A stretch of 57,158 nt of DNA from Gemmatimonadota bacterium (GCA_003223455.1 QHVE01000017.1:1-57158), one strand, 5' to 3'. Positions 1 to 57,158 are shown, counted from the first letter of the stretch. Made by a program: numbers and translations. Notes: generated by a model from the sequence alone, not told the origin.

Positions 1-1
1 T

Positions 2-265
2 CGGATCGCGCGTGTGGCGGCCGACCCGGCAAGAGTTCCGGCTGCCGCCGAGCCGGCCGGAGACACGATGCTCCGCTACTATCGGCTCCATGGCTCGCCC
101 GCGATGTACCGGTCGGACTACGAGCCGGCCCGACTCGGCGCGATCGCCGAGCGGCTGCGCAGCGCGTCAGGGGAGGGAGCCGAGCGTTGGTGCATCTTCG
201 ACAACACCACACTCGGCGCGGCGACGGGAAACGCACTCGCGCTGGTCCGGCTGCTCGCGAGCTAG
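2..265 (+). CDS. DUF72 (YecE-like) protein, C-terminal fragment
   Basis: The reading frame is open from the window edge and ends at TAG 263-265, so only the last 87 residues are present. The segment YYRLHGSPAMYRSDY followed by WCIFDNTTLGAATGNAL matches the usual end of DUF72/YecE TIM-barrel proteins, which finish with an RLHG motif and a C-terminal FNN/FDNT motif. The biochemical role of the family is not established. The start lies outside the window. The call is firm for the family and says nothing about function. Confidence 0.75.
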   Translation, partial: RIARVAADPARVPAAAEPAGDTMLRYYRLHGSPAMYRSDYEPARLGAIAERLRSASGEGAERWCIFDNTTLGAATGNALALVRLLAS

Positions 266-338
266 GCGGCCGAACCTGGCAGGACGCCCGCCGCCGCCGC
301 ATGCTTCTGGCCGACCCATCCGTCCAGGAGAGACGCGT

Positions 339-896
339 ATGAGAAAGGAAGCCAGGAAGACCGTCGTGGTCGCGGTGGCGCTCTCCGCGAGCGCATGCTC
401 GAGCAAACCTGCCGACCGCGCGCACGACGACGCGCCCGGCGGCGGCGTGACGATCTCCAAGTCGAGCGCGCCGGTGTCCGACGACACCCTCCGCGCGGGC
501 GACGTCCGCATCGTCACGACGAGCGGCGGGGTCGATCTGGCGCTGATCGGGGACTCGATCAGCACCGGCCTCTCTCCATCCGCGTTGAAGAAGGTGCGCG
601 AAGAGACGGATACGGCGAAGGTGGCAGGGACCGGATTCGGCTCGTCGATCGAAAAGATGGTGAAGGGCACGGTGCAGGGGGCGATCGGCACCCGCGTGTC
701 GTTCCCGGTCTCCGCCGTGCGCGAGGCACGCTACGACGGCGAGAAGATCGTGTTCGAGTGGAGCGGCGAGCCGAGGAAGATCTTCGACAACACGAAGATC
801 GACGGGAAGCCACTGCTGGCGTCGTTCCCGCCGGAGGACGCCCGCCGCTTCGTGGACGCCGTGAACGCGCGAAAGGGGAAGCCGAAGAACCTCTAG
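339..896 (+). CDS. Small predicted lipoprotein of unknown function
   Basis: The protein has 185 residues and starts at ATG 339, preceded by a purine-rich CAGGAGAG site about 7 nt upstream. The N-terminus MRKEARKTVVVAVALSASAC is a short lipoprotein signal with Cys20 as the probable lipidated residue, followed by a Ser/Lys linker. The rest is soluble, with an alternating beta-strand pattern and a segment reading GDVRIVTTSGGVDLALIGDSIS. I do not recognise a family. It lies 73 nt after the DUF72 gene and 122 nt before cphA on the same strand, so cotranscription is possible but not shown. The same frame is open further upstream, but that stretch overlaps the DUF72 gene and lacks a signal peptide. 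Confidence 0.7.
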   Translation: MRKEARKTVVVAVALSASACSSKPADRAHDDAPGGGVTISKSSAPVSDDTLRAGDVRIVTTSGGVDLALIGDSISTGLSPSALKKVREETDTAKVAGTGFGSSIEKMVKGTVQGAIGTRVSFPVSAVREARYDGEKIVFEWSGEPRKIFDNTKIDGKPLLASFPPEDARRFVDAVNARKGKPKNL

Positions 897-1018
897 AGGC
901 CGCCACATCGACGCATCCGGCCGCTCCGGGCCGCCGTTCCGCGCGCGTTCGCATGAGCCCGGGGTCGGAATGCCTTTTGCCCATCTCCAGGGAGTCGTAT
1001 TCTCACGCTCCCCTTCCG

Positions 1019-3685
1019 ATGACGAGCACTCTCCCCGCAACTCCCGCTGGGCACCACGTCGACGCGGGCGACCTTCGCGTGACGCGCGTTCGTGCCCTGC
1101 GCGGCCCAAACTATTGGCGCCTGGCTCCGGTGATCGCCTGTGACGTGCGCCTCGGATCGCTCGAGCAGCGGTCGACGGCGGAGCTCGCCGGCTTCAGCGA
1201 CCGATTGCTGGAGGCGCTGCCGACGCTGCGCGAGCACCCGTGCAGCCGAGGCACGGCGGGCGGCTTCGTCGAGCGCTTGCACGAAGGCACCCACGTGCCC
1301 CACGTCCTCGAGCATGTGTCGCTGGAGCTGCAAACCCTGGCTGGCAGCGACGTGAGCTTCGGGCGCGTCGTGCCATCCGGGGACGAGGGTGTCTGGTGGG
1401 TGATCGTCGCGTACGAGGAGGAGGAAGTCGGCATCCAGAGCATGCACGCGGCGGCGCGGCTGGTGCGCGCGTGCATCGAAGGCGCACGGTTCGACACGGA
1501 CGAGATGATCCACGATCTCCAGCGCCTGTACGAGACCGTGCGCCTGGGCCCCTCCACGGGGACGATCGTCGAGGAAGCGCGGCGGCGGGGGATTCCCGTG
1601 CGCCGGCTGAACAACCGCTCGCTCGTGCAGCTCGGGCTCGGACGCAACCTGCGGCGCATCCAGGCCACGGTCACCGACCGCACGAGCTCCATCGCGGTGG
1701 AGATCGCGCAGGACAAGGACGAGACGAAGCGCGTGCTCGGGAACATCGGCCTGCCCGTGCCGCGCGGCGACGTCGTGCGCACGATCGAGGACGCGATCGA
1801 GGTGGCCGAGGACATCGGATTCCCGGTGATCGTGAAGCCGCTCGACGCGAGCCACGGGCGCGGCATCTCGCGGCGCATCGACGACGTCGAGGGTCTGCGC
1901 CACGCGTTCGAGGACGCACGGCACTTCAGCCGTCGCGTCGTGATCGAGCACTTCGCGGCGGGGAACGACCATCGCGTGCTCGTCGTGAACGGGAGGGTGG
2001 TGGCATGCGCCGAGCGCGTGCCGGCGCGGGTGATCGGCGACGGCAGGTCGACGGTGCGCGCGCTGATCGAGACGGCGAACCGCGATCCGCGACGGGGTAT
2101 CGGCCACACCAAGATTCTCACCCACCTGCCGCTCGACGAGCAGACGGAGCGCTTTCTCGCCGTGGAGGGCCGCACGTTCGACAGCGTGCCGGCGTCGGGG
2201 GAGGAGGTGTGCCTGCGGCAGACGGCGAACCTCTCGACCGGCGGCACGTCGATCGACCGCACGGACGAGATGCACCCGGACAACAAGACCGCGTGCGAGA
2301 TCGCCGCGGCGGCGGTCGGACTGGACATCGCCGGCATCGACGTGATGACGGAGGACATCTCGGTGGCGTTCCGCGAGAACGGCGCGGTGATCATCGAGGT
2401 CAACGCGGGACCCGGAATCCGGATGCACACGCATCCCACGGAGGGGACGCCGCGCGGCGTCGGCGCGCCGATCGTCGACATGCTCTACCCGCCGGGCGTG
2501 GAGTCGACGATCCCCGTGATCGCCGTGACGGGCACCAACGGCAAGACCACGACGACGCGGCTGATCGCGCACCTGTTTCGGAACACCGGACTGACGGTGG
2601 GCTTCACGACCACCGACGGTGTCTATCTGCAGAACCGTCTCGTGATGGAAGGGGACATGACCGGCCCCTTCAGCGCGAACATCATCCTCACCAACCCGAC
2701 GGTGGAAGTGGCGGTGCTCGAGACGGCGCGCGGCGGAATCCTGCGCGCGGGACTAGGCTTCGACGAAGCGGACGTCGGCGTCGTGCTGAACGTCTCGCCC
2801 GACCACCTCGGCCTGCGCGGCATCAACACGATCGAGCAGCTCGCCGAGGTCAAGAGCGTGGTTCCGGCGGTGACGAAGCGCGAGGGGCACGCGGTGCTCA
2901 ACGCCGACGATCCGCTCGTGTACGGGATGCGCGAGGTGACCGGCGCGGACATCGTGCTGTTCTCCACGCGCGAATACGGGGAGAACGAGATCGTTGCCGA
3001 CCACGTGTCGCGCGGCGGGATCGCCGCGGTGATCGAACAGGGCACCTTCGTCATCCGGCGCGGGCGGCTGCGCATCCCGATCGCCGCCGAGCACGACGTG
3101 CCGCTCAGCGTCGGCGGAGCGGCGCGGTTCCAGCGGCAAAACGTGCTCGCGGCCATCGCCGCGACGTACGTGCAGGGCATGCGCTACGACGACATCCGCG
3201 CAGGGCTGCTGTCGTTCTTCCCGTCTCCCTCGACGACGCCGGGTCGCCTCAACATGATCCGCGTGCGTGGCGGCGGCCGCGTGCTGGTCGACTATGCGCA
3301 CAACGCGGCGGCGATCGGCGGCCTGGTCGACTTCGTCTGGAACACGCCGGCGGCGAAGCGGTTCTGCGTGCTCACCGTCCCCGGCGACCGCCGCGACGAC
3401 GACATCCGCGAGGCGGGCCGGCTGTGCGCGCGGTTCGATCGCGTGATCATCAAGGAGGACATCGACCGGCGCGGACGCGCTCGCGGCGAGATCGCCGAAC
3501 TGCTCAAGGAGGGACTCGTCGAGGGCGGACTCGATCCGTCGCGGATCGAGGTCCTGTACGAGGAGGGTGAGGCGGTGAACCGCGGGCTGGATCTGCTCGG
3601 CGAGGACGATCTGCTGGTCGTTCACGCGGACAAGGTGCCAGGGACGCTGGCGATCGTTCGCGAGCGCGCGGTGCAGGGCGCGTGA
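1019..3685 (+). CDS. cphA: Cyanophycin synthetase (CphA1 type)
   Basis: This 888-residue protein polymerises L-Asp and attaches L-Arg to each side chain, using ATP, to make the nitrogen store cyanophycin. The N domain (about 20-160) contains RALRGPNYW and H95-V-L-E98-H99. An ATP-grasp domain (about 200-480) contains IVKPLDASHGRGI near residue 270. A Mur-ligase-like domain (about 497-888) carries the P-loop GTNGKTTT at 505-512, then NVSPDHLG and a C-terminal VDYAHN motif. The length is normal for CphA1. In several studied CphA1 enzymes the N domain holds a cryptic metallopeptidase-like site that makes primers, and the HxxEH here fits that. ATG 953 is an in-frame alternative start; neither start has a clear ribosome site. 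The stop overlaps the next gene by 4 nt, so the cluster looks like one operon. Confidence 0.95.
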   Translation: MTSTLPATPAGHHVDAGDLRVTRVRALRGPNYWRLAPVIACDVRLGSLEQRSTAELAGFSDRLLEALPTLREHPCSRGTAGGFVERLHEGTHVPHVLEHVSLELQTLAGSDVSFGRVVPSGDEGVWWVIVAYEEEEVGIQSMHAAARLVRACIEGARFDTDEMIHDLQRLYETVRLGPSTGTIVEEARRRGIPVRRLNNRSLVQLGLGRNLRRIQATVTDRTSSIAVEIAQDKDETKRVLGNIGLPVPRGDVVRTIEDAIEVAEDIGFPVIVKPLDASHGRGISRRIDDVEGLRHAFEDARHFSRRVVIEHFAAGNDHRVLVVNGRVVACAERVPARVIGDGRSTVRALIETANRDPRRGIGHTKILTHLPLDEQTERFLAVEGRTFDSVPASGEEVCLRQTANLSTGGTSIDRTDEMHPDNKTACEIAAAAVGLDIAGIDVMTEDISVAFRENGAVIIEVNAGPGIRMHTHPTEGTPRGVGAPIVDMLYPPGVESTIPVIAVTGTNGKTTTTRLIAHLFRNTGLTVGFTTTDGVYLQNRLVMEGDMTGPFSANIILTNPTVEVAVLETARGGILRAGLGFDEADVGVVLNVSPDHLGLRGINTIEQLAEVKSVVPAVTKREGHAVLNADDPLVYGMREVTGADIVLFSTREYGENEIVADHVSRGGIAAVIEQGTFVIRRGRLRIPIAAEHDVPLSVGGAARFQRQNVLAAIAATYVQGMRYDDIRAGLLSFFPSPSTTPGRLNMIRVRGGGRVLVDYAHNAAAIGGLVDFVWNTPAAKRFCVLTVPGDRRDDDIREAGRLCARFDRVIIKEDIDRRGRARGEIAELLKEGLVEGGLDPSRIEVLYEEGEAVNRGLDLLGEDDLLVVHADKVPGTLAIVRERAVQGA

Positions 3686-4737
3686 CGACGAGCGTGACGC
3701 CCCCCGCGGCGGCGATGGAGATCAGGATGACGATGCTCCACGCCACGCGCGGGAAGAACTTCTGGTCGCTGCGTCCGGTGACCCGGATGGACCTCGCCGT
3801 CGGGGCCTACGACGACATCTCATCCGCTGCCGTTCCCGGCTTCGTGGACAGCCTCGTCGGCGCGATGCCGGGTCTCGTCGAGCATCGCTGTTCGATCGGC
3901 GAACGCGGTGGATTCGTGCTGCGGCTGCGCCGCGGCACGTATGCTCCGCACATCATCGAGCACGTCGCGCTCGAGCTGCAGACGATGATGGGCCACGACG
4001 TCGGCTTCGGAAAGACGCGCGGCGGCGACGTCGAGGGAGAATACACGCTCGTGTTCGAGCACGAGCACGAGCAGGTGGGGCTTCGAGCCGCCGCGCTCGC
4101 ACTGCAGACCGTGCAGCAGGCGTTCGATGGCGTGCTGGAAGCGGTCGATGCCGCGGTGACCGAGCTCAAGGCGATCGCCGAGACGCCGGACACGCCACGG
4201 CTCCATCACCGCGTGCTGTGCGGCGTCACGGGCGGCAGCGGCCGCGCCGAGGCGCAGCGACTCCTGCGTGAGCGGCTCGCCGACGACGGCGCGCTGGTGA
4301 TCGACGTCTCGCCGTCGTTCCTGCTCCAGGCGGGTCTCCCGTACGCGCGCTCCGAGATGGCGATCATCCTCGACGCGGAGCTCACGGACGTGCCGCCGCG
4401 CTATCAGGAGGCGGAGCGAGCGACACAGCTGGTGAACGTGCTCGCCGACGCCGTCGACCGCGACGGAATGGTCGTCTGTCCCGCCAAGGCGTGGGAGATC
4501 CAGGACTATGCGCGCGAGTCGGGCTGCCGCATCGCCGTGTTCGCGACGGACGACGACGTGACGGGGCGGGACAGCCGCCGAGCGCGCGCGGTCGCTCTCG
4601 TGCGGGACGGACGCATCGTGGTCCAGGGATGTGGTGACGACGAGGACCATGGACCGCTCGACCCCACGCTTCCGGCGACGTCCCAGGTGGCGGCGGCGCT
4701 CGCCCACGCCACGCTCAGCGTCGAGTGTGGCCGGTGA
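3682..4737 (+). CDS. Degenerate cyanophycin synthetase paralogue: CphA N domain plus inactive Mur-like domain
   Basis: The protein has 351 residues from GTG 3682, which overlaps the cphA stop as GTGA; ATG 3715 is an alternative that begins where CphA homology begins. Residues about 12-160 match the CphA N domain (LHATRGKNFWSLRPV) and keep H90-I-I-E93-H94 and the following LELQ. The ATP-grasp domain is absent. From about 178 the sequence is collinear with the CphA Mur-like middle domain, but GTNGKTTT is replaced by GGSGRAEA with Arg188 at the catalytic Lys position, and the DHLG motif is lost. It ends where the Mur C-terminal lobe would begin. It cannot be a ligase by known chemistry. The open frame and tight coupling to cphA and cphB argue that it is functional. 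A primer-making hydrolase, polymer anchor or CphA partner are inferences. Confidence 0.85.
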   Translation: MTTSVTPPAAAMEIRMTMLHATRGKNFWSLRPVTRMDLAVGAYDDISSAAVPGFVDSLVGAMPGLVEHRCSIGERGGFVLRLRRGTYAPHIIEHVALELQTMMGHDVGFGKTRGGDVEGEYTLVFEHEHEQVGLRAAALALQTVQQAFDGVLEAVDAAVTELKAIAETPDTPRLHHRVLCGVTGGSGRAEAQRLLRERLADDGALVIDVSPSFLLQAGLPYARSEMAIILDAELTDVPPRYQEAERATQLVNVLADAVDRDGMVVCPAKAWEIQDYARESGCRIAVFATDDDVTGRDSRRARAVALVRDGRIVVQGCGDDEDHGPLDPTLPATSQVAAALAHATLSVECGR

Positions 4738-5654
4738 GGCGCAAGCCCAACGGTCCTCCCCCCCGCGTCGACTCCCCCGCTCCCTCGCATCACGACCGCG
4801 ATACTCGCGGTCCGCTCGTGCTCATCGGCGGCGCGTGCACGCCGGACGGCGAGGCATTGGGCTCCTTTCTCGAGCTGGCGGGCCAGGTCGGCGGGCCGAT
4901 CGTGGGCATCACCGTGGCGTCGGAGAACCCGGTAGAGAGCGCGCGACTCTGGCGCGCCGACTTCCGCGCGGCGGGAGTGCAGAACATCGAGTTTCCGCGC
5001 GTCAAGCGCACGAGCGACAAGCTCGATCGCGAGCTGGCGGCGCGCATCGACGACGCGGGCGCCCTGTTCCTCGGCGGAGGCAATCAGGTCAAGCTGGTCG
5101 CGGAGCTGAGCGGCACGCGCAGCGAGGCGTCGATGAAGGCGCTGTCGGAGCGCGGCGGCGTGATCTGCGGCACGAGCGCGGGCGCGGCGGCCCTCACGGC
5201 GCTGACGATGGCCGGCGGAGAGATCGACGAGGAAGGCAATCTCGTCGAGCAGTACCTCGGGCCCGGCTTCGGACTGCTGGACTTCGAGACGATCGTCGAC
5301 ACGCACTTCTCGAAGCGTCGCCGGCTGCAGCGGTTGTTCGTCGTCATCGCCGGGAACCCCCAGCTGATGGGGCTCGGCATCGACGAGGATACGGCGCTGA
5401 TCGTGCGCGGTCACATCGGTGAGGTGGTGGGCGCCGGCGGCGTGACGTTCATCGATGGCCGCGACAGCGTGCGGTTCGACAATGCCGACGATCTGGAGAA
5501 GGGCCGCCAGCTCACGCTGAGCCATCTGCGCGTCGGGATCGTCGGCACGCACTACCACCTGAACCTGCGCGAGCGCGAGCTGGAGGTGCTCGTGCAGGGC
5601 GAGGCGAGCCCGCACCGGAGGACGCCGCCGTTTGTGGCAGCGCAGGGAAAGTAG
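4734..5654 (+). CDS. cphB: Cyanophycinase (peptidase S51), first copy
   Basis: Cyanophycinase is a cytoplasmic serine exopeptidase that cuts cyanophycin to beta-Asp-Arg dipeptides. The 306-residue protein shows the S51 hallmarks LFLGGGNQVKL, GTSAGAA with Ser148 as the predicted nucleophile, and DTHFSKRRRLQRL followed by GLGIDEDTALIV. There is no signal peptide. GTG 4734 overlaps the upstream stop as GTGA and is preferred; GTG 4725 is also in frame. It is the third gene of the synthetase operon, so synthesis and breakdown enzymes would be made together. A second cyanophycinase lies just downstream on the opposite strand. Confidence 0.93.
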   Translation: MRRKPNGPPPRVDSPAPSHHDRDTRGPLVLIGGACTPDGEALGSFLELAGQVGGPIVGITVASENPVESARLWRADFRAAGVQNIEFPRVKRTSDKLDRELAARIDDAGALFLGGGNQVKLVAELSGTRSEASMKALSERGGVICGTSAGAAALTALTMAGGEIDEEGNLVEQYLGPGFGLLDFETIVDTHFSKRRRLQRLFVVIAGNPQLMGLGIDEDTALIVRGHIGEVVGAGGVTFIDGRDSVRFDNADDLEKGRQLTLSHLRVGIVGTHYHLNLRERELEVLVQGEASPHRRTPPFVAAQGK

Positions 5655-5658
5655 GCAT

Positions 5659-5720
5659 GGGGAGTGGGGGGGTGGGAGTGACTGCGCCCTGAGCGGCGGT
5701 TGACGTCACCCCCACTCCCC
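5659..5720. terminator. Inverted repeat between convergent cyanophycinases, probable bidirectional terminator
   Basis: GGGGAGTGGGGG at 5659-5670 pairs perfectly with CCCCCACTCCCC at 5709-5720, a 12-bp stem with a 38-nt loop. It fills the 76-nt gap between the stops of the two facing cyanophycinase genes. There is no strong T-tract on either side, so termination is inferred from position and symmetry. Confidence 0.5.
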
Positions 5721-5730
5721 ACCGCCGTTT

Positions 5731-6654
5731 TCACTTCGTTCCCGTCTTCTCCTCCGTCTCCTCCTCCGTCTCCTCCTCCATCGAGTCCGCTGGGTGCGCG
5801 GTCGGCCTGCGGGTGTGCAGGTCGAATCGGTCCCCCTGGCTCAGCATGTGGACCTTGATGTCGTACGAGGACAGCGTGCGCTCGGAGTCCTCCTCGCCGA
5901 GGTTGGAATAGCTCACCGTCGAGCCGTCCACGACGTAGACCGCACCGGCACCCAGTACGCGGAAGCTGCGGTTGTGCTCGACGATGATCGCCGTGTCCTC
6001 GTCGATGCCGATGCCGAGCACGCGCGGATTCTGGGAGACGGCCCCGATCAGCCGTGCCATCCGTCCGCGCTCGGCGAAGTGCTGGTCGATGAGCATGTCC
6101 TGCGCGAGCCCGAGGCCCGGCGCCATGAGCAGCGCCGACTTGATGCGGTAGGACGCCTCGCCGTTGTTCGCCACCAGCATCGTCTCGCTCATCGCGGATG
6201 CCCCCGCCGACGTCCCCGCGATCACGCCGCCCCCCTCGAAGATCTCCTGCACGCGCGAGAACACCGGCGTGTCGCCGATCTGGCTCGTGATCTTGAGCTG
6301 GTCGCCGCCGGTGAAGAACACCCCCGTCGCACCCTCGAGGATGCGCATCGCCCGCGGGGTCGTCGCCTCCTCGCGCGACTCGATGTCCAGTCGGAAGACG
6401 TGCGGCGCCCCGATGGCCCGGAACGCCGTCTCGTATTCCTCCCACAGGGATTCCGGTTCCGCGCTCGCCACCGTGCAGACGACGATCTTGCCATCGTCGC
6501 CCAGCCGATCGGCGACGGCGCGAAGGATCTTCCGCTCATCCGTTCGGTCCTCGTGGCCGCCGATGATGATCAGCGTGCCCTTGTGCGTCGCCCCCGCGCG
6601 TCCGCGGCGCAGGGGGCGCTCGAGAAACAGCTCGACTTTTCGGCGTGCGTCCAT
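5731..6654 (-). CDS. cphB: Cyanophycinase (peptidase S51), second copy
   Basis: A 307-residue S51 serine peptidase, clearly divergent from the first copy. It has LIIIGGHEDRTDE near the N-terminus, FFTGGDQLKI, GTSAGAS with Ser149 predicted as nucleophile, DQHFAERGRMARL, and GIGIDEDTAIIV. The GGHED start and the length match cyanophycinase. ATG 6654 is chosen because upstream in-frame sequence is not family-like. The C-terminus ends in an acidic, threonine-punctuated tail (EEETEEETEE) encoded by a short tandem repeat. It faces the cphA operon and must have its own promoter, so degradation could be controlled separately from synthesis. Confidence 0.92.
   Translation of the reverse strand: MDARRKVELFLERPLRRGRAGATHKGTLIIIGGHEDRTDERKILRAVADRLGDDGKIVVCTVASAEPESLWEEYETAFRAIGAPHVFRLDIESREEATTPRAMRILEGATGVFFTGGDQLKITSQIGDTPVFSRVQEIFEGGGVIAGTSAGASAMSETMLVANNGEASYRIKSALLMAPGLGLAQDMLIDQHFAERGRMARLIGAVSQNPRVLGIGIDEDTAIIVEHNRSFRVLGAGAVYVVDGSTVSYSNLGEEDSERTLSSYDIKVHMLSQGDRFDLHTRRPTAHPADSMEEETEEETEEKTGTK
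5748..5780 (-). repeat. Tandem 12-bp repeat encoding the acidic tail of the second cyanophycinase
   Basis: Three imperfect copies of TCTCCTCCTCCG (the first lacks 3 nt) run through 5748-5780 on the plus strand and encode Glu-Glu-Glu-Thr units on the minus strand. Every copy is a multiple of 3 nt, so copy-number change would keep frame and only change tail length. Confidence 0.7.
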
Positions 6655-6796
6655 CGGTTCGACGGGATTGGAGGTGGCGTGCGGTCTCGACACTCGTTCG
6701 TACAAACGACGTGCCGTCCGCATCGCGCCGCGGGCTGGCTCGGGCGCAGCGGTGGCACCATCTTGAGCCAGTCGACGCTCGCACTCCAATCCCTAC

Positions 6797-7561
6797 ATGG
6801 TCTCACTCGCCCTCCGGCCGCGCTCGCCGTCCGAGCTCGTGGACGCCGCGTTCCAGATCCTCCGCGCCCACTATCCGCAGTTCGTGATGTGCTCGGCCCT
6901 GGCCTATCTCCCCTGGCTGGTGGTGCAGGTCATCTGGTACAGCGACCCGGCGCGGCTCGCCAGCATCTCGCCGCAGGCCAGCGTCGTGTTCGGATTGGGC
7001 ATCTGGCTCATCTTCGCGCTGATGAGTGCCGTGCTCATCGTGTGCGCCTCCCAGGCCTATCTCGGCGAGCCACTGGACGTCGGGGTCGCCGTGCGCCAGG
7101 CGCTCCCCAGGCTCCCCCTGGTGCTGGTCGCGGCGGTCCTGCGCTTCCTGCTCATGTTCATCGGCCTGTTCTTATTCCTCTTCGGTGCGCTGTATATGGC
7201 GACGCGCTACTTCGCCACGACACCGGTGATCGTGCTCGAGAAGAGGGGCATCGGCGGCGCCTTCTCGCGGTCGTCCGAGCTCTCGCGCAAGCGCAAGCGG
7301 CACATCTTCAACACCATCGGGCTCGCGTCGCTCATCTACTGGGTGCTCGCGTTCGGCGTGCAGATCGTCGCGGCGATGGTGGGAAACCTCATCGTGCAAG
7401 CGCTCGTGGGCGCCGCGGTGACGATCATGGTCTACCCGGTGGTCGCGATCACGGAAGCGCTTCTCTACTTCGACACGCGAATCAAGAGCGAAGGGCTCGA
7501 CATCGAGCTGATGACCGGCGCGCTCGACGGTGCGCCGCCGCACGCGCCGGCCACGCCGTGA
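6797..7561 (+). CDS. Multi-pass membrane protein, first gene of the MoxR/DUF58 cluster
   Basis: The 254-residue protein begins at ATG 6797. Hydrophobic segments lie near 30-48, 63-86, 107-135, 174-198 and 200-224, with a basic cytoplasmic-looking loop SRKRKRH at 163-169. The layout resembles the membrane domain found in glycerophosphodiester phosphodiesterase-like or DUF975 proteins that often open such clusters. No catalytic residues are visible. It is followed closely by DUF4129, DUF4350, moxR and DUF58 genes on the same strand, so it is probably part of that operon. Its upstream region (6655-6796) is shared with the divergent second cyanophycinase. Confidence 0.7.
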   Translation: MVSLALRPRSPSELVDAAFQILRAHYPQFVMCSALAYLPWLVVQVIWYSDPARLASISPQASVVFGLGIWLIFALMSAVLIVCASQAYLGEPLDVGVAVRQALPRLPLVLVAAVLRFLLMFIGLFLFLFGALYMATRYFATTPVIVLEKRGIGGAFSRSSELSRKRKRHIFNTIGLASLIYWVLAFGVQIVAAMVGNLIVQALVGAAVTIMVYPVVAITEALLYFDTRIKSEGLDIELMTGALDGAPPHAPATP

Positions 7562-7571
7562 CGCCCCGATC

Positions 7572-8189
7572 GTGCTGATCGCGGTCCAGCCACCGGCGTG
7601 GCCGTCGTCGGCCGTGCACGACACGATCGCCGCGCTCGCGCGGGGGATCGAATACCGGCGCAGTATCCGCCAGTCGCTCCTCGACCGGGCATTCCTGTGG
7701 GTCTCGCAGGCGATCGAGCGGCTGGTCGGGTTCATCCGCCATCTGCCCTCGTCGCGAGCGATCGGGCTCACCATCCTCGGCCTCATCGTCGTCACGATCG
7801 TCGCGCGGCTGGTCATTTCCGCCCTCGCCCGGGACGAGACGGGAGCACGCGCGCGACGGAGCCGCGGCGCGAGGGCAGGTGAGGATCCCTTCGTCGCCGC
7901 GGAGCGGCTCGCGGCCGAGGGCCGGTTCGAGGATGCCGCGCACGCGCTCTATCACGGCGTGCTGCTCGCCCTCGCGCGCAGCGACCGGATTCGCCTCGAT
8001 CCCTCGAAGACGAGCGGCGACTACGCGCGCGAGCTCCGCGCGCGAAGCTCGTCCTCGTATCAATCCTTCCGCGCCTTCTCGCGCCGGTTCGACGTCGCGG
8101 TGTTCGGCCATGGTGGCTGCGACGCCGCGCTGATCGACGACCTGCGCCGCCTCGCGACACCGTTCGCCCCGCGCGCGCGCGCCGCGTGA
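7572..8189 (+). CDS. DUF4129 domain membrane protein
   Basis: About 205 residues from GTG 7572; GTG 7530 is an in-frame alternative that overlaps the previous gene by 32 nt. One transmembrane segment (AIGLTILGLIVVTIVARLV) lies near residues 53-75. The C-terminal half contains AERLAAEGRFEDAAHALYHGVLLAL and KTSGDYARELR, typical of DUF4129, a domain found beside MoxR and DUF58/DUF4350 genes. The stop overlaps the next start as GTGA. The family has no defined biochemical role; a part in an envelope-associated MoxR complex is suggested only by context. Confidence 0.72.
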   Translation: MLIAVQPPAWPSSAVHDTIAALARGIEYRRSIRQSLLDRAFLWVSQAIERLVGFIRHLPSSRAIGLTILGLIVVTIVARLVISALARDETGARARRSRGARAGEDPFVAAERLAAEGRFEDAAHALYHGVLLALARSDRIRLDPSKTSGDYARELRARSSSSYQSFRAFSRRFDVAVFGHGGCDAALIDDLRRLATPFAPRARAA

Positions 8190-9439
8190 GCGAGTCGTCG
8201 TCGGCATCGCTGCCTCGCGTCGAGTGGTGGACGCGGCCGCGGGTCGTCCTTCCGCTCGTCGCGGCGCTCGTCGTGTTCGTCGCGCTGATCACGCCGCAGG
8301 CGAACGGCGGCCGCACGGGCGATCAGCGTCTGTCGACGCATCTGAGCGGCGCGATGGGGGCGAAGCTGCTGTATGCGACGGCGGATCGGCTCGGCTGGCA
8401 CGTTGCGCAGCGCGACAGTCAACCGATGCCTTCGGGCGCGACCGGCACGACGATCCATGCCGTGCTCGCCCCTCCGATCGAGATCACCCCCGCGGAGGCG
8501 CACGGCTACCTCGACGCCGTGCGTGGCGGCGATGCGTTGCTCCTCGTGCTCGACGAGCGCAACGCGCTGGCTGATTCGCTCGGCGTCCGGCACGCAGGCG
8601 GCGGGCAGCTCGCGCCAGCCGCGCCGGACACCGCGGGGTGTCCGAGTGGACGATCGCTCATTCCGCCACTCTGGCCGGATGGACGCGTGCATCTCTGGTC
8701 GATTCGCTGGACGCGTCGCGCTCCCGCCGACCGGACGCGACTCGTCTCCGTGCGGCCCGATCTCGGCACCGCCGCCGCGAGCGAGGCGGCCGTGGGCTTC
8801 GCCCTTGGCCGCGGCCGCGTGGCCATCGTGTCCGATCCCGATCTACTGCGCAACGACGTGATCCGCCGCTGCGACTGGGGGGCAGACGTTCGCGTCGTCC
8901 GCGTCCTCGAGTGGCTGCGTGACGGCGGTCCGACACCGCGGACCAGGCTCGTGTTCGACGAATACCACCAGGGCTACGGCCCGCGCGCCTCGATGATCCG
9001 CACGACGCGCCGGTTCCTGATCGATCATCCGGTCGGTCGGACGATCCTCCAGATCGTGCTCGCCGCTCTCGTGCTCCTGCTCGCCGCCGCGCCCCGGGCG
9101 CTCCCCCCCGCGGACCTGCTGCGTGTGGAGCGCCGCGATCCGCTCGAGCAGATTGACGCCCTCGCTCACGCCTACGAGCAGGTGCGCGCCACGCGCACGC
9201 TCGCCGCGCGACTGCTGCGCGGCGTGCGCTCGCGGGTGGAGCGCGGGTGGTCGGCCGCGCGCGCCCGACCGGACGACGCGTTCCTCGCCGACGCCGAACA
9301 CCAGGTGCCCTCGCTCGCCGCCGACGTCGCGCTCGTGCGGCGCGCGCTCGCCGAGACGCTCCCCGAACGCAGCCTTCCCGAGCTCGGCGCCGCCTTCCAG
9401 CGGATCGAGCATTCCCTCGCCACATCGACCCACGCATGA
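8186..9439 (+). CDS. DUF4350 domain membrane protein
   Basis: The protein has 417 residues from GTG 8186, overlapping the upstream stop by 4 nt. A transmembrane helix lies near 19-38 and another near 283-305. Between them is a periplasmic-type DUF4350 domain with GAKLLYATADRLGW, GDALLLVLDE and a conserved VFDEYHQGYG segment near 255. The C-terminal part is an Arg/Ala-rich helical tail. This domain order (helix, Rossmann-like domain, helix, cytoplasmic tail) is usual for DUF4350 proteins next to MoxR. The stop overlaps the moxR start as ATGA, which indicates translational coupling. Confidence 0.75.
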   Translation: MSESSSASLPRVEWWTRPRVVLPLVAALVVFVALITPQANGGRTGDQRLSTHLSGAMGAKLLYATADRLGWHVAQRDSQPMPSGATGTTIHAVLAPPIEITPAEAHGYLDAVRGGDALLLVLDERNALADSLGVRHAGGGQLAPAAPDTAGCPSGRSLIPPLWPDGRVHLWSIRWTRRAPADRTRLVSVRPDLGTAAASEAAVGFALGRGRVAIVSDPDLLRNDVIRRCDWGADVRVVRVLEWLRDGGPTPRTRLVFDEYHQGYGPRASMIRTTRRFLIDHPVGRTILQIVLAALVLLLAAAPRALPPADLLRVERRDPLEQIDALAHAYEQVRATRTLAARLLRGVRSRVERGWSAARARPDDAFLADAEHQVPSLAADVALVRRALAETLPERSLPELGAAFQRIEHSLATSTHA

Positions 9440-10410
9440 GCTCCGCACCTACCCTCACCGTCGAACAGGGCGCCACGCTGCTCGATCGGGTCCGCCAGTC
9501 CGTGTCGCAGTACGTCGTGGGGCAGGAGGCCACGGTGCACGACGCGCTCGTCGCGTATCTCGCGCGCGGCCACGTGCTCGTCGAAGGTGTACCCGGCACC
9601 GCGAAGACGCTGCTCGTTCGCGCGCTCGCCTCGGCGCTGGGGCTGCGCTTCTCGCGCATCCAGTTCACGCCGGACCTCATGCCGTCGGACGTCACGGGGG
9701 TGAACGTGCTCCGCGATCCGACGAAGGGCTTCGAGTTCCAGCCTGGCCCGGTGTTCACCGATCTTCTGCTCGGCGACGAGATCAATCGAGCACCGGCGAA
9801 GACCCAGTCCGCGCTGCTCGAGGCGATGGCCGAGCGGCAGGTCACGGTCGATGGCGTGTCGCGCCCGCTGGGCGACGCGTTCACCGTGTTCGCGACGCAG
9901 AACCCGGTCGAGCACGAGGGTACGTACCCGCTTCCCGAGGCGCAGCTCGACCGCTTCCTCATCAAGACGGTCATGCCGTATCCGTCGCGCGAGGCCGAGC
10001 TCGAGCTGCTCGCACGCTACGAGAGCGGATTCGACGCCGAGCGACTCGTCGCGGCGGACATGACGAGCGCGCTCGCCGACGTCGACGCGATCGCGATCCG
10101 CCAGCTCGTCGACTCGGTGCGTGTCGCGCCGGAGGTGCGCGTCTACATCGCCGACATCGCGCGCTCCACGCGCGAGGAGCGCATGCTGTCGCTCGGTGCT
10201 TCGCCGCGAGCCACCGTCGCGCTCTTCCGCGCCGCACGGGCCGCCGCCGTGCTCGAGGGGCGCGACTTCGTGATCCCGGACGACGTGAAGGGCGTGACGC
10301 CGGCCGTACTTCGGCACCGCATCAACCTCGCGCCCGAGCTCGAGGTCGAGGGACGCAGTCCGGACGACGTGCTCAGCGCTCTGCTCGCGCGGGTGCGCGT
10401 TCCCGAGTGA
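9436..10410 (+). CDS. moxR: MoxR family AAA+ ATPase
   Basis: A 324-residue AAA+ ATPase of the MoxR group, thought to act as a chaperone for assembly or activation of partner complexes, often ones with von Willebrand A domains. Visible motifs are VVGQEATV, Walker A GVPGTAKT at 51-58, RIQFTPDLMPSDVTG, Walker B LLLGDEINRAPAKTQSALLEAM, sensor 1 ATQNPVEHEGTYPLPEAQLDRF and the C-terminal ATPase lid. It begins at ATG 9436 overlapping the DUF4350 stop, and is followed after 4 nt by the DUF58 gene, its usual partner. The substrate here is unknown. Confidence 0.93.
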   Translation: MSSAPTLTVEQGATLLDRVRQSVSQYVVGQEATVHDALVAYLARGHVLVEGVPGTAKTLLVRALASALGLRFSRIQFTPDLMPSDVTGVNVLRDPTKGFEFQPGPVFTDLLLGDEINRAPAKTQSALLEAMAERQVTVDGVSRPLGDAFTVFATQNPVEHEGTYPLPEAQLDRFLIKTVMPYPSREAELELLARYESGFDAERLVAADMTSALADVDAIAIRQLVDSVRVAPEVRVYIADIARSTREERMLSLGASPRATVALFRAARAAAVLEGRDFVIPDDVKGVTPAVLRHRINLAPELEVEGRSPDDVLSALLARVRVPE

Positions 10411-10414
10411 GCGC

Positions 10415-11785
10415 ATGACCCAGGTCGCGTCGCTTCGCGGCCGGATCGTTCGCGCGTGGCGCACCGTGGCCTTCGTGCCCACCCGCCGCCTCGCGCTCGG
10501 CGTCGCGCTGCTCGCGCCGCTCTGGCTGCTCTCGCGCATGCCGGGCGGAGCGTGGATCGCGCTCGGGGCGACGCTGCTGCTCGTCGTGGCGACGCTGCTC
10601 GACGTCGCCACGCTCCCGGCGCTGCGCGATCTGGAGGTCGAGCGGCTGCTCGAGCCGACGATCGGCGTGGGGGACGACGCCGAGCTGCGCTATCGGGTCA
10701 CCTCGCGCTGGGGGCGGCCGCTCCGCTTCGCGCTGCACGATGCGCTTCCCGCGGCGCATCTCTCCGGTGGCGTCGCGCGAGGCGAGCACGCTTTGCCTCC
10801 CCACGGCGTCGTGGAGCTGCCGGGGAGCGTGCGGGGCGCGGCGCGCGGGGAGGCCCCCCTTGGCGACGTCGCGCTCCGCGTCTGGTCACCCGTCGGCCTG
10901 GTCGCACGTACGCTTCGCTTCGAGCGCGACGACCGCGTGCTCGTCGCGCCGTCGCTCGCAGGGGTGCGACGCTTCCGCTGGCTCGCGGTGCATCAGCGGC
11001 TCGCCGCCGTCGGCGTGCGGTCGACGCCGAGACGTGGCGAGGGGCGCACCTTCGCCAGCCTGCGCGACTACGTCGTCGGCGACGACCCCCGCCACATCGA
11101 TTGGAAGGCGTCGGCGCGGCGCGGCCATCCGATCACGCGCGAGTACACGATCGAGCAGTCGCAGACCGTCTACCTCCTCGTGGATGCCGGGCGATCGATG
11201 ACCCAGCTCGCCGGCGCGTACTCGCGCTTCGAGTACGCGCTTTCCTCCGCGCTCGTACTGGCGGACGTCGCGAGCACCGCGGGCGACCGCGTCGGTGCGA
11301 TGGTGTTCGACGACCAGCTTCGCGCCCTCGTGCCGGCACAGCGTGGCCGCGCGGCGCTCCAGGCGCTCCGCGCCGCGATGGTGCCGCTGCAGCCGTCGCT
11401 CGTCGAGCCCGACTACTCGGCGGCATTCCGCGCGCTCGCGGCGCGCCAGCGCAAGCGTGCGCTGCTCGTGCTGCTCACCGACGTGATCGACGCCCGCGCG
11501 GCTCGCGCGCTGCTCGGACATCTGACGCGTGGCGCCTCGCGCCATCTCGCGCTCGTCGTGGCGCTGCGTAACGAGGCGCTGCTCGGTGCGGCGCGTCTTC
11601 CCGACGCGCCGAACACCAGGACGCTCTACGCGAGCGCGGCTGCCGAGGAGCTCATCGCCGAGCGCGCGACGGCGCTCCAGCGCATGCGCGACGCCGGCGT
11701 GGTCGTGCTCGACGTCGCTCCCGACGCGATGGCGGCTGCGGTGGTGAACCAGTACCTCGAGCTCAAGGCGCGCGGGGCGCTGTGA
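10415..11785 (+). CDS. DUF58 domain protein, MoxR partner
   Basis: The protein has 456 residues from ATG 10415. Two hydrophobic stretches near 25-70 anchor the N-terminus. The DUF58 signature GEGRTFASLRDYVVGDDPRHIDWKASAR is split here only for length: GEGRTFASLRDY at about 209-220, then DDPRHIDWKASAR. A vWA-like fold follows, with VYLLVDAGRSM (MIDAS-like DxGxS) and later LLVLLTDVID. It follows moxR by 4 nt, as in many bacteria. Its last 23 nt overlap the end of the facing SpoIIM remnant. Confidence 0.9.
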   Translation: MTQVASLRGRIVRAWRTVAFVPTRRLALGVALLAPLWLLSRMPGGAWIALGATLLLVVATLLDVATLPALRDLEVERLLEPTIGVGDDAELRYRVTSRWGRPLRFALHDALPAAHLSGGVARGEHALPPHGVVELPGSVRGAARGEAPLGDVALRVWSPVGLVARTLRFERDDRVLVAPSLAGVRRFRWLAVHQRLAAVGVRSTPRRGEGRTFASLRDYVVGDDPRHIDWKASARRGHPITREYTIEQSQTVYLLVDAGRSMTQLAGAYSRFEYALSSALVLADVASTAGDRVGAMVFDDQLRALVPAQRGRAALQALRAAMVPLQPSLVEPDYSAAFRALAARQRKRALLVLLTDVIDARAARALLGHLTRGASRHLALVVALRNEALLGAARLPDAPNTRTLYASAAAEELIAERATALQRMRDAGVVVLDVAPDAMAAAVVNQYLELKARGAL

Positions 11786-12753
11786 CCGGCGCGAGCGCCA
11801 GCGCGCTCGGCTCGGCGCCAATCGTCTCGGGCGAGTCGGGTGCAGCCTCGGCGGGGGCGGACCTGCCGCCGCGCAGGTAGGTCACGAGGAGCACGAGCGT
11901 CGTCCCGCTCACGGCGAGCTTTCCCTCGATCGGCCACCATGCGATCGGCGAGATGAAGCCTTCGAGCGGCCATTCTCCACGAGCGCGCGCCGCCGCGTGC
12001 GATCGCCGGGGATGAGCATCCCCGCCGCGACGAGGAACGCGGCGCCGCCCGCGACGCAGATCGCGAACAGCTCGAGCACGCCGTGCGGCGCGACGAACGC
12101 CACGAGGAGTCGGAGAATCCCCTTGCTCGCGTACAGTCCGACGACGCTGCCCATCGACACCCCGTTCATGACGAGCATGAACACGGACAGAAGTCCGGCC
12201 GTCGCCCCGCCGGCGAAGGTGGCGAAGGTGACCTGCACGTTGTTGGCGATGATCCCCGACGCCATCACCGGACGGAAGAGCTGTGGGTCGTCGATGTACC
12301 CTTCGCCGGACTTCGCGCGCCGCACGCCGTCCTCGGCGCGGCGCAGCATTCCGGCGGGGAGCAGATTCGGCGCGATGGACGGCGTGCGTGCGACGCCCAC
12401 GCCGGCAACGGTCGCACCTCGCGCGGTCCTTCGGTGAACAGGAATCGCACCGAAGCGCGCAGTGCCATCCCTCGATCGCGGTAGAGCAGATTGTGCGCGC
12501 CGGCCACGAGCCGGCCGAGCTGAAACAGCTCGTCGAGCGCACGGCCGCCCGATGCGGTGCGCAGACGCGCCAGGTCGGCCGAGAGCGCGCGGTATTCGGC
12601 GACGAACTCCCGCACACCGTCCTCGCCGAGCGAGCGCAGGCCGCGTCGCTGCGCCTGGGCGAGCCGCGATGCGAACGCGTTCCACCGCGGGCTCCCCGCG
12701 GCGATGAGCGCTTGACGCTCGCGGCCGGCGCCCGTCTCACCGCGCGAGGCCAC
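11763..12753 (-). pseudogene. SpoIIM-like integral membrane protein, broken by two frameshifting deletions
   Basis: SpoIIM homology runs through three reading frames. The first part (SPRWNAFASRLAQAQ, YRALSADLARLRT, RFLFTEGPREVR) ends near 12412. The frame then shifts to TVAGVGVARTPSIAPNLLPAG, through NNVQVTFATFAGG, APHGVLELFAICVAGG and RRRALVENG, ending near 11972. The frame shifts again to LEGFISPIAWWPIEGK and ends at the stop 11763-11765. At each break the family normally has further residues (the first membrane helix at break one, a VPLLxxAGxIEGF-type segment at break two) that are missing here, so these are deletions rather than single-base slips. GTG 12753 is a possible start, but the frame is open into RDD. 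Sequencing or assembly dropout is as likely as true gene decay. Confidence 0.75.
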
Positions 12754-13524
12754 ACCGCCGGCGCGCGCACGCCGCTCCCGTTCGTGGAGCTCGAGCAGCT
12801 TCGGTCCGGCGGCGCGGGAATCGTCCGGCAGCGCCGCGGCGAGCCGTGCCGCCAACTGCTGTGCGAGCGCGGCACGCTTCAATCCCTCGAGCGTCGACCA
12901 TCGCTCGACGAACCGGCTGAGCACGACGTACTCATCCTCGCTGAGCTGCGTGTGCAGCGTCGCGGCATGCTCCCGCGTCGCTGCCGGCGTCGCGCTCGGC
13001 GTGGCCGGCGCGGCGCGGCGCGCGTCCTCGCGCACGACGATCGTGCCGGCGACGAGATCGCCCAGCCGGCGCCCGCGCCGCGTGGCCAGCACGCTGATCA
13101 TCCCCACGAGGTAGAAGAACAGCGGCTGCATGTCGATCACGCGGATCAGATTCCGCACGGCCGATGCACCGAACGTCACGGAGTAGCCGCCCTCGCGCAC
13201 GACGCGGATGCGATGCACGCGCTTGCCCGGCGTCTGGCCGTCCATCAAACCCTCGAACAGCACGTAATAGCCCCACAGCAGGGCGAACTGGACGAGGATG
13301 AGGATCGCGATCACCCAGCTGTCGTCGAACGCCATCCGCCCGAATCCCGTCGTCGCCACCAGCGCGATCCAGAGGAGGCCGACGACGGCGAAGGCACCGA
13401 GCACGATCAACAGGTCGGTGATCGCCGCCATCGCGCGCGAGCCGATGCCGGCGATGGAGTAGGTCAGGACGACGAGCTCCGGCGTCTCGACGTCGACGGT
13501 CTGCTCGTATGAGGGTGCGGTCAC
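12265..13524 (-). CDS. RDD family membrane protein, frame continues into SpoIIM N-terminus
   Basis: From GTG 13524 the frame encodes an RDD domain (about residues 1-165) with RAMAAITDLLIVLGAF, a second helix at WVIAILILVQFALLWGYY, DGQTPGKRVHRIRVV, and RRGRRLGDLVAGTIVV. A helical region follows (LSEDEYVVLSRFVERW), which is common at the end of RDD proteins in such clusters. No stop separates this from the SpoIIM N-terminal sequence that starts near 12720. Either the two proteins are fused, or a third small lesion has removed the RDD stop. The ORF ends at 12265 only because of the first SpoIIM frameshift, so its last 50 residues are not real protein. RDD and SpoIIM are usual neighbours. Confidence 0.75.
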   Translation of the reverse strand: MTAPSYEQTVDVETPELVVLTYSIAGIGSRAMAAITDLLIVLGAFAVVGLLWIALVATTGFGRMAFDDSWVIAILILVQFALLWGYYVLFEGLMDGQTPGKRVHRIRVVREGGYSVTFGASAVRNLIRVIDMQPLFFYLVGMISVLATRRGRRLGDLVAGTIVVREDARRAAPATPSATPAATREHAATLHTQLSEDEYVVLSRFVERWSTLEGLKRAALAQQLAARLAAALPDDSRAAGPKLLELHERERRARAGGVASRGETGAGRERQALIAAGSPRWNAFASRLAQAQRRGLRSLGEDGVREFVAEYRALSADLARLRTASGGRALDELFQLGRLVAGAHNLLYRDRGMALRASVRFLFTEGPREVRPLPAWASHARRPSRRICSPPECCAAPRTACGARSPAKGTSTTHSSSVR

Positions 13525-13617
13525 GGCGCCAGGATAGGGACCTCGGCAAGCTGCCACCCGGTGCGCGCGACGACAAGCGGCCGGTTATCTTGGCCACTCG
13601 CTCATCCTGTCCTCACC

Positions 13618-14055
13618 ATGCGCGTCGTCCTCCAGCGAGTCTCCCGCGCCGAAGTACGGGTCGGCGATCGAGTCACCGGTCACATCGGTCGCGGCTTCCT
13701 GCTGCTCGTCGGCTTCACCCACGACGACGGCGAGGCTGCGCTCGTCTGGATGGCCGACAAGGTCATCGGGCTGCGCCTGTTCGCCGATGCGGAGGACAAG
13801 ATGAACCTCGCGCTGGCCGACGTGGGCGGCGCGCTGCTCGTCGTCTCCCAGTTCACGCTCTACGGCGACGCGGTGAAGGGGCGGCGCCCGAGCTTCATCG
13901 ACGCGGCGCGCCCCGAGACGGCGGTCCCGCTCTACGAGCGGTTCGTGACGCTGCTCCGCGAGCGCGTGGACCGCGTGGAGACGGGCGAGTTCGGCGCCAT
14001 GATGGACGTCGACCTCGTGAACGACGGGCCCGTGACCCTGCTTCTGGAACGATGA
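13618..14055 (+). CDS. dtd: D-aminoacyl-tRNA deacylase
   Basis: This 145-residue enzyme hydrolyses D-amino acids (and Gly mischarged on tRNA-Ala) from tRNA, protecting translation. It starts MRVVLQRVSRAEV, has the active-site motif SQFTL at 77-81, and ends with NDGPVT at 135-140, the Gly-cisPro motif that enforces chirality. The length is that of the bacterial Dtd. The stop overlaps the maf start as ATGA. Confidence 0.96.
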   Translation: MRVVLQRVSRAEVRVGDRVTGHIGRGFLLLVGFTHDDGEAALVWMADKVIGLRLFADAEDKMNLALADVGGALLVVSQFTLYGDAVKGRRPSFIDAARPETAVPLYERFVTLLRERVDRVETGEFGAMMDVDLVNDGPVTLLLER

Positions 14056-14654
14056 CCGCACTCCGCGTGATCCTCGCCTCGCAGTCGCCGCGCCGGCGCG
14101 AGCTGTTGACGCTCGTCGGCATCGCGCACGAGGTGCAGCCGGCCGACATCGACGAGTCGTACATCGCGGGCGAGCGTCCCCGAGAGCACGCCGAGCGGCT
14201 CGCGCGCGGGAAGACGGCGGTGATCGCCGCTCGCGCGCCGGACGCGGTCGTCATCGGCTCGGACACGATCGTCGTCGTCGACGGCGACGTGCTCGGAAAG
14301 CCGGCCGACGAGCTCGACGCGGTGCGCATGCTCGCGCGACTCGCCGGCCGGTCGCACACCGTCATCACCGCGGTCGCGGTGGCGTGGCGCGGCGAGACGC
14401 GGTCGGGCGTCGAGGAAGTCGGCGTCACATTTCATCCGCTGTCGCGCGCCGAGATCGACGCCTACATCGCGACGGGCGAGCCGATGGACAAGGCGGGCGC
14501 ATACGGCATCCAGGGCTATGGTGCCACGATCGTCGCACGCGTCGACGGCGACTACTTCGCCGTGATGGGCCTTCCGCTCCAGCGCCTGACGCGCGTGCTC
14601 GCCGTGCTGGGGATCCGCTACGCCTTTGGTCCGCTCGAGGCGCTCGGCGAATAG
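14052..14654 (+). CDS. maf: Maf nucleotide pyrophosphatase (YhdE type)
   Basis: The 200-residue protein hydrolyses non-canonical or excess nucleoside triphosphates, probably dTTP/UTP, to monophosphates. Motifs are ILASQSPRRRELL at 7-19, ADIDES, ARGKTAV with Lys54, GSDTIVV with Asp71, LGKPAD, and DKAGAYGIQGYGA. The start overlaps dtd by 4 nt, so the two quality-control enzymes are probably cotranslated. The last 37 nt overlap the end of the facing heptosyltransferase gene. Confidence 0.94.
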   Translation: MTALRVILASQSPRRRELLTLVGIAHEVQPADIDESYIAGERPREHAERLARGKTAVIAARAPDAVVIGSDTIVVVDGDVLGKPADELDAVRMLARLAGRSHTVITAVAVAWRGETRSGVEEVGVTFHPLSRAEIDAYIATGEPMDKAGAYGIQGYGATIVARVDGDYFAVMGLPLQRLTRVLAVLGIRYAFGPLEALGE

Positions 14655-15694
14655 AGCGCGCGCCACCGCTCGACTCGGTCCAGCACGTCGCGCACGGTGA
14701 TGCGCGACATCCGCCCGGGGCGATTCTCCATCGAGATCGGATACGCTTCCCCGGGATCGCCGTACGCGTCGATCAGCAGATCGTGGAATCTCCGGTACGG
14801 CCCGACGCGCTTCGGATTGGTGTAGCCCATGAGCGAGACGACGGGCCGGTTCAGCGCCACCGTCATGTGCAGTGGGCCCGTATCGGGCGACAGCACGAGC
14901 GCCGCGCCGTCGAGGATGCCGACGAGCTTCCGCAACCCGCTGCCCAGTGCAGAGCGCACGGGCGTGCGTGCCAGCTCCGTGATCTTCGCCTCGGCCGCGA
15001 GCTCGCGCGGCGAGCGGCCGCCGACGAGCACGGGTTGCAGCCCGAAGTCGCTCCAGAGCGCATCGCACACCTCGGCCCACCGCTCGGGAAGCCAGTCCTT
15101 CTCCGGCTTGCTCGTCGCCACGACGATCGGCGCGATCGGGCGGTCGAATCCCGACAGGAACTCCGTCTGCCACGTACGCTCGTCGGGCCACGGACCGAGC
15201 TCCCAGACCGGTGTCCCATGCGGCACGCCGAGCGCGTCGAGGAACTCGAGGTACTGGTCCTGCACGTGCTGCCCTTCTCGCGCCGGGATGCGATGCGTGG
15301 TGAACAGCCAGTTGGCGTCGCGCGCGCGGGCCCGGTCGAAGCCGAGCTTCACCGGTGAGTGGGTGAACGATGTGACGAGACCGGCCTTGAAGTAGACCTG
15401 CAGCGCCAGCACGACGTCGAATGGCCGCGTCGCCAGTGCGCGCCGCGCGGCGACGTACGCGCGCCAGCCGCGCGAGCGGTCGAACTCGACGATCTCGTCC
15501 ACGCAGCGGTGGCCGCGCACGAGCGACGCGGCGCCCGGTTGCAGCACCCACGTCACGTGCGCGTCGGGCCGGTGTGCCTTGAGCGCCGTGAGGACGGGGA
15601 GCACGTGCACGGCGTCGCCCACGGCGCTCATCATCACGATGCCGACTCGTGGACTCCGCTCGGGCAGCCGCGCGATGATGTCCGTGTCGCTCAC
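14618..15694 (-). CDS. Glycosyltransferase family 9, LPS heptosyltransferase-like
   Basis: A 358-residue GT-B enzyme of family 9. It opens with RVGIVMMSAVGDAVHVLPVLTALK, the nucleotide-sugar family start, and ends with VLSPDTGPLHMTVALNRPVVSLMG, the GT9 donor-binding motif. The likely reaction is heptose transfer from ADP-heptose to the Kdo-lipid A inner core at the cytoplasmic face. GTG 15694 overlaps the upstream stop as GTGA, making it the last gene of a five-gene operon. The acceptor (heptose I, II or other) cannot be assigned. Confidence 0.88.
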   Translation of the reverse strand: MSDTDIIARLPERSPRVGIVMMSAVGDAVHVLPVLTALKAHRPDAHVTWVLQPGAASLVRGHRCVDEIVEFDRSRGWRAYVAARRALATRPFDVVLALQVYFKAGLVTSFTHSPVKLGFDRARARDANWLFTTHRIPAREGQHVQDQYLEFLDALGVPHGTPVWELGPWPDERTWQTEFLSGFDRPIAPIVVATSKPEKDWLPERWAEVCDALWSDFGLQPVLVGGRSPRELAAEAKITELARTPVRSALGSGLRKLVGILDGAALVLSPDTGPLHMTVALNRPVVSLMGYTNPKRVGPYRRFHDLLIDAYGDPGEAYPISMENRPGRMSRITVRDVLDRVERWRALYSPSASSGPKA

Positions 15695-16482
15695 GCGTCC
15701 GTGGGGCGGCGGTACGCGACCAGCGTCGTTCCCTCGAGGCGGACGAGTGGCAGGCGCTGCGCCAACTCGTTCAGCGCGCGGTAGACGCCCGACGCGTGGC
15801 GCGGGCCGGCGTAGTCGTGCCAGAGCACCACTCCACCCGGCGCCACGAGCTCGAGCGCCTTCGCGCTGTCGCTCACGACGTACGAGTAGGCGTGCGAGCC
15901 GTCCACGAACACGAGATCGCAGCGTCCCGCCCATGGCGAGACGTCGAGCGCCTTGCTGTCGGCGAACAGTTGCTCGACCTTGGCCGCGGCGGGCGAGCCG
16001 GTGTAGAGGAACTCCGTGTGCGACGATTCCTTGAGCGCGAACTCCACGTCCACCGGATCGTCCGTCGCTTCCTGCCGGTAGTCGGCCAGATGATCGGGCG
16101 CCAGCGTCACGGTGATCACACGCGAATCCGGCGGCGAATTCCGCGCCCAGAGATAAGCCGTCTTCCCCGTGCACGTGCCGAACTCGAACATCGTGCGCGC
16201 ACGCTTCGCCAGCACGGCGAGGATCCAGGCCTCCGCGTCGGACGTTCCACCGTCCACCACGTACGGCCCGCGACCGATGAAGGCGACTTCCGCCTCGCGC
16301 GTCGGGCCGAACGGACCGGGGCGCAGCGCGGGATCAACCGCCTCGGGTGGCACGCGGCGGATCGGCCATTCGCCGAACAGGTTGCGCTGCTTGCGCACGG
16401 CGCGTTGGCGAAGCTGACCGATGGCCAGCACGAGCGCCACGAGGAGCGAGAGCAGGGCGACGACGGCGAGCGTACCGGTCAT
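15691..16482 (-). CDS. Membrane-anchored class I SAM-dependent methyltransferase
   Basis: The 263-residue protein starts with an N-terminal helix (LAVVALLSLLVALVLAIGQL, residues 5-24) and then a methyltransferase fold. SAM motif I is MFEFGTCTGKTAYLWA, followed by VITVTLAPDH, and the carboxylate motif CDLVFVDGSHAYSYV, then VAPGGVVLWHDY. The FVDGxHxY pattern is typical of methyltransferases acting on sugars or cell-surface glycans. Both ends overlap neighbours by 4 nt. O-methylation of an LPS sugar is inferred from operon context only. Confidence 0.82.
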   Translation of the reverse strand: MTGTLAVVALLSLLVALVLAIGQLRQRAVRKQRNLFGEWPIRRVPPEAVDPALRPGPFGPTREAEVAFIGRGPYVVDGGTSDAEAWILAVLAKRARTMFEFGTCTGKTAYLWARNSPPDSRVITVTLAPDHLADYRQEATDDPVDVEFALKESSHTEFLYTGSPAAAKVEQLFADSKALDVSPWAGRCDLVFVDGSHAYSYVVSDSAKALELVAPGGVVLWHDYAGPRHASGVYRALNELAQRLPLVRLEGTTLVAYRRPTDA

Positions 16483-17594
16483 GCGACGTGCTCCCCCTTC
16501 GCCGCGGCTGCGGCGACGGCGTCGTCGAATGCGCTGAGCGTGAGTTGGGCCGTCTCGTCCCACGAGAATCGCGCACTCTGGGCGAAGCTCGCCTCGCGCA
16601 TGGTGCGGTACACCGCATCATCCGCCAGCACTCGTCCGATCTCGCGCGCCAGCGCGACGTCGTCGTCCGGCTCGACGTACACCGCGGCGTCGCCACCAGC
16701 CTCGGGAAGCGATGTCGCGCGCGCCGCGACCACCGGCGCGCCGAGCTGCATCGCCTCGAGCACGGGCAGTCCGAATCCCTCGTAGCTCGACGGCGCCGCC
16801 ACGACGCGCGCGCACCGGTACAGCGTCATCAGGTCCTCGTCGCTCACGAACCCGAGCGTGCGCTGCCACGACGGCTCGTGCCGGCCGCGACCGCTGCGCC
16901 GCCGAGGGCCCGCGAGCACCAGCGTCGCTTCTGGGTGTTGCGCGACGACGCGCGGCATCGCGCGCTCGAGCAGGCCGAGGTTCTTGCGACGGTCCCCCGC
17001 CCCCACGGCGAGCACGAACGGTTTGGTCACACCGAGGCGCGCGAGCGCCTCCGCGTCGCGCTCCGCGGGGGGGATGCGCAGGTCGTCCGCCGACAGCAGC
17101 GTCACGCGGATCCGCTCGAGCGGCACGCCGAGCACGCGATGCACCTCGTCGCGCGTGAAGCGCGAGATGGCGAGGATCATGTCGGCGCGCTTCGCGGTGA
17201 AGCGGTAGCGGCGTCGCCAGCGCAGGTTCTTGAGCCACTTCCGCCGCCGCGGGTCGGGGAGCGCGAGCGGCGCGACGTCCTGGATCGTCGCCACCACCAC
17301 GCCGCGCCGCGGCGCGGGCAGCGACACGTTCCATGGATACCAGAACAACGTCGCGCGCACGCGATCGACATGGCCCAGCGGCGCGAACGTCACGCGGTCG
17401 AGCGGCGCGTCGAGCTCGGCGAGCCGGCGACGAACGACCTCGGCGTCGGCCGGCCGTCGGATCAACAGCACGAGCCGCAACGTCGGCCGCTGCTGCAGGA
17501 GCCGCGGCAGCAGCGCCCATACCTCTCGCCCGATCCCGCGCAGCTCCTGCGCGAGCCTCGATGCCTCGACCGCCACGACGAACGGATCGGTCAT
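16479..17594 (-). CDS. Glycosyltransferase family 4 (GT-B)
   Basis: A 371-residue retaining GT-B enzyme. The N-terminal domain includes GIGREVWALLPRLL and WYPWNVSLP. The C-terminal donor domain shows AVGAGDRRKNLGLLERAM, GFVSDEDLMTLYRCARVV and PSSYEGFGLPVLEAMQLGAP, the GT4 E-x7-E region, then TSLPEAGGDAAVYVEP. It sits between a methyltransferase and an LPS kinase with 4-nt overlaps, so LPS core or another surface glycan is the probable acceptor. The sugar is not predictable. Confidence 0.9.
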   Translation of the reverse strand: MTDPFVVAVEASRLAQELRGIGREVWALLPRLLQQRPTLRLVLLIRRPADAEVVRRRLAELDAPLDRVTFAPLGHVDRVRATLFWYPWNVSLPAPRRGVVVATIQDVAPLALPDPRRRKWLKNLRWRRRYRFTAKRADMILAISRFTRDEVHRVLGVPLERIRVTLLSADDLRIPPAERDAEALARLGVTKPFVLAVGAGDRRKNLGLLERAMPRVVAQHPEATLVLAGPRRRSGRGRHEPSWQRTLGFVSDEDLMTLYRCARVVAAPSSYEGFGLPVLEAMQLGAPVVAARATSLPEAGGDAAVYVEPDDDVALAREIGRVLADDAVYRTMREASFAQSARFSWDETAQLTLSAFDDAVAAAAAKGEHVA

Positions 17595-18348
17595 CGCGTG
17601 TCCGTCGATTCCCGGAATGGCGCGAGCTCGCCCTCGTCGAACACGGCGCCGCGCTCGTTGCGCCACTTGCGCGCCGACCGGAGGAGTCGCGCCACGTTGC
17701 CCTGCGCGACGTCCGCCGCCCCGCGTGCTCCGAACGTCACGCGGTCCACGTCGAGCAGGTGCGCCATCAGGCCGCGATCGCTCGGCGCGAGGAGAACATT
17801 CTTCACGTTCAGGTCGTGATGGCGCACACCAGCCGCGTTCATCGCGCCCACGAGCGCGCGCGTCGCCGCCCATGCGGCCGCACGCTCGTCCGCCGGCGAC
17901 TCCGACATCATGAACGCCGCGAGGTCGCGCCCCGCTTCGATCTGGCGCGTCACCACGTCGGCGCGAAGGAACGGGTAGGGGCCGGGCGACGTGCCATACA
18001 TCAAGAGCTCCGGCGTCGGCACGGCGAGCTCGCGTAGCCGCAGGGCGACCGCGAGCTCGTGGGGGGCGCGCGTCGGCGGGAGAAAGAGGTCACGCGTGAG
18101 GGGCGCCAGCAGACCGCCGTGCCGGTTGTGGCGTACCACGGCCCGTGTCCCCGTGGCTGGCAGCGCGATGGCGTACGCCACACCTCGGCCGAGCAGCCGT
18201 CGCGCGGTGAGATCGCGTGCGGCGGCCTCGTACAGGCTGCCCTCCGCGAGCATCAACCGCGCATCCTCCGCGTGGGCAGCCAGCACGACGGCGACGCACC
18301 GGCCGGCCGTGACGCGCACGAAGCCGGCCGGTGTGTCTTCATCGGCCA

Positions 18349-18349
<1 letters not shown>
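17591..18349 (-). CDS. LPS-core kinase (KdkA/RfaP-like)
   Basis: A 252-residue protein of the lipopolysaccharide kinase group. Residues RAVVRHNRHGGLLAPLTRDLFL resemble the Kdo kinase nucleotide-binding loop. HHDLNVKNVLL gives the catalytic HxDLxxxN core, and LLDVDRVTFG supplies the metal-binding Asp. It would phosphorylate Kdo or heptose in the inner core. The start touches the cyclase stop (TGATG arrangement) and its stop overlaps the GT4 start. KdkA is slightly favoured over RfaP/InaA, with no way to be certain. Confidence 0.82.
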
Positions 18350-19959
<1,610 letters not shown>

Positions 19960-20010
19960 CGGGGGCAATATGCCGGGACGCATCTCCTAGGGAAACCGTG
20001 GACGGTTCAT

Positions 20011-20071
20011 CGGTTCGACGGTTTGACGGTCGACCTCGGGCGCTTGGACCGACCGAGGTCGACCGTAAACC
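20011..20071. repeat. Intergenic palindrome with a dispersed 17-bp motif
   Basis: CGGTTCGACGGTTTGAC at 20011-20027 recurs exactly at 42530-42546. The copy here merges into a stem: ACGGTCGACCTCGG at 20026-20039 pairs with CCGAGGTCGACCGT at 20053-20066, extended by GGTTT/AAACC with one bulge. It lies between the trpE stop and the cyclase start, both minus strand, so it may end the trpE transcript. The recurrence suggests a REP-like intergenic family. Confidence 0.65.
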
Positions 20072-20089
20072 GTTAAGCCGAGAAACGGA

Positions 20090-21598
20090 TCAACCGCGTG
20101 CAGCGCGCGTCGCCGCCTCCCTCACCCTCCCGATCGCCGTCAGCATCGCCCGCGCCTTGTTCTCCGTCTCGGCCCACTCCAGCTCCGGCACCGAGTCGAG
20201 CACGATCCCCGCGCCCACCTGGACGTTCGCCACCCCGCCGGCGACGACGCACGTGCGGATCGTGATCGCCAGGTCCATGCGCGAGCCGCCCGTCGCCACG
20301 TAGCCGACGGCGCCGGCGTACGCGCCGCGGCGCTCCGGCTCGAGCTCGTCGATGATCTCCATCGCCCGGACCTTCGGCGCGCCGGTCATCGTGCCGGCGG
20401 GGAACGTCGCGCGGAGCGCGTCGAGCGCGTCGAGGCCCGGTCGCAGCGTCCCCTCCACCTGGCTCACGAGGTGGAACACGTGCGAGTAGCGCTCGACCGT
20501 CATGTAGTCGCTCACCTCGATGCTGCCGTACTGCGCGATCCGCCCCACGTCGTTGCGGCCCAGATCGACCAGCATCACGTGCTCGGCGCGCTCCTTCTCG
20601 TCCGCGCTCAGCTCGGCCATGAGCTCTGCGTCCTGCTCCGGCGTCGTGCCGCGCGGGCGAGTGCCGGCGATCGGACGCACGGTGACGCGCCCGCCGCCGA
20701 CGCGCACCAGCAGCTCGGGCGAGCTGCCGACGAGCTCCACTCCGTCGAGGACCAGGTGGTACATGTACGGCGACGGATTGAGCGCACGCAACGCGCGGTA
20801 GAGTGCGTCGCTCGGAAAGTCGAACGGCACCTCGATGCGCCGCGCGAGCAGCACCTGGAATGCGTCTCCCGCCGCGATGTACTCTCGGATCCGTTCGACT
20901 CCCGCCATGTACTGCTCGCGGGTCGTCGTCGAGCGGCCGGTCGCGGGGGGCGCGTCCACGCGCAGGTCGAGCACTGGCAGTGTCACCGGCGCACGCAGCT
21001 TCGCCATCGTTCGCTCGACCTCCTCCAGCGCGCGGTCGTGGATCGCGCGCAGCGTCGGCTCGCTCACGTCGTCGTGCACGGGCGCGCCCACCACGACGCG
21101 CGCCTGCGAGCGCAGATGGTCGACGATCACGACGGCGTCGGTGAAGACGAACAGCGCATCGGGCACCCGGACGGCGCGGGCCGGCGCGTTCGGCAGCCGC
21201 TCGATGAGCCGGACGACGTCGTAGCTGAAGAATCCGACGGCGCCGCTCCAGAAGATGCCGAGCTCCGGGATCTCCACGGGCGAGCGCTCGCGCACGAGCG
21301 CGTCGAGGTCGGACAGCGGATCCGCCGGCCGCCGCTCGCCGTGCCAGCCTCGGTCGGGAGTCCAGTCCTCGACCACGCCGTCGCGCAGCCGCCAGGCCGA
21401 TCGCGGCGCGCTGCCGAGAAAGGTGTAGCGCGACCACGTCTCACTCCCGGCCGGCGCCGACTCGAGCAGGAACGCGAACGGGCCCTCGCGCAGCTTGGCG
21501 AACGCGGTGACCGGCGTGTCCGTGTCGAGCAGGCAGTCGCGCCACACCGGCACGACCGATTGCGGTCGCGCGCGCCGGCGAAATTCGTCGAAGCTCAT
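20090..21598 (-). CDS. trpE: Anthranilate synthase component I
   Basis: A 502-residue chorismate-utilising enzyme that makes anthranilate with a glutamine amidotransferase partner, the first step of tryptophan synthesis. Motifs are SRYTFLGSAPR in the N-terminal feedback domain, GDAFQVLLARR, LVGSSPELLVRV, PIAGTRPRG, DLGRNDVGR, TFPAGTMTGAPK and VQVGAGIVLDSVPELEW. The GTRPRG motif and N-terminal domain favour TrpE over PabB. ATG 21598 is chosen because upstream residues are Arg-rich and not family-like. No trpG, trpD or other trp gene is adjacent, so its partner must be elsewhere. Confidence 0.93.
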   Translation of the reverse strand: MSFDEFRRRARPQSVVPVWRDCLLDTDTPVTAFAKLREGPFAFLLESAPAGSETWSRYTFLGSAPRSAWRLRDGVVEDWTPDRGWHGERRPADPLSDLDALVRERSPVEIPELGIFWSGAVGFFSYDVVRLIERLPNAPARAVRVPDALFVFTDAVVIVDHLRSQARVVVGAPVHDDVSEPTLRAIHDRALEEVERTMAKLRAPVTLPVLDLRVDAPPATGRSTTTREQYMAGVERIREYIAAGDAFQVLLARRIEVPFDFPSDALYRALRALNPSPYMYHLVLDGVELVGSSPELLVRVGGGRVTVRPIAGTRPRGTTPEQDAELMAELSADEKERAEHVMLVDLGRNDVGRIAQYGSIEVSDYMTVERYSHVFHLVSQVEGTLRPGLDALDALRATFPAGTMTGAPKVRAMEIIDELEPERRGAYAGAVGYVATGGSRMDLAITIRTCVVAGGVANVQVGAGIVLDSVPELEWAETENKARAMLTAIGRVREAATRAARG

Positions 21599-21699
21599 CG
21601 CGCCGGCGCGAACGCGCGCGTGTCGCGCGCGTGGTGTGCTCGCGCCCGATTCCCTCGCGCGCGCTTGTCCGGCGTGTGAGCGCCGGCGACCTTTCCTTG

Positions 21700-23781
21700 A
21701 TGCATCGCGTGCTCGTCGCGGCTCTCGCCGCGTGTGGGTCGATGGTGGCGCTGGCACGCCCGGCGAACGCCCAGCAGTGGAACGACGCCCGCTCGCGTGC
21801 CCTCGTCGAGCGGGCGACCGCGCGCCGCGCGCAGCAGCTCGCCGACACGGGCCTCCGGGACTACAAGGCCGTCGCGCACGGGTACGTCACCTTCCTCGCC
21901 CAGGTCGGCGAAGGACTCGCCGAACCGCCGAAGGTCGTGAAGGCCGACGAGCTGGTGAACGAAGTCTATTGGCGTGCGCCCAACCTCAGCAAGCAGCGCA
22001 TCGTCGGCCGACGCGACACGCTGCTGCTGCCGACGGACATCGCGTACCACCGCGATCACCTTGGCATCGTCCAGAACAACTTCCCCGCGATCATCCGGCT
22101 CGGCGACGGCGACGAGGTGCGCGACGTGCCGCATCCGCTCTCCACCACCGGTCTGGACGCGTACGACTTCGCGATCACCGACTCGTTGCCGCTCAACCTG
22201 CCGGGACGCACGATCGTGCTGTACGAGGTGAAGGTGCGCCCGAAGAACGACCGCCAGCCGCGCATCATCGGTGCGGTCTACATCGATCGCGACGATGCGC
22301 AGGTCGTCCGCATGGCGTTCAATTTCACCAGAGCGGCGTTTCTCGACCAGGCGCTGGAAGACTTGTTCGTCATCATCGAGAACAGTCTCGTCAACGGGCG
22401 CTTCTGGCTGCCGCGCCAGCAGCAGATCGAGATCCGCCGCGGTGGAACGTGGCTCGACTACCCGATCCGCGGCATCATTCGCGGCCGCTGGGTCATCGGC
22501 GACTACGCCGTGAACACGGGGCTCTCGCCGGCGATGTTCGGCGGTCCAGAGATCGTCGTCGCACCGCCTGAGGCGCGCGACACGCTGCGGTTTGGTGGGC
22601 GCATCCTGGATTCGCTTCCCTCCGACGTGCGCGTCGTCACCGACGCCGAGGTGCGGCGCGTGCAGGCCGAGGCGCGTGCGCTCGTGCGCGCTCAGGCGCT
22701 TCGACGGCCGCAGGCGGTGACGCTCTCAGCCCTCGGCGTGTCCGACTTCGCCCGCTTCGACCGCGCCGAAGGATTGGGCGTCGGCGGAGGGATCGCCTCA
22801 CGGTTCGGCGGAGGGTACGGCCTCGAGCTGCGAGGCCGCTATGGAATCGACGATCGCGAGGGGAAGGGAAGTGGCGCGGTCTCGTGGCGCTCGCCTCGCT
22901 GGGGGGTGCGCCTCTTCGGCCAGCGCGACTTTCGCGACGCGAGCGACATCCAGGAGCGGTCGCGGCTCGTCAACTCGATCGCCGCGCAGGAGTTCGGTGA
23001 CGACGCGACCGATCCGTACGGCGTACAGGCCGTAGGGATCGGGCTCGAGGCCCTCGACGTGAAAGGCGTTCGCTTCCAGCTCGACGGTTCGCTCGAGCGT
23101 CAGCGGCCGCTCGCCGTGCGCGCGACGCCGGCGACCGGCCGGTTCGAGCCGATCCTCCCCGCGACGCCGCTGCGCGCACTTCGCGCATCGCTCACCATCG
23201 AGCGCCCCACGGCGCTCAGCGTCCTCGGCACCGAGCTTCGCCTGAGCGGGGAGCTTCGTGCGACGCGCATCTCGACCGACGACGCGGCGTTCCAGGTGCC
23301 GACCAGCACCGTCGGGCGCGCCTTCGCCTCCCTGTCCATCGAGCGGCCGTTCCAGTCGGGGAGGCTCGTCCTCTTCACGGCGGGCGGCGCCGTCGGCGCG
23401 AACGGGCCGATCCCCGCGCAGGAGTGGCTCTACTTCGGCGGGCCGGTGAGCGCGCCGGGCTATGCGTTCCACGAGCTCGCGGCGCTCGCGGGAGTGACCC
23501 AGCGCGTCGAGTGGCGCACGTCGATTCCCGCACCGTCGTTCTCGCTCGGACGCTTCGGCCGCGCGCCGGGAAGCGCGACGCTCGCGCCGTTCGTGCAGGG
23601 GACGTTCGCGCGGCGCGCCGCGGAGTCCGACGTCGCCCATCCAGCCGGCGTCTATCCGAGCGTGGGAGTCGCCTTACAGCCGTTCTTCGATCTGCTGCGC
23701 CTCGAGGTCGGGAAGGGACTCCGCCACGGCACCTGGCAGTTCAACGTGGACGTCTCGCGGGACTTCTGGGGTATCCTGTAG
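21700..23781 (+). CDS. Outer-membrane beta-barrel protein, DUF5686-like
   Basis: A 693-residue exported protein with signal peptide MHRVLVAALAACGSMVALARPANA before QQW. Residues about 30-330 form a beta-rich periplasmic domain with YVTFLAQVGEG, RTIVLYEVKVRPKN and a GGTWLDYPIRGIIRG segment. From about 350 there is an amphipathic strand pattern consistent with a barrel, ending in NVDVSRDFWGIL with hydrophobic last residues. This resembles DUF5686/Omp85-related surface proteins, but identity is not certain. It is divergent from trpE across 101 nt. GTG 21676 is an alternative start; the signal peptide supports ATG 21700. Confidence 0.7.
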   Translation: MHRVLVAALAACGSMVALARPANAQQWNDARSRALVERATARRAQQLADTGLRDYKAVAHGYVTFLAQVGEGLAEPPKVVKADELVNEVYWRAPNLSKQRIVGRRDTLLLPTDIAYHRDHLGIVQNNFPAIIRLGDGDEVRDVPHPLSTTGLDAYDFAITDSLPLNLPGRTIVLYEVKVRPKNDRQPRIIGAVYIDRDDAQVVRMAFNFTRAAFLDQALEDLFVIIENSLVNGRFWLPRQQQIEIRRGGTWLDYPIRGIIRGRWVIGDYAVNTGLSPAMFGGPEIVVAPPEARDTLRFGGRILDSLPSDVRVVTDAEVRRVQAEARALVRAQALRRPQAVTLSALGVSDFARFDRAEGLGVGGGIASRFGGGYGLELRGRYGIDDREGKGSGAVSWRSPRWGVRLFGQRDFRDASDIQERSRLVNSIAAQEFGDDATDPYGVQAVGIGLEALDVKGVRFQLDGSLERQRPLAVRATPATGRFEPILPATPLRALRASLTIERPTALSVLGTELRLSGELRATRISTDDAAFQVPTSTVGRAFASLSIERPFQSGRLVLFTAGGAVGANGPIPAQEWLYFGGPVSAPGYAFHELAALAGVTQRVEWRTSIPAPSFSLGRFGRAPGSATLAPFVQGTFARRAAESDVAHPAGVYPSVGVALQPFFDLLRLEVGKGLRHGTWQFNVDVSRDFWGIL

Positions 23782-23783
23782 CG

Positions 23784-25091
23784 TCAGCTGATCGGCGCGC
23801 CGGGTTCCTTGTACACGACGCCCCCCTTCATCACGAAGTTCGGACGCTCCATGACGGTGATGTCCGCCGTCGGATCGCCCGGCACCGCGACCACGTCGGC
23901 CCACTTGCCCGGCGCGAGTGTGCCGATGTCCTTGTCCCAACCGAGCAACTTCGCGCCAGTGAGCGTCCCCGCCACGATCGACTCCATCGGCGAGAGACCG
24001 CCCCACGTCACCATGAGCGTGAACTCGTGGCCGTTGGCGCCGTGCGGACCGACACCGGCGTCGGTGCCAAGCGCGATCGGCACGTGGTGTCGCAGCGCCA
24101 ATCGCGTACCGTTGCGCATCGCCGCCGCTGCCGCGAGCGCCTTCTCCGCGCGCAGTCCCTTGAGCCGCCCGCTCTTCGCCGCCTGCTCGACGTACTCGGC
24201 CGCACTGATCGTCGGCACGAGGTAGGTACCGTGCTGCGCCATCAGCCGCGCTCCCTCTTCGTCGAGGAAGGCCGCGTGCTCGATCGACGTCACGCCCGCG
24301 CGAACCGCGAGCTTGATCCCCTCCGTACCCTGCGCGTGGGCGGCCACCTTGCGATCGAGCTTCGTCGCCTCGTCCACGATCGCCTTCATCTCGTCCAGCG
24401 TGTATTGCGTCGCACCGACCGCGTCGCCCTCGGAGAGCACCCCGCCGGTCGCGCACATCTTGATCACGTCGGCGCCGTACTTCACCTGATAGCGCACCGC
24501 TTTGCGAGCTTCATCCGCCCCATCGGCGACGCCCGTGCGATAGTCCGCCTCCGCGATGCCGGGCCGGTAGCCGTTCGTGTCGCAATGGCCGCCCGTGATG
24601 CCGATCGCGTGCCCGGCGTCCTGCATGCGCGGACCGATCGCCACGCCATCGCTGATCGCCTGACGCAGAGCGATGTCGTGGAAGTCGTCAGACCCGAGCA
24701 CGCGCACCGTCGTGAAGCCCGCCATCAGCGTCTTCTGCGCGTTCGTCACGCCTTGAATCGCTGCGTATCCCGGCAAGTCGCGGACGATCGCGTCGTCGGC
24801 CTTCGGATCGCTCAGCGGCCGGCCGATCAGATGCACGTGCGCGTCCACGAAGCCGGGCAGCAGCGTCGCGTCGCCCAGATCGATCACGCGCGCACCCGCC
24901 GGGATGGTGACCTGGCTCTGCGTCCCCACGGCCACGATTCGATCGCCGGTGATCACCACGACACCGTTCCGCACGACCGCTGCGCCACTGCCGTCGATCA
25001 GGCGCGCCGCCTTGAGTGCCGTAGTGGTCTGGCCGCCGAGCGGCGGCGCGATCAGGCAGAGAGCCGCAGCGAACGTAGAGAAGCGAGACAC
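23784..25091 (-). CDS. Exported amidohydrolase (imidazolonepropionase-like metal hydrolase)
   Basis: A 435-residue amidohydrolase superfamily enzyme with a signal peptide (MSRFSTFAAALCLIAPPLGG) if GTG 25091 is the start; the frame extends to 25148. Metal ligands are visible: His85 and His87 in FVDAHVHL, Lys211 in DVIKMCATGG (carbamylated bridge), His252 in AAHAQG, His272 in SIEHAAF and Asp344 in GTDAGVG. C-terminal LAPGKWADVVAVPGDP is the usual beta-sandwich. Relatives include secreted prolidase-type and Xaa-Arg peptidases, so a peptide or amide substrate in the periplasm is likely, but it is not defined. It ends 2 nt from the facing barrel gene. Confidence 0.88.
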   Translation of the reverse strand: MSRFSTFAAALCLIAPPLGGQTTTALKAARLIDGSGAAVVRNGVVVITGDRIVAVGTQSQVTIPAGARVIDLGDATLLPGFVDAHVHLIGRPLSDPKADDAIVRDLPGYAAIQGVTNAQKTLMAGFTTVRVLGSDDFHDIALRQAISDGVAIGPRMQDAGHAIGITGGHCDTNGYRPGIAEADYRTGVADGADEARKAVRYQVKYGADVIKMCATGGVLSEGDAVGATQYTLDEMKAIVDEATKLDRKVAAHAQGTEGIKLAVRAGVTSIEHAAFLDEEGARLMAQHGTYLVPTISAAEYVEQAAKSGRLKGLRAEKALAAAAAMRNGTRLALRHHVPIALGTDAGVGPHGANGHEFTLMVTWGGLSPMESIVAGTLTGAKLLGWDKDIGTLAPGKWADVVAVPGDPTADITVMERPNFVMKGGVVYKEPGAPIS

Positions 25092-25210
25092 AGTTGTCCG
25101 CGGGTGGAGGGCGAGGCGAGCAGTAGCGGCGAGAAGTTGCGCGCCCACGCGCGGCAGCGCCAGCGAGACCCACGATGTGACCCGAGCGGACCGCTGCCAG
25201 TCCCGCGGAC

Positions 25211-25843
25211 ATGAGGCGTCGAGAGCCCACCGTGCTGCTGATCGCGACGATCGTTGCGTTGATCGTCTCTCGCGTCGGAGCGCTCGAACCGGGCACCTGG
25301 ATCCTCGAGGTGTTCCCGATCTTCCTCGTGCTCCCCGTTCTCGTCGCGACGTTCCGACGATTTCCGCTCACGACGCTCGTGTATCGTCTGCTGTTCGTGC
25401 ACGCGCTCATCCTGATGGTGGGCGGGCACTACACCTATGCGAAGGTGCCGCTCGGCTTCTGGGCGCAACACGCGTTCGGCCTCGCGAGAAACCACTACGA
25501 TCGCGTGGGCCACCTGGCGCAGGGCTTCGTCCCCGCAGTGCTCGCTCGCGAGGTGCTGCTCCGTCGCTCGCCATTGCAGCGCGGAAAGTGGCTCGGGTTC
25601 CTCGTGGTCTGCGTGTGTCTCGCCCTCAGCGCGACGTACGAGCTGGTCGAATGGCTCGCCGCCGTACTCGGCGGCTCCGCCGCCGACGCGTTCCTCGGCA
25701 CCCAGGGCGACGTGTGGGACACGCAGTGGGACATGTTCATGGCCCTCGTCGGCGCGACGTCCGCGTTGCTGCTGCTGTCGCGCGTACACGATCGCCAGCT
25801 CGACCGCCTCGAGAGACAGACCTCTCGCTCGCTCGAGCCATAA
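25211..25843 (+). CDS. DUF2238 integral membrane protein
   Basis: A 210-residue polytopic protein with five or six hydrophobic helices. It carries the DUF2238 features HYTYAKVPLGFW, NHYDRVGHLAQGF, SATYELVEW and LGTQGDVWDTQWDM. The conserved His, Asp and Glu within the membrane hint at metal or proton chemistry, but the family function is unknown. It starts at ATG 25211, divergent from the amidohydrolase, and appears to be a single-gene unit. Confidence 0.82.
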   Translation: MRRREPTVLLIATIVALIVSRVGALEPGTWILEVFPIFLVLPVLVATFRRFPLTTLVYRLLFVHALILMVGGHYTYAKVPLGFWAQHAFGLARNHYDRVGHLAQGFVPAVLAREVLLRRSPLQRGKWLGFLVVCVCLALSATYELVEWLAAVLGGSAADAFLGTQGDVWDTQWDMFMALVGATSALLLLSRVHDRQLDRLERQTSRSLEP

Positions 25844-26160
25844 AGCGAAACGCGAACACCCTCACGCAGCGCAGCGACTCCTCCGTCATCCCGAGCGAGC
25901 CCTCCGCTCCATCCACACCATCAAAGTCTTCGATGCTCCGGCGGAGAGATCGCTGCGGCCAGGCTCTGCGCCTCCGCAGGTCGTGGCGATCGTAGCAGGC
26001 GACGGCGCCACGCTCTGCGCCTCCGCGTGAAATCCCTTGCACGAGGGGCTGAGCTTTTCCGGCGATGTCGCGTCATCGAAGATTGAACAGCTGAGCTGAT
26101 CCGCACCGCAGCGCGTGAACTCGATGACCGCATCCACGCGAGCATCGGTATCCTGCTCGC
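25844..26160. other. 317-nt intergenic region with a short direct repeat
   Basis: No convincing gene is present. GCTCTGCGCCTCCGC occurs at 25963-25977 and again at 26012-26026, 49 nt apart. A phrase GTCATCCCGAGCGAG lies near 25888. Such phrases look like degenerate intergenic repeat text rather than regulatory sites. A promoter for the downstream ATPase must lie here, but none can be assigned. Confidence 0.5.
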
Positions 26161-28023
26161 GTGACCGGCATCTGTCGTCCCACCATCCCGCGCGCCGATT
26201 TTTCGCGTGTCGACCCTGCGGCGGTCGCCCTCCTCGCCGAGCGATGGGCCAGGCGCTACGGCGTCCTGCCCTTACGCGAGGAGGACGGGACACTCGTCGT
26301 TGCCACGAGCGACGCGCTGGACCTCGACGCCGAGCGTGCCATCGGCTTCGCGACCGGCCGCCGCGTGCGCTGGGTCGAGGCGCCCCAGGATGAGATTCAG
26401 GCGCAGCTCGCGCGCTGGTACGCCGACGGTTCGCGCTCGGAGCTCTCCGCCCCTCCCGTGGAGGTGCAGCACATCGGCTTCGCCGCCGGGCTCTCCGCGA
26501 GAGTGCCGAGCGATGATGCCGCGTCGGCCATCCCGCTCGTCGATCAGCTCCTGGCCGATGGCATCCAGGCCGGCGCGAGCGACATCCACATCGAGCCGGA
26601 AGAGGAAGGGATCGCCGTCCGCCATCGCATCGATGGCGTCCTTCGCCAGGCGGGGCTGCTCGCGCGCGCACTCGGGCCCTCGCTCGCGTCACGCGTCAAG
26701 ATCCTCTCCGGTCTCGACATCGCCGACCGCATGCGTCCGCAGGATGGTCGAGCGCGCGTCGCGGTGCGTGGCGCCGTCGTCGATCTGCGCGTGTCGACCC
26801 TTCCCGCGTCGCACGGCGAGAAGATCGTGATCCGCGTGCTCGATGCGAGCGCCGGCCTTCGCACCCTCGATTCGGTCGGCTTCGGCGACGACGATCTTGC
26901 GCGCATTCGTTCGCTCCTCGAGCAGCGCGAAGGGCTCGTGCTCGTCACCGGCCCGACGGGAAGCGGCAAGACGACGACGCTTTACGCCGCGCTGCGCGAA
27001 GTGCAGGCCCGCGGCGTCAACGTGGTCACGGTGGAGGATCCCATTGAGTATCGACTGCCGGCCATCGTACAGGTCCAGGTGCACGAGCGCGCCGGTCTCA
27101 CCTTCGGCGCCGCGTTGCGATCGATCATGCGCCAGGATCCCGACGTCATCCTCGTCGGCGAGATCCGCGACCGCGAGACGGCGGAGATCGCGATCCAGGC
27201 CTCGCTCACCGGCCACCTCGTCTTCTCCACGCTCCATACCAACGACGCGGTGAGCGCGATCGCTCGACTCGTCGACATCGGCGCCGCCAGCTATCAGATC
27301 GCCACGGCGGTGAAGGGGGTGATCGCGCAGCGTCTCGTGCGGCGCCTCTGCATCGGGTGCGTCGGGGCAGGGTGCCGCGACTGCGGCGAGTCGGGCTACC
27401 GCGGTCGGCGCGCGATCGCCGAGATTCTCATCGCATCCTCCGAGTTCGAGCGTCGTGTAGCGGCCGGCGCGGCACCCGAGAGCATCGCGGAAGCCGCACG
27501 AGCGAATGGCTGCATTCCGCTCTGGGAAGCCGGTTGCGCGCTCGTACGACGCGGCGAGACCTCGATCGACGAGCTGCGCCGGGTTGCCGCTGAGCCGGCG
27601 CGCCGCGTCACGGAGCCGGCGGTCGCTGGTCCATCCGCCGAGCCCTCTCCGACGCGCATTGGCTGGTGGAGCGCTCGCGCGAGCGCCGCGAGTGGACTCG
27701 TGCGAGGTCAGCTCGTCGCGGCGGCCGCGGCGCTCGACGGCGGCGTTCGCATCATGCAACTCTCCGACGAGGAGGCCGACGAGCCGATGGACGCCGTGGT
27801 CCTGGCCGGTGCCGTGCCGACCGCGCCGGCGGAGCAGCGGGCCGCTCGCTGGCGGACGGATCGGCCGGGCGCGCCGCTCGTCGTGGCACTGGCGGCGGAC
27901 GGCGCGACCGGCGAGCATGTCCGCCTGCTCGGTCACGACGTCGACGTCGTGCTCCCGGCGGGCACACACGGCCGAGTGGTGCTTGCTACGGTGCTCGCTC
28001 TGTTGCGCTGGCGGGCCCGGTGA
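26161..28023 (+). CDS. GspE/PilB-type secretion or pilus-assembly ATPase with extra C-terminal domain
   Basis: A 620-residue hexameric AAA-type motor. An N1E-like domain (1-90) includes ERWARRYGVLPLREED. The core has SDIHIEPEEEG, Walker A GPTGSGKT at 264-271, the Asp box VTVEDPIEYRL, Walker B DPDVILVGEIRD and the His box SLTGHLVFSTLHTND. The zinc site is compressed: C397xxC400xxxxC405xxC408, whereas relatives usually have a much longer loop. Residues about 470-620 are an additional domain with DAVVLAG, PLVVALAADG and DVDVVLPAG, reminiscent of a degenerate receiver fold. GTG 26161 is the start. No other type II secretion or pilus gene is nearby. Confidence 0.88.
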   Translation: MTGICRPTIPRADFSRVDPAAVALLAERWARRYGVLPLREEDGTLVVATSDALDLDAERAIGFATGRRVRWVEAPQDEIQAQLARWYADGSRSELSAPPVEVQHIGFAAGLSARVPSDDAASAIPLVDQLLADGIQAGASDIHIEPEEEGIAVRHRIDGVLRQAGLLARALGPSLASRVKILSGLDIADRMRPQDGRARVAVRGAVVDLRVSTLPASHGEKIVIRVLDASAGLRTLDSVGFGDDDLARIRSLLEQREGLVLVTGPTGSGKTTTLYAALREVQARGVNVVTVEDPIEYRLPAIVQVQVHERAGLTFGAALRSIMRQDPDVILVGEIRDRETAEIAIQASLTGHLVFSTLHTNDAVSAIARLVDIGAASYQIATAVKGVIAQRLVRRLCIGCVGAGCRDCGESGYRGRRAIAEILIASSEFERRVAAGAAPESIAEAARANGCIPLWEAGCALVRRGETSIDELRRVAAEPARRVTEPAVAGPSAEPSPTRIGWWSARASAASGLVRGQLVAAAAALDGGVRIMQLSDEEADEPMDAVVLAGAVPTAPAEQRAARWRTDRPGAPLVVALAADGATGEHVRLLGHDVDVVLPAGTHGRVVLATVLALLRWRAR

Positions 28024-28100
28024 CGGCGCACTCGATCCCACGCTGGGCCGCAGGAGCGGGACGTGTGCGCCGCACTCGACGACCCGGAGGCGTTCGACGA

Positions 28101-28565
28101 ATGACCACGATCAACGTCGGCACCATCGACGTCTACCTCATCGCGCCCGACCCCGCCGAGTGGGCGGTGCTCACTCTGCAGCGTGGGCTGGGCACCCGCT
28201 GTCCGACGGCCTGGGAGACCGTGCACGGACGCATCGAGCCGGGCGAGTCGCCCGAGCAGGCGGCGGTGCGTGAAGTTCGCGAAGAGACGGGGCTCCAGGT
28301 GCAGCGGCTGTACAACGTGATCGTCCAGCCGTTCTACCTCCACACTCTGGCGACCGTGGAGCTTGCCGTCGTCTTCGCCGCATTCGTCGATCGGGCCGAT
28401 CCGATCACACTCGGCGAGGAGCACATGCGCTACGAGTGGCTCACTCCCGACGCCGCGCTCGAGCGCTTCGTCTGGCCGCGCGAGCGCCATGCCCTGCGCG
28501 ACTCGCTGCACCTCCTCCGCGCCGGCCACGCCGGCCCGGTGGAGGACGTGTTGCGCGTGATCTGA
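28101..28565 (+). CDS. Nudix hydrolase
   Basis: A 154-residue Nudix pyrophosphohydrolase. The Nudix box spans 43-65 and begins GRIEPGESPEQAAVREV, then REETG, with all metal-binding Glu residues present. It resembles dATP/diadenosine-type family members (short, N-terminal VYLIAP strand, WLTPDAAL near the end), but substrate cannot be read from sequence. It starts at ATG 28101, 77 nt after the ATPase. Confidence 0.87.
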   Translation: MTTINVGTIDVYLIAPDPAEWAVLTLQRGLGTRCPTAWETVHGRIEPGESPEQAAVREVREETGLQVQRLYNVIVQPFYLHTLATVELAVVFAAFVDRADPITLGEEHMRYEWLTPDAALERFVWPRERHALRDSLHLLRAGHAGPVEDVLRVI

Positions 28566-28573
28566 GGAGCGGA

Positions 28574-28690
28574 GGTCCGGGGACCCAGTACCGAGTACGA
28601 GGTACCGCGTACAGCACGCTATCCCCAGCTACTCGCCTCAGCCCCTCGCACGTCCCGCATCAGGTGTCCCGGACCCCCGAAAATCCGGAC
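28574..28690. repeat. Intergenic repeat cluster between convergent genes
   Basis: GGTCCGGGGACCC at 28574-28586 is self-complementary and is nearly mirrored by TGTCCCGGACCCCC near 28664-28677 and by ATCCGGACC after it. Between them AGTACC-GAGTACGAGGTACC-GCGTAC is an irregular GTAC repeat. The spacer separates the Nudix gene from the facing acyltransferase, so termination in both directions is possible. Confidence 0.5.
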
Positions 28691-28694
28691 CCCG

Positions 28695-29558
28695 TCACTC
28701 GGGCATCGGCCGCGCCAGGCGGTTCTCCGCCGTGCGCAGGATCGTCGCCGGCTCCGGCGCGTTCGGCTTCACGCGCACGCTCTTCGCCGGGATCCCGACG
28801 TAGACGTGGTACGGCCGCACGTCCTTCGTCGCGACCGCGAGGGCGCCGACCATCCCCTGCTCGTTCACGTGCACGCCTGCCAGCACCGTCGCGTGGTACG
28901 TCACGCGCACGCCGTCTTCGAGCACGGTCAGCGCATTCGTCACATCCGCCTGCTCGACGATGCTGTGTGTGTGGCTGTAGATGTTCGCGTAGTCGCTGAT
29001 CGAGACCTTGTTGCCAAGGCGAATCCCGCCTCGGTCGTCGAGCAGCACGTGACGGTGCACCACCACGTCGTCCCCGACCTCGAGGTTGTAGCCGAAGGAG
29101 AACTCGACGTGCTGGAACGCTTTGAAGTTCGCGCCGCAGCGCTTGAAGATGTACGGCGCCAGCAGGCGCCGAAGCTGGACGCCCAGATCGACGTTCTGCC
29201 CTCCGATCGGCAGTCGGTCGAACGAATACCAGAGCCACAGCAGCGGCTTCACCGGCTGGAACCGCGTGTCGTCGCAGTCGCTGTAGTACTCGGGCTCCAG
29301 CGTCACGTTGCGCGGATCGAGCGCGGCCAGTGAGAGCCGGGTCCCGAGAGGGACTGACTCGTCCTCGACCGCCGTCTCCCAGTTGGCGGCGTACTCCGGG
29401 TACGCGAGCTCGGCCAGGGTCTCACGACAGACCTTCGAGCGCTCCGCAGCGACGTCGCCCGTGCAGCCGGCCAGCCGGTCGGCCAGTCGTTCGATCCAGG
29501 CGGTGGAGAGCGCCTGCGAGGGGCGCGGTGGCAGTGATCGCAGGGGCAGGTAGGGCAT
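28695..29558 (-). CDS. Hexapeptide-repeat (left-handed beta-helix) acyltransferase-like protein
   Basis: A 287-residue protein. The N-terminal 130 residues are helical and of unknown fold. From about 150 the sequence has the [LIV]GxxxxI periodicity of a left-handed beta-helix, including VGDDVVVHRHVLLDDRGGIRLG, VSISDYANIYSHTH and VGIPAKSV near the end. This resembles maltose/galactoside O-acetyltransferases and colanic-acid type transferases. The acceptor is unknown. ATG 29558 starts MPYLPLRSLPPRP. Confidence 0.78.
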   Translation of the reverse strand: MPYLPLRSLPPRPSQALSTAWIERLADRLAGCTGDVAAERSKVCRETLAELAYPEYAANWETAVEDESVPLGTRLSLAALDPRNVTLEPEYYSDCDDTRFQPVKPLLWLWYSFDRLPIGGQNVDLGVQLRRLLAPYIFKRCGANFKAFQHVEFSFGYNLEVGDDVVVHRHVLLDDRGGIRLGNKVSISDYANIYSHTHSIVEQADVTNALTVLEDGVRVTYHATVLAGVHVNEQGMVGALAVATKDVRPYHVYVGIPAKSVRVKPNAPEPATILRTAENRLARPMPE

Positions 29559-29613
29559 GGGAGTAATGTGACGAGGACAGGTTTCGCGCGCACCTGCTCA
29601 ATCCCGACAAAAG

Positions 29614-29641
29614 TTGACGGGATTGACACACGCCCGATAAC
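29614..29641 (+). promoter_or_regulatory. Possible sigma-70 type promoter for the siderophore receptor
   Basis: TTGACG at 29614-29619 and GATAAC at 29636-29641 are spaced by 16 nt and lie about 75 nt upstream of the receptor start. A second TTGACA occurs at 29624-29629. No Fur-box palindrome is evident. This is weak evidence based on consensus match only. Confidence 0.3.
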
Positions 29642-29714
29642 CTTCAGCCGAATCGGCGAGCCGGAAGACCTCTCGCCCTGAGGCATATCCGCAATCCAGA
29701 CAGAATTGCTCCCG

Positions 29715-31886
29715 ATGCTCCGTGCGCACGCCGTCGCCCTCCTCTCCGCTGCCATTCTCGTCTCCGCCATGTCTCGCGCGGAGGCACAGGAACAACGGGG
29801 ATTCGAGGCGGACTCCGCCCGCGCCCACGCCTCGGACGGGGCTGACTCGCTGACCCGGGGCAGCCGGCCGCGCACGCTCTCGGGCATGCGCGTCGTCGCC
29901 GACCGCGCCCGACGAACCAGCTACGCGGCGGTCAGCTCACGGACGTCGACGAAGACCGACACGCCCCTGCGCGACACGCCGCAGTCTGCGACCGTACTCA
30001 CCCGCGCCTTCATCGCCGACCAGTCGATGCAGAGCATGGCGGACGCCGTCCGCTTCATCCCCGGCGTCACCATGGCGCAGGGCGAGGGCCACCGTGACGC
30101 CCCGGTGATCCGCGGCCAGAGCACGACGGCCGACTTCTTCGTCGACGGCGTTCGCGACGATGCCCAGTACCTGCGCGACCTCTACAACGTCGATCGGATC
30201 GAGGCCCTGAAGGGTTCCAACGCCATGATCTTCGGCCGAGGGGGCGGGGGCGGCATCATCAATCAGGTGCGCCGCGAGGCTCCCTGGTCCAGGGTCGGCT
30301 CGCTCACGCTCGAGGGAGGCTCCTTCGACCACAAGCGCGGCACGCTCGACGTGGGTGGCCCACTGGGCGAACGCGTCGCGGCGCGCCTCGACGGCGTGTA
30401 CGAGAGCTCGGGCGGCTTCCGGGAAGCCTCGCGCCTCAGCCGACGCGGCATCACCCCCACGGCGACGGTTCTCCTGGGTGGCGCCGTCGTCCGGCTCGAC
30501 TACGAGAACTTTCACGACGACCGCACCGTCGACCGCGGGATCCCGTCGTTCCGCGGCGCGCCCTCGCTGGCGCCCATCACGACCTTCTTCGGCGACCCGA
30601 CCGTCAGTCATTCCCGCGCCGACGTGAACGGGGGCGCCGTCGTGATCGATCGCGCGCTCGGCCGTGGGATCTCGCTGCGCAACCGTACGCGCGCGATGCA
30701 CTACGACAAGTTCTACCAGAACGTCTATCCCGGCGCAGTCGACACCAGCGGCACGCAGGTGAGCCTGCTCGGCTACAACAACGCCACCGAGCGACGGAAT
30801 CTGTTCAACCAGACCGACGTCACGGGCACGCTCGCCACGGGCTCGGTGCGGCATACGCTGCTCGGCGGCGCCGAGCTCTCTCGTCAGCGCACGGACAACG
30901 TGCGCAACACGGCGTATTTCGACGGCAGCGCGACGGCGACGAGCACTCCCGTTCTCTTCGCCGCCCCGACGAGTCGCGTCAACGTCGCCTTCCGCCCGTC
31001 GTCGACTGACGCCGACAATCACGTGCGCGCGGACGTCGGCGCGCTGTACGCGCAGGATCAGGTCGCACTCTCGTCGCGGTGGCAGGCGATCGCCGGCGTG
31101 CGCGTCGACGCCATCACCGTCCGGTTCCACAACAATCGCAACGGTCAGGACCTCGAGCGCTTCGACCGGCTCGTGTCCCCGCGAGCAGGGGTGATCTTCA
31201 AGCCCATCACCCCCGCCTCGCTCTACGCCTCGTACAGCGTCTCTCATCTGCCCGGCTCGGGCGACCAGTTTTCCTCGCTCACGGCGACGACGCAGACGCT
31301 CGAGCCCGAGCGGTTTCGCAACTACGAGGTCGGCGCGAAGTGGGACGTGCATGCGTCGCTCGCCCTCACGGGTGCCCTCTTCCAGCTCGATCGCAGCAAC
31401 AGCACCGCACCCGATCCGGCGAATCCTTCGCGGACCGTCCAGACGGGCGCGCAGCGAACGACCGGCTTCGAGCTCGGCGCCACGGGCGACCTGACGGACG
31501 CCTGGCAGTTGGTCGCCGGCTATTCGTCGCAGATCGCACGCATCCGGAGTCGCACGTCGGCCGGCGCCGAGGGCGCGACCGTGCCACTCGTGCCGCGCTC
31601 CACCCTGTCGATCTGGAACCGTGTGCAGATCCTGCCCGACGTGGCGCTCGGGGCGGGCGCGGTGCACCAGGCGCGCATGTACGCCGCGATCGACAACTCC
31701 GTCGTGCTGCCCGCCTTCACCCGCTTCGACGGCGCCCTGTACGTCACGCTGCCCTTCCGCACGCGTGCGCAGCTCAACGTCGAGAACGTGCTCGACACCC
31801 GCTACTACGCCACCTCGCAGGGCAACAACAATATCATGCCCGGCGCGTCGCGCACGCTCAGACTGTCGCTCGGCGCGGACTTCTAG
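29715..31886 (+). CDS. TonB-dependent siderophore receptor (catecholate type, Fiu-like)
   Basis: A 723-residue outer-membrane receptor with signal peptide MLRAHAVALLSAAILVSAMSR before AEAQEQ. The plug domain (about 60-190) reads DTPQSATVLTRAFI, DAVRFIPGVTMAQGEGHRD, VIRGQSTTADFFVDGVRDD and IFGRGGGGGIINQV, the pattern of Fiu/CatA-like catecholate receptors. The rest is a 22-strand barrel with TonB-receptor C-terminal boxes (RFRNYEVGAKWD, NVLDTRYYAT) ending in Phe. It would import ferric siderophore using TonB energy. TTG 29706 is an alternative start. Its stop shares a CTAG palindrome with the engB stop. Confidence 0.92.
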   Translation: MLRAHAVALLSAAILVSAMSRAEAQEQRGFEADSARAHASDGADSLTRGSRPRTLSGMRVVADRARRTSYAAVSSRTSTKTDTPLRDTPQSATVLTRAFIADQSMQSMADAVRFIPGVTMAQGEGHRDAPVIRGQSTTADFFVDGVRDDAQYLRDLYNVDRIEALKGSNAMIFGRGGGGGIINQVRREAPWSRVGSLTLEGGSFDHKRGTLDVGGPLGERVAARLDGVYESSGGFREASRLSRRGITPTATVLLGGAVVRLDYENFHDDRTVDRGIPSFRGAPSLAPITTFFGDPTVSHSRADVNGGAVVIDRALGRGISLRNRTRAMHYDKFYQNVYPGAVDTSGTQVSLLGYNNATERRNLFNQTDVTGTLATGSVRHTLLGGAELSRQRTDNVRNTAYFDGSATATSTPVLFAAPTSRVNVAFRPSSTDADNHVRADVGALYAQDQVALSSRWQAIAGVRVDAITVRFHNNRNGQDLERFDRLVSPRAGVIFKPITPASLYASYSVSHLPGSGDQFSSLTATTQTLEPERFRNYEVGAKWDVHASLALTGALFQLDRSNSTAPDPANPSRTVQTGAQRTTGFELGATGDLTDAWQLVAGYSSQIARIRSRTSAGAEGATVPLVPRSTLSIWNRVQILPDVALGAGAVHQARMYAAIDNSVVLPAFTRFDGALYVTLPFRTRAQLNVENVLDTRYYATSQGNNNIMPGASRTLRLSLGADF

Positions 31887-32506
31887 GGCGTCGTCGGCTG
31901 CTCCACGAGCGCGACCACGGCGGCTGCGAGGTCGTCGCGGCCGACATTCGTCGTCGCGCTGAACGGGATCATCTGCTCCTCGTCGAGCTGGAGTTGCACG
32001 GCCAGCTCGCGCAGCCGCCCTGGCAGCTCGCGCGGCCGCAGCTTGTCGATCTTCGTGAGGGCCACGATCGTCGGCACGCCGACGTCCGCGAGGAAGTCGA
32101 GCATCTGGAGGTCGTCGGTCGATGCCGCGTGACGCACGTCGAGGAGCTGCACCACGCCGCGCAGCGCCGTCGCATGGCGCAGGTAGCCCTCGATGAGCGG
32201 AAGCCATTCCGCCTTGCGCGCCTTCGCGATTCTCGCGTAGCCGTAGCCCGGCAGGTCGACGAGTACGAACTTGTCGTTGACCTTGAAGAAGTTGATCTCG
32301 CGCGTCCGTCCGGGTGTGTTGCTCACCCGCGCGAACGCCTTCCGCCGCACCAGTCGGTTGAGCAGCGACGACTTCCCGACGTTCGATCGCCCCGCGAACG
32401 CCACCTCCGGCAGGTCGCTCGGCGGCCGCCATCCGTCTGCGCTCGCCATCGGTCCGAGGAACTCGAGCGACCGGATGACGAGCGGATCCTCCGCCGCGCC
32501 GGTCAA
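31883..32506 (-). CDS. engB: Ribosome-biogenesis GTPase EngB/YihA
   Basis: A 207-residue TrmE-Era family GTPase needed for 50S assembly. Motifs: G1 GRSNVGKS at 39-46, NTPGRTREINFF (G2), G3 DLPGYGYA at 84-91, G4 TKIDK and G5 SATTN. TTG 32506 is chosen because it overlaps the lon stop as TTGA and gives the correct N-terminal length before LEFLGP. No ATG or GTG is available between it and the G1 loop in a sensible position. Cotranslation with lon is likely. Confidence 0.92.
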   Translation of the reverse strand: MTGAAEDPLVIRSLEFLGPMASADGWRPPSDLPEVAFAGRSNVGKSSLLNRLVRRKAFARVSNTPGRTREINFFKVNDKFVLVDLPGYGYARIAKARKAEWLPLIEGYLRHATALRGVVQLLDVRHAASTDDLQMLDFLADVGVPTIVALTKIDKLRPRELPGRLRELAVQLQLDEEQMIPFSATTNVGRDDLAAAVVALVEQPTTP

Positions 32507-34914
32507 TGCGTTACCAGTGCTGCGGGCGCATCTCCGGTGCGCACGTCGACCGCGCGAGCGAGCGCCACGGCGAGCACCTCGTCCATCGTCCTCACGGGAT
32601 GGAACTGGATTCCTGCCTTGACCTCCGCCGGCAACTCGTCGAGATCGCGCGCGTTCTCCTGTGGCAGGATGATGTGTGCGACGCGATTCCGCAGGGCGGC
32701 CACGGTCTTCTCCTTCAGTCCGCCGATGCCGAGCACCCGGCCGCGCAGCGTGATCTCGCCCGTCATCGCGACGTCGCCGCGGAGCGGAATGCCACTGAGC
32801 GCGCTGACGATCGCGCACGCGATCGCGATCCCCGCGCTCGGCCCGTCCTTCGGCGTCGCGCCGGCGGGGATGTGCACGTGGAGGTCGCGCGAGCGCAGGA
32901 ACTCACGCTCGAGGCCGAGCGCGCCGGCGCGTGCGCGCGCGTAGCTGAGCGCCGCGCTCGCGGACTCCTTCATCACGTCGCCCAGCGTGCCGGTGAGCTG
33001 GAGTCGGCCGCGTCCCGGCACCACGCTCACCTCGATCTCCAGCACGTCGCCGCCCGTGCTCGTGTACGCGAGCCCGGTCGCCACACCGATCTTGTCCTCG
33101 AGCGTGTTCGCCGCCGGATCGAACGGCGCCACGCCGAGCAATGCGTAGAGCTGGCTTGCCTGAACGACATCCTGCTCCGGGGCGCTCTCGGTCGTCGATG
33201 ACGCATACGCCGCGCGACGCTCGGCGCGCGCGCGCGCCAGCTTGCGCGCCACGCGCGCGATGCGCCGTTCGAGCTCGCGCACTCCCGCCTCGCGCGTGTA
33301 GGCGTGCACGATCGTCGGCACGACGTCCGGCGCCAGCGTCACGGTCGACGGCTCGATGCCGTGCTGCCTGAGCTGGCGAGGGAGCAGGAACTGGCGCGCG
33401 ATCGCGTACTTCTCCTGGTCGAGGTACCCCGCCAGCCGGATGATCTCCATCCGATCGCGCAGGGGATCGGGGATGCCGGCCAGCGAGTTCGCCGTCGTGA
33501 TGAACAGTACCTGCGAGAGATCGTAGTCGATCTCGAGATAGTGATCGTTGAACGTCTTGTTCTGCTCGGGATCGAGCACCTCGAGCAGTGCCGCCGATGG
33601 GTCGCCGCGGTAGTCGCTCCCCAGCTTGTCGACCTCGTCCAGCAGGATGACGGGGTTCACGACCTCGGCGCGCCGCATCGCCTGGATGACGCGGCCCGGC
33701 ATCGCACCGATGTAGGTGCGGCGGTGACCGCGAATCTCCGCCTCGTCGCGCACGCCGCCGAGCGACATCCGCACGAACCGTCGGCCCATCGCTCGCGCGA
33801 TTGATCGTCCGAGCGATGTCTTCCCGACTCCCGGCGGCCCGACGAGACAGAGGATCGGACCGTCGAGCCGTTCCACGAGCGACAGCACGCCGATGTAGTC
33901 GAGCACGCGCTCCTTCACGTCCTCGAGTCCGTAATGATCCTCGTCGAGCACGCGGCGCGCGTGCGCGACGTCGAGCACGTCGTCGGTGCGCTCGCGCCAC
34001 GGCAGCGCCGCGATCCAGTCGAGGTACGTCCGAACGACTCCCGCTTCGGGCGAGATGGCAGCGAGCCTGCGCAGTCGCCGCAGCTCGCGCCGGGTTCGGA
34101 CGGCGACCGGCTCCGGCAGTCCCTTCGCCTCGAGCGTCGCCGAAAGATCGTCCCCGTCCTCGCTCTCCTCGCTCCCCAGCTCACGGTGGATCGCCTTGAG
34201 CTGTTCCTGGAGATAGAACTCGCGCTGATTCTGAAACAGCGAGCCGCGCACATCCTCGTCGATCTTCCGTTCCAGCTTGAGCAGATCGATCTCGCTCGTG
34301 AGCATGTCGCCGAGCGAGCGAAGGAGAGCCGGGAGCTCGTCGATGGCCAGCAGCGCCTGCCGTCGATCGAGCCGCATGCCGAGGTGCGCCGCGACCCCGA
34401 ACGCCTGCCGCGCCGGCGACTCGGCGCTCTGGATGATCGTCACCAGCTCGGCAGGGAGCCGCCGGTGCAGCGCGACGTACTCCTCGAACAGTGAGAGCGT
34501 CCGGCGGAGCAAGACTTCGTCTTCCTCGGCGAGCACCGGCGCCGGCATCGGCTCGACGACGGCGCGCAGGCAGTCCGTGCCGGGTACGTAGCGCGTCACC
34601 CGAGCCCGCGCGACGCCCTCGATGAGCACGCGGACGGTCCCCGTGCCGAGCCGTGAGAGCTGCCGGATGCGCGCGACGACGCCGACGCGATACAGATCGG
34701 CCGCCGCGGGTTCCTGGGTTTCCGCGTCGCGCTGCGCGACCAGCAGTACGACCCGATCTTCTTCGTTCGCCGCCTCCAGCGCCGCCAGGGAGGCGGCACG
34801 CCCGACGAGCAGCGGCATCACGACGTAGGGAAAGACGACCACGTCGCGCAGCGGGAGCACCGGCAGCCGGTCGCTCGTGACCAGCGCCTCACGATCGGAG
34901 GGGAAGGTGGGCAT
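32503..34914 (-). CDS. lon: ATP-dependent protease Lon (LonA)
   Basis: An 803-residue soluble LonA. The N-terminal substrate-binding domain starts LPVLPLRDVVVFPYVVMPLLVGR. The AAA+ module has Walker A GPPGVGKTS, Walker B VILLDEVDKLG and sensor-1 ITTANSL. The C-terminal protease domain has PKDGPSAG with Ser693 and GGLKEK with Lys736 as the catalytic dyad. It degrades misfolded and regulatory proteins. The length is normal. It shares a TTGA overlap with engB. A hairpin upstream (34953-34974) separates it from the acyltransferase gene. Confidence 0.97.
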   Translation of the reverse strand: MPTFPSDREALVTSDRLPVLPLRDVVVFPYVVMPLLVGRAASLAALEAANEEDRVVLLVAQRDAETQEPAAADLYRVGVVARIRQLSRLGTGTVRVLIEGVARARVTRYVPGTDCLRAVVEPMPAPVLAEEDEVLLRRTLSLFEEYVALHRRLPAELVTIIQSAESPARQAFGVAAHLGMRLDRRQALLAIDELPALLRSLGDMLTSEIDLLKLERKIDEDVRGSLFQNQREFYLQEQLKAIHRELGSEESEDGDDLSATLEAKGLPEPVAVRTRRELRRLRRLAAISPEAGVVRTYLDWIAALPWRERTDDVLDVAHARRVLDEDHYGLEDVKERVLDYIGVLSLVERLDGPILCLVGPPGVGKTSLGRSIARAMGRRFVRMSLGGVRDEAEIRGHRRTYIGAMPGRVIQAMRRAEVVNPVILLDEVDKLGSDYRGDPSAALLEVLDPEQNKTFNDHYLEIDYDLSQVLFITTANSLAGIPDPLRDRMEIIRLAGYLDQEKYAIARQFLLPRQLRQHGIEPSTVTLAPDVVPTIVHAYTREAGVRELERRIARVARKLARARAERRAAYASSTTESAPEQDVVQASQLYALLGVAPFDPAANTLEDKIGVATGLAYTSTGGDVLEIEVSVVPGRGRLQLTGTLGDVMKESASAALSYARARAGALGLEREFLRSRDLHVHIPAGATPKDGPSAGIAIACAIVSALSGIPLRGDVAMTGEITLRGRVLGIGGLKEKTVAALRNRVAHIILPQENARDLDELPAEVKAGIQFHPVRTMDEVLAVALARAVDVRTGDAPAALVTH

Positions 34915-34952
34915 GGAGTCAAGATAGCCCCGGCAGACTTCCCCCGCCTTTC

Positions 34953-34974
34953 GCGCCGGCTCCGCAGCCGGCGC
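34953..34974 (-). terminator. Hairpin between acyltransferase and lon
   Basis: GCGCCGGCT at 34953-34961 and AGCCGGCGC at 34966-34974 form a perfect 9-bp stem with a 4-nt loop, 12 nt past the acyltransferase stop on the minus strand. There is no U-tract, so it may terminate weakly or only protect the transcript end. Confidence 0.5.
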
Positions 34975-34985
34975 TCAGTGGCCCA

Positions 34986-36089
34986 TCAGGTCCCGCTGGC
35001 CGGCTCGAGCCGTGGCGTCGTGACGGGCGTGGGCTGCCCGATCCATCGCGCCTCGAGGCGCGGTCGCAGCCGCAGGAAAGGGCGTTCCACCAGGTAGTAG
35101 CTCGCGGCGGCGGCCATGAGCGCGAACACGATGTTGAGCGGAAACATCGTCAGCACCGACGTCGACGAGCGATTCAGGAACAGCTGCTGCCAGAGGTAGA
35201 TCGAGTAGCTGAGCGTCCCGACGTACACGAGGATCGGCGAATTCAGGATCAGGCCGAACCGGCTCTTGGGAAGCCGGACCGAGCGGTCGATCACCAGCAT
35301 GAAGGCGATCGAGGCGAGCGTCGTCCCGAGGAGGATGCCCGGACGGTAGCGCAGCCCGATCAGCACCGCGAGCACGAGGAGCAACGGCGCGACCCATGGC
35401 GTCTCGACGGCCCAGCGATAGCGCGGGCGACTCCACAGCGCGTCGCGGCTCAATGCCAGCACGCAGCCGATCGCGATCGTGTCCGCTGTCGTCTCGAAGG
35501 TGGTGCCGACGTAGTCGCCCGCCGCATGGCCCAGCATGGCGGCTTCCGCGAGACGCACCAGCGGCGCCAGGCACACCACCGCGACGGCCACGCGGAACGC
35601 GCGGCGCGGCGCGGCCAGCAGCACGACGGCCGGCCACAAGAGGTAGAACTGCTCCTCGGTAGCCAGCGACCAGAAATGGCCGAGCTGCCAGCCCCGATGA
35701 GGAGCGTAGTTCATCGTGTACGTGACGGCGTGCACGAAGTCGCTGCGGCTGACGTCGACGACCCCCCGCGCGTTGAGCAGCGCCACGACGGCGAGATAGA
35801 CGAAGTAGGCGGGGAAGATGCGGAGCGTTCGGCGCAGGTAGAAGCGCGGCAGGCTGATCGTGCCGCTCCGCTCGTGCTCGGCGATCAGGAGGCCCGTGAT
35901 CAGGAACCCCGAGATCACGAAGAAGACGCCGACGCCGATGGCCGCGATGTCGACGCGGTCGTTGTGAATGACGGAGGTGAGGAACGCCGGAAAGCGGCGC
36001 GTGCCTGCGAGATGCCCCAGCAGGACCGCGGAGATGGACAACGCACGCAGCCCGTCGAGCGAGGCCAACCGTCCGTCGTTTCGAGTCAT
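34986..36089 (-). CDS. Acyltransferase family 3 (OafA/YrhL-like) membrane protein
   Basis: A 367-residue integral membrane O-acyltransferase with about ten hydrophobic helices. The N-terminus [24 protein letters not shown] carries the family LDGLRA and catalytic-type His. Then come [31 protein letters not shown] (RxxR motif) and [16 protein letters not shown]. It likely acetylates a surface polysaccharide or LPS sugar. ATG 36089 sits in the loop of a long hairpin. It is 30 nt downstream of clpX on the same strand, but is functionally unrelated to it. Confidence 0.9.
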
Positions 36090-36114
36090 GCCTCGAAGAC
36101 GACGGACGGTTGGC
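36064..36114 (-). promoter_or_regulatory. Long hairpin with the acyltransferase start codon in its loop
   Basis: GCCAACCGTCCGTCGT at 36064-36079 pairs perfectly with ACGACGGACGGTTGGC at 36099-36114, followed inward by TCGAG/CTCGA, with a loop TCATGC at 36086-36091. On the minus-strand RNA the ATG (36087-36089) is inside the loop and the first 8 codons form the 3-prime arm. The structure begins 5 nt after the clpX stop. It could end clpX transcripts, control acyltransferase translation, or both. Confidence 0.7.
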
Positions 36115-36119
36115 GGGGG

Positions 36120-37370
<1,251 letters not shown>

Positions 37371-37470
37371 GGCGGTGACTCAGCGGGAGGCGCACGCCCG
37401 GGCGGGCAAGGGGCGAGGTGGGTATCCGAGAGTTAACAGTCGCATCGGACCCGGTCAAGAAAGACGATCC

Positions 37471-37496
37471 GGGCTCGTGAAGGTTTTCACGAGCCC
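37471..37496 (-). terminator. Hairpin between clpP and clpX
   Basis: GGGCTCGTGAA at 37471-37481 and TTCACGAGCCC at 37486-37496 form an 11-bp perfect stem with a GGTT loop. On the minus strand it begins 12 nt after the clpP stop and is followed by GGATCGTCTTTCTT, a poor U-tract. It may be a partial terminator that lowers clpX relative to clpP. Confidence 0.6.
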
Positions 37497-37507
37497 AACG
37501 GAATCTG

Positions 37508-38158
37508 CTACTTCGCGCCAACCGTGGCGGTGGCCGCTTGCGCCGCGATGATTTGCGGGTCCACGATCTCGCCGCGGCTCGTGATCACGTTGTCGATGAG
37601 GCCATAGGACTTGGCTTCTTCGGCCGACATGAAGAAGTCGCGCACCATGTCGCGCTCGATCTGCTCGACGGGCCGGCCGGTGTGCTTGCTGTAGATCGAG
37701 TTGAGCTGATGGCGGAGGAACAGGATCTCCTTCGCCTGGATCTCGATGTCGGCCGCCGTGCCCTGCGCGCCGCCCGAGGGCTGGTGGATCATGATGCGGG
37801 AGTGCGGCAGCGCACTGCGCTTTCCCTTGCGGCCCGCCGCCAGCAGGAACGATCCCATGCTCGCCGCGAGGCCCATGCAGATGGTGTTCACCGGCGCCTT
37901 CAGGTACTGCATCGTGTCGTAGATCGCGAGGCCGGCCGAGACGCTGCCACCTGGCGAGTTGATGTACACGAAGATGTCGCGATCCTGGTTGTCCGCTTCG
38001 AGGAACAGCAGCTGGGCGATGATGATGTTCGCCACATCGTCGTTGATCGGCGTGCCAAGGAAGACGATGCGGTCCATGAGGAGCCGCGAGAAGATGTCGT
38101 AGCTGCGCTCGCCGCGGCTGGAGCGCTCGATGACATATGGTGGGTACAGTGTGGCCAT
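37508..38158 (-). CDS. clpP: ATP-dependent Clp protease proteolytic subunit ClpP
   Basis: A 216-residue serine protease that forms a tetradecamer. The catalytic triad is Ser100 (LAASMGS), His125 (MIHQPSGG) and Asp174 (ERDMVRDFF). [17 protein letters not shown] is the oxyanion region. ATG 38158 gives the usual N-terminus ([21 protein letters not shown]). It follows tig by 8 nt, so the two are coexpressed. The C-terminal tail ([12 protein letters not shown]) is slightly longer than in E. coli. Confidence 0.98.
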
Positions 38159-38166
38159 GGGATCCC

Positions 38167-39423
38167 TCACGCGTTGGCTCCGCTGGTGATTTCGTTTCGA
38201 GCGATCAACCACTCGAACACCTTGTCCTCGGTTATGCTGCGCTCGATCTCTGGCAGCCGTCCCGCTTTCTGTAGTGATGTATAGACCTGGCCCGGATCGG
38301 TGCCGCGCTGCTCGGCGACCTTCGCGACGCGGTCGTCGACGTCCTTCTCCGTCGCCGTCAGCTGCTGCTGCTCGGCGATCGCGTCGATGATCATGTCGCG
38401 TCGCACCTGCCGCTCCGCGACCGTCGCGAACTCGGCGGCGAACGTCTGCCGCTGCTCGTCGGGGATCTTGTAGGCCTGCATGTACGCGTCGATCATCCGA
38501 TTGACCCAGCTCGGCGGCACGGCGAACGGATTCGCCTGCGCGATCTCGTCGACGAGCTGCTGCCGTACGAGCGCGTCGGCCTCGCGGCGCGCCTGCTCGT
38601 CCAGGTCGACCCGAATCGCCGCGCGCAGCGCATCGATCCCGTCGAAGTCGCCGACCTCGCGCGCGAACGCGTCGTCGAGCGCGGGAGACGTCTTCCGCTT
38701 CACTTCCTGCAGCGTGACGCGGACGTTCTTCGTCTGGGCGCGCTGCGCCTCGTCGGGGAAGTCGTCCGGCCACTTCACGACGCGCTCCTTCGTCTCCCCG
38801 GGCGCGAGCTCCATGATCAGCTCCTCGACGCCGGGAATCGCCTGGCCGCCGCCGAGCACGATGTTGTAGGGGCTCCCCTCCGGCATCTCACCACCCGACG
38901 TCTCGGGCGTCGCGAGCAGCACCTTCACCATGTCACCTTCGCGCGGCTGCTCTTCCACCGGCGCCCAGGTCGCCTTCTGATCGCGCATCGTCTCGATCTG
39001 CTCCGCGACGGTGTCGTCCGTCACCGGCGTCTCGACGCGCGCGATCCGGAACCCTTCCGTCCGCGCGAGCTCGAGCTTCGGCCGCACCTCGAGATGGAGC
39101 TCGAACGTCAACGGCTGTCCTTCGTCGAACTTCACGTCGTGCACGTGTGGTTGCGCGGCGACATCCAGCTTCTCGCGCTCCATCACCTCCTTGAACGCCT
39201 CCTGCACGAGCGTCTCGAGGACCTGCTGGCGGATGGCGTCCTTGAAGCGCTTGCGCACCATCGCTGGCGGCGCCTTGCCGGGACGGAATCCGGGGAGGCG
39301 CACCGAGCTCGCATAGCGCCGCGCGGTCTTCTCTTCTTCTGCGTTGACCGTCGCGAGCGGTACGGAGACTTCGAGCAGCCGCTCGACTCCCTCGCTCTTC
39401 TTGGTGGTGATCTGGATGTCCAT
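38167..39423 (-). CDS. tig: Trigger factor
   Basis: A 418-residue ribosome-associated chaperone and peptidyl-prolyl isomerase. The ribosome-binding tail motif GFRPGKAP is at 45-52. The PPIase domain (about 145-235) is divergent, with [10 protein letters not shown] and [19 protein letters not shown]. The helical C-terminal arms have [15 protein letters not shown] 39423 opens [12 protein letters not shown]. It heads the tig-clpP-clpX operon. Its promoter must lie in 39424-39720, which also contains a copy of a 48-bp dispersed repeat. Confidence 0.95.
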
Positions 39424-39622
39424 GTCGTTCGCTGAAGCCCTGAACAGGCGACGGCTCCGCTCGCTTGCACGTCCCGGCGGCCGGCGCGGTGATCTCGAAA
39501 GCTAACCCTTCCGCAGGGCTGCTTGCAGGGTTGAAGATGGCACGGGAAGACCCGAATCGGCTTGGAAGTTCCTGTCAGCAGCCGCGACGGAACGCAGCCT
39601 TCCTCTCCGCCGCAGCGCCGAG

Positions 39623-39670
39623 GATCCGGCCCTTTCCGCGTCATCGCGGTTCCAGATCCGCGTTCCGTCG
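39623..39670. repeat. 48-bp dispersed intergenic repeat, copy 1
   Basis: Positions 39623-39670 match 49204-49251 at 41 of 48 positions without gaps. The best-conserved blocks are GATCCGGCCCTTTCCG and GTTCCAGATCCGC. It lies in the 297-nt gap between tig and crtI, where I see no gene. No inverted repeat explains it. The function is unknown. Confidence 0.65.
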
Positions 39671-39720
39671 GTCCACCAGGGATCCGTCACTGACGCAGCG
39701 CCCGTGGCCGACCACGCGAT

Positions 39721-41238
39721 TCAGACCTTCGCGATTTCGCCAGCCGGCTCACCGGCGCCAATCATCTCGGCCACGATCTTGCCCGAGCTCAATACGCCGG
39801 GAAGACCCGCACCGGGATGCGTGCCCGCGCCGGCGAAGTACAGGTTCTCGATGTCCTCACTGCGGTTGTGCGGGCGGAACCACGCCGATTGCGTCAGGAT
39901 CGGCTCCACCGAGAACGCGCTCCCGAGGTAGCTGTTGAGCGTGTCGCGGAAGTGCAGTGGGTCGATCGTGTGCTCCGCGACGATGTGACGCGACAGCCTC
40001 GGGAGATAGCGTTGCTCGAGGTAGTCGACGATGCGATCTCGGTAGGGTCTCGCCGCGGTGCGCCAGTCGGTCGCGCCCGCGAGGTTGGGTACGGGCGAGA
40101 GCACGTACCAGCTGTCGCATCCGGCCGGAGCGAGCGACGGATCCGTCGCCGTGGGACGGTGCAGGTAGAGCGAGAAGTCGTCCGAGAGCGTCTTCCGGGT
40201 GAAGATGTCGTCGAGCAGGGCGCGATACCGCGGGCCCATCAGGATCTCGTGATGCGCCACCTCCTCGTATCGGCGGTCAGTGCCGAAGTACATCACGAAC
40301 AGCGACATCGAGTAGCGCATGCGCCGGAAGCGGGCATCGGTGTTCCGCCTCCGATACGCACCCGGCACGAGCGACATGTACGTCGTCGCGACGTCGCCGT
40401 TGCTCACCACCGCGTCGGCAGGCACCAGCCCGTCGGCGAGCCGCACTCCCGTCGCGCGTCGCGTGCGCGGATCGATCTCGATCTCCGCGACTTCGCACTC
40501 CAGCCGCAGCGTCCCGCCGAGCTCCTCGAACAGGCGCACGAGAGCACGAACGAGCGCGCCAGTGCCACCCATCGCGAACCACACCCCCCACTGCTGCTCG
40601 AGCGTGTGGATGAGGGCGTATATGGACGTGCTCTGGAACGGGTTCCCGCCCACGAGCAGCGGATGGAAGCTGAACACCTGCCGCAGGCGCTCGTCCTTGA
40701 AGTAGCCATTGACGAGCTGCGCGACCGACTTGTGCGATTGCAGCCGCACCAGGTCGGGCACCACCTTGAGCATGTCGCTCAATCGATCGAACGGTGTGTC
40801 GATGAGCGCCATCCCCGCCTCGAAGATGCGCTCGGTCGCGGCGGCGAACCGCGCGTAGCCGTCGACGTCGCCGGGCGAGAACCGCCGGATCTGCTCGACG
40901 ACCTGCGCCCGGTCGCCCGTGTAGCGGAACACCGAGCCGTCCTCGAACCGGATGTTGTAGTACGGATCGATCGGCACCAGGCGCACGTAGTCGCTCGTAC
41001 GTCGTCCGCTGCGCTCGAACAGCTCGTGAATCAGCCACGGCGCGGTGATGATCGTCGGGCCGCCGTCGAAGGTGAACCCATCCTGCTGGTAGACGTAGGC
41101 GCGTCCGCCGGGCTTGTCCCGCTTCTCGAGGATCGTGACCTCGTGACCCTGCTGCTGGAGGCGGATCGCCGCCGCTAGACCGCCGAACCCGCTGCCGATG
41201 ACGACGACGCGCACGCGGTCAGCCGCTCGCTGGAGCAC
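39721..41238 (-). CDS. crtI: Phytoene desaturase family carotenoid enzyme (CrtI-type)
   Basis: A 505-residue FAD-dependent desaturase/isomerase. The N-terminus VVVIGSGFGGLAAAIRLQQ is the FAD dinucleotide fold, followed by EKRDKPGGRAYVY and FDGGPTII. The C-terminus has NLYFAGAGTHPGAGLPGVL, the CrtI signature. Substrate (phytoene, lycopene ketolase, or a C30 carotenoid) cannot be fixed from sequence. GTG 41238 overlaps the upstream small gene by 20 nt; GTG 41214 would remove the overlap. No crtB or other carotenoid gene is in the window. Confidence 0.92.
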   Translation of the reverse strand: MLQRAADRVRVVVIGSGFGGLAAAIRLQQQGHEVTILEKRDKPGGRAYVYQQDGFTFDGGPTIITAPWLIHELFERSGRRTSDYVRLVPIDPYYNIRFEDGSVFRYTGDRAQVVEQIRRFSPGDVDGYARFAAATERIFEAGMALIDTPFDRLSDMLKVVPDLVRLQSHKSVAQLVNGYFKDERLRQVFSFHPLLVGGNPFQSTSIYALIHTLEQQWGVWFAMGGTGALVRALVRLFEELGGTLRLECEVAEIEIDPRTRRATGVRLADGLVPADAVVSNGDVATTYMSLVPGAYRRRNTDARFRRMRYSMSLFVMYFGTDRRYEEVAHHEILMGPRYRALLDDIFTRKTLSDDFSLYLHRPTATDPSLAPAGCDSWYVLSPVPNLAGATDWRTAARPYRDRIVDYLEQRYLPRLSRHIVAEHTIDPLHFRDTLNSYLGSAFSVEPILTQSAWFRPHNRSEDIENLYFAGAGTHPGAGLPGVLSSGKIVAEMIGAGEPAGEIAKV

Positions 41239-41548
41239 CCGCCGCGCGTGCCACTCGCGTCGCCCATCGATTTGCGGGCGCGATGGCGAGCATCGCTCGC
41301 GCGACGACGAGGCCCGTGAGGAGCCAGCCGGCGATGGCGCCCAGCACCACTGTCGTCTGACCGCCGAACATGAACATGAACGCGGCGACGCGCGGATTCT
41401 CCGGGGTTTGCAGCCACGCGGGCGCCGGCGGCGCGAGGAAGGTGGCGAATGCGATCCCGGAGAACACGAGCAGGACGACGTGCCCGACGAGCGCGACCCA
41501 CGCGATACGTGCTTCCCGCCGCTTCTCGACGACGGCTGTCTCGCTCAT
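41219..41548 (-). CDS. Small membrane protein upstream of crtI, unknown function
   Basis: A 109-residue protein from ATG 41548 with two strong hydrophobic segments near 18-38 (WVALVGHVVLLVFSGIAFAT) and 62-85 (FGGQTTVVLGAIAGWLL). I do not recognise a family. It overlaps crtI and is on the same strand, so a carotenoid-related membrane role is possible but only by position. Confidence 0.6.
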   Translation of the reverse strand: MSETAVVEKRREARIAWVALVGHVVLLVFSGIAFATFLAPPAPAWLQTPENPRVAAFMFMFGGQTTVVLGAIAGWLLTGLVVARAMLAIAPANRWATRVARAAGAPASG

Positions 41549-41729
41549 GGCCAGGACTGTCGGCACCTTGCTGTGTCGTCCACGCTCGTCCGCTCGGTAT
41601 CGGTGTCGAGAGCAGGTTGGCGTGAGACCAAGCGCTCGCTTCGACAGCTATCCGCCTACGGACGACGTTCGTTCCCGCCCGAGGCTTCCAGAGGCGAGGG
41701 TGGCAGGAACCGGGCCGCCGTCTGAATCG

Positions 41730-42152
41730 CTAGTGCGAGTAGATCACGGTGGCGCCGTCATTCAGGTTCAGCGTCACGCTGCCGCCGGCGGCCGTGCCCG
41801 TGAACTGGTAGCCGAGCACCTTGTCGTTGAACTGCATGTCCGCGCCGTCGCGCAGAAAGGTCCAGCTCCCGCTGGAGCTGAACTCGATCTGCTGCACGGT
41901 GCCGCCCTGCGTGTACGTGTAGCGATAGACACGCGACTCCGTCCACGACTTGTCCGACGCGAGCACCAGCTTGCCGCTGAGCACCTCCGTGGTCCCGTTC
42001 TCGTCCGAGGTGACGAGCACCGGGAGGGTTCGCCCGCCATAGCTGCGAAGTTGGTAGGAGCCGACGACGGAGCTGGCCCGGGTGCTCGTGTCAATCTCAT
42101 TGGTGCATGCCGCGACGAGAACCACGGCCAGGAGGGCGGCGAAGCGACGCAT
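41730..42152 (-). CDS. Predicted small lipoprotein
   Basis: A 140-residue protein from ATG 42152 with lipobox MRRFAALLAVVLVAAC (Cys16). The mature part is beta-rich: VVGSYQLRSYGGRTLPV, TEVLSGKLVLASDKSWTESRVYRY, and GSWTFLRDGADMQF. This pattern resembles small lipocalin-like or META-type domains that bind ligands, but I cannot name the family. It is a single gene between crtI and tRNA-Leu, all minus strand. Confidence 0.65.
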   Translation of the reverse strand: MRRFAALLAVVLVAACTNEIDTSTRASSVVGSYQLRSYGGRTLPVLVTSDENGTTEVLSGKLVLASDKSWTESRVYRYTYTQGGTVQQIEFSSSGSWTFLRDGADMQFNDKVLGYQFTGTAAGGSVTLNLNDGATVIYSH

Positions 42153-42397
42153 GTGTGAAGTCGGGAGGTCGGTGGAGATCGGCGCGCTTCGAGAGGGAAG
42201 GGGCTCGACCTCTCTGGCGCGCGCTGGGCCCGTGCGATGGGAGACGATCACCCTGCATGCCCAGCAACGCTGAGACGTCTCCGATCGTCCGACCGGCCGC
42301 GCGCCCTCGAGCGGGGCGAGACGAGGGACATTTACGCGTCGTGGTCTGCGCCCGGACCGTCGCGGTCGCGTGGCGCCAAGTCGGCGCAAGTCGAGCA

Positions 42398-42479
42398 TGC
42401 GAGAGCCGGGACTCGAACCCGGACGCCGTGAGGCGGCAGATCCTAAGTCTGCTGCGTCTACCAGTTCCGCCACTCCCGC
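42398..42479 (-). tRNA. tRNA-Leu, anticodon UAG
   Basis: The minus strand reads GCGGGAGTGGCGGAACTGG at its 5-prime end and CTCTCGCA at its 3-prime end, forming a 7-bp acceptor stem with one GU pair. The anticodon arm is GCAGA-CTTAGGA-TCTGC with TAG as anticodon. A long variable arm (CGCCTCACGGCG) and T-arm GGGTTCGAGTCCC are class II leucine features. CCA is not encoded. Length is 82 nt. Confidence 0.95.
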
Positions 42480-42529
42480 GATGACGAGAAAGCTACATCC
42501 GCCGATCGGAGCAGGTTAGGCGGTCACGT

Positions 42530-42596
42530 CGGTTCGACGGTTTGACCGTTGAACCGCAAGACGGCCGGCCTGCGGGCGATTCCCGAGGCCGGCCGT
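42530..42596. repeat. Intergenic palindrome with second copy of the 17-bp motif
   Basis: CGGTTCGACGGTTTGAC at 42530-42546 is identical to 20011-20027. Just beyond it ACGGCCGGCCT at 42561-42571 pairs with AGGCCGGCCGT at 42586-42596, an 11-bp stem. It lies in the gap between degP and tRNA-Leu, downstream of degP. Confidence 0.65.
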
Positions 42597-42627
42597 GAAC
42601 CGTCGATCCGTGAAACCGATGAACGGG

Positions 42628-42646
42628 GCGCGGCCGTAGGCCGCGC
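42628..42646 (-). terminator. Hairpin immediately after degP
   Basis: GCGCGGCC at 42628-42635 and GGCCGCGC at 42639-42646 form an 8-bp perfect stem with a 3-nt loop, 5 nt past the degP stop on the minus strand. There is no U-tract, but the downstream palindromic region adds further structure. Confidence 0.6.
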
Positions 42647-42651
42647 GCCTC

Positions 42652-44205
42652 TCAGCCCCCGACCTCCAGCGACAGCGCCTGCGTCACGCCTTTGTCGCCC
42701 TCGCCCCGAGGTACGAGGTACACGAGGAACGTCACGACGTCGCCGCGCTTGAGGCCCGACAGGACGGACTCGAGATCGGCGGGCGTGTGCAGATCGCGCC
42801 GCGGGCCCGGGTTCAACACCTGGAGAAGAATCGTGTTGTCCGCGTCGACCCGGCGGTACGCCGGTCCGGTGACGTTCACCTCGCTCACCATCAACCCGTT
42901 GCGGTACGGCTCGGCCACGCGCGCCCGCGACACGAGCGCCGGCGACACTGGTTCGACCGTGATCCCGAGCTTGTCGAACCGCCGACCGCTGCTCGCCGGC
43001 AGTACCGACGCCGGCTCGTCATCCGATGCGACCTGTGGTACGTCCGTCGCCTCGATGAGCTTCACCTTGAACGACTTTTTCTCACCGAAGCGCATGACGT
43101 CGAGCGTCACCGTCTCGCCAGGTTTGTGCGTGCGGATGATGCGCTGCAGCGTGCTGACACGATCCGCCGCCTTGCCGTCCGCGGCGACGATCACGTCGCC
43201 CGGCTGGATGCCGGCGTCCTTCGCCGGGCTCTCGGTCTCGGAGCTGAACGCACGCACGTACACCCCGGTGACCTCCTTCATCCCCGCCGCCTTCGCGTCC
43301 ACCGCCGTCGCGTTCGCGATCGCCACGCCCATCACCGCGCGGCGCACCTTGCCGTATCGAATCAGGTCGTCCATCACCTGCTTCGCCAGCGTCACCGGAA
43401 TCGCGAACCCGTAGCCAGCGTAGAACCCGGTGCTGCTCGCGATCGCGCTGTTGATCCCGATCACCTCGCCGCGGATGTTCACGAGCGGCCCGCCGGAGTT
43501 GCCGGGATTGATCGCCGCGTCCGTCTGGATGTAGTCGGTGATCTCGTAGCCGCGTGTGCCGAGGAGCCCCGTGAGCGGGCGACCCTTCGCGCTGATGATC
43601 CCCGCCGTCACGGTGAAGTCGAGGCCGAGCGGATTGCCGATCGCGACCACCCACTGGCCGACGCGCGCGTTGGTGTCGTCTCCCAGTGATGTCACCGGGA
43701 GGTTGGTGCCGTCGATCTTGATCACGGCGACGTCGGTCGTCGGATCGCGGCCGATCACCTTCGCCTCGAACACGCGCTTGTCGAGCAGTGTGACGGTGAC
43801 CTTGTCCGCGTCGGCGACGACGTGATTGTTCGTCAGGATGTAGCCATCTTTCGAGACGATGAAGCCGGTGCCGCTCGCCTCCTGCGGCGTGCGATCCTGC
43901 GGTGCCGGCTGGAAGTTGCGGAAGAATTCCTCGATGTCCGGGCGTCCGCCCCGCTGGCGCGAGTTCACGACACGCGTCGTCTGGATCGAGACGACGCTCG
44001 GCGTCACGTGATCGGCGATCGCTTCGAACGCGCTGCCCGTCTCGGCGAGCGATTGCACCTGCGATGACGCGACCTTGCCGGTCTTGCCGCCATCCTGCGC
44101 GAATCCGAAGCGTGTGAGGTCGAACCCGGATGCGAAGAGGAGACCGCAGACGAACGCGGTCGCGACCGCGGCGCCCAAGCGCACACGGGAAAGGCTGGTA
44201 GCCAT
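42652..44205 (-). CDS. degP: Periplasmic serine protease Do (DegP/HtrA family)
   Basis: A 517-residue exported protease-chaperone. An N-terminal signal anchor spans about 9-36 (LGAAVATAFVCGLLFASGF). The trypsin-like domain has catalytic His128 (TNNHVV), Asp158 (TTDVAVI) and Ser237 (GNSGGP). Two PDZ domains follow: about 290-380 with IQPGDVIVAADGK, and about 425-517 with the divergent LMVSEVNVTGPAYR. ATG 44205 is chosen by the signal sequence. It degrades or refolds damaged envelope proteins. It lies downstream of dnaK on the same strand, separated by a hairpin terminator. Confidence 0.95.
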   Translation of the reverse strand: MATSLSRVRLGAAVATAFVCGLLFASGFDLTRFGFAQDGGKTGKVASSQVQSLAETGSAFEAIADHVTPSVVSIQTTRVVNSRQRGGRPDIEEFFRNFQPAPQDRTPQEASGTGFIVSKDGYILTNNHVVADADKVTVTLLDKRVFEAKVIGRDPTTDVAVIKIDGTNLPVTSLGDDTNARVGQWVVAIGNPLGLDFTVTAGIISAKGRPLTGLLGTRGYEITDYIQTDAAINPGNSGGPLVNIRGEVIGINSAIASSTGFYAGYGFAIPVTLAKQVMDDLIRYGKVRRAVMGVAIANATAVDAKAAGMKEVTGVYVRAFSSETESPAKDAGIQPGDVIVAADGKAADRVSTLQRIIRTHKPGETVTLDVMRFGEKKSFKVKLIEATDVPQVASDDEPASVLPASSGRRFDKLGITVEPVSPALVSRARVAEPYRNGLMVSEVNVTGPAYRRVDADNTILLQVLNPGPRRDLHTPADLESVLSGLKRGDVVTFLVYLVPRGEGDKGVTQALSLEVGG

Positions 44206-44258
44206 ACTGAGTTGTCCGCTCCAGAGAAAGTACTGCGACCCACTCTTCCTACTATACA

Positions 44259-44311
44259 CGAAAGCGGGCGCCCTGTGTTCCCTTAGTGAGACACGACGAG
44301 CGCCCGCTTCG
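44259..44311 (-). terminator. dnaK terminator hairpin, overlapping degP promoter region
   Basis: CGAAAGCGGGCGC at 44259-44271 pairs with GCGCCCGCTTCG at 44300-44311 with one bulge, and an inner GTGT/ACAC stem fits the loop. On the minus strand it follows the dnaK stop by about 33 nt. The sequence directly after it reads TATAGT on the minus strand (complement near 44252-44257), a possible -10 element for degP. Confidence 0.6.
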
Positions 44312-44343
44312 TTTCCTGCTGAGATCGGCCCAGGCCGCCGCGT

Positions 44344-46284
44344 TTACTTCTTGGCCTCGTCCACGATCTCGTAGTCCGCCTCCACGACATCGTCCGCCGG
44401 CTTGCCGGACGCGCCGTCCCCCTGTGCCGCACCCGCCTCCGCTCCCGCCTGACCCGCGTCGGGGGTGCTCTGGCTCTGAGCGTAGAACGACTGTCCGGCT
44501 TCGCCGAAGGTCTTGCTCAGCTCCTCCTGCGCAGCGCGAATCTCGTTCATGTCGTCGCCACGGAGCGCCTTCCTCGCACGCTCGACCGACGCCTCGAGGC
44601 GGGTCTTGAGGTCGCCCGGAAGCTTGTCCGACCACTCCTTGGCGTTCTTCTCCACCTCGTACGTCATGCTGTCGAGCCGGTTGCGCGTATCGATCTCGTC
44701 GCGCCGCTTCTTGTCCTCTTCGGCGTTCTTCTCCGCGTCCTTGACCATCCGGTCGATCTCGGCGTCGGAGAGCCCGCTCGAGGCCTCGATGCGGATCTTC
44801 TGCTCCTTGTTCGTCGCCTTGTCCTTCGCGCCGACATGCAGAATGCCGTTCGCGTCGATGTCGAACGTGACCTCGACCTGCGGCATGCCGCGCGGAGCGG
44901 GCGGGATCCCCGTGAGCTGGAACTTGCCGATCGTGCGATTGTCCCGGGCGAGCTCCCGCTCTCCCTGCAGCACGTGAATCTCCACCGTCGTCTGGTTGTC
45001 GTCCGCGGTGCTGAACGTCTCGGACTTCTTGGTCGGGATCGTCGTATTACGGGGAATCAGAACCGTAGTGACCCCACCGAGCGTCTCGATGCCGAGCGAG
45101 AGCGGGGTGACGTCGAGCAGGAGCACGTCCTTCTGCTCGCCCGTGAGCACCGCTCCCTGGACGGCGGCGCCGATCGCCACCACCTCGTCCGGGTTCACAC
45201 CCTTGTTCGGCTCCTTGCCGAAGAACTTCTTGACCTCCTCCTGGATCTTCGGAATGCGCGTCGAGCCGCCGACGAGGAGGACCTCGTCGATGTCCTTCGG
45301 CTCGAGCCCGGCGTCCTTCAACGCCTTGCGCATCGGCTCGATCGTGCGCGTGATGAGGTCGTCGACGAGCTGCTCGAACTTCGCGCGGGTGAGCTGGTAG
45401 TTCAGGTGCTTGGGGCCGCTCTGGTCCGCCGTGATGAAGGGCAGGTTGATGTCCGTCGAGTTCGTGCTCGACAGCTCCATCTTCGCCTTCTCCGCCGCCT
45501 CCTTGAGCCGCTGCAACGCCATCGGGTCCTTCGAGAGGTCGATCCCCTGGTCGCGCTTGAATTCGCCGACGATCCAGTCGATGACGCGCTGATCGAAGTC
45601 GTCGCCCCCGAGATGCGTATCGCCGTTGGTCGACTTCACCTCGAACTGGCGCGAGCCGTCGACGTCGTAGAGCTCGAGCACCGAGATGTCATACGTACCA
45701 CCGCCAAGGTCGAATACGGCGACCTTTTCATCCTTCTTCTTGTCGAGTCCGTACGCGAGCGCCGCCGCGGTGGGCTCATTGATGATGCGCAGCACGTCGA
45801 GGCCGGCAATCTTGCCGGCGTCCTTCGTCGCCTGGCGCTGGGCGTCGTTGAAGTACGCCGGAACCGTGACGACCGCCTTCGAGACCGGCTGGCCGAGGTA
45901 GTCCTCCGCGGTCTGCTTCATCTTCTGCAGGATCATCGCCGAGACTTCGGGCGCGGTATACCGCTTCCCCTGCACCTCGACGGTGGCGACGTCGTTCTGC
46001 CCGCCAAGAACCTTGTATGGAACGCGCTTCTGCTCTTCCTGGACCTCGTTCATCTTGCGGCCCATGAAGCGCTTGATCGAGAAGACGGTGTTCTGTGGGT
46101 TCGTGACGGCCTGACGCTTGGCGACCTGACCGACGAGTCGCTCGCCGTCCTTGGTGAAACCGACGACGGATGGGGTCGTCCTGCCTCCCTCGGCGTTCGG
46201 GATGACGACTGGATCGCCTCCCTCCATGACGGCGACGACCGAATTGGTGGTCCCCAGGTCGATGCCGATGACTTTGTCCGCCAT
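44344..46284 (-). CDS. dnaK: Chaperone DnaK (Hsp70)
   Basis: A 646-residue Hsp70. The N-terminus [18 protein letters not shown] is the phosphate-1 motif, then [15 protein letters not shown], the adenosine motif [13 protein letters not shown], and the substrate-binding beta domain ([15 protein letters not shown]). The C-terminal lid ends [15 protein letters not shown], close to the EEVKD-type tail of bacterial DnaK. No grpE or dnaJ is adjacent. No CIRCE element is visible upstream. A perfect hairpin occurs in the leader at 46311-46331. Confidence 0.98.
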
Positions 46285-46642
46285 TGCTTCCCTCGTTGAT
46301 TGATGTCGGGCGCGGCAGTTGCGCTGCCGCGATCTGCGTCTTGAAGGGGCAAGTCCGGGACCCGATTCGGCGCGTCAAAGTGACAGAGATTTCTCCGCTA
46401 TCGGAGGAAGCCGTGTGACACGGTGACCGATCGTGCCGGAGCAGTGCCCTTCCGGCAGGTGGCGAGCCAGCACGCTGAATAGGGGCCCCCATCCGCCATC
46501 ACCGGGCCCTTCGTCCAACACCTGGAGCGGTGCCTGAACTGGTGGCGAGCGAACTCGTTCTCAGGGCGGTCCCATCGCTGCGGGGGTTGCGAATGCCTCG
46601 GCACGGCTGGACCATGTTGTGCACTGGCGCCCCCGAACCGAC
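46285..46642. other. 358-nt divergent intergenic region, dnaK / rhomboid
   Basis: Both neighbours are transcribed away from this gap, so it must contain at least two promoters. Apart from the leader hairpin at 46311-46331 I see no gene, no CIRCE palindrome and no convincing sigma-32 or sigma-70 pair. Confidence 0.5.
46311..46331 (-). promoter_or_regulatory. Hairpin in the dnaK leader
   Basis: CGCGGCAG at 46311-46318 and CTGCCGCG at 46324-46331 form an 8-bp perfect stem with a 5-nt loop, 27-47 nt upstream of the dnaK start. It is not a CIRCE or ROSE element. It could be a leader structure or an operator. Confidence 0.45.
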
Positions 46643-47431
46643 ATGATCCCACTCAGCGACGAAAACCCTACCCTTCACACGCCGTGGATGACCTGGCTGT
46701 TGATCGGCACCACGGTGGCCGTGTGGATGATCGTCCAGGGGGCGGGGAGCGACGTGCCGCTCGCGACCTCGGTGTGCAATCTCGGGTTGGTGCCCGGCGA
46801 GCTGACCCATCGGGCAGCGATCGGGCTCACGGTGCCGCTCGGGGACGGCGCGTTCTGCATGGTGGACCGGGACCCGATCAACCGGTTCACTCCGCTGCTC
46901 TCCATGTTTCTGCACGGAAGCTGGGGGCACCTGCTCGGCAACATGCTGTTCTTCTGGGTGTTCGGAAACAACATCGAGGACAGCATGGGTCCGGGTCGTT
47001 TCCTGGTGTTCTATCTCCTCTGCGGCCTCGTCGCGGCGGGTGCCCATGTGCTGGTGGATCCCTCCTCACCCGTGCCCACGGTCGGCGCGTCGGGGGCGAT
47101 CTCCGGCATCATGGGGGCATACCTCGTGTTGTACCCGCAGGTTCGGGTCAACATGCTCTTCATCTTCATCATCTTCTTCAAGGTCATCGCCATCCCCGCC
47201 TGGCTGGTACTCCTCTGGTGGTTTGCGGTGCAGATCCTCACCGGACTGCCACAGTTGACGCCGATGCGCCCGGAAGTGTCGGGAGGAGTCGCGGTCTGGG
47301 CGCACGTGGGAGGATTTCTGGCCGGGGTCATCCTGATCAAGGTGTTCGAGAACCGCCGGCTCGTCGCCAAGCGCGACGAGATCCGGGAGATCGAGCACCC
47401 GCATCGGCGGCTGGACCTGCCGCGATTGTAA
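46643..47431 (+). CDS. Rhomboid family intramembrane serine protease
   Basis: A 262-residue polytopic protease with six or more helices. The catalytic dyad is Ser150 (VGASGAISG) and His221 (WAHVGGFLAG), with oxyanion Asn100 in HLLGNMLFFWVFG. The L1-loop region has HGSWGH. A basic C-terminal tail follows. It cleaves transmembrane segments of unknown clients. ATG 46643 is selected over an upstream GTG because it begins the first helix context directly. Confidence 0.94.
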   Translation: MIPLSDENPTLHTPWMTWLLIGTTVAVWMIVQGAGSDVPLATSVCNLGLVPGELTHRAAIGLTVPLGDGAFCMVDRDPINRFTPLLSMFLHGSWGHLLGNMLFFWVFGNNIEDSMGPGRFLVFYLLCGLVAAGAHVLVDPSSPVPTVGASGAISGIMGAYLVLYPQVRVNMLFIFIIFFKVIAIPAWLVLLWWFAVQILTGLPQLTPMRPEVSGGVAVWAHVGGFLAGVILIKVFENRRLVAKRDEIREIEHPHRRLDLPRL

Positions 47432-47507
47432 CGGCCGCCCCTCGCGGTTTGCCCGTCGAGTAGCGGCCGGGTAACTTCGCTCGCATCCCAACCCGCCTGA
47501 CGCCGCC

Positions 47508-48125
47508 ATGCTGAACCGCCTCATCCCGCGCGACGAGCAGTTCTTCGATCTCTTCAACCAGTTGGCGGAACATCTCAAGACGGCGGCGGCGCTCCTCGAT
47601 CGACTCTTCGCGGAGCCGCACAACACCACCGACCTCGTGCGGCAGATCAAGGACATCGAGCACCAGGCCGACGTCCTCACGCTCTCGATCAACACGCGGA
47701 TCGACAAGAGCTTCATCACCCCGATCGACCGCGAGGACATCCACCTGCTGGCCTCACGCCTCGACGACGTGATCGACCGCCTGGACGGCACGGCGCGCCG
47801 CGTGGTGATGCTGCACATCAACGAGGTCCGCGAGCCGGCGCGACGGATGGCGCACGTGATCTGCGAGGCGGCCGAGCACATCGCCACGGCCGTGATGGCG
47901 GTGAAGAAGCCGGCTCTCGTGAGCGCCCAAGCCGCCGAGATCAAGAAGCTCGAGGAAGAGGGCGACGCGATCTATCACGAGGCGGTCGGCGCGCTGTTCG
48001 CCGGCTCCCCCGACCCTCTTGAAGTGATCCGCTGGAAGGAGGTCTACGAGACGCTCGAGATCGCGATCGATCAGTGTATGGGGGTCGCGAACGCGTTGCA
48101 GAGCATCTCCATCAAGAACGCCTGA
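47508..48125 (+). CDS. DUF47/PhoU-like regulator of Pit phosphate transport
   Basis: A 205-residue all-helical protein of the DUF47 family, which is PhoU-related and usually encoded beside Pit transporters. Visible features are FFDLFNQLAEHLKTAAALLDRLF, IKDIEHQADVLTLSINTRI, PIDREDIHLLASRLDDVIDRLD and EEGDAIYHEAVGALF. Conserved Glu/Asp clusters could bind metal. It sits 4 nt before the pit gene, indicating an operon. Confidence 0.92.
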   Translation: MLNRLIPRDEQFFDLFNQLAEHLKTAAALLDRLFAEPHNTTDLVRQIKDIEHQADVLTLSINTRIDKSFITPIDREDIHLLASRLDDVIDRLDGTARRVVMLHINEVREPARRMAHVICEAAEHIATAVMAVKKPALVSAQAAEIKKLEEEGDAIYHEAVGALFAGSPDPLEVIRWKEVYETLEIAIDQCMGVANALQSISIKNA

Positions 48126-48129
48126 CGCC

Positions 48130-49167
48130 GTGATCTGGTACGTCGTCGCGATCGTCGCGATCGCCTTCCTGTTCGACTTCATCAACGGCTTCCACGACTC
48201 GGCGAACTCCATCGCCACGATCGTGGGCACGCGCGTCCTCAACCCGCTTGCCGCGGTGGTCTGGGCCGCGACGTTCAATTTCCTCGCGCTGTTCACCGGC
48301 ACCGTCGCCGTGGCGAAGGCGGTGGGCGGTGGAATGATCGAGCAGAGCATCGTCGATCCGCACGTCATCCTCGGCGGACTGCTCGGCGCGATCGTCTGGA
48401 ACCTGATCACCTGGGTGTACGGCATACCGAGCAGCTCGTCCCACGCGCTGATCGGCGGCTACGCCGGATCGGCGGTGGCCAAGGCGGGGCTCAAGGCGAT
48501 CACGTGGGGCCCCAAGTGGATTCAGACCCTTTCCTTCATCGTGATCTCGCCGGCGGTCGGGTTCCTCGCCGGCTTCGCTTTGATGGTGGCGTGCTACTGG
48601 ATCTTCCGGAAGCTGAACGCGGCGCGCATCGACCGCGTCTTCCGGCCGGCGCAGCTGCTCAGCTCCGCGCTGCTGTCGTATTCGCACGGCGGCAACGACG
48701 CCCAGAAGACGATGGGGATCATCCTCGGTCTGCTGGTGGCGAGCAAGGCGTACTTCGTCGACCAGACGGGGATTCTTCGCCACCTGTACGTCGCCGACAT
48801 GAAGACCATTCCGCGCTGGGTGGAGATCGGTGCGTACTCGATGATCTCGCTCGGTACGCTCTTCGGCGGTTGGCGCATCGTGCACACGATGGGGTCGCGC
48901 ATCACCAAGCTGCGGCCGATCGGCGGCTTCGCGGCGGAGACCGGCGGCGCCATCGCGATCCAGCTCGCCACGCACTGGGGGATCCCGGTGAGCACGACGC
49001 ACACGATCACGGGTGCGATCGTCGGCGTGGGTGCCACGAACCGGCTCTCGGCAGTGCGGTGGGGACTGGCGGGACGCATCGTGTGGGCGTGGATCCTCAC
49101 CATCCCGGCCTCGGCGCTCATGGCGGCACTGTCGTACTGGATCCTGCACACCCTGCGGCCGCTCTAG
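48130..49167 (+). CDS. pit: Low-affinity inorganic phosphate transporter (PiT family)
   Basis: A 345-residue polytopic transporter for metal-phosphate with H+ or Na+. The duplicated PiT signature is seen as FDFINGFHDSANSIAT near residues 15-30 and SYSHGGNDAQKTMGI near 180-194. VSTTHTITGAIVGVG is the second-half repeat. GTG 48130 starts MIWYVVAIVAIAFLFD. It works with the upstream DUF47 protein. Confidence 0.95.
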   Translation: MIWYVVAIVAIAFLFDFINGFHDSANSIATIVGTRVLNPLAAVVWAATFNFLALFTGTVAVAKAVGGGMIEQSIVDPHVILGGLLGAIVWNLITWVYGIPSSSSHALIGGYAGSAVAKAGLKAITWGPKWIQTLSFIVISPAVGFLAGFALMVACYWIFRKLNAARIDRVFRPAQLLSSALLSYSHGGNDAQKTMGIILGLLVASKAYFVDQTGILRHLYVADMKTIPRWVEIGAYSMISLGTLFGGWRIVHTMGSRITKLRPIGGFAAETGGAIAIQLATHWGIPVSTTHTITGAIVGVGATNRLSAVRWGLAGRIVWAWILTIPASALMAALSYWILHTLRPL

Positions 49168-49203
49168 GCAGATCGATCGGAGCGGGAAGCTTTTGCCGTT
49201 GTC

Positions 49204-49251
49204 GATCCGGCCCTTTCCGTCAGATCGCCGTTCCAGATCCGCATTTCGTCG
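49204..49251. repeat. 48-bp dispersed intergenic repeat, copy 2
   Basis: Ungapped match to 39623-39670, 41 of 48 positions. It lies in the gap between pit and pstS, 143 nt before the pstS start and 37 nt after the pit stop. Confidence 0.65.
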
Positions 49252-49289
49252 TTGTCCGAGCACAGCGGCGATCGGCCTTCGTAACGCTC

Positions 49290-49318
49290 TCGTGACGATT
49301 GTCGCGGTTGCGTCACGA
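49290..49318 (+). promoter_or_regulatory. Inverted repeat upstream of pstS, possible phosphate-response operator
   Basis: TCGTGACG at 49290-49297 and CGTCACGA at 49311-49318 form a perfect 8-bp inverted repeat about 75 nt before the pstS start. The region also shows an 11-nt periodicity (TCGTAACGCTC, TCGTGACGATT, then GTCGCGGTTGC, GTCACGATGAC), the spacing known from PhoB boxes, although the consensus match is weak. Confidence 0.45.
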
Positions 49319-49393
49319 TGACCCCGGACCCCTCGGGGCGGGAGCCCGCGAGAATGAGCTTTCCTCTGAACGAAACAACCTCCAGAGGATCTC

Positions 49394-50464
49394 ATGCATC
49401 GATCGCTGTTCGTGCTTGCCGCGCTCTCGCTCGCTTCGGCGTGCGGCGATTCCTCGAAGCAATCGCGTACGGACACCGCTGGCGCGATCGCGCCCTCCAC
49501 GACTTCCGGTGCCGACCTCACGGGAGCGGGTGCGACCTTCCCGAACCCTCTCTATTCGAAATGGTTCGACACGTATGCCGGCAAGACCGGGGTGAAGATC
49601 AACTACCAGTCGATCGGCTCCGGCGGCGGCGTTCGTCAGATCTCCGAGCAGACGGTCGATTTCGGTGCGTCGGACGCACCGATGTCTGACGCGGAGCTCG
49701 CGAAGACCAAGGGCGGTCCGGTGGTGCACATCCCGACCACCGTCGGCGCCGTCACCGTCGTCTACAATCTTCCCGGTGTGTCCACCGGGCTGAAGCTCAC
49801 CGGAGACGTCATCGCGGCGATCTTCCAGGGCCAGATCACCAAGTGGAACGATGCGCGCATCGTCGCGCTCAACTCGGGGGTGACGCTCCCCGCGAGTGAC
49901 GTCCTCGTCGTGCACCGTTCCGACGGGTCGGGGACGACGTACGTGTTCACCGACTACTTGGCGAACGTGAGCCCGGCTTGGGCAACCAAGCCCGGGAAGG
50001 GGAAGGACGTCCAGTGGCCGGTCGGCATCGGCGCCAAGGGCAACGAGGGCGTGGCGGGCCAGGTGAAACAGACGCCGGGAGCGATCGGCTACGTCGAGCT
50101 CGCGTATGCGACGCAGAACAAGCTCACGACCGCCGCCGTGAAGAACGCCGAGGGCGAGTTCGTCGCTCCCTCCATCGAGTCGATCACCGCCGCCGCTGCG
50201 GGCGCTGCGGCGAAGCTGCCGCCGAACACGGACTACCGCGTGTCGATCGTGAATGCGCCGGGCAAGGGGGTGTATCCGATCTCCTCCTTCACCTGGATCA
50301 TCGCGTACACCAAGCAGCAGGACCCCGCCAAGGGGAAGAAATTGACCGATTTCCTCAAGTGGGCGATGACTGACGGACAGGGATTTTCGGCATCCCTGGA
50401 CTACGCCCCCCTGCCGGAGTCGATGCGGACGACGCTGCTCACGAAGATCGAGTCCATCCAGTAG
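49394..50464 (+). CDS. pstS: Phosphate ABC transporter substrate-binding lipoprotein PstS
   Basis: A 356-residue periplasmic phosphate-binding protein. Its lipoprotein signal is MHRSLFVLAALSLASAC (Cys17). LTGAGATFPNPLYSKWF opens the mature domain, with SIGSGGGVRQI, FGASDAPMSD and HRSDGSGTTYVFTDYL forming the phosphate pocket. EGVAGQVKQTPGAIGYVELAYA is the hinge region. It captures phosphate for the PstCAB transporter. It is on the opposite strand from the pstA-pstB-phoU genes, an atypical split. Confidence 0.96.
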   Translation: MHRSLFVLAALSLASACGDSSKQSRTDTAGAIAPSTTSGADLTGAGATFPNPLYSKWFDTYAGKTGVKINYQSIGSGGGVRQISEQTVDFGASDAPMSDAELAKTKGGPVVHIPTTVGAVTVVYNLPGVSTGLKLTGDVIAAIFQGQITKWNDARIVALNSGVTLPASDVLVVHRSDGSGTTYVFTDYLANVSPAWATKPGKGKDVQWPVGIGAKGNEGVAGQVKQTPGAIGYVELAYATQNKLTTAAVKNAEGEFVAPSIESITAAAAGAAAKLPPNTDYRVSIVNAPGKGVYPISSFTWIIAYTKQQDPAKGKKLTDFLKWAMTDGQGFSASLDYAPLPESMRTTLLTKIESIQ

Positions 50465-50585
50465 GGCTCGGCTGCTTTCAGGGCTCCGGGCGTGACCGCC
50501 CTCGCGCGAGGCACGTCCGGAGAGTAGATCGATATCGACGTCCGCCGGAATCCTTCCGGCGGACGTTCGCCTCTCCGCTGCCCCC

Positions 50586-52730
50586 ATGCCCGAGCCGGGA
50601 TCGCCTGCTTCCCTCTATCTCAATCGCGAGCTGAGCTGGCTCGCGTTCAACGCGCGCGTGTTGCACGAAGCGACCGACCCTCGCGTACGGCTGCTCGAGC
50701 GCGTGAAGTTCCTGTCGATCTTCAGCAGCAACCTCGACGAGTACTTCCAGGTGCGCGTCGGTGGCTTGCGGCGCCAGGTGGCATCGGGTGTGGTGCACGG
50801 CACCCCCGACGGGCTCTCTCCCGCCGAGCAGCTCGCGGTGATCCGCGAGCGCGTGGACCAGCTTCTCGACGATCGGCGCCGCTGCCTCGGCGGATTGCTC
50901 GAGGAGCTCGCGCCATTCGGCGTGCGCATCATCGGCATGAGCGAGCTGACGCCGGGCGAGCGTCGCGCGATCGACGAGCAGTTCGAGTCGCAGGTCTTTC
51001 CGGTCCTGACGCCGCTGGCCGTCGACCCGGGGCATCCCTTCCCGTACGTCTCCAACCTCTCGCTGTCGCTCGCCGTCGAGGTGCGCGATCCGGTGCTGGG
51101 GACGGTTCACTTCGCGCGCGTGAAGGTGCCGAAGCGGCTGACGCGCTGGATGCCCGTTCCGGGTCGGCCGCACCAGTTCGTGCCGCTCGAGCACGTGATC
51201 GGCGAGAATCTCGAGGCGCTCTTCCCGGGCATGGAGATCCTCGGCTGGTACGCCTTCCGCGTGACGCGCTACTCCGACCTCGAGTTCACGAACCTCGAGG
51301 AGCCGGAGGATATGCTCGCGACGATCGAGGAGCAGGTGTTCGAGCGTCGGTTCGGTGAGGTGATCCGGCTCGAGCTGCAGGACGACATGCCGGCGCATCT
51401 GCGCACGCTCCTGATCGAGGAGCTCCGTGATGCGGACCTTCCCGCGACGACCGCGCTCACCGAGGCGGACATCGAGGAGGGCGGGCACCTCCTGGACCTG
51501 AGCGATCTGATGGAGCTCGCGGAGCTGGACATGCCGGAGCTTCGCGATCCGCCGTTCGCGAGCAACGTACCGGTGGAGCTGCGCGATCCGCAGCGTTCGA
51601 TCTTCGACGTGATCCGCGAACGCGACCTGCTCGTCCACCATCCGTTCGATTCATTCTCCGCCACCGTCGAGCGGTTCCTGCAGAGCGCCGCCACGGACGA
51701 GCATGTGCTGGCGATCAAGCTGACGCTCTACCGCACCTCAGGCGATACGGCGATCGTGCGCGCGCTGACCGAGGCCGCCGAGCGAGGAAAGCAGGTGGCT
51801 GTTCTGATCGAGCTCAAGGCGCGCGGTGACGAAGCGAACAACATCACGTGGGCGCGCACGCTGGAGGACTACGGCGTGCACGTGGCGTACGGCTCGGCCG
51901 TGCTCAAGACCCACACGAAGACGGCGATGGTCGTGCGGCGGGAACCGGACGGTATCCGCCGGTACGTGCACATCGGGACGGGCAACTACAACTCGCGCAC
52001 CGCACGCCTCTACACCGACGTCGCGCTGTTCACCTGCAGCCCGTCGATCGGAGCCGACGTGAGCGACCTGTTCAACTCACTCACTGGCATCTCTCGCCAG
52101 CGGCTCTACCGCAAGCTCCTCGTGGCGCCGGCGAACATGAAGGAGCGCTTCGTCGAGCTGATCGATCGGGAGTGCCGGCACGCGAGCGCCGGGCGGCGCG
52201 CGCGCATCGTCGGGAAGATGAACGCGCTCGTCGATTCCGACGTCATCGACGCGCTCTACCGCGCGTCGCAGGCGGGGGTGGAGATCGATCTCATCGTGCG
52301 CGGCATCTGCTGCCTGCGCCCGGGATTGGCGAACGTGAGCGACCGCATCCGCGTGATGAGCATCATCGGCCGCTTCCTCGAGCACTCGCGCGTGTGGCAT
52401 TTCCACAATGACGGCAACGACGAGTTCTACATCGGCTCGGCGGACTGGATGCCGCGCAACTTCCAGCGGCGCGTGGAGGCGGCAGTGCCCGTCGAGGCTC
52501 CAGCGCTCCAGGAGCGTCTGCGCAGCCTGCTCGACACCTGCCTCGAGGACAACCGTCAGGCGTGGGATCTCGACGCGGACGGTGGATGGGTGCAGCGCAA
52601 TCCGCAGGGCGAGGTTCGGTCGACGCACGTGCGGCTGCTCGTCGAATCGTGGGGGCGGCCGCTGGAGTCGATGCGAGGGGAGGGAAGCTCGCTCGCCGAC
52701 GTGCCGCTGCGGCAGGCGACCGGCGACTGA
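50586..52730 (+). CDS. ppk: Polyphosphate kinase 1
   Basis: A 714-residue Ppk1 that reversibly polymerises the gamma-phosphate of ATP into polyphosphate. The N-terminus LYLNRELSWLAFNARVLHEA and FSSNLDEYFQVRVGGL are typical. The catalytic His462 is in YVHIGTGNYNSRTARLY and the second conserved His600 is in LEHSRVWHFHN. YIGSADWMPRN follows. The length and order are normal. It is 121 nt downstream of pstS on the same strand, linking uptake to storage. Confidence 0.97.
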   Translation: MPEPGSPASLYLNRELSWLAFNARVLHEATDPRVRLLERVKFLSIFSSNLDEYFQVRVGGLRRQVASGVVHGTPDGLSPAEQLAVIRERVDQLLDDRRRCLGGLLEELAPFGVRIIGMSELTPGERRAIDEQFESQVFPVLTPLAVDPGHPFPYVSNLSLSLAVEVRDPVLGTVHFARVKVPKRLTRWMPVPGRPHQFVPLEHVIGENLEALFPGMEILGWYAFRVTRYSDLEFTNLEEPEDMLATIEEQVFERRFGEVIRLELQDDMPAHLRTLLIEELRDADLPATTALTEADIEEGGHLLDLSDLMELAELDMPELRDPPFASNVPVELRDPQRSIFDVIRERDLLVHHPFDSFSATVERFLQSAATDEHVLAIKLTLYRTSGDTAIVRALTEAAERGKQVAVLIELKARGDEANNITWARTLEDYGVHVAYGSAVLKTHTKTAMVVRREPDGIRRYVHIGTGNYNSRTARLYTDVALFTCSPSIGADVSDLFNSLTGISRQRLYRKLLVAPANMKERFVELIDRECRHASAGRRARIVGKMNALVDSDVIDALYRASQAGVEIDLIVRGICCLRPGLANVSDRIRVMSIIGRFLEHSRVWHFHNDGNDEFYIGSADWMPRNFQRRVEAAVPVEAPALQERLRSLLDTCLEDNRQAWDLDADGGWVQRNPQGEVRSTHVRLLVESWGRPLESMRGEGSSLADVPLRQATGD

Positions 52731-52749
52731 TCGCGCCATCGCCAGCGGC

Positions 52750-54339
52750 TCACTCGTCGTCGAGGGCCACGTCGTTCGAGGAGAACACCGTTCCGTCGGT
52801 GCCTACGATCTCGACCGGTACGCCGGCGACCTTGGCGAGGAGCTGGGACTTCCGATGCGCCCCCCACAGCTCGAGGCGCGGTGCGCCGGCGCCCGTCGCC
52901 GCGGTCGGCGTGATCCGGATCGCGCGCTGGAGCCAGCGAACGCGCAGGTCGTCGACCGTGCCGACGTGCCCGCGGTCGAGCCCGTCCGCGACGCGCAGGA
53001 TCGCCGACAGCCGTACGACCTGATTCCGTAGGCTCCGGTCGAGCTCCCCGAAGTTCCGCTGCCTGCGCTTCGGCGCCGCGCCACGGTGATACCGCGCGAT
53101 GTTGGCGATCAACACCTGCTCGCTGGGTGAGATGCCGAGCAGCTCGGCGTGCACGATCAGATGGTAGGAGTGCTTGTGGTGGCGGTCGTAGTTGATGTGG
53201 TAGCCCACGTCGTGGAGCAGTGCCGCGTCGGCGAGCGTTGCTCGCTCCTCGGGGTGGCAGCCGATGCGCGCGCCGATCGCGTCGAAGAGGCGGAGCGCGA
53301 GGCGTCGAACCTGCGTCGCATGCCCTTCCTCGTAGTGGCAGCGCTCGGCGAACTCTCGCACCGACCGTTCCCGCGCCGCACCGGGGTCCGCGACCGTCGG
53401 CGTCACCCGCGCGAGCTCGAGCAGCAGCCCTTCGCGAATGCCGTAGCGCGACACGGTCATGTCGCGCGACTCGAGGCGGGCGAGCACCTCGGCTGCCACC
53501 GCGAGGCCGGCGACGATGATGTCGGCGCGCTCCGGGTTCAGGCCCGGCACGTCACGACGCTCCGCCGTCGTCATCGCGGCGAGCGAGTCGAGGATGTGCT
53601 CGACGTCGACGCGTGGCACGCTGGTCTCATGCACGTTTCGCGCGGCGAGCATCCCGTGTCGCGCGAGATGCATCGACGCCAGGTTGGTAAACGTGCCCCC
53701 GGAGCCGATGACCTGCGCGCCGCGCCAATCGCGCCGCGCGATGACGTCGCGAAGGCCCCTGCGCACCTCACGCCGCAGCCGCTTGAGCGCCTTCGGCGTT
53801 GCGCCGTCGCGCAGGTGACGCTCCGTGAGCCGGAGCGCGCCGAATGGGAGCGAGATCAGATCGTCCAGCACGCCGTCGGCGGCGAGCGCGAGCTCCAGGG
53901 ACCCGCCGCCGATGTCCATGACCACGGTCCTGCCGGCGCCGAGGTCGAAGTGGGCCAGGGCGCTGAGATAGGACAGTCGCGCCTCGTCCTCGCCGCCGAT
54001 GATCCGGATCGGCAGTCCCGCTTCCTGCCGCACGCGGGCCACGAAGTCGTCGGCGTTGGAGGCGTCGCGCACTGCGCTCGTCGCCACGGCCTCGACGCGC
54101 GTCGCACCGAGCTGACGCGCCAGCGTGGCCATCCGCCCGATCGCTTCGGCCGCGCGCTGCATGGCCGGAGTCCCGAGCAGTCCGGTGCCATCCAGGTCGG
54201 CGCCGAGTCGAGGCGCTTCCTTCATCTCGTCGACGACGGTGATCACGCCGTCGGCCGTCACGTCGGCGACGATCTGGCGGACCGAGTTGGAGCCGACGTC
54301 TATGGCGGCGATGCGGCGGGTGTTGGGGGAGGCGGGCAA
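52750..54339 (-). CDS. ppx: Exopolyphosphatase / guanosine pentaphosphatase (Ppx/GppA)
   Basis: A 529-residue ASKHA phosphatase with a C-terminal HD-type domain. The N-terminus RRIAAIDVGSNSVRQIV is phosphate-1, EAVATSAVRDASN and IGGEDEARLSYLSAL follow, and VVMDIGGGSLELAL is phosphate-2. The HD region reads LLHDVGYHINYDRHHKHS. TTG 54339 is preferred because the upstream in-frame extension to 54423 lies in low-complexity repeat sequence and has no family match. It faces ppk, so synthesis and degradation genes are convergent with a 19-nt gap. Confidence 0.92.
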   Translation of the reverse strand: MPASPNTRRIAAIDVGSNSVRQIVADVTADGVITVVDEMKEAPRLGADLDGTGLLGTPAMQRAAEAIGRMATLARQLGATRVEAVATSAVRDASNADDFVARVRQEAGLPIRIIGGEDEARLSYLSALAHFDLGAGRTVVMDIGGGSLELALAADGVLDDLISLPFGALRLTERHLRDGATPKALKRLRREVRRGLRDVIARRDWRGAQVIGSGGTFTNLASMHLARHGMLAARNVHETSVPRVDVEHILDSLAAMTTAERRDVPGLNPERADIIVAGLAVAAEVLARLESRDMTVSRYGIREGLLLELARVTPTVADPGAARERSVREFAERCHYEEGHATQVRRLALRLFDAIGARIGCHPEERATLADAALLHDVGYHINYDRHHKHSYHLIVHAELLGISPSEQVLIANIARYHRGAAPKRRQRNFGELDRSLRNQVVRLSAILRVADGLDRGHVGTVDDLRVRWLQRAIRITPTAATGAGAPRLELWGAHRKSQLLAKVAGVPVEIVGTDGTVFSSNDVALDDE

Positions 54340-54545
54340 GTGGGACTGTTTTGGAAGGTGAGTTGGTGCGTTGGATCGCTGGTCGGCTGGTCGGTTGATT
54401 GGTGAGTTCACTACCCAGGCCACTCAACCAGCATGGAGTCCGGTCGTGGAGTCTCCACGCTGGTCGTCGCCAGGGCCGTTTCGTTCACCAGTTCACCGAC
54501 CCACTAACTAACTATCCAACTCACGACCTCACCAATTCATCCCCC
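54340..54545. repeat. Low-complexity intergenic repeat between phoU and ppx
   Basis: The left half is built from GGTGAGTTGGTGCGTTGG and GGTCGGCTGGTCGGTTG phrases. The right half reads CCACTAACTAACTATCC and CAACTCACGACCTCACC, roughly the complement, so the spacer can fold on itself. An internal hairpin CGTGGAGTCTCCACG occurs near 54452. It lies between two minus-strand genes and is unlike coding sequence. Confidence 0.55.
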
Positions 54546-55238
54546 TCACCCTCCCACCGCAACCACGCCCCCCCCGTGCTTGATGTTCTTCCCCTCGGCG
54601 AGGAACACGGCGTCTTCCCCGATATTGGTCGCCAGGTCGGCTACGCGCTCGAGGTTCCGGCTCACCAGCAGGTATTCCAGCGACGGATTGATCGTGCGCG
54701 GATCGGCCATCATGTGCGTCAGCAGGATGCGGAACACCGACTCGTGCAGGGCGTCGACCTGGTCGTCGCGTGCGCAGACGTTTCGACCCAGCGCGCCGTC
54801 GGCGCGGAGGAATGCGTCGATCGCGTCGCTGAGCATGGCGCGGGCGCGGCGCGCCATGTCCTCGATCTCCGGATCGGGAGTGATCGTCGACTTCAGGGCG
54901 ACGAGTCGCTGCGCGGTCTGGGCGATGTTCACGGCGTGGTCGCCGACGCGTTCCAGATCGCTCGTCACCTTGATGGCCCCGACGATGAAGCGGAGGTCGC
55001 GCGCCATGGGCTGCTGCAGCGCGAGGAGCTCCAGCGCCGCCGCCTCGATCTCGAGCTCCATCGCGTCGACTTCGCGGTCGCCGGCGATGACGGCTTCGGC
55101 CTTCCCCTGATCCTTGCTCAACAGGGCGTCGACGGAGAGCTCGATCAGCGCTTCGGCCTTCTCCGACATCGCGAGCAGGCGGCGGTTCAGCGCCGTCAAC
55201 TGGTCGTGAAAGTGCCGGAACGGAATGTCAGGGCTCAT
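54546..55238 (-). CDS. phoU: Phosphate uptake regulator PhoU
   Basis: A 230-residue protein with two homologous three-helix bundles. Metal-binding E/DxxxD motifs are seen in [15 protein letters not shown] and in [20 protein letters not shown]. It represses phosphate signalling through the PhoR kinase and the Pst transporter. ATG 55238 overlaps the pstB stop (ATGA), indicating coupled translation with pstB. Confidence 0.96.
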
Positions 55239-56038
55239 CCGAATCTCCCCGTGATGTACGCCTCGGTGCGCTGTTCGCGCGGGCTGGTGAACAGCCGCTG
55301 CGTGTCGCCCATCTCGACGAGGCGACCAAGGTAGAAGAACGCCGTCTGGTCCGAGATGCGGGCGGCCTGCTGCAGATTGTGCGTCACGATGACGATCGTC
55401 AGCTCGCGCTTGAGCTCATAGACGAGCTCCTCGACCTTCTGCGTGGCGATCGGGTCGAGCGCCGACGCCGGCTCGTCGAGCAGCAGCACCTCCGGATCGT
55501 TGGCGAGCGCGCGTGCGATGCAGAGCCGCTGCTGTTGACCTCCCGACAGCGCGAAGGCGCTGTCGCGCAGACGGTCGCGCACCTCGTCCCAGAGCGCGGC
55601 GCGACGCAGCGCCGACTCGACGATCGCGTCGAGATCGGCGCGCTTCGGGCTCGCATTGATCCGCGGCCCGTAGGCGACGTTGTCGTAGATCGACTTCGGG
55701 AAGGGGTTCCACCGCTGGAAGACCATCCCCACGCGCTGCCGAAGCGTGACGACGTCCATTCCCTTCTGGTAGATGTTCTCGCCGTCCAGCCGGATCTCAC
55801 CCGTGCGCCGCGCGCCCGGAATGAGCTCGTTCAGCCGGTTGACCGACCGGAGGAAGGTCGACTTGCCGCAGCCCGACGGACCGATGAGGGCGGTGACGGC
55901 TCGCGGCGCGATCGAGAGGTTGATGTCGAACAGCGCCTGCGACTTCCCGTACCAGAAGTCGAATCGCTCGACGTCGATCCGCCCGATCGCGTCCGGCGTC
56001 GTCGAGGAGGATGGCGCGGGACGGACGGCTGCGCTCAT
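55235..56038 (-). CDS. pstB: Phosphate ABC transporter ATP-binding protein PstB, intact copy
   Basis: A 267-residue ABC ATPase. Walker A is GPSGCGKST at 53-61, the Q-loop is [12 protein letters not shown], the signature is [15 protein letters not shown], Walker B is [13 protein letters not shown], and the switch His is [25 protein letters not shown] and [14 protein letters not shown] are PstB-specific. It is preceded by a second pstB on the same strand with a 4-nt overlap. Confidence 0.97.
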
Positions 56039-56819
56039 CCGAACCGCCCGGTGACGTAGGCCTCGGTGCGTGCATCGGACGGCGTGGTGAACAACGCCCG
56101 AGTCGGCGCCGTCTCGATCATCTCGCCGGAGAGCATGAACACCGTGCGGTCGGAAACGCGCGCCGCCTGCTGCATGTTGTGCGTGACGATGATGACCGTC
56201 ATCGAGCTTCGGAGCTCATAGACGAGCTCCTCGACCTTCTGCGTGCTCAACGGGTCGAGCGACGCCGTCGGCTCGTCGAGCAGCAGCACGTGCGGCGCCG
56301 TGGCGAGGGCGCGCGCGATGCACAACCGCTGCTGCTGTCCGCCGGAGATGCCGGTCGCGCTGGACTTGAGCCGATCCTTCACCTCCTCCCACAACGCTGC
56401 CTGGCGCAGCGCACGCTCGACGATCTCGTCGACCTGACGTCGGTCGAGCCGCTCGCCCAGCTGGACGCGAAGGCCCGCGGCGACGTTGTCGCGGATCGAC
56501 ATCGTCGGGAACGGCGTGGGTCGCTGAAACACCATGCCGACGTGACGCCGCAGCGCGATGGGGTCGACGCCGGCCCCGTAGATGTTCCGGCCGTGGAACA
56601 GCACCGTCCCCTCCACCCGCGCGAGCGGGACGGTCTCGTGCATCCGATTCAGGCAGCGCAGCAGTGTCGACTTGCCGCATCCCGATGGTCCGATGATCGC
56701 CGTGACCTCCGAACGGCATGCGTCGAGCCGAAGTACGCATCGAGCGACCGCGTCTCGATCGCCAGCGCCGTCTGCGCGGTCGGCGCGGTCGGCTCGAGCG
56801 CGCTGACCGACGTGGCCAT
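56035..56819 (-). pseudogene. pstB: Second PstB gene, frameshifted near its start
   Basis: The first 37 codons ([10 protein letters not shown] to [11 protein letters not shown]) are in one frame. The continuation [23 protein letters not shown] and the rest of a complete PstB ([26 protein letters not shown]) are in another. The break is at about 56725-56730. The usual 8 to 10 residues between the two (a strand such as DVSLxI) are missing. This is a deletion with frameshift, not a single-base error. An internal ATG at 56643 would give a protein lacking Walker A. True pseudogene and sequence dropout are both possible. Confidence 0.8.
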
Positions 56820-56823
56820 GGCG

Positions 56824-57158
56824 TCAGTCATTCGCGCGACCATGACGCGAGCGCACGGCGAACCGCGCGAGGACGCTGATGACGAGCACGAGTCCGATCA
56901 GGACGAGCGCACCCGCCCACGCCTGCGCATGCCATTCGTCGTACGGGCTGATCGCGTAGACGAAGACCTGAAGCGGGAGCGCGGCGATCGGTTGCGACAC
57001 GTTCGTCGACCAGAACTGGTTCCCGAACGCCGTGAACAGCAGAGGCGCCGTCTCGCCGGCGACGCGTGCGACCGCGACGAGCACGCCGGTGACGATGCCT
57101 CCCAGCGCGGTGCGCAGCACGATCTGGAGCGAGGTGCGCCAACGCGGATATCCCAGCG
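56824..57158 (-). CDS. pstA: Phosphate ABC transporter permease PstA, C-terminal part
   Basis: The frame is open to the window edge and encodes the last 111 or so residues of PstA. GYPRWRTSLQIVLRTALGGIV contains the EAA-loop-type contact region of the permease, followed by ARVAGETAPLLFTAFGN and a final helix VLIGLVLVISVLARFAV. It forms the membrane channel with PstC. The stop lies 4 nt before the start of the second pstB. Confidence 0.93.
   Translation of the reverse strand, partial: LGYPRWRTSLQIVLRTALGGIVTGVLVAVARVAGETAPLLFTAFGNQFWSTNVSQPIAALPLQVFVYAISPYDEWHAQAWAGALVLIGLVLVISVLARFAVRSRHGRAND

Follow-up and report, generated by a model that had tools for sequence, protein, structure and literature searches.

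A ligase-dead CphA paralogue encoded as a separate protein, with a conserved predicted hydrolase site, in cyanophycin operons of Gemmatimonadota

The cyanophycin locus and the domains of P1

The window was a 57,158-nucleotide stretch of DNA from a Gemmatimonadota bacterium (GCA_003223455.1 QHVE01000017.1:1-57158) with a genome of 4.96 Mb. The Gemmatimonadota that carry the gene described here are soil bacteria, and cyanophycin is a nitrogen store. The features below were located, with positions counted from the first letter of the window.

1019..3685, + strand: cphA, full-length cyanophycin synthetase 1 (TIGR02068, 1123 bits, cut-off 850), with its own Cx19HxxEH motif
3682..4737, + strand: P1, 351 aa from a GTG start; CphA-type N domain and degenerate Mur central lobe; proposed endo-cyanophycinase
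3682..3685, + strand: GTGA, 4 nt overlap of the P1 start and the cphA stop; translational coupling likely
3721..4185, + strand: N domain of P1, about residues 14-168 (PF18921 match at 36-146; CphA1 structures match model residues 14-348)
3889..3891, + strand: C70 of P1, predicted third zinc ligand, equivalent to SuCphA1 C59; invariant in 37/37 orthologues
3949..3963, + strand: H90-x-x-E93-H94 of P1, predicted zinc ligands and base, equivalent to SuCphA1 H79, E82 and H83; invariant in 37/37 orthologues
4204..4728, + strand: Mur-ligase central lobe of P1, about residues 175-349, catalytic residues lost; assigned by hhalign, shuffles and a MurC structure match
4231..4254, + strand: degenerate P-loop GGSGRAEA of P1, residues 184-191; GTNGKTTT in CphA, with the Lys replaced by R188
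4725..5654, + strand: cphBa, divergent cyanophycinase of the peptidase S51 type (TIGR02069, 157.7 bits, cut-off 126.6)
5731..6789, - strand: cphBb, canonical cyanophycinase (TIGR02069, 276 bits)

The open reading frame assigned to P1 in an earlier sequence-only reading (3682-4737, + strand, GTG start, 351 aa) was reproduced exactly by translation, and the tightly coupled operon proposed there agrees with the 4 nt overlap of the P1 start and the cphA stop. The 3′ end of P1 is overlapped by 13 nt by the 5′ part of cphBa. The product of cphBa keeps the GTSAGA nucleophile motif. Gene order places P1 between a builder (cphA) and a digester (cphBa). The host genome was searched for a third CphA paralogue and none was found.

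Residues 36-146 of P1 matched PF18921 with an E-value of 3.7e-36 (124 bits, cut-off 27), and the best match of the N domain in the PDB was SuCphA1 (E 8.7e-29). The C-terminal half was compared with Mur ligases in three ways. Profile-profile alignment against the Mur region of 36 related CphAs gave an E-value of 2.4e-5 over residues 210-292 (hhalign); local alignment with CphA gave a z-score of 6.4, with 0/1000 shuffles as good; and residues 175-348 of an AlphaFold2 model superposed on MurC central domains with Z about 15 and rmsd 2.5-2.7 Å. The Mur likeness of this half, as judged from sequence and model, exceeds chance. The MurC match depends in part on the homology that it is used to show, because the model alignment included CphA pieces: with seven P1 sequences the C domain was modelled poorly (pLDDT 61), and with CphA pieces added pLDDT rose to 79.7. 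The profile and shuffle tests of P1 against CphA are independent of the model. The closest structure to the complete model was SuCphA1 E82Q with bound polymer (Z 27.9, 26% identity), with an rmsd over both domains of 7.1 Å that leaves the relative domain placement uncertain.

Profile searches gave no match in P1 to the ATP-grasp domain or the Mur C-lobe. P1 scored 159 bits against the NCBIfam CphA1 equivalog cut-off of 850 and 166 bits against the subfamily cut-off of 877. Neither the P-loop Lys nor the D585 H586 pair of the CphA1 Mur ligase is present in P1, and other residues stand in place of the ARGG and DH motifs, which do not vary across the neighbouring CphA family. A working P-loop was found in no P1, and R188 is present in 35/37 orthologues. 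An active ATPase at the P-loop was ruled out, the Lys and the following Thr being lost. The domain assignments of the sequence-only reading, namely a CphA N domain and a Mur-like half lacking the ATP-grasp domain and Mur C-lobe, are thus retained, as is the change of GTNGKTTT (CphA 505-512, with the CphA start assumed at ATG 1019) to GGSGRAEA with R188. Its description of the paralogue as catalytically dead is correct for the ligase, the residues of which are lost, but does not extend to the hydrolase site, the residues of which are all kept.

The hydrolase site and the role of the Mur lobe

SuCphA1 contains a cryptic endo-cyanophycinase with zinc ligands C59, H79 and H83 and base E82, described by the motif Cx19HxxEH (PMC9262961). 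C70, H90, E93 and H94 of P1 are spaced as in this motif. Ten residues of P1 (H68, C70, S71, F78, R81, H90, E93, H94, G108 and Y121) were invariant in 37/37 orthologues. Their SuCphA1 counterparts are H57, C59, S60, F67, R70, H79, E82, H83, G97 and Y110, and these, together with E87, have been assigned to metal, base or polymer (PMC9262961). The E87 position (P1 E98) is kept in 35/37 and is Ala in two P1s; SuCphA1 E90 is not conserved, with T, S or N in P1 instead. Invariant positions in the alignment of 37 orthologues numbered 32/139 in the N domain and 5/176 in the Mur lobe. H90-E93-H94 and the following LELQ of P1, and H95/E98/H99 of CphA (start assumed at ATG 1019), had been picked out in the sequence-only reading and are present as described. 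The HxxEH motif given there was incomplete, the upstream cysteine C70, a predicted zinc ligand, having been missed; since P1 and CphA both match the published Cx19HxxEH, HxxEH is part of a complete site.

The CphA of the window carries a complete Cx19HxxEH of its own, and the motif is intact in 40/41 related CphAs. P1 is therefore not present here to make up for a primer site that CphA lacks; for priming it is formally superfluous, and it would contribute extra dose or separate control. The full motif in CphA ruled out P1 as the sole primer site of this genome. A single case differed. In genome G269 the HVLEH of CphA is changed to FVLER, so that both zinc histidines are lost, and R70 is changed to Ala; the G and M domains keep their motifs and the adjoining P1 keeps a complete site. 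Several codons carry two base differences relative to the sister genome, and the change is therefore not a sequencing slip. P1 may be the only endo-cyanophycinase of this species. Loss of the site is no rarity among CphA1s at large, 17% of which lack a complete motif (PMC9262961). Changes in the CphA cleft (G97 to S, T101 to V and Y110 to W) were considered as a sign of takeover by P1; this was not supported because V101 and W110 are also seen in the related CphAs of two genomes that lack P1 (G342 and G352).

The bare SuCphA1 N domain has a loop that packs against the M domain and is for this reason insoluble until Y14S and I17T are introduced, and S603 and E607 of the M domain touch polymer in the N-domain cleft (PMC9262961). 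The I17 position in P1 is mostly a polar residue. In the sequence alignment the E607 position is an acid in 36/36 P1s (D 35, E 1) and Ala in 32/36 neighbouring CphAs. The simplest reading of this pattern is that the retained Mur lobe may form a second wall of the cutting cleft. Two shortened P1s (G023 and G225) have a shortened or diverged Mur lobe with the N-domain motif intact.

Distribution, selection and inheritance with cphBa

P1 orthologues were found in 40 genomes, comprising 24/179 of the window's family and 16/21 of a second family in its class. P1 starts ≤20 nt from the cphA stop in about 30/38 clusters, and the exact 4 nt overlap (-3 offset) occurs in 14/38. The existence of conserved orthologues beside cphA, on which the sequence-only reading had made its proposal depend, is established by these counts. 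In a maximum likelihood tree of N domains all P1s formed one clade (100/98) and the neighbouring CphAs another (100/99), so that a recent duplication of the neighbouring cphA was ruled out. Each clade was split by the two host families, and the paralogue is therefore old and mostly inherited with the operon. A scan of 84,980 species, with P1-specific patterns that distant look-alikes could escape, gave matches in Gemmatimonadota only. A plasmid collection yielded only ordinary CphAs and G-less relatives, all of which fell short of 80% coverage of P1.

Median pairwise dN/dS was 0.36 for P1, 0.28 for its N domain and 0.45 for its Mur lobe, with 0.25 for CphA on the same pairs (NG86, by which absolute values are inflated in GC-rich codons). 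P1 is under purifying selection and its N domain is more tightly constrained than its Mur lobe.

Of the 200 genomes that represent the two families, 38 had both P1 and cphBa, 2 had only P1, 0 had only cphBa and 160 had neither (Fisher 6e-39, relatedness ignored). In two genomes of the second family (G324 and G385) P1 and cphBa sit together at a distance from cphA, and in a third (G299) P1 is about 3 kb from cphA and adjoins cphBa. P1 stands beside cphA with cphBa absent in G001 and G023, and in G365 cphBa is elsewhere in the genome. P1 is tied to cphBa as tightly as to cphA, and a role in degradation was therefore weighed beside priming.

Proposed function, alternatives and known systems

Since synthesis has been lost and every residue of the cutting site kept, P1 is probably a separate scissor, that is, a stand-alone zinc endo-cyanophycinase that creates chain ends. 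The N domain would hold zinc through C70, H90 and H94, with E93 as general base, and would cut cyanophycin at internal positions of its poly-Asp backbone, in the manner of the SuCphA1 N domain. The Mur lobe would pack on the N domain, keep it soluble and line the polymer cleft. CphA elongates at the C-terminus and cyanophycinase takes dipeptides off chain ends. Each internal cut by P1 would produce a new C-terminal end, which could be elongated by CphA as a primer or digested by the co-transcribed exo-cyanophycinase; feeding both enzymes, P1 would determine how many chain ends are available for synthesis and for breakdown. Addition of the isolated SuCphA1 N domain in trans frees a primer-dependent CphA1 from its need for primer (PMC9262961), and a separate protein can therefore supply primers. 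Among the options named in the sequence-only reading (stand-alone hydrolase, polymer anchor or CphA-binding regulator), the hydrolase is the best supported, by the site residues invariant in 37/37, and the anchor is weakened. The sharing of an operon by P1, cphA and a cyanophycinase gene was counted for a hydrolase, and the possibility that the conserved residues serve binding alone was counted against it.

The alternative that survives best is that P1 serves mainly in degradation, as an endo-cyanophycinase for the exo-cyanophycinase CphBa with priming incidental. It is favoured by the joint occurrence of P1 and cphBa, by their placement away from cphA in G324 and G385 (and some 3 kb off in G299) and by the primer site that CphA already has, but most of the co-occurrence is explained by inheritance of the whole operon, P1 is usually translationally coupled to cphA, P1 adjoins cphA with cphBa missing in G001 and G023, and cphBa is elsewhere in G365. 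On account of the co-inheritance this direction is a serious minority possibility. A wider proposal of similarly tentative standing makes P1 and CphBa partners in a dedicated endo/exo depolymerising pair. A synthetase would here have been stripped to its cutting site, a single operon would code for one enzyme that builds the polymer, one that generates chain ends and one that digests it, and chain-end number, not enzyme amount, would control nitrogen storage and release.

That P1 is a non-catalytic partner or regulator of CphA, a pseudoenzyme subunit with the site kept for polymer binding, would fit the strict gene order and the 4 nt overlap with cphA, and dead-paralogue activators occur in other enzyme systems. 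We consider it improbable, since invariant metal ligands and a general base go beyond the needs of binding, P1 is retained in genomes in which cphA lies elsewhere (G324 and G385), and the ATP-grasp domain used in CphA dimerisation is absent from P1. A role as polymer anchor or in granule binding is very unlikely. Charged helices of CphA N domains bind polymer (PMC9262961), but Arg/Lys 127, 131 and 134 (SuCphA1 numbering), in the helix after the zinc site that was provisionally taken as the anchor helix, are largely kept in CphA and replaced by A/E/Q in P1, and it is this loss of basic positions that argues against anchoring. A decaying, functionless cphA duplicate, suggested by the lost ligase residues and by shortened or broken copies in G437, G225 and G023, is scarcely credible for a clade of this age, whose reading frame is open in dozens of genomes, whose hydrolase residues do not vary and whose dN/dS is well under 1; the neutral decay that the sequence-only reading had named as a refutation is not upheld.

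The active site itself is already known, having been described only in 2022 within a large three-domain enzyme (PMC9262961). The SuCphA1 N-domain site (PDB 7LG5, 7TXU and 7TXV; PMC9262961) shares PF18921, Cx19HxxEH and the polymer-contact residues with P1, but lies inside a working synthetase, whereas P1 has its own gene and no ATP-grasp domain, Mur C-lobe or ligase residues. CphA2 (PDB 7TA5 and 8FXH) is, like P1, derived from CphA with a non-working Mur part; it keeps the ATP-grasp domain, polymerises dipeptides and is without the N-domain motif (PMC9262961), and P1 is the reverse. The cyanophycinases CphB, CphI and CphE (peptidase S51) are encoded beside P1 and act on cyanophycin, but are serine exo-peptidases of another fold, and P1 gave no Pfam match to the S51 domain (PF03575). 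M16 peptidases (inverzincins) share HxxEH with P1; in P1 the third ligand is an upstream Cys (downstream in M16), the protein is far smaller and no Pfam M16 domain was matched. G-less CphA relatives such as Legionella adelaidensis WP_058462805 have a Cx19HxxEH N domain, no ATP-grasp domain and an adjoining cyanophycinase gene, but unlike P1 this protein has a complete Mur ligase domain with P-loop. What appears new is the separation of the site into a stand-alone ligase-dead protein: none was found in the open-access literature searched, in agreement with the sequence-only reading, which knew of no description.

Inside CphA the primer-making site belongs to an enzyme that also synthesises polymer, and the two effects are difficult to tell apart. 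A form that occurs naturally on its own, conserved in dozens of genomes, opens the cutting reaction to separate assay, mutation and dosing, and P1 could be used to ask whether the supply of chain ends is limiting for synthesis or for breakdown. An active N domain has given about twofold gains in cyanophycin yield (PMC9262961), and P1 might raise yields in hosts using primer-dependent cyanophycin enzymes.

The divergent cyanophycinase and irregular P1 frames

cphBa (window 4725-5654) encodes a divergent cyanophycinase with DTHF..RR.L in place of the canonical DQHF. Cyanophycinases of this type were confined to genomes with P1, the protein that joins a CphA-type N domain to a ligase-dead Mur central lobe.

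The P1 reading frame of G001 (L040:3220-4854) extends ~170 codons beyond the usual end, and cphBa is missing. That of G437 (L135:3941-4800) is interrupted between residues 114 and 115 and represents either a pseudogene or an assembly error.

CphA relatives with other architectures

Additional CphA paralogues, from which the zinc motif of the N domain (Cx19HxxEH) is absent, were located in three P1-bearing genomes:

L054:5135-7910 (G007), no zinc motif
L055:5359-7263 (G018), no zinc motif, ATP-grasp domain absent
L056:978-3653 (G002), no zinc motif, ATP-grasp domain seemingly degenerate as judged by eye

A second type of cphA cluster was observed in other Gemmatimonadota (L046-L053 and L127-L130), with the gene order cyanophycinase, CphA (~45% identical) and a protein of ~570-620 residues. 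The latter is roughly the mirror image of P1: its Mur ligase is intact, the ATP-grasp domain is absent, and the N-terminal part has neither a PF18921 match nor the zinc motif.

A Legionella adelaidensis plasmid carries a CphA relative (L139:4004-5869) with complete Cx19HxxEH and an intact Mur ligase, lacking the ATP-grasp domain, adjoined by cyanophycinase and isoaspartyl peptidase genes.
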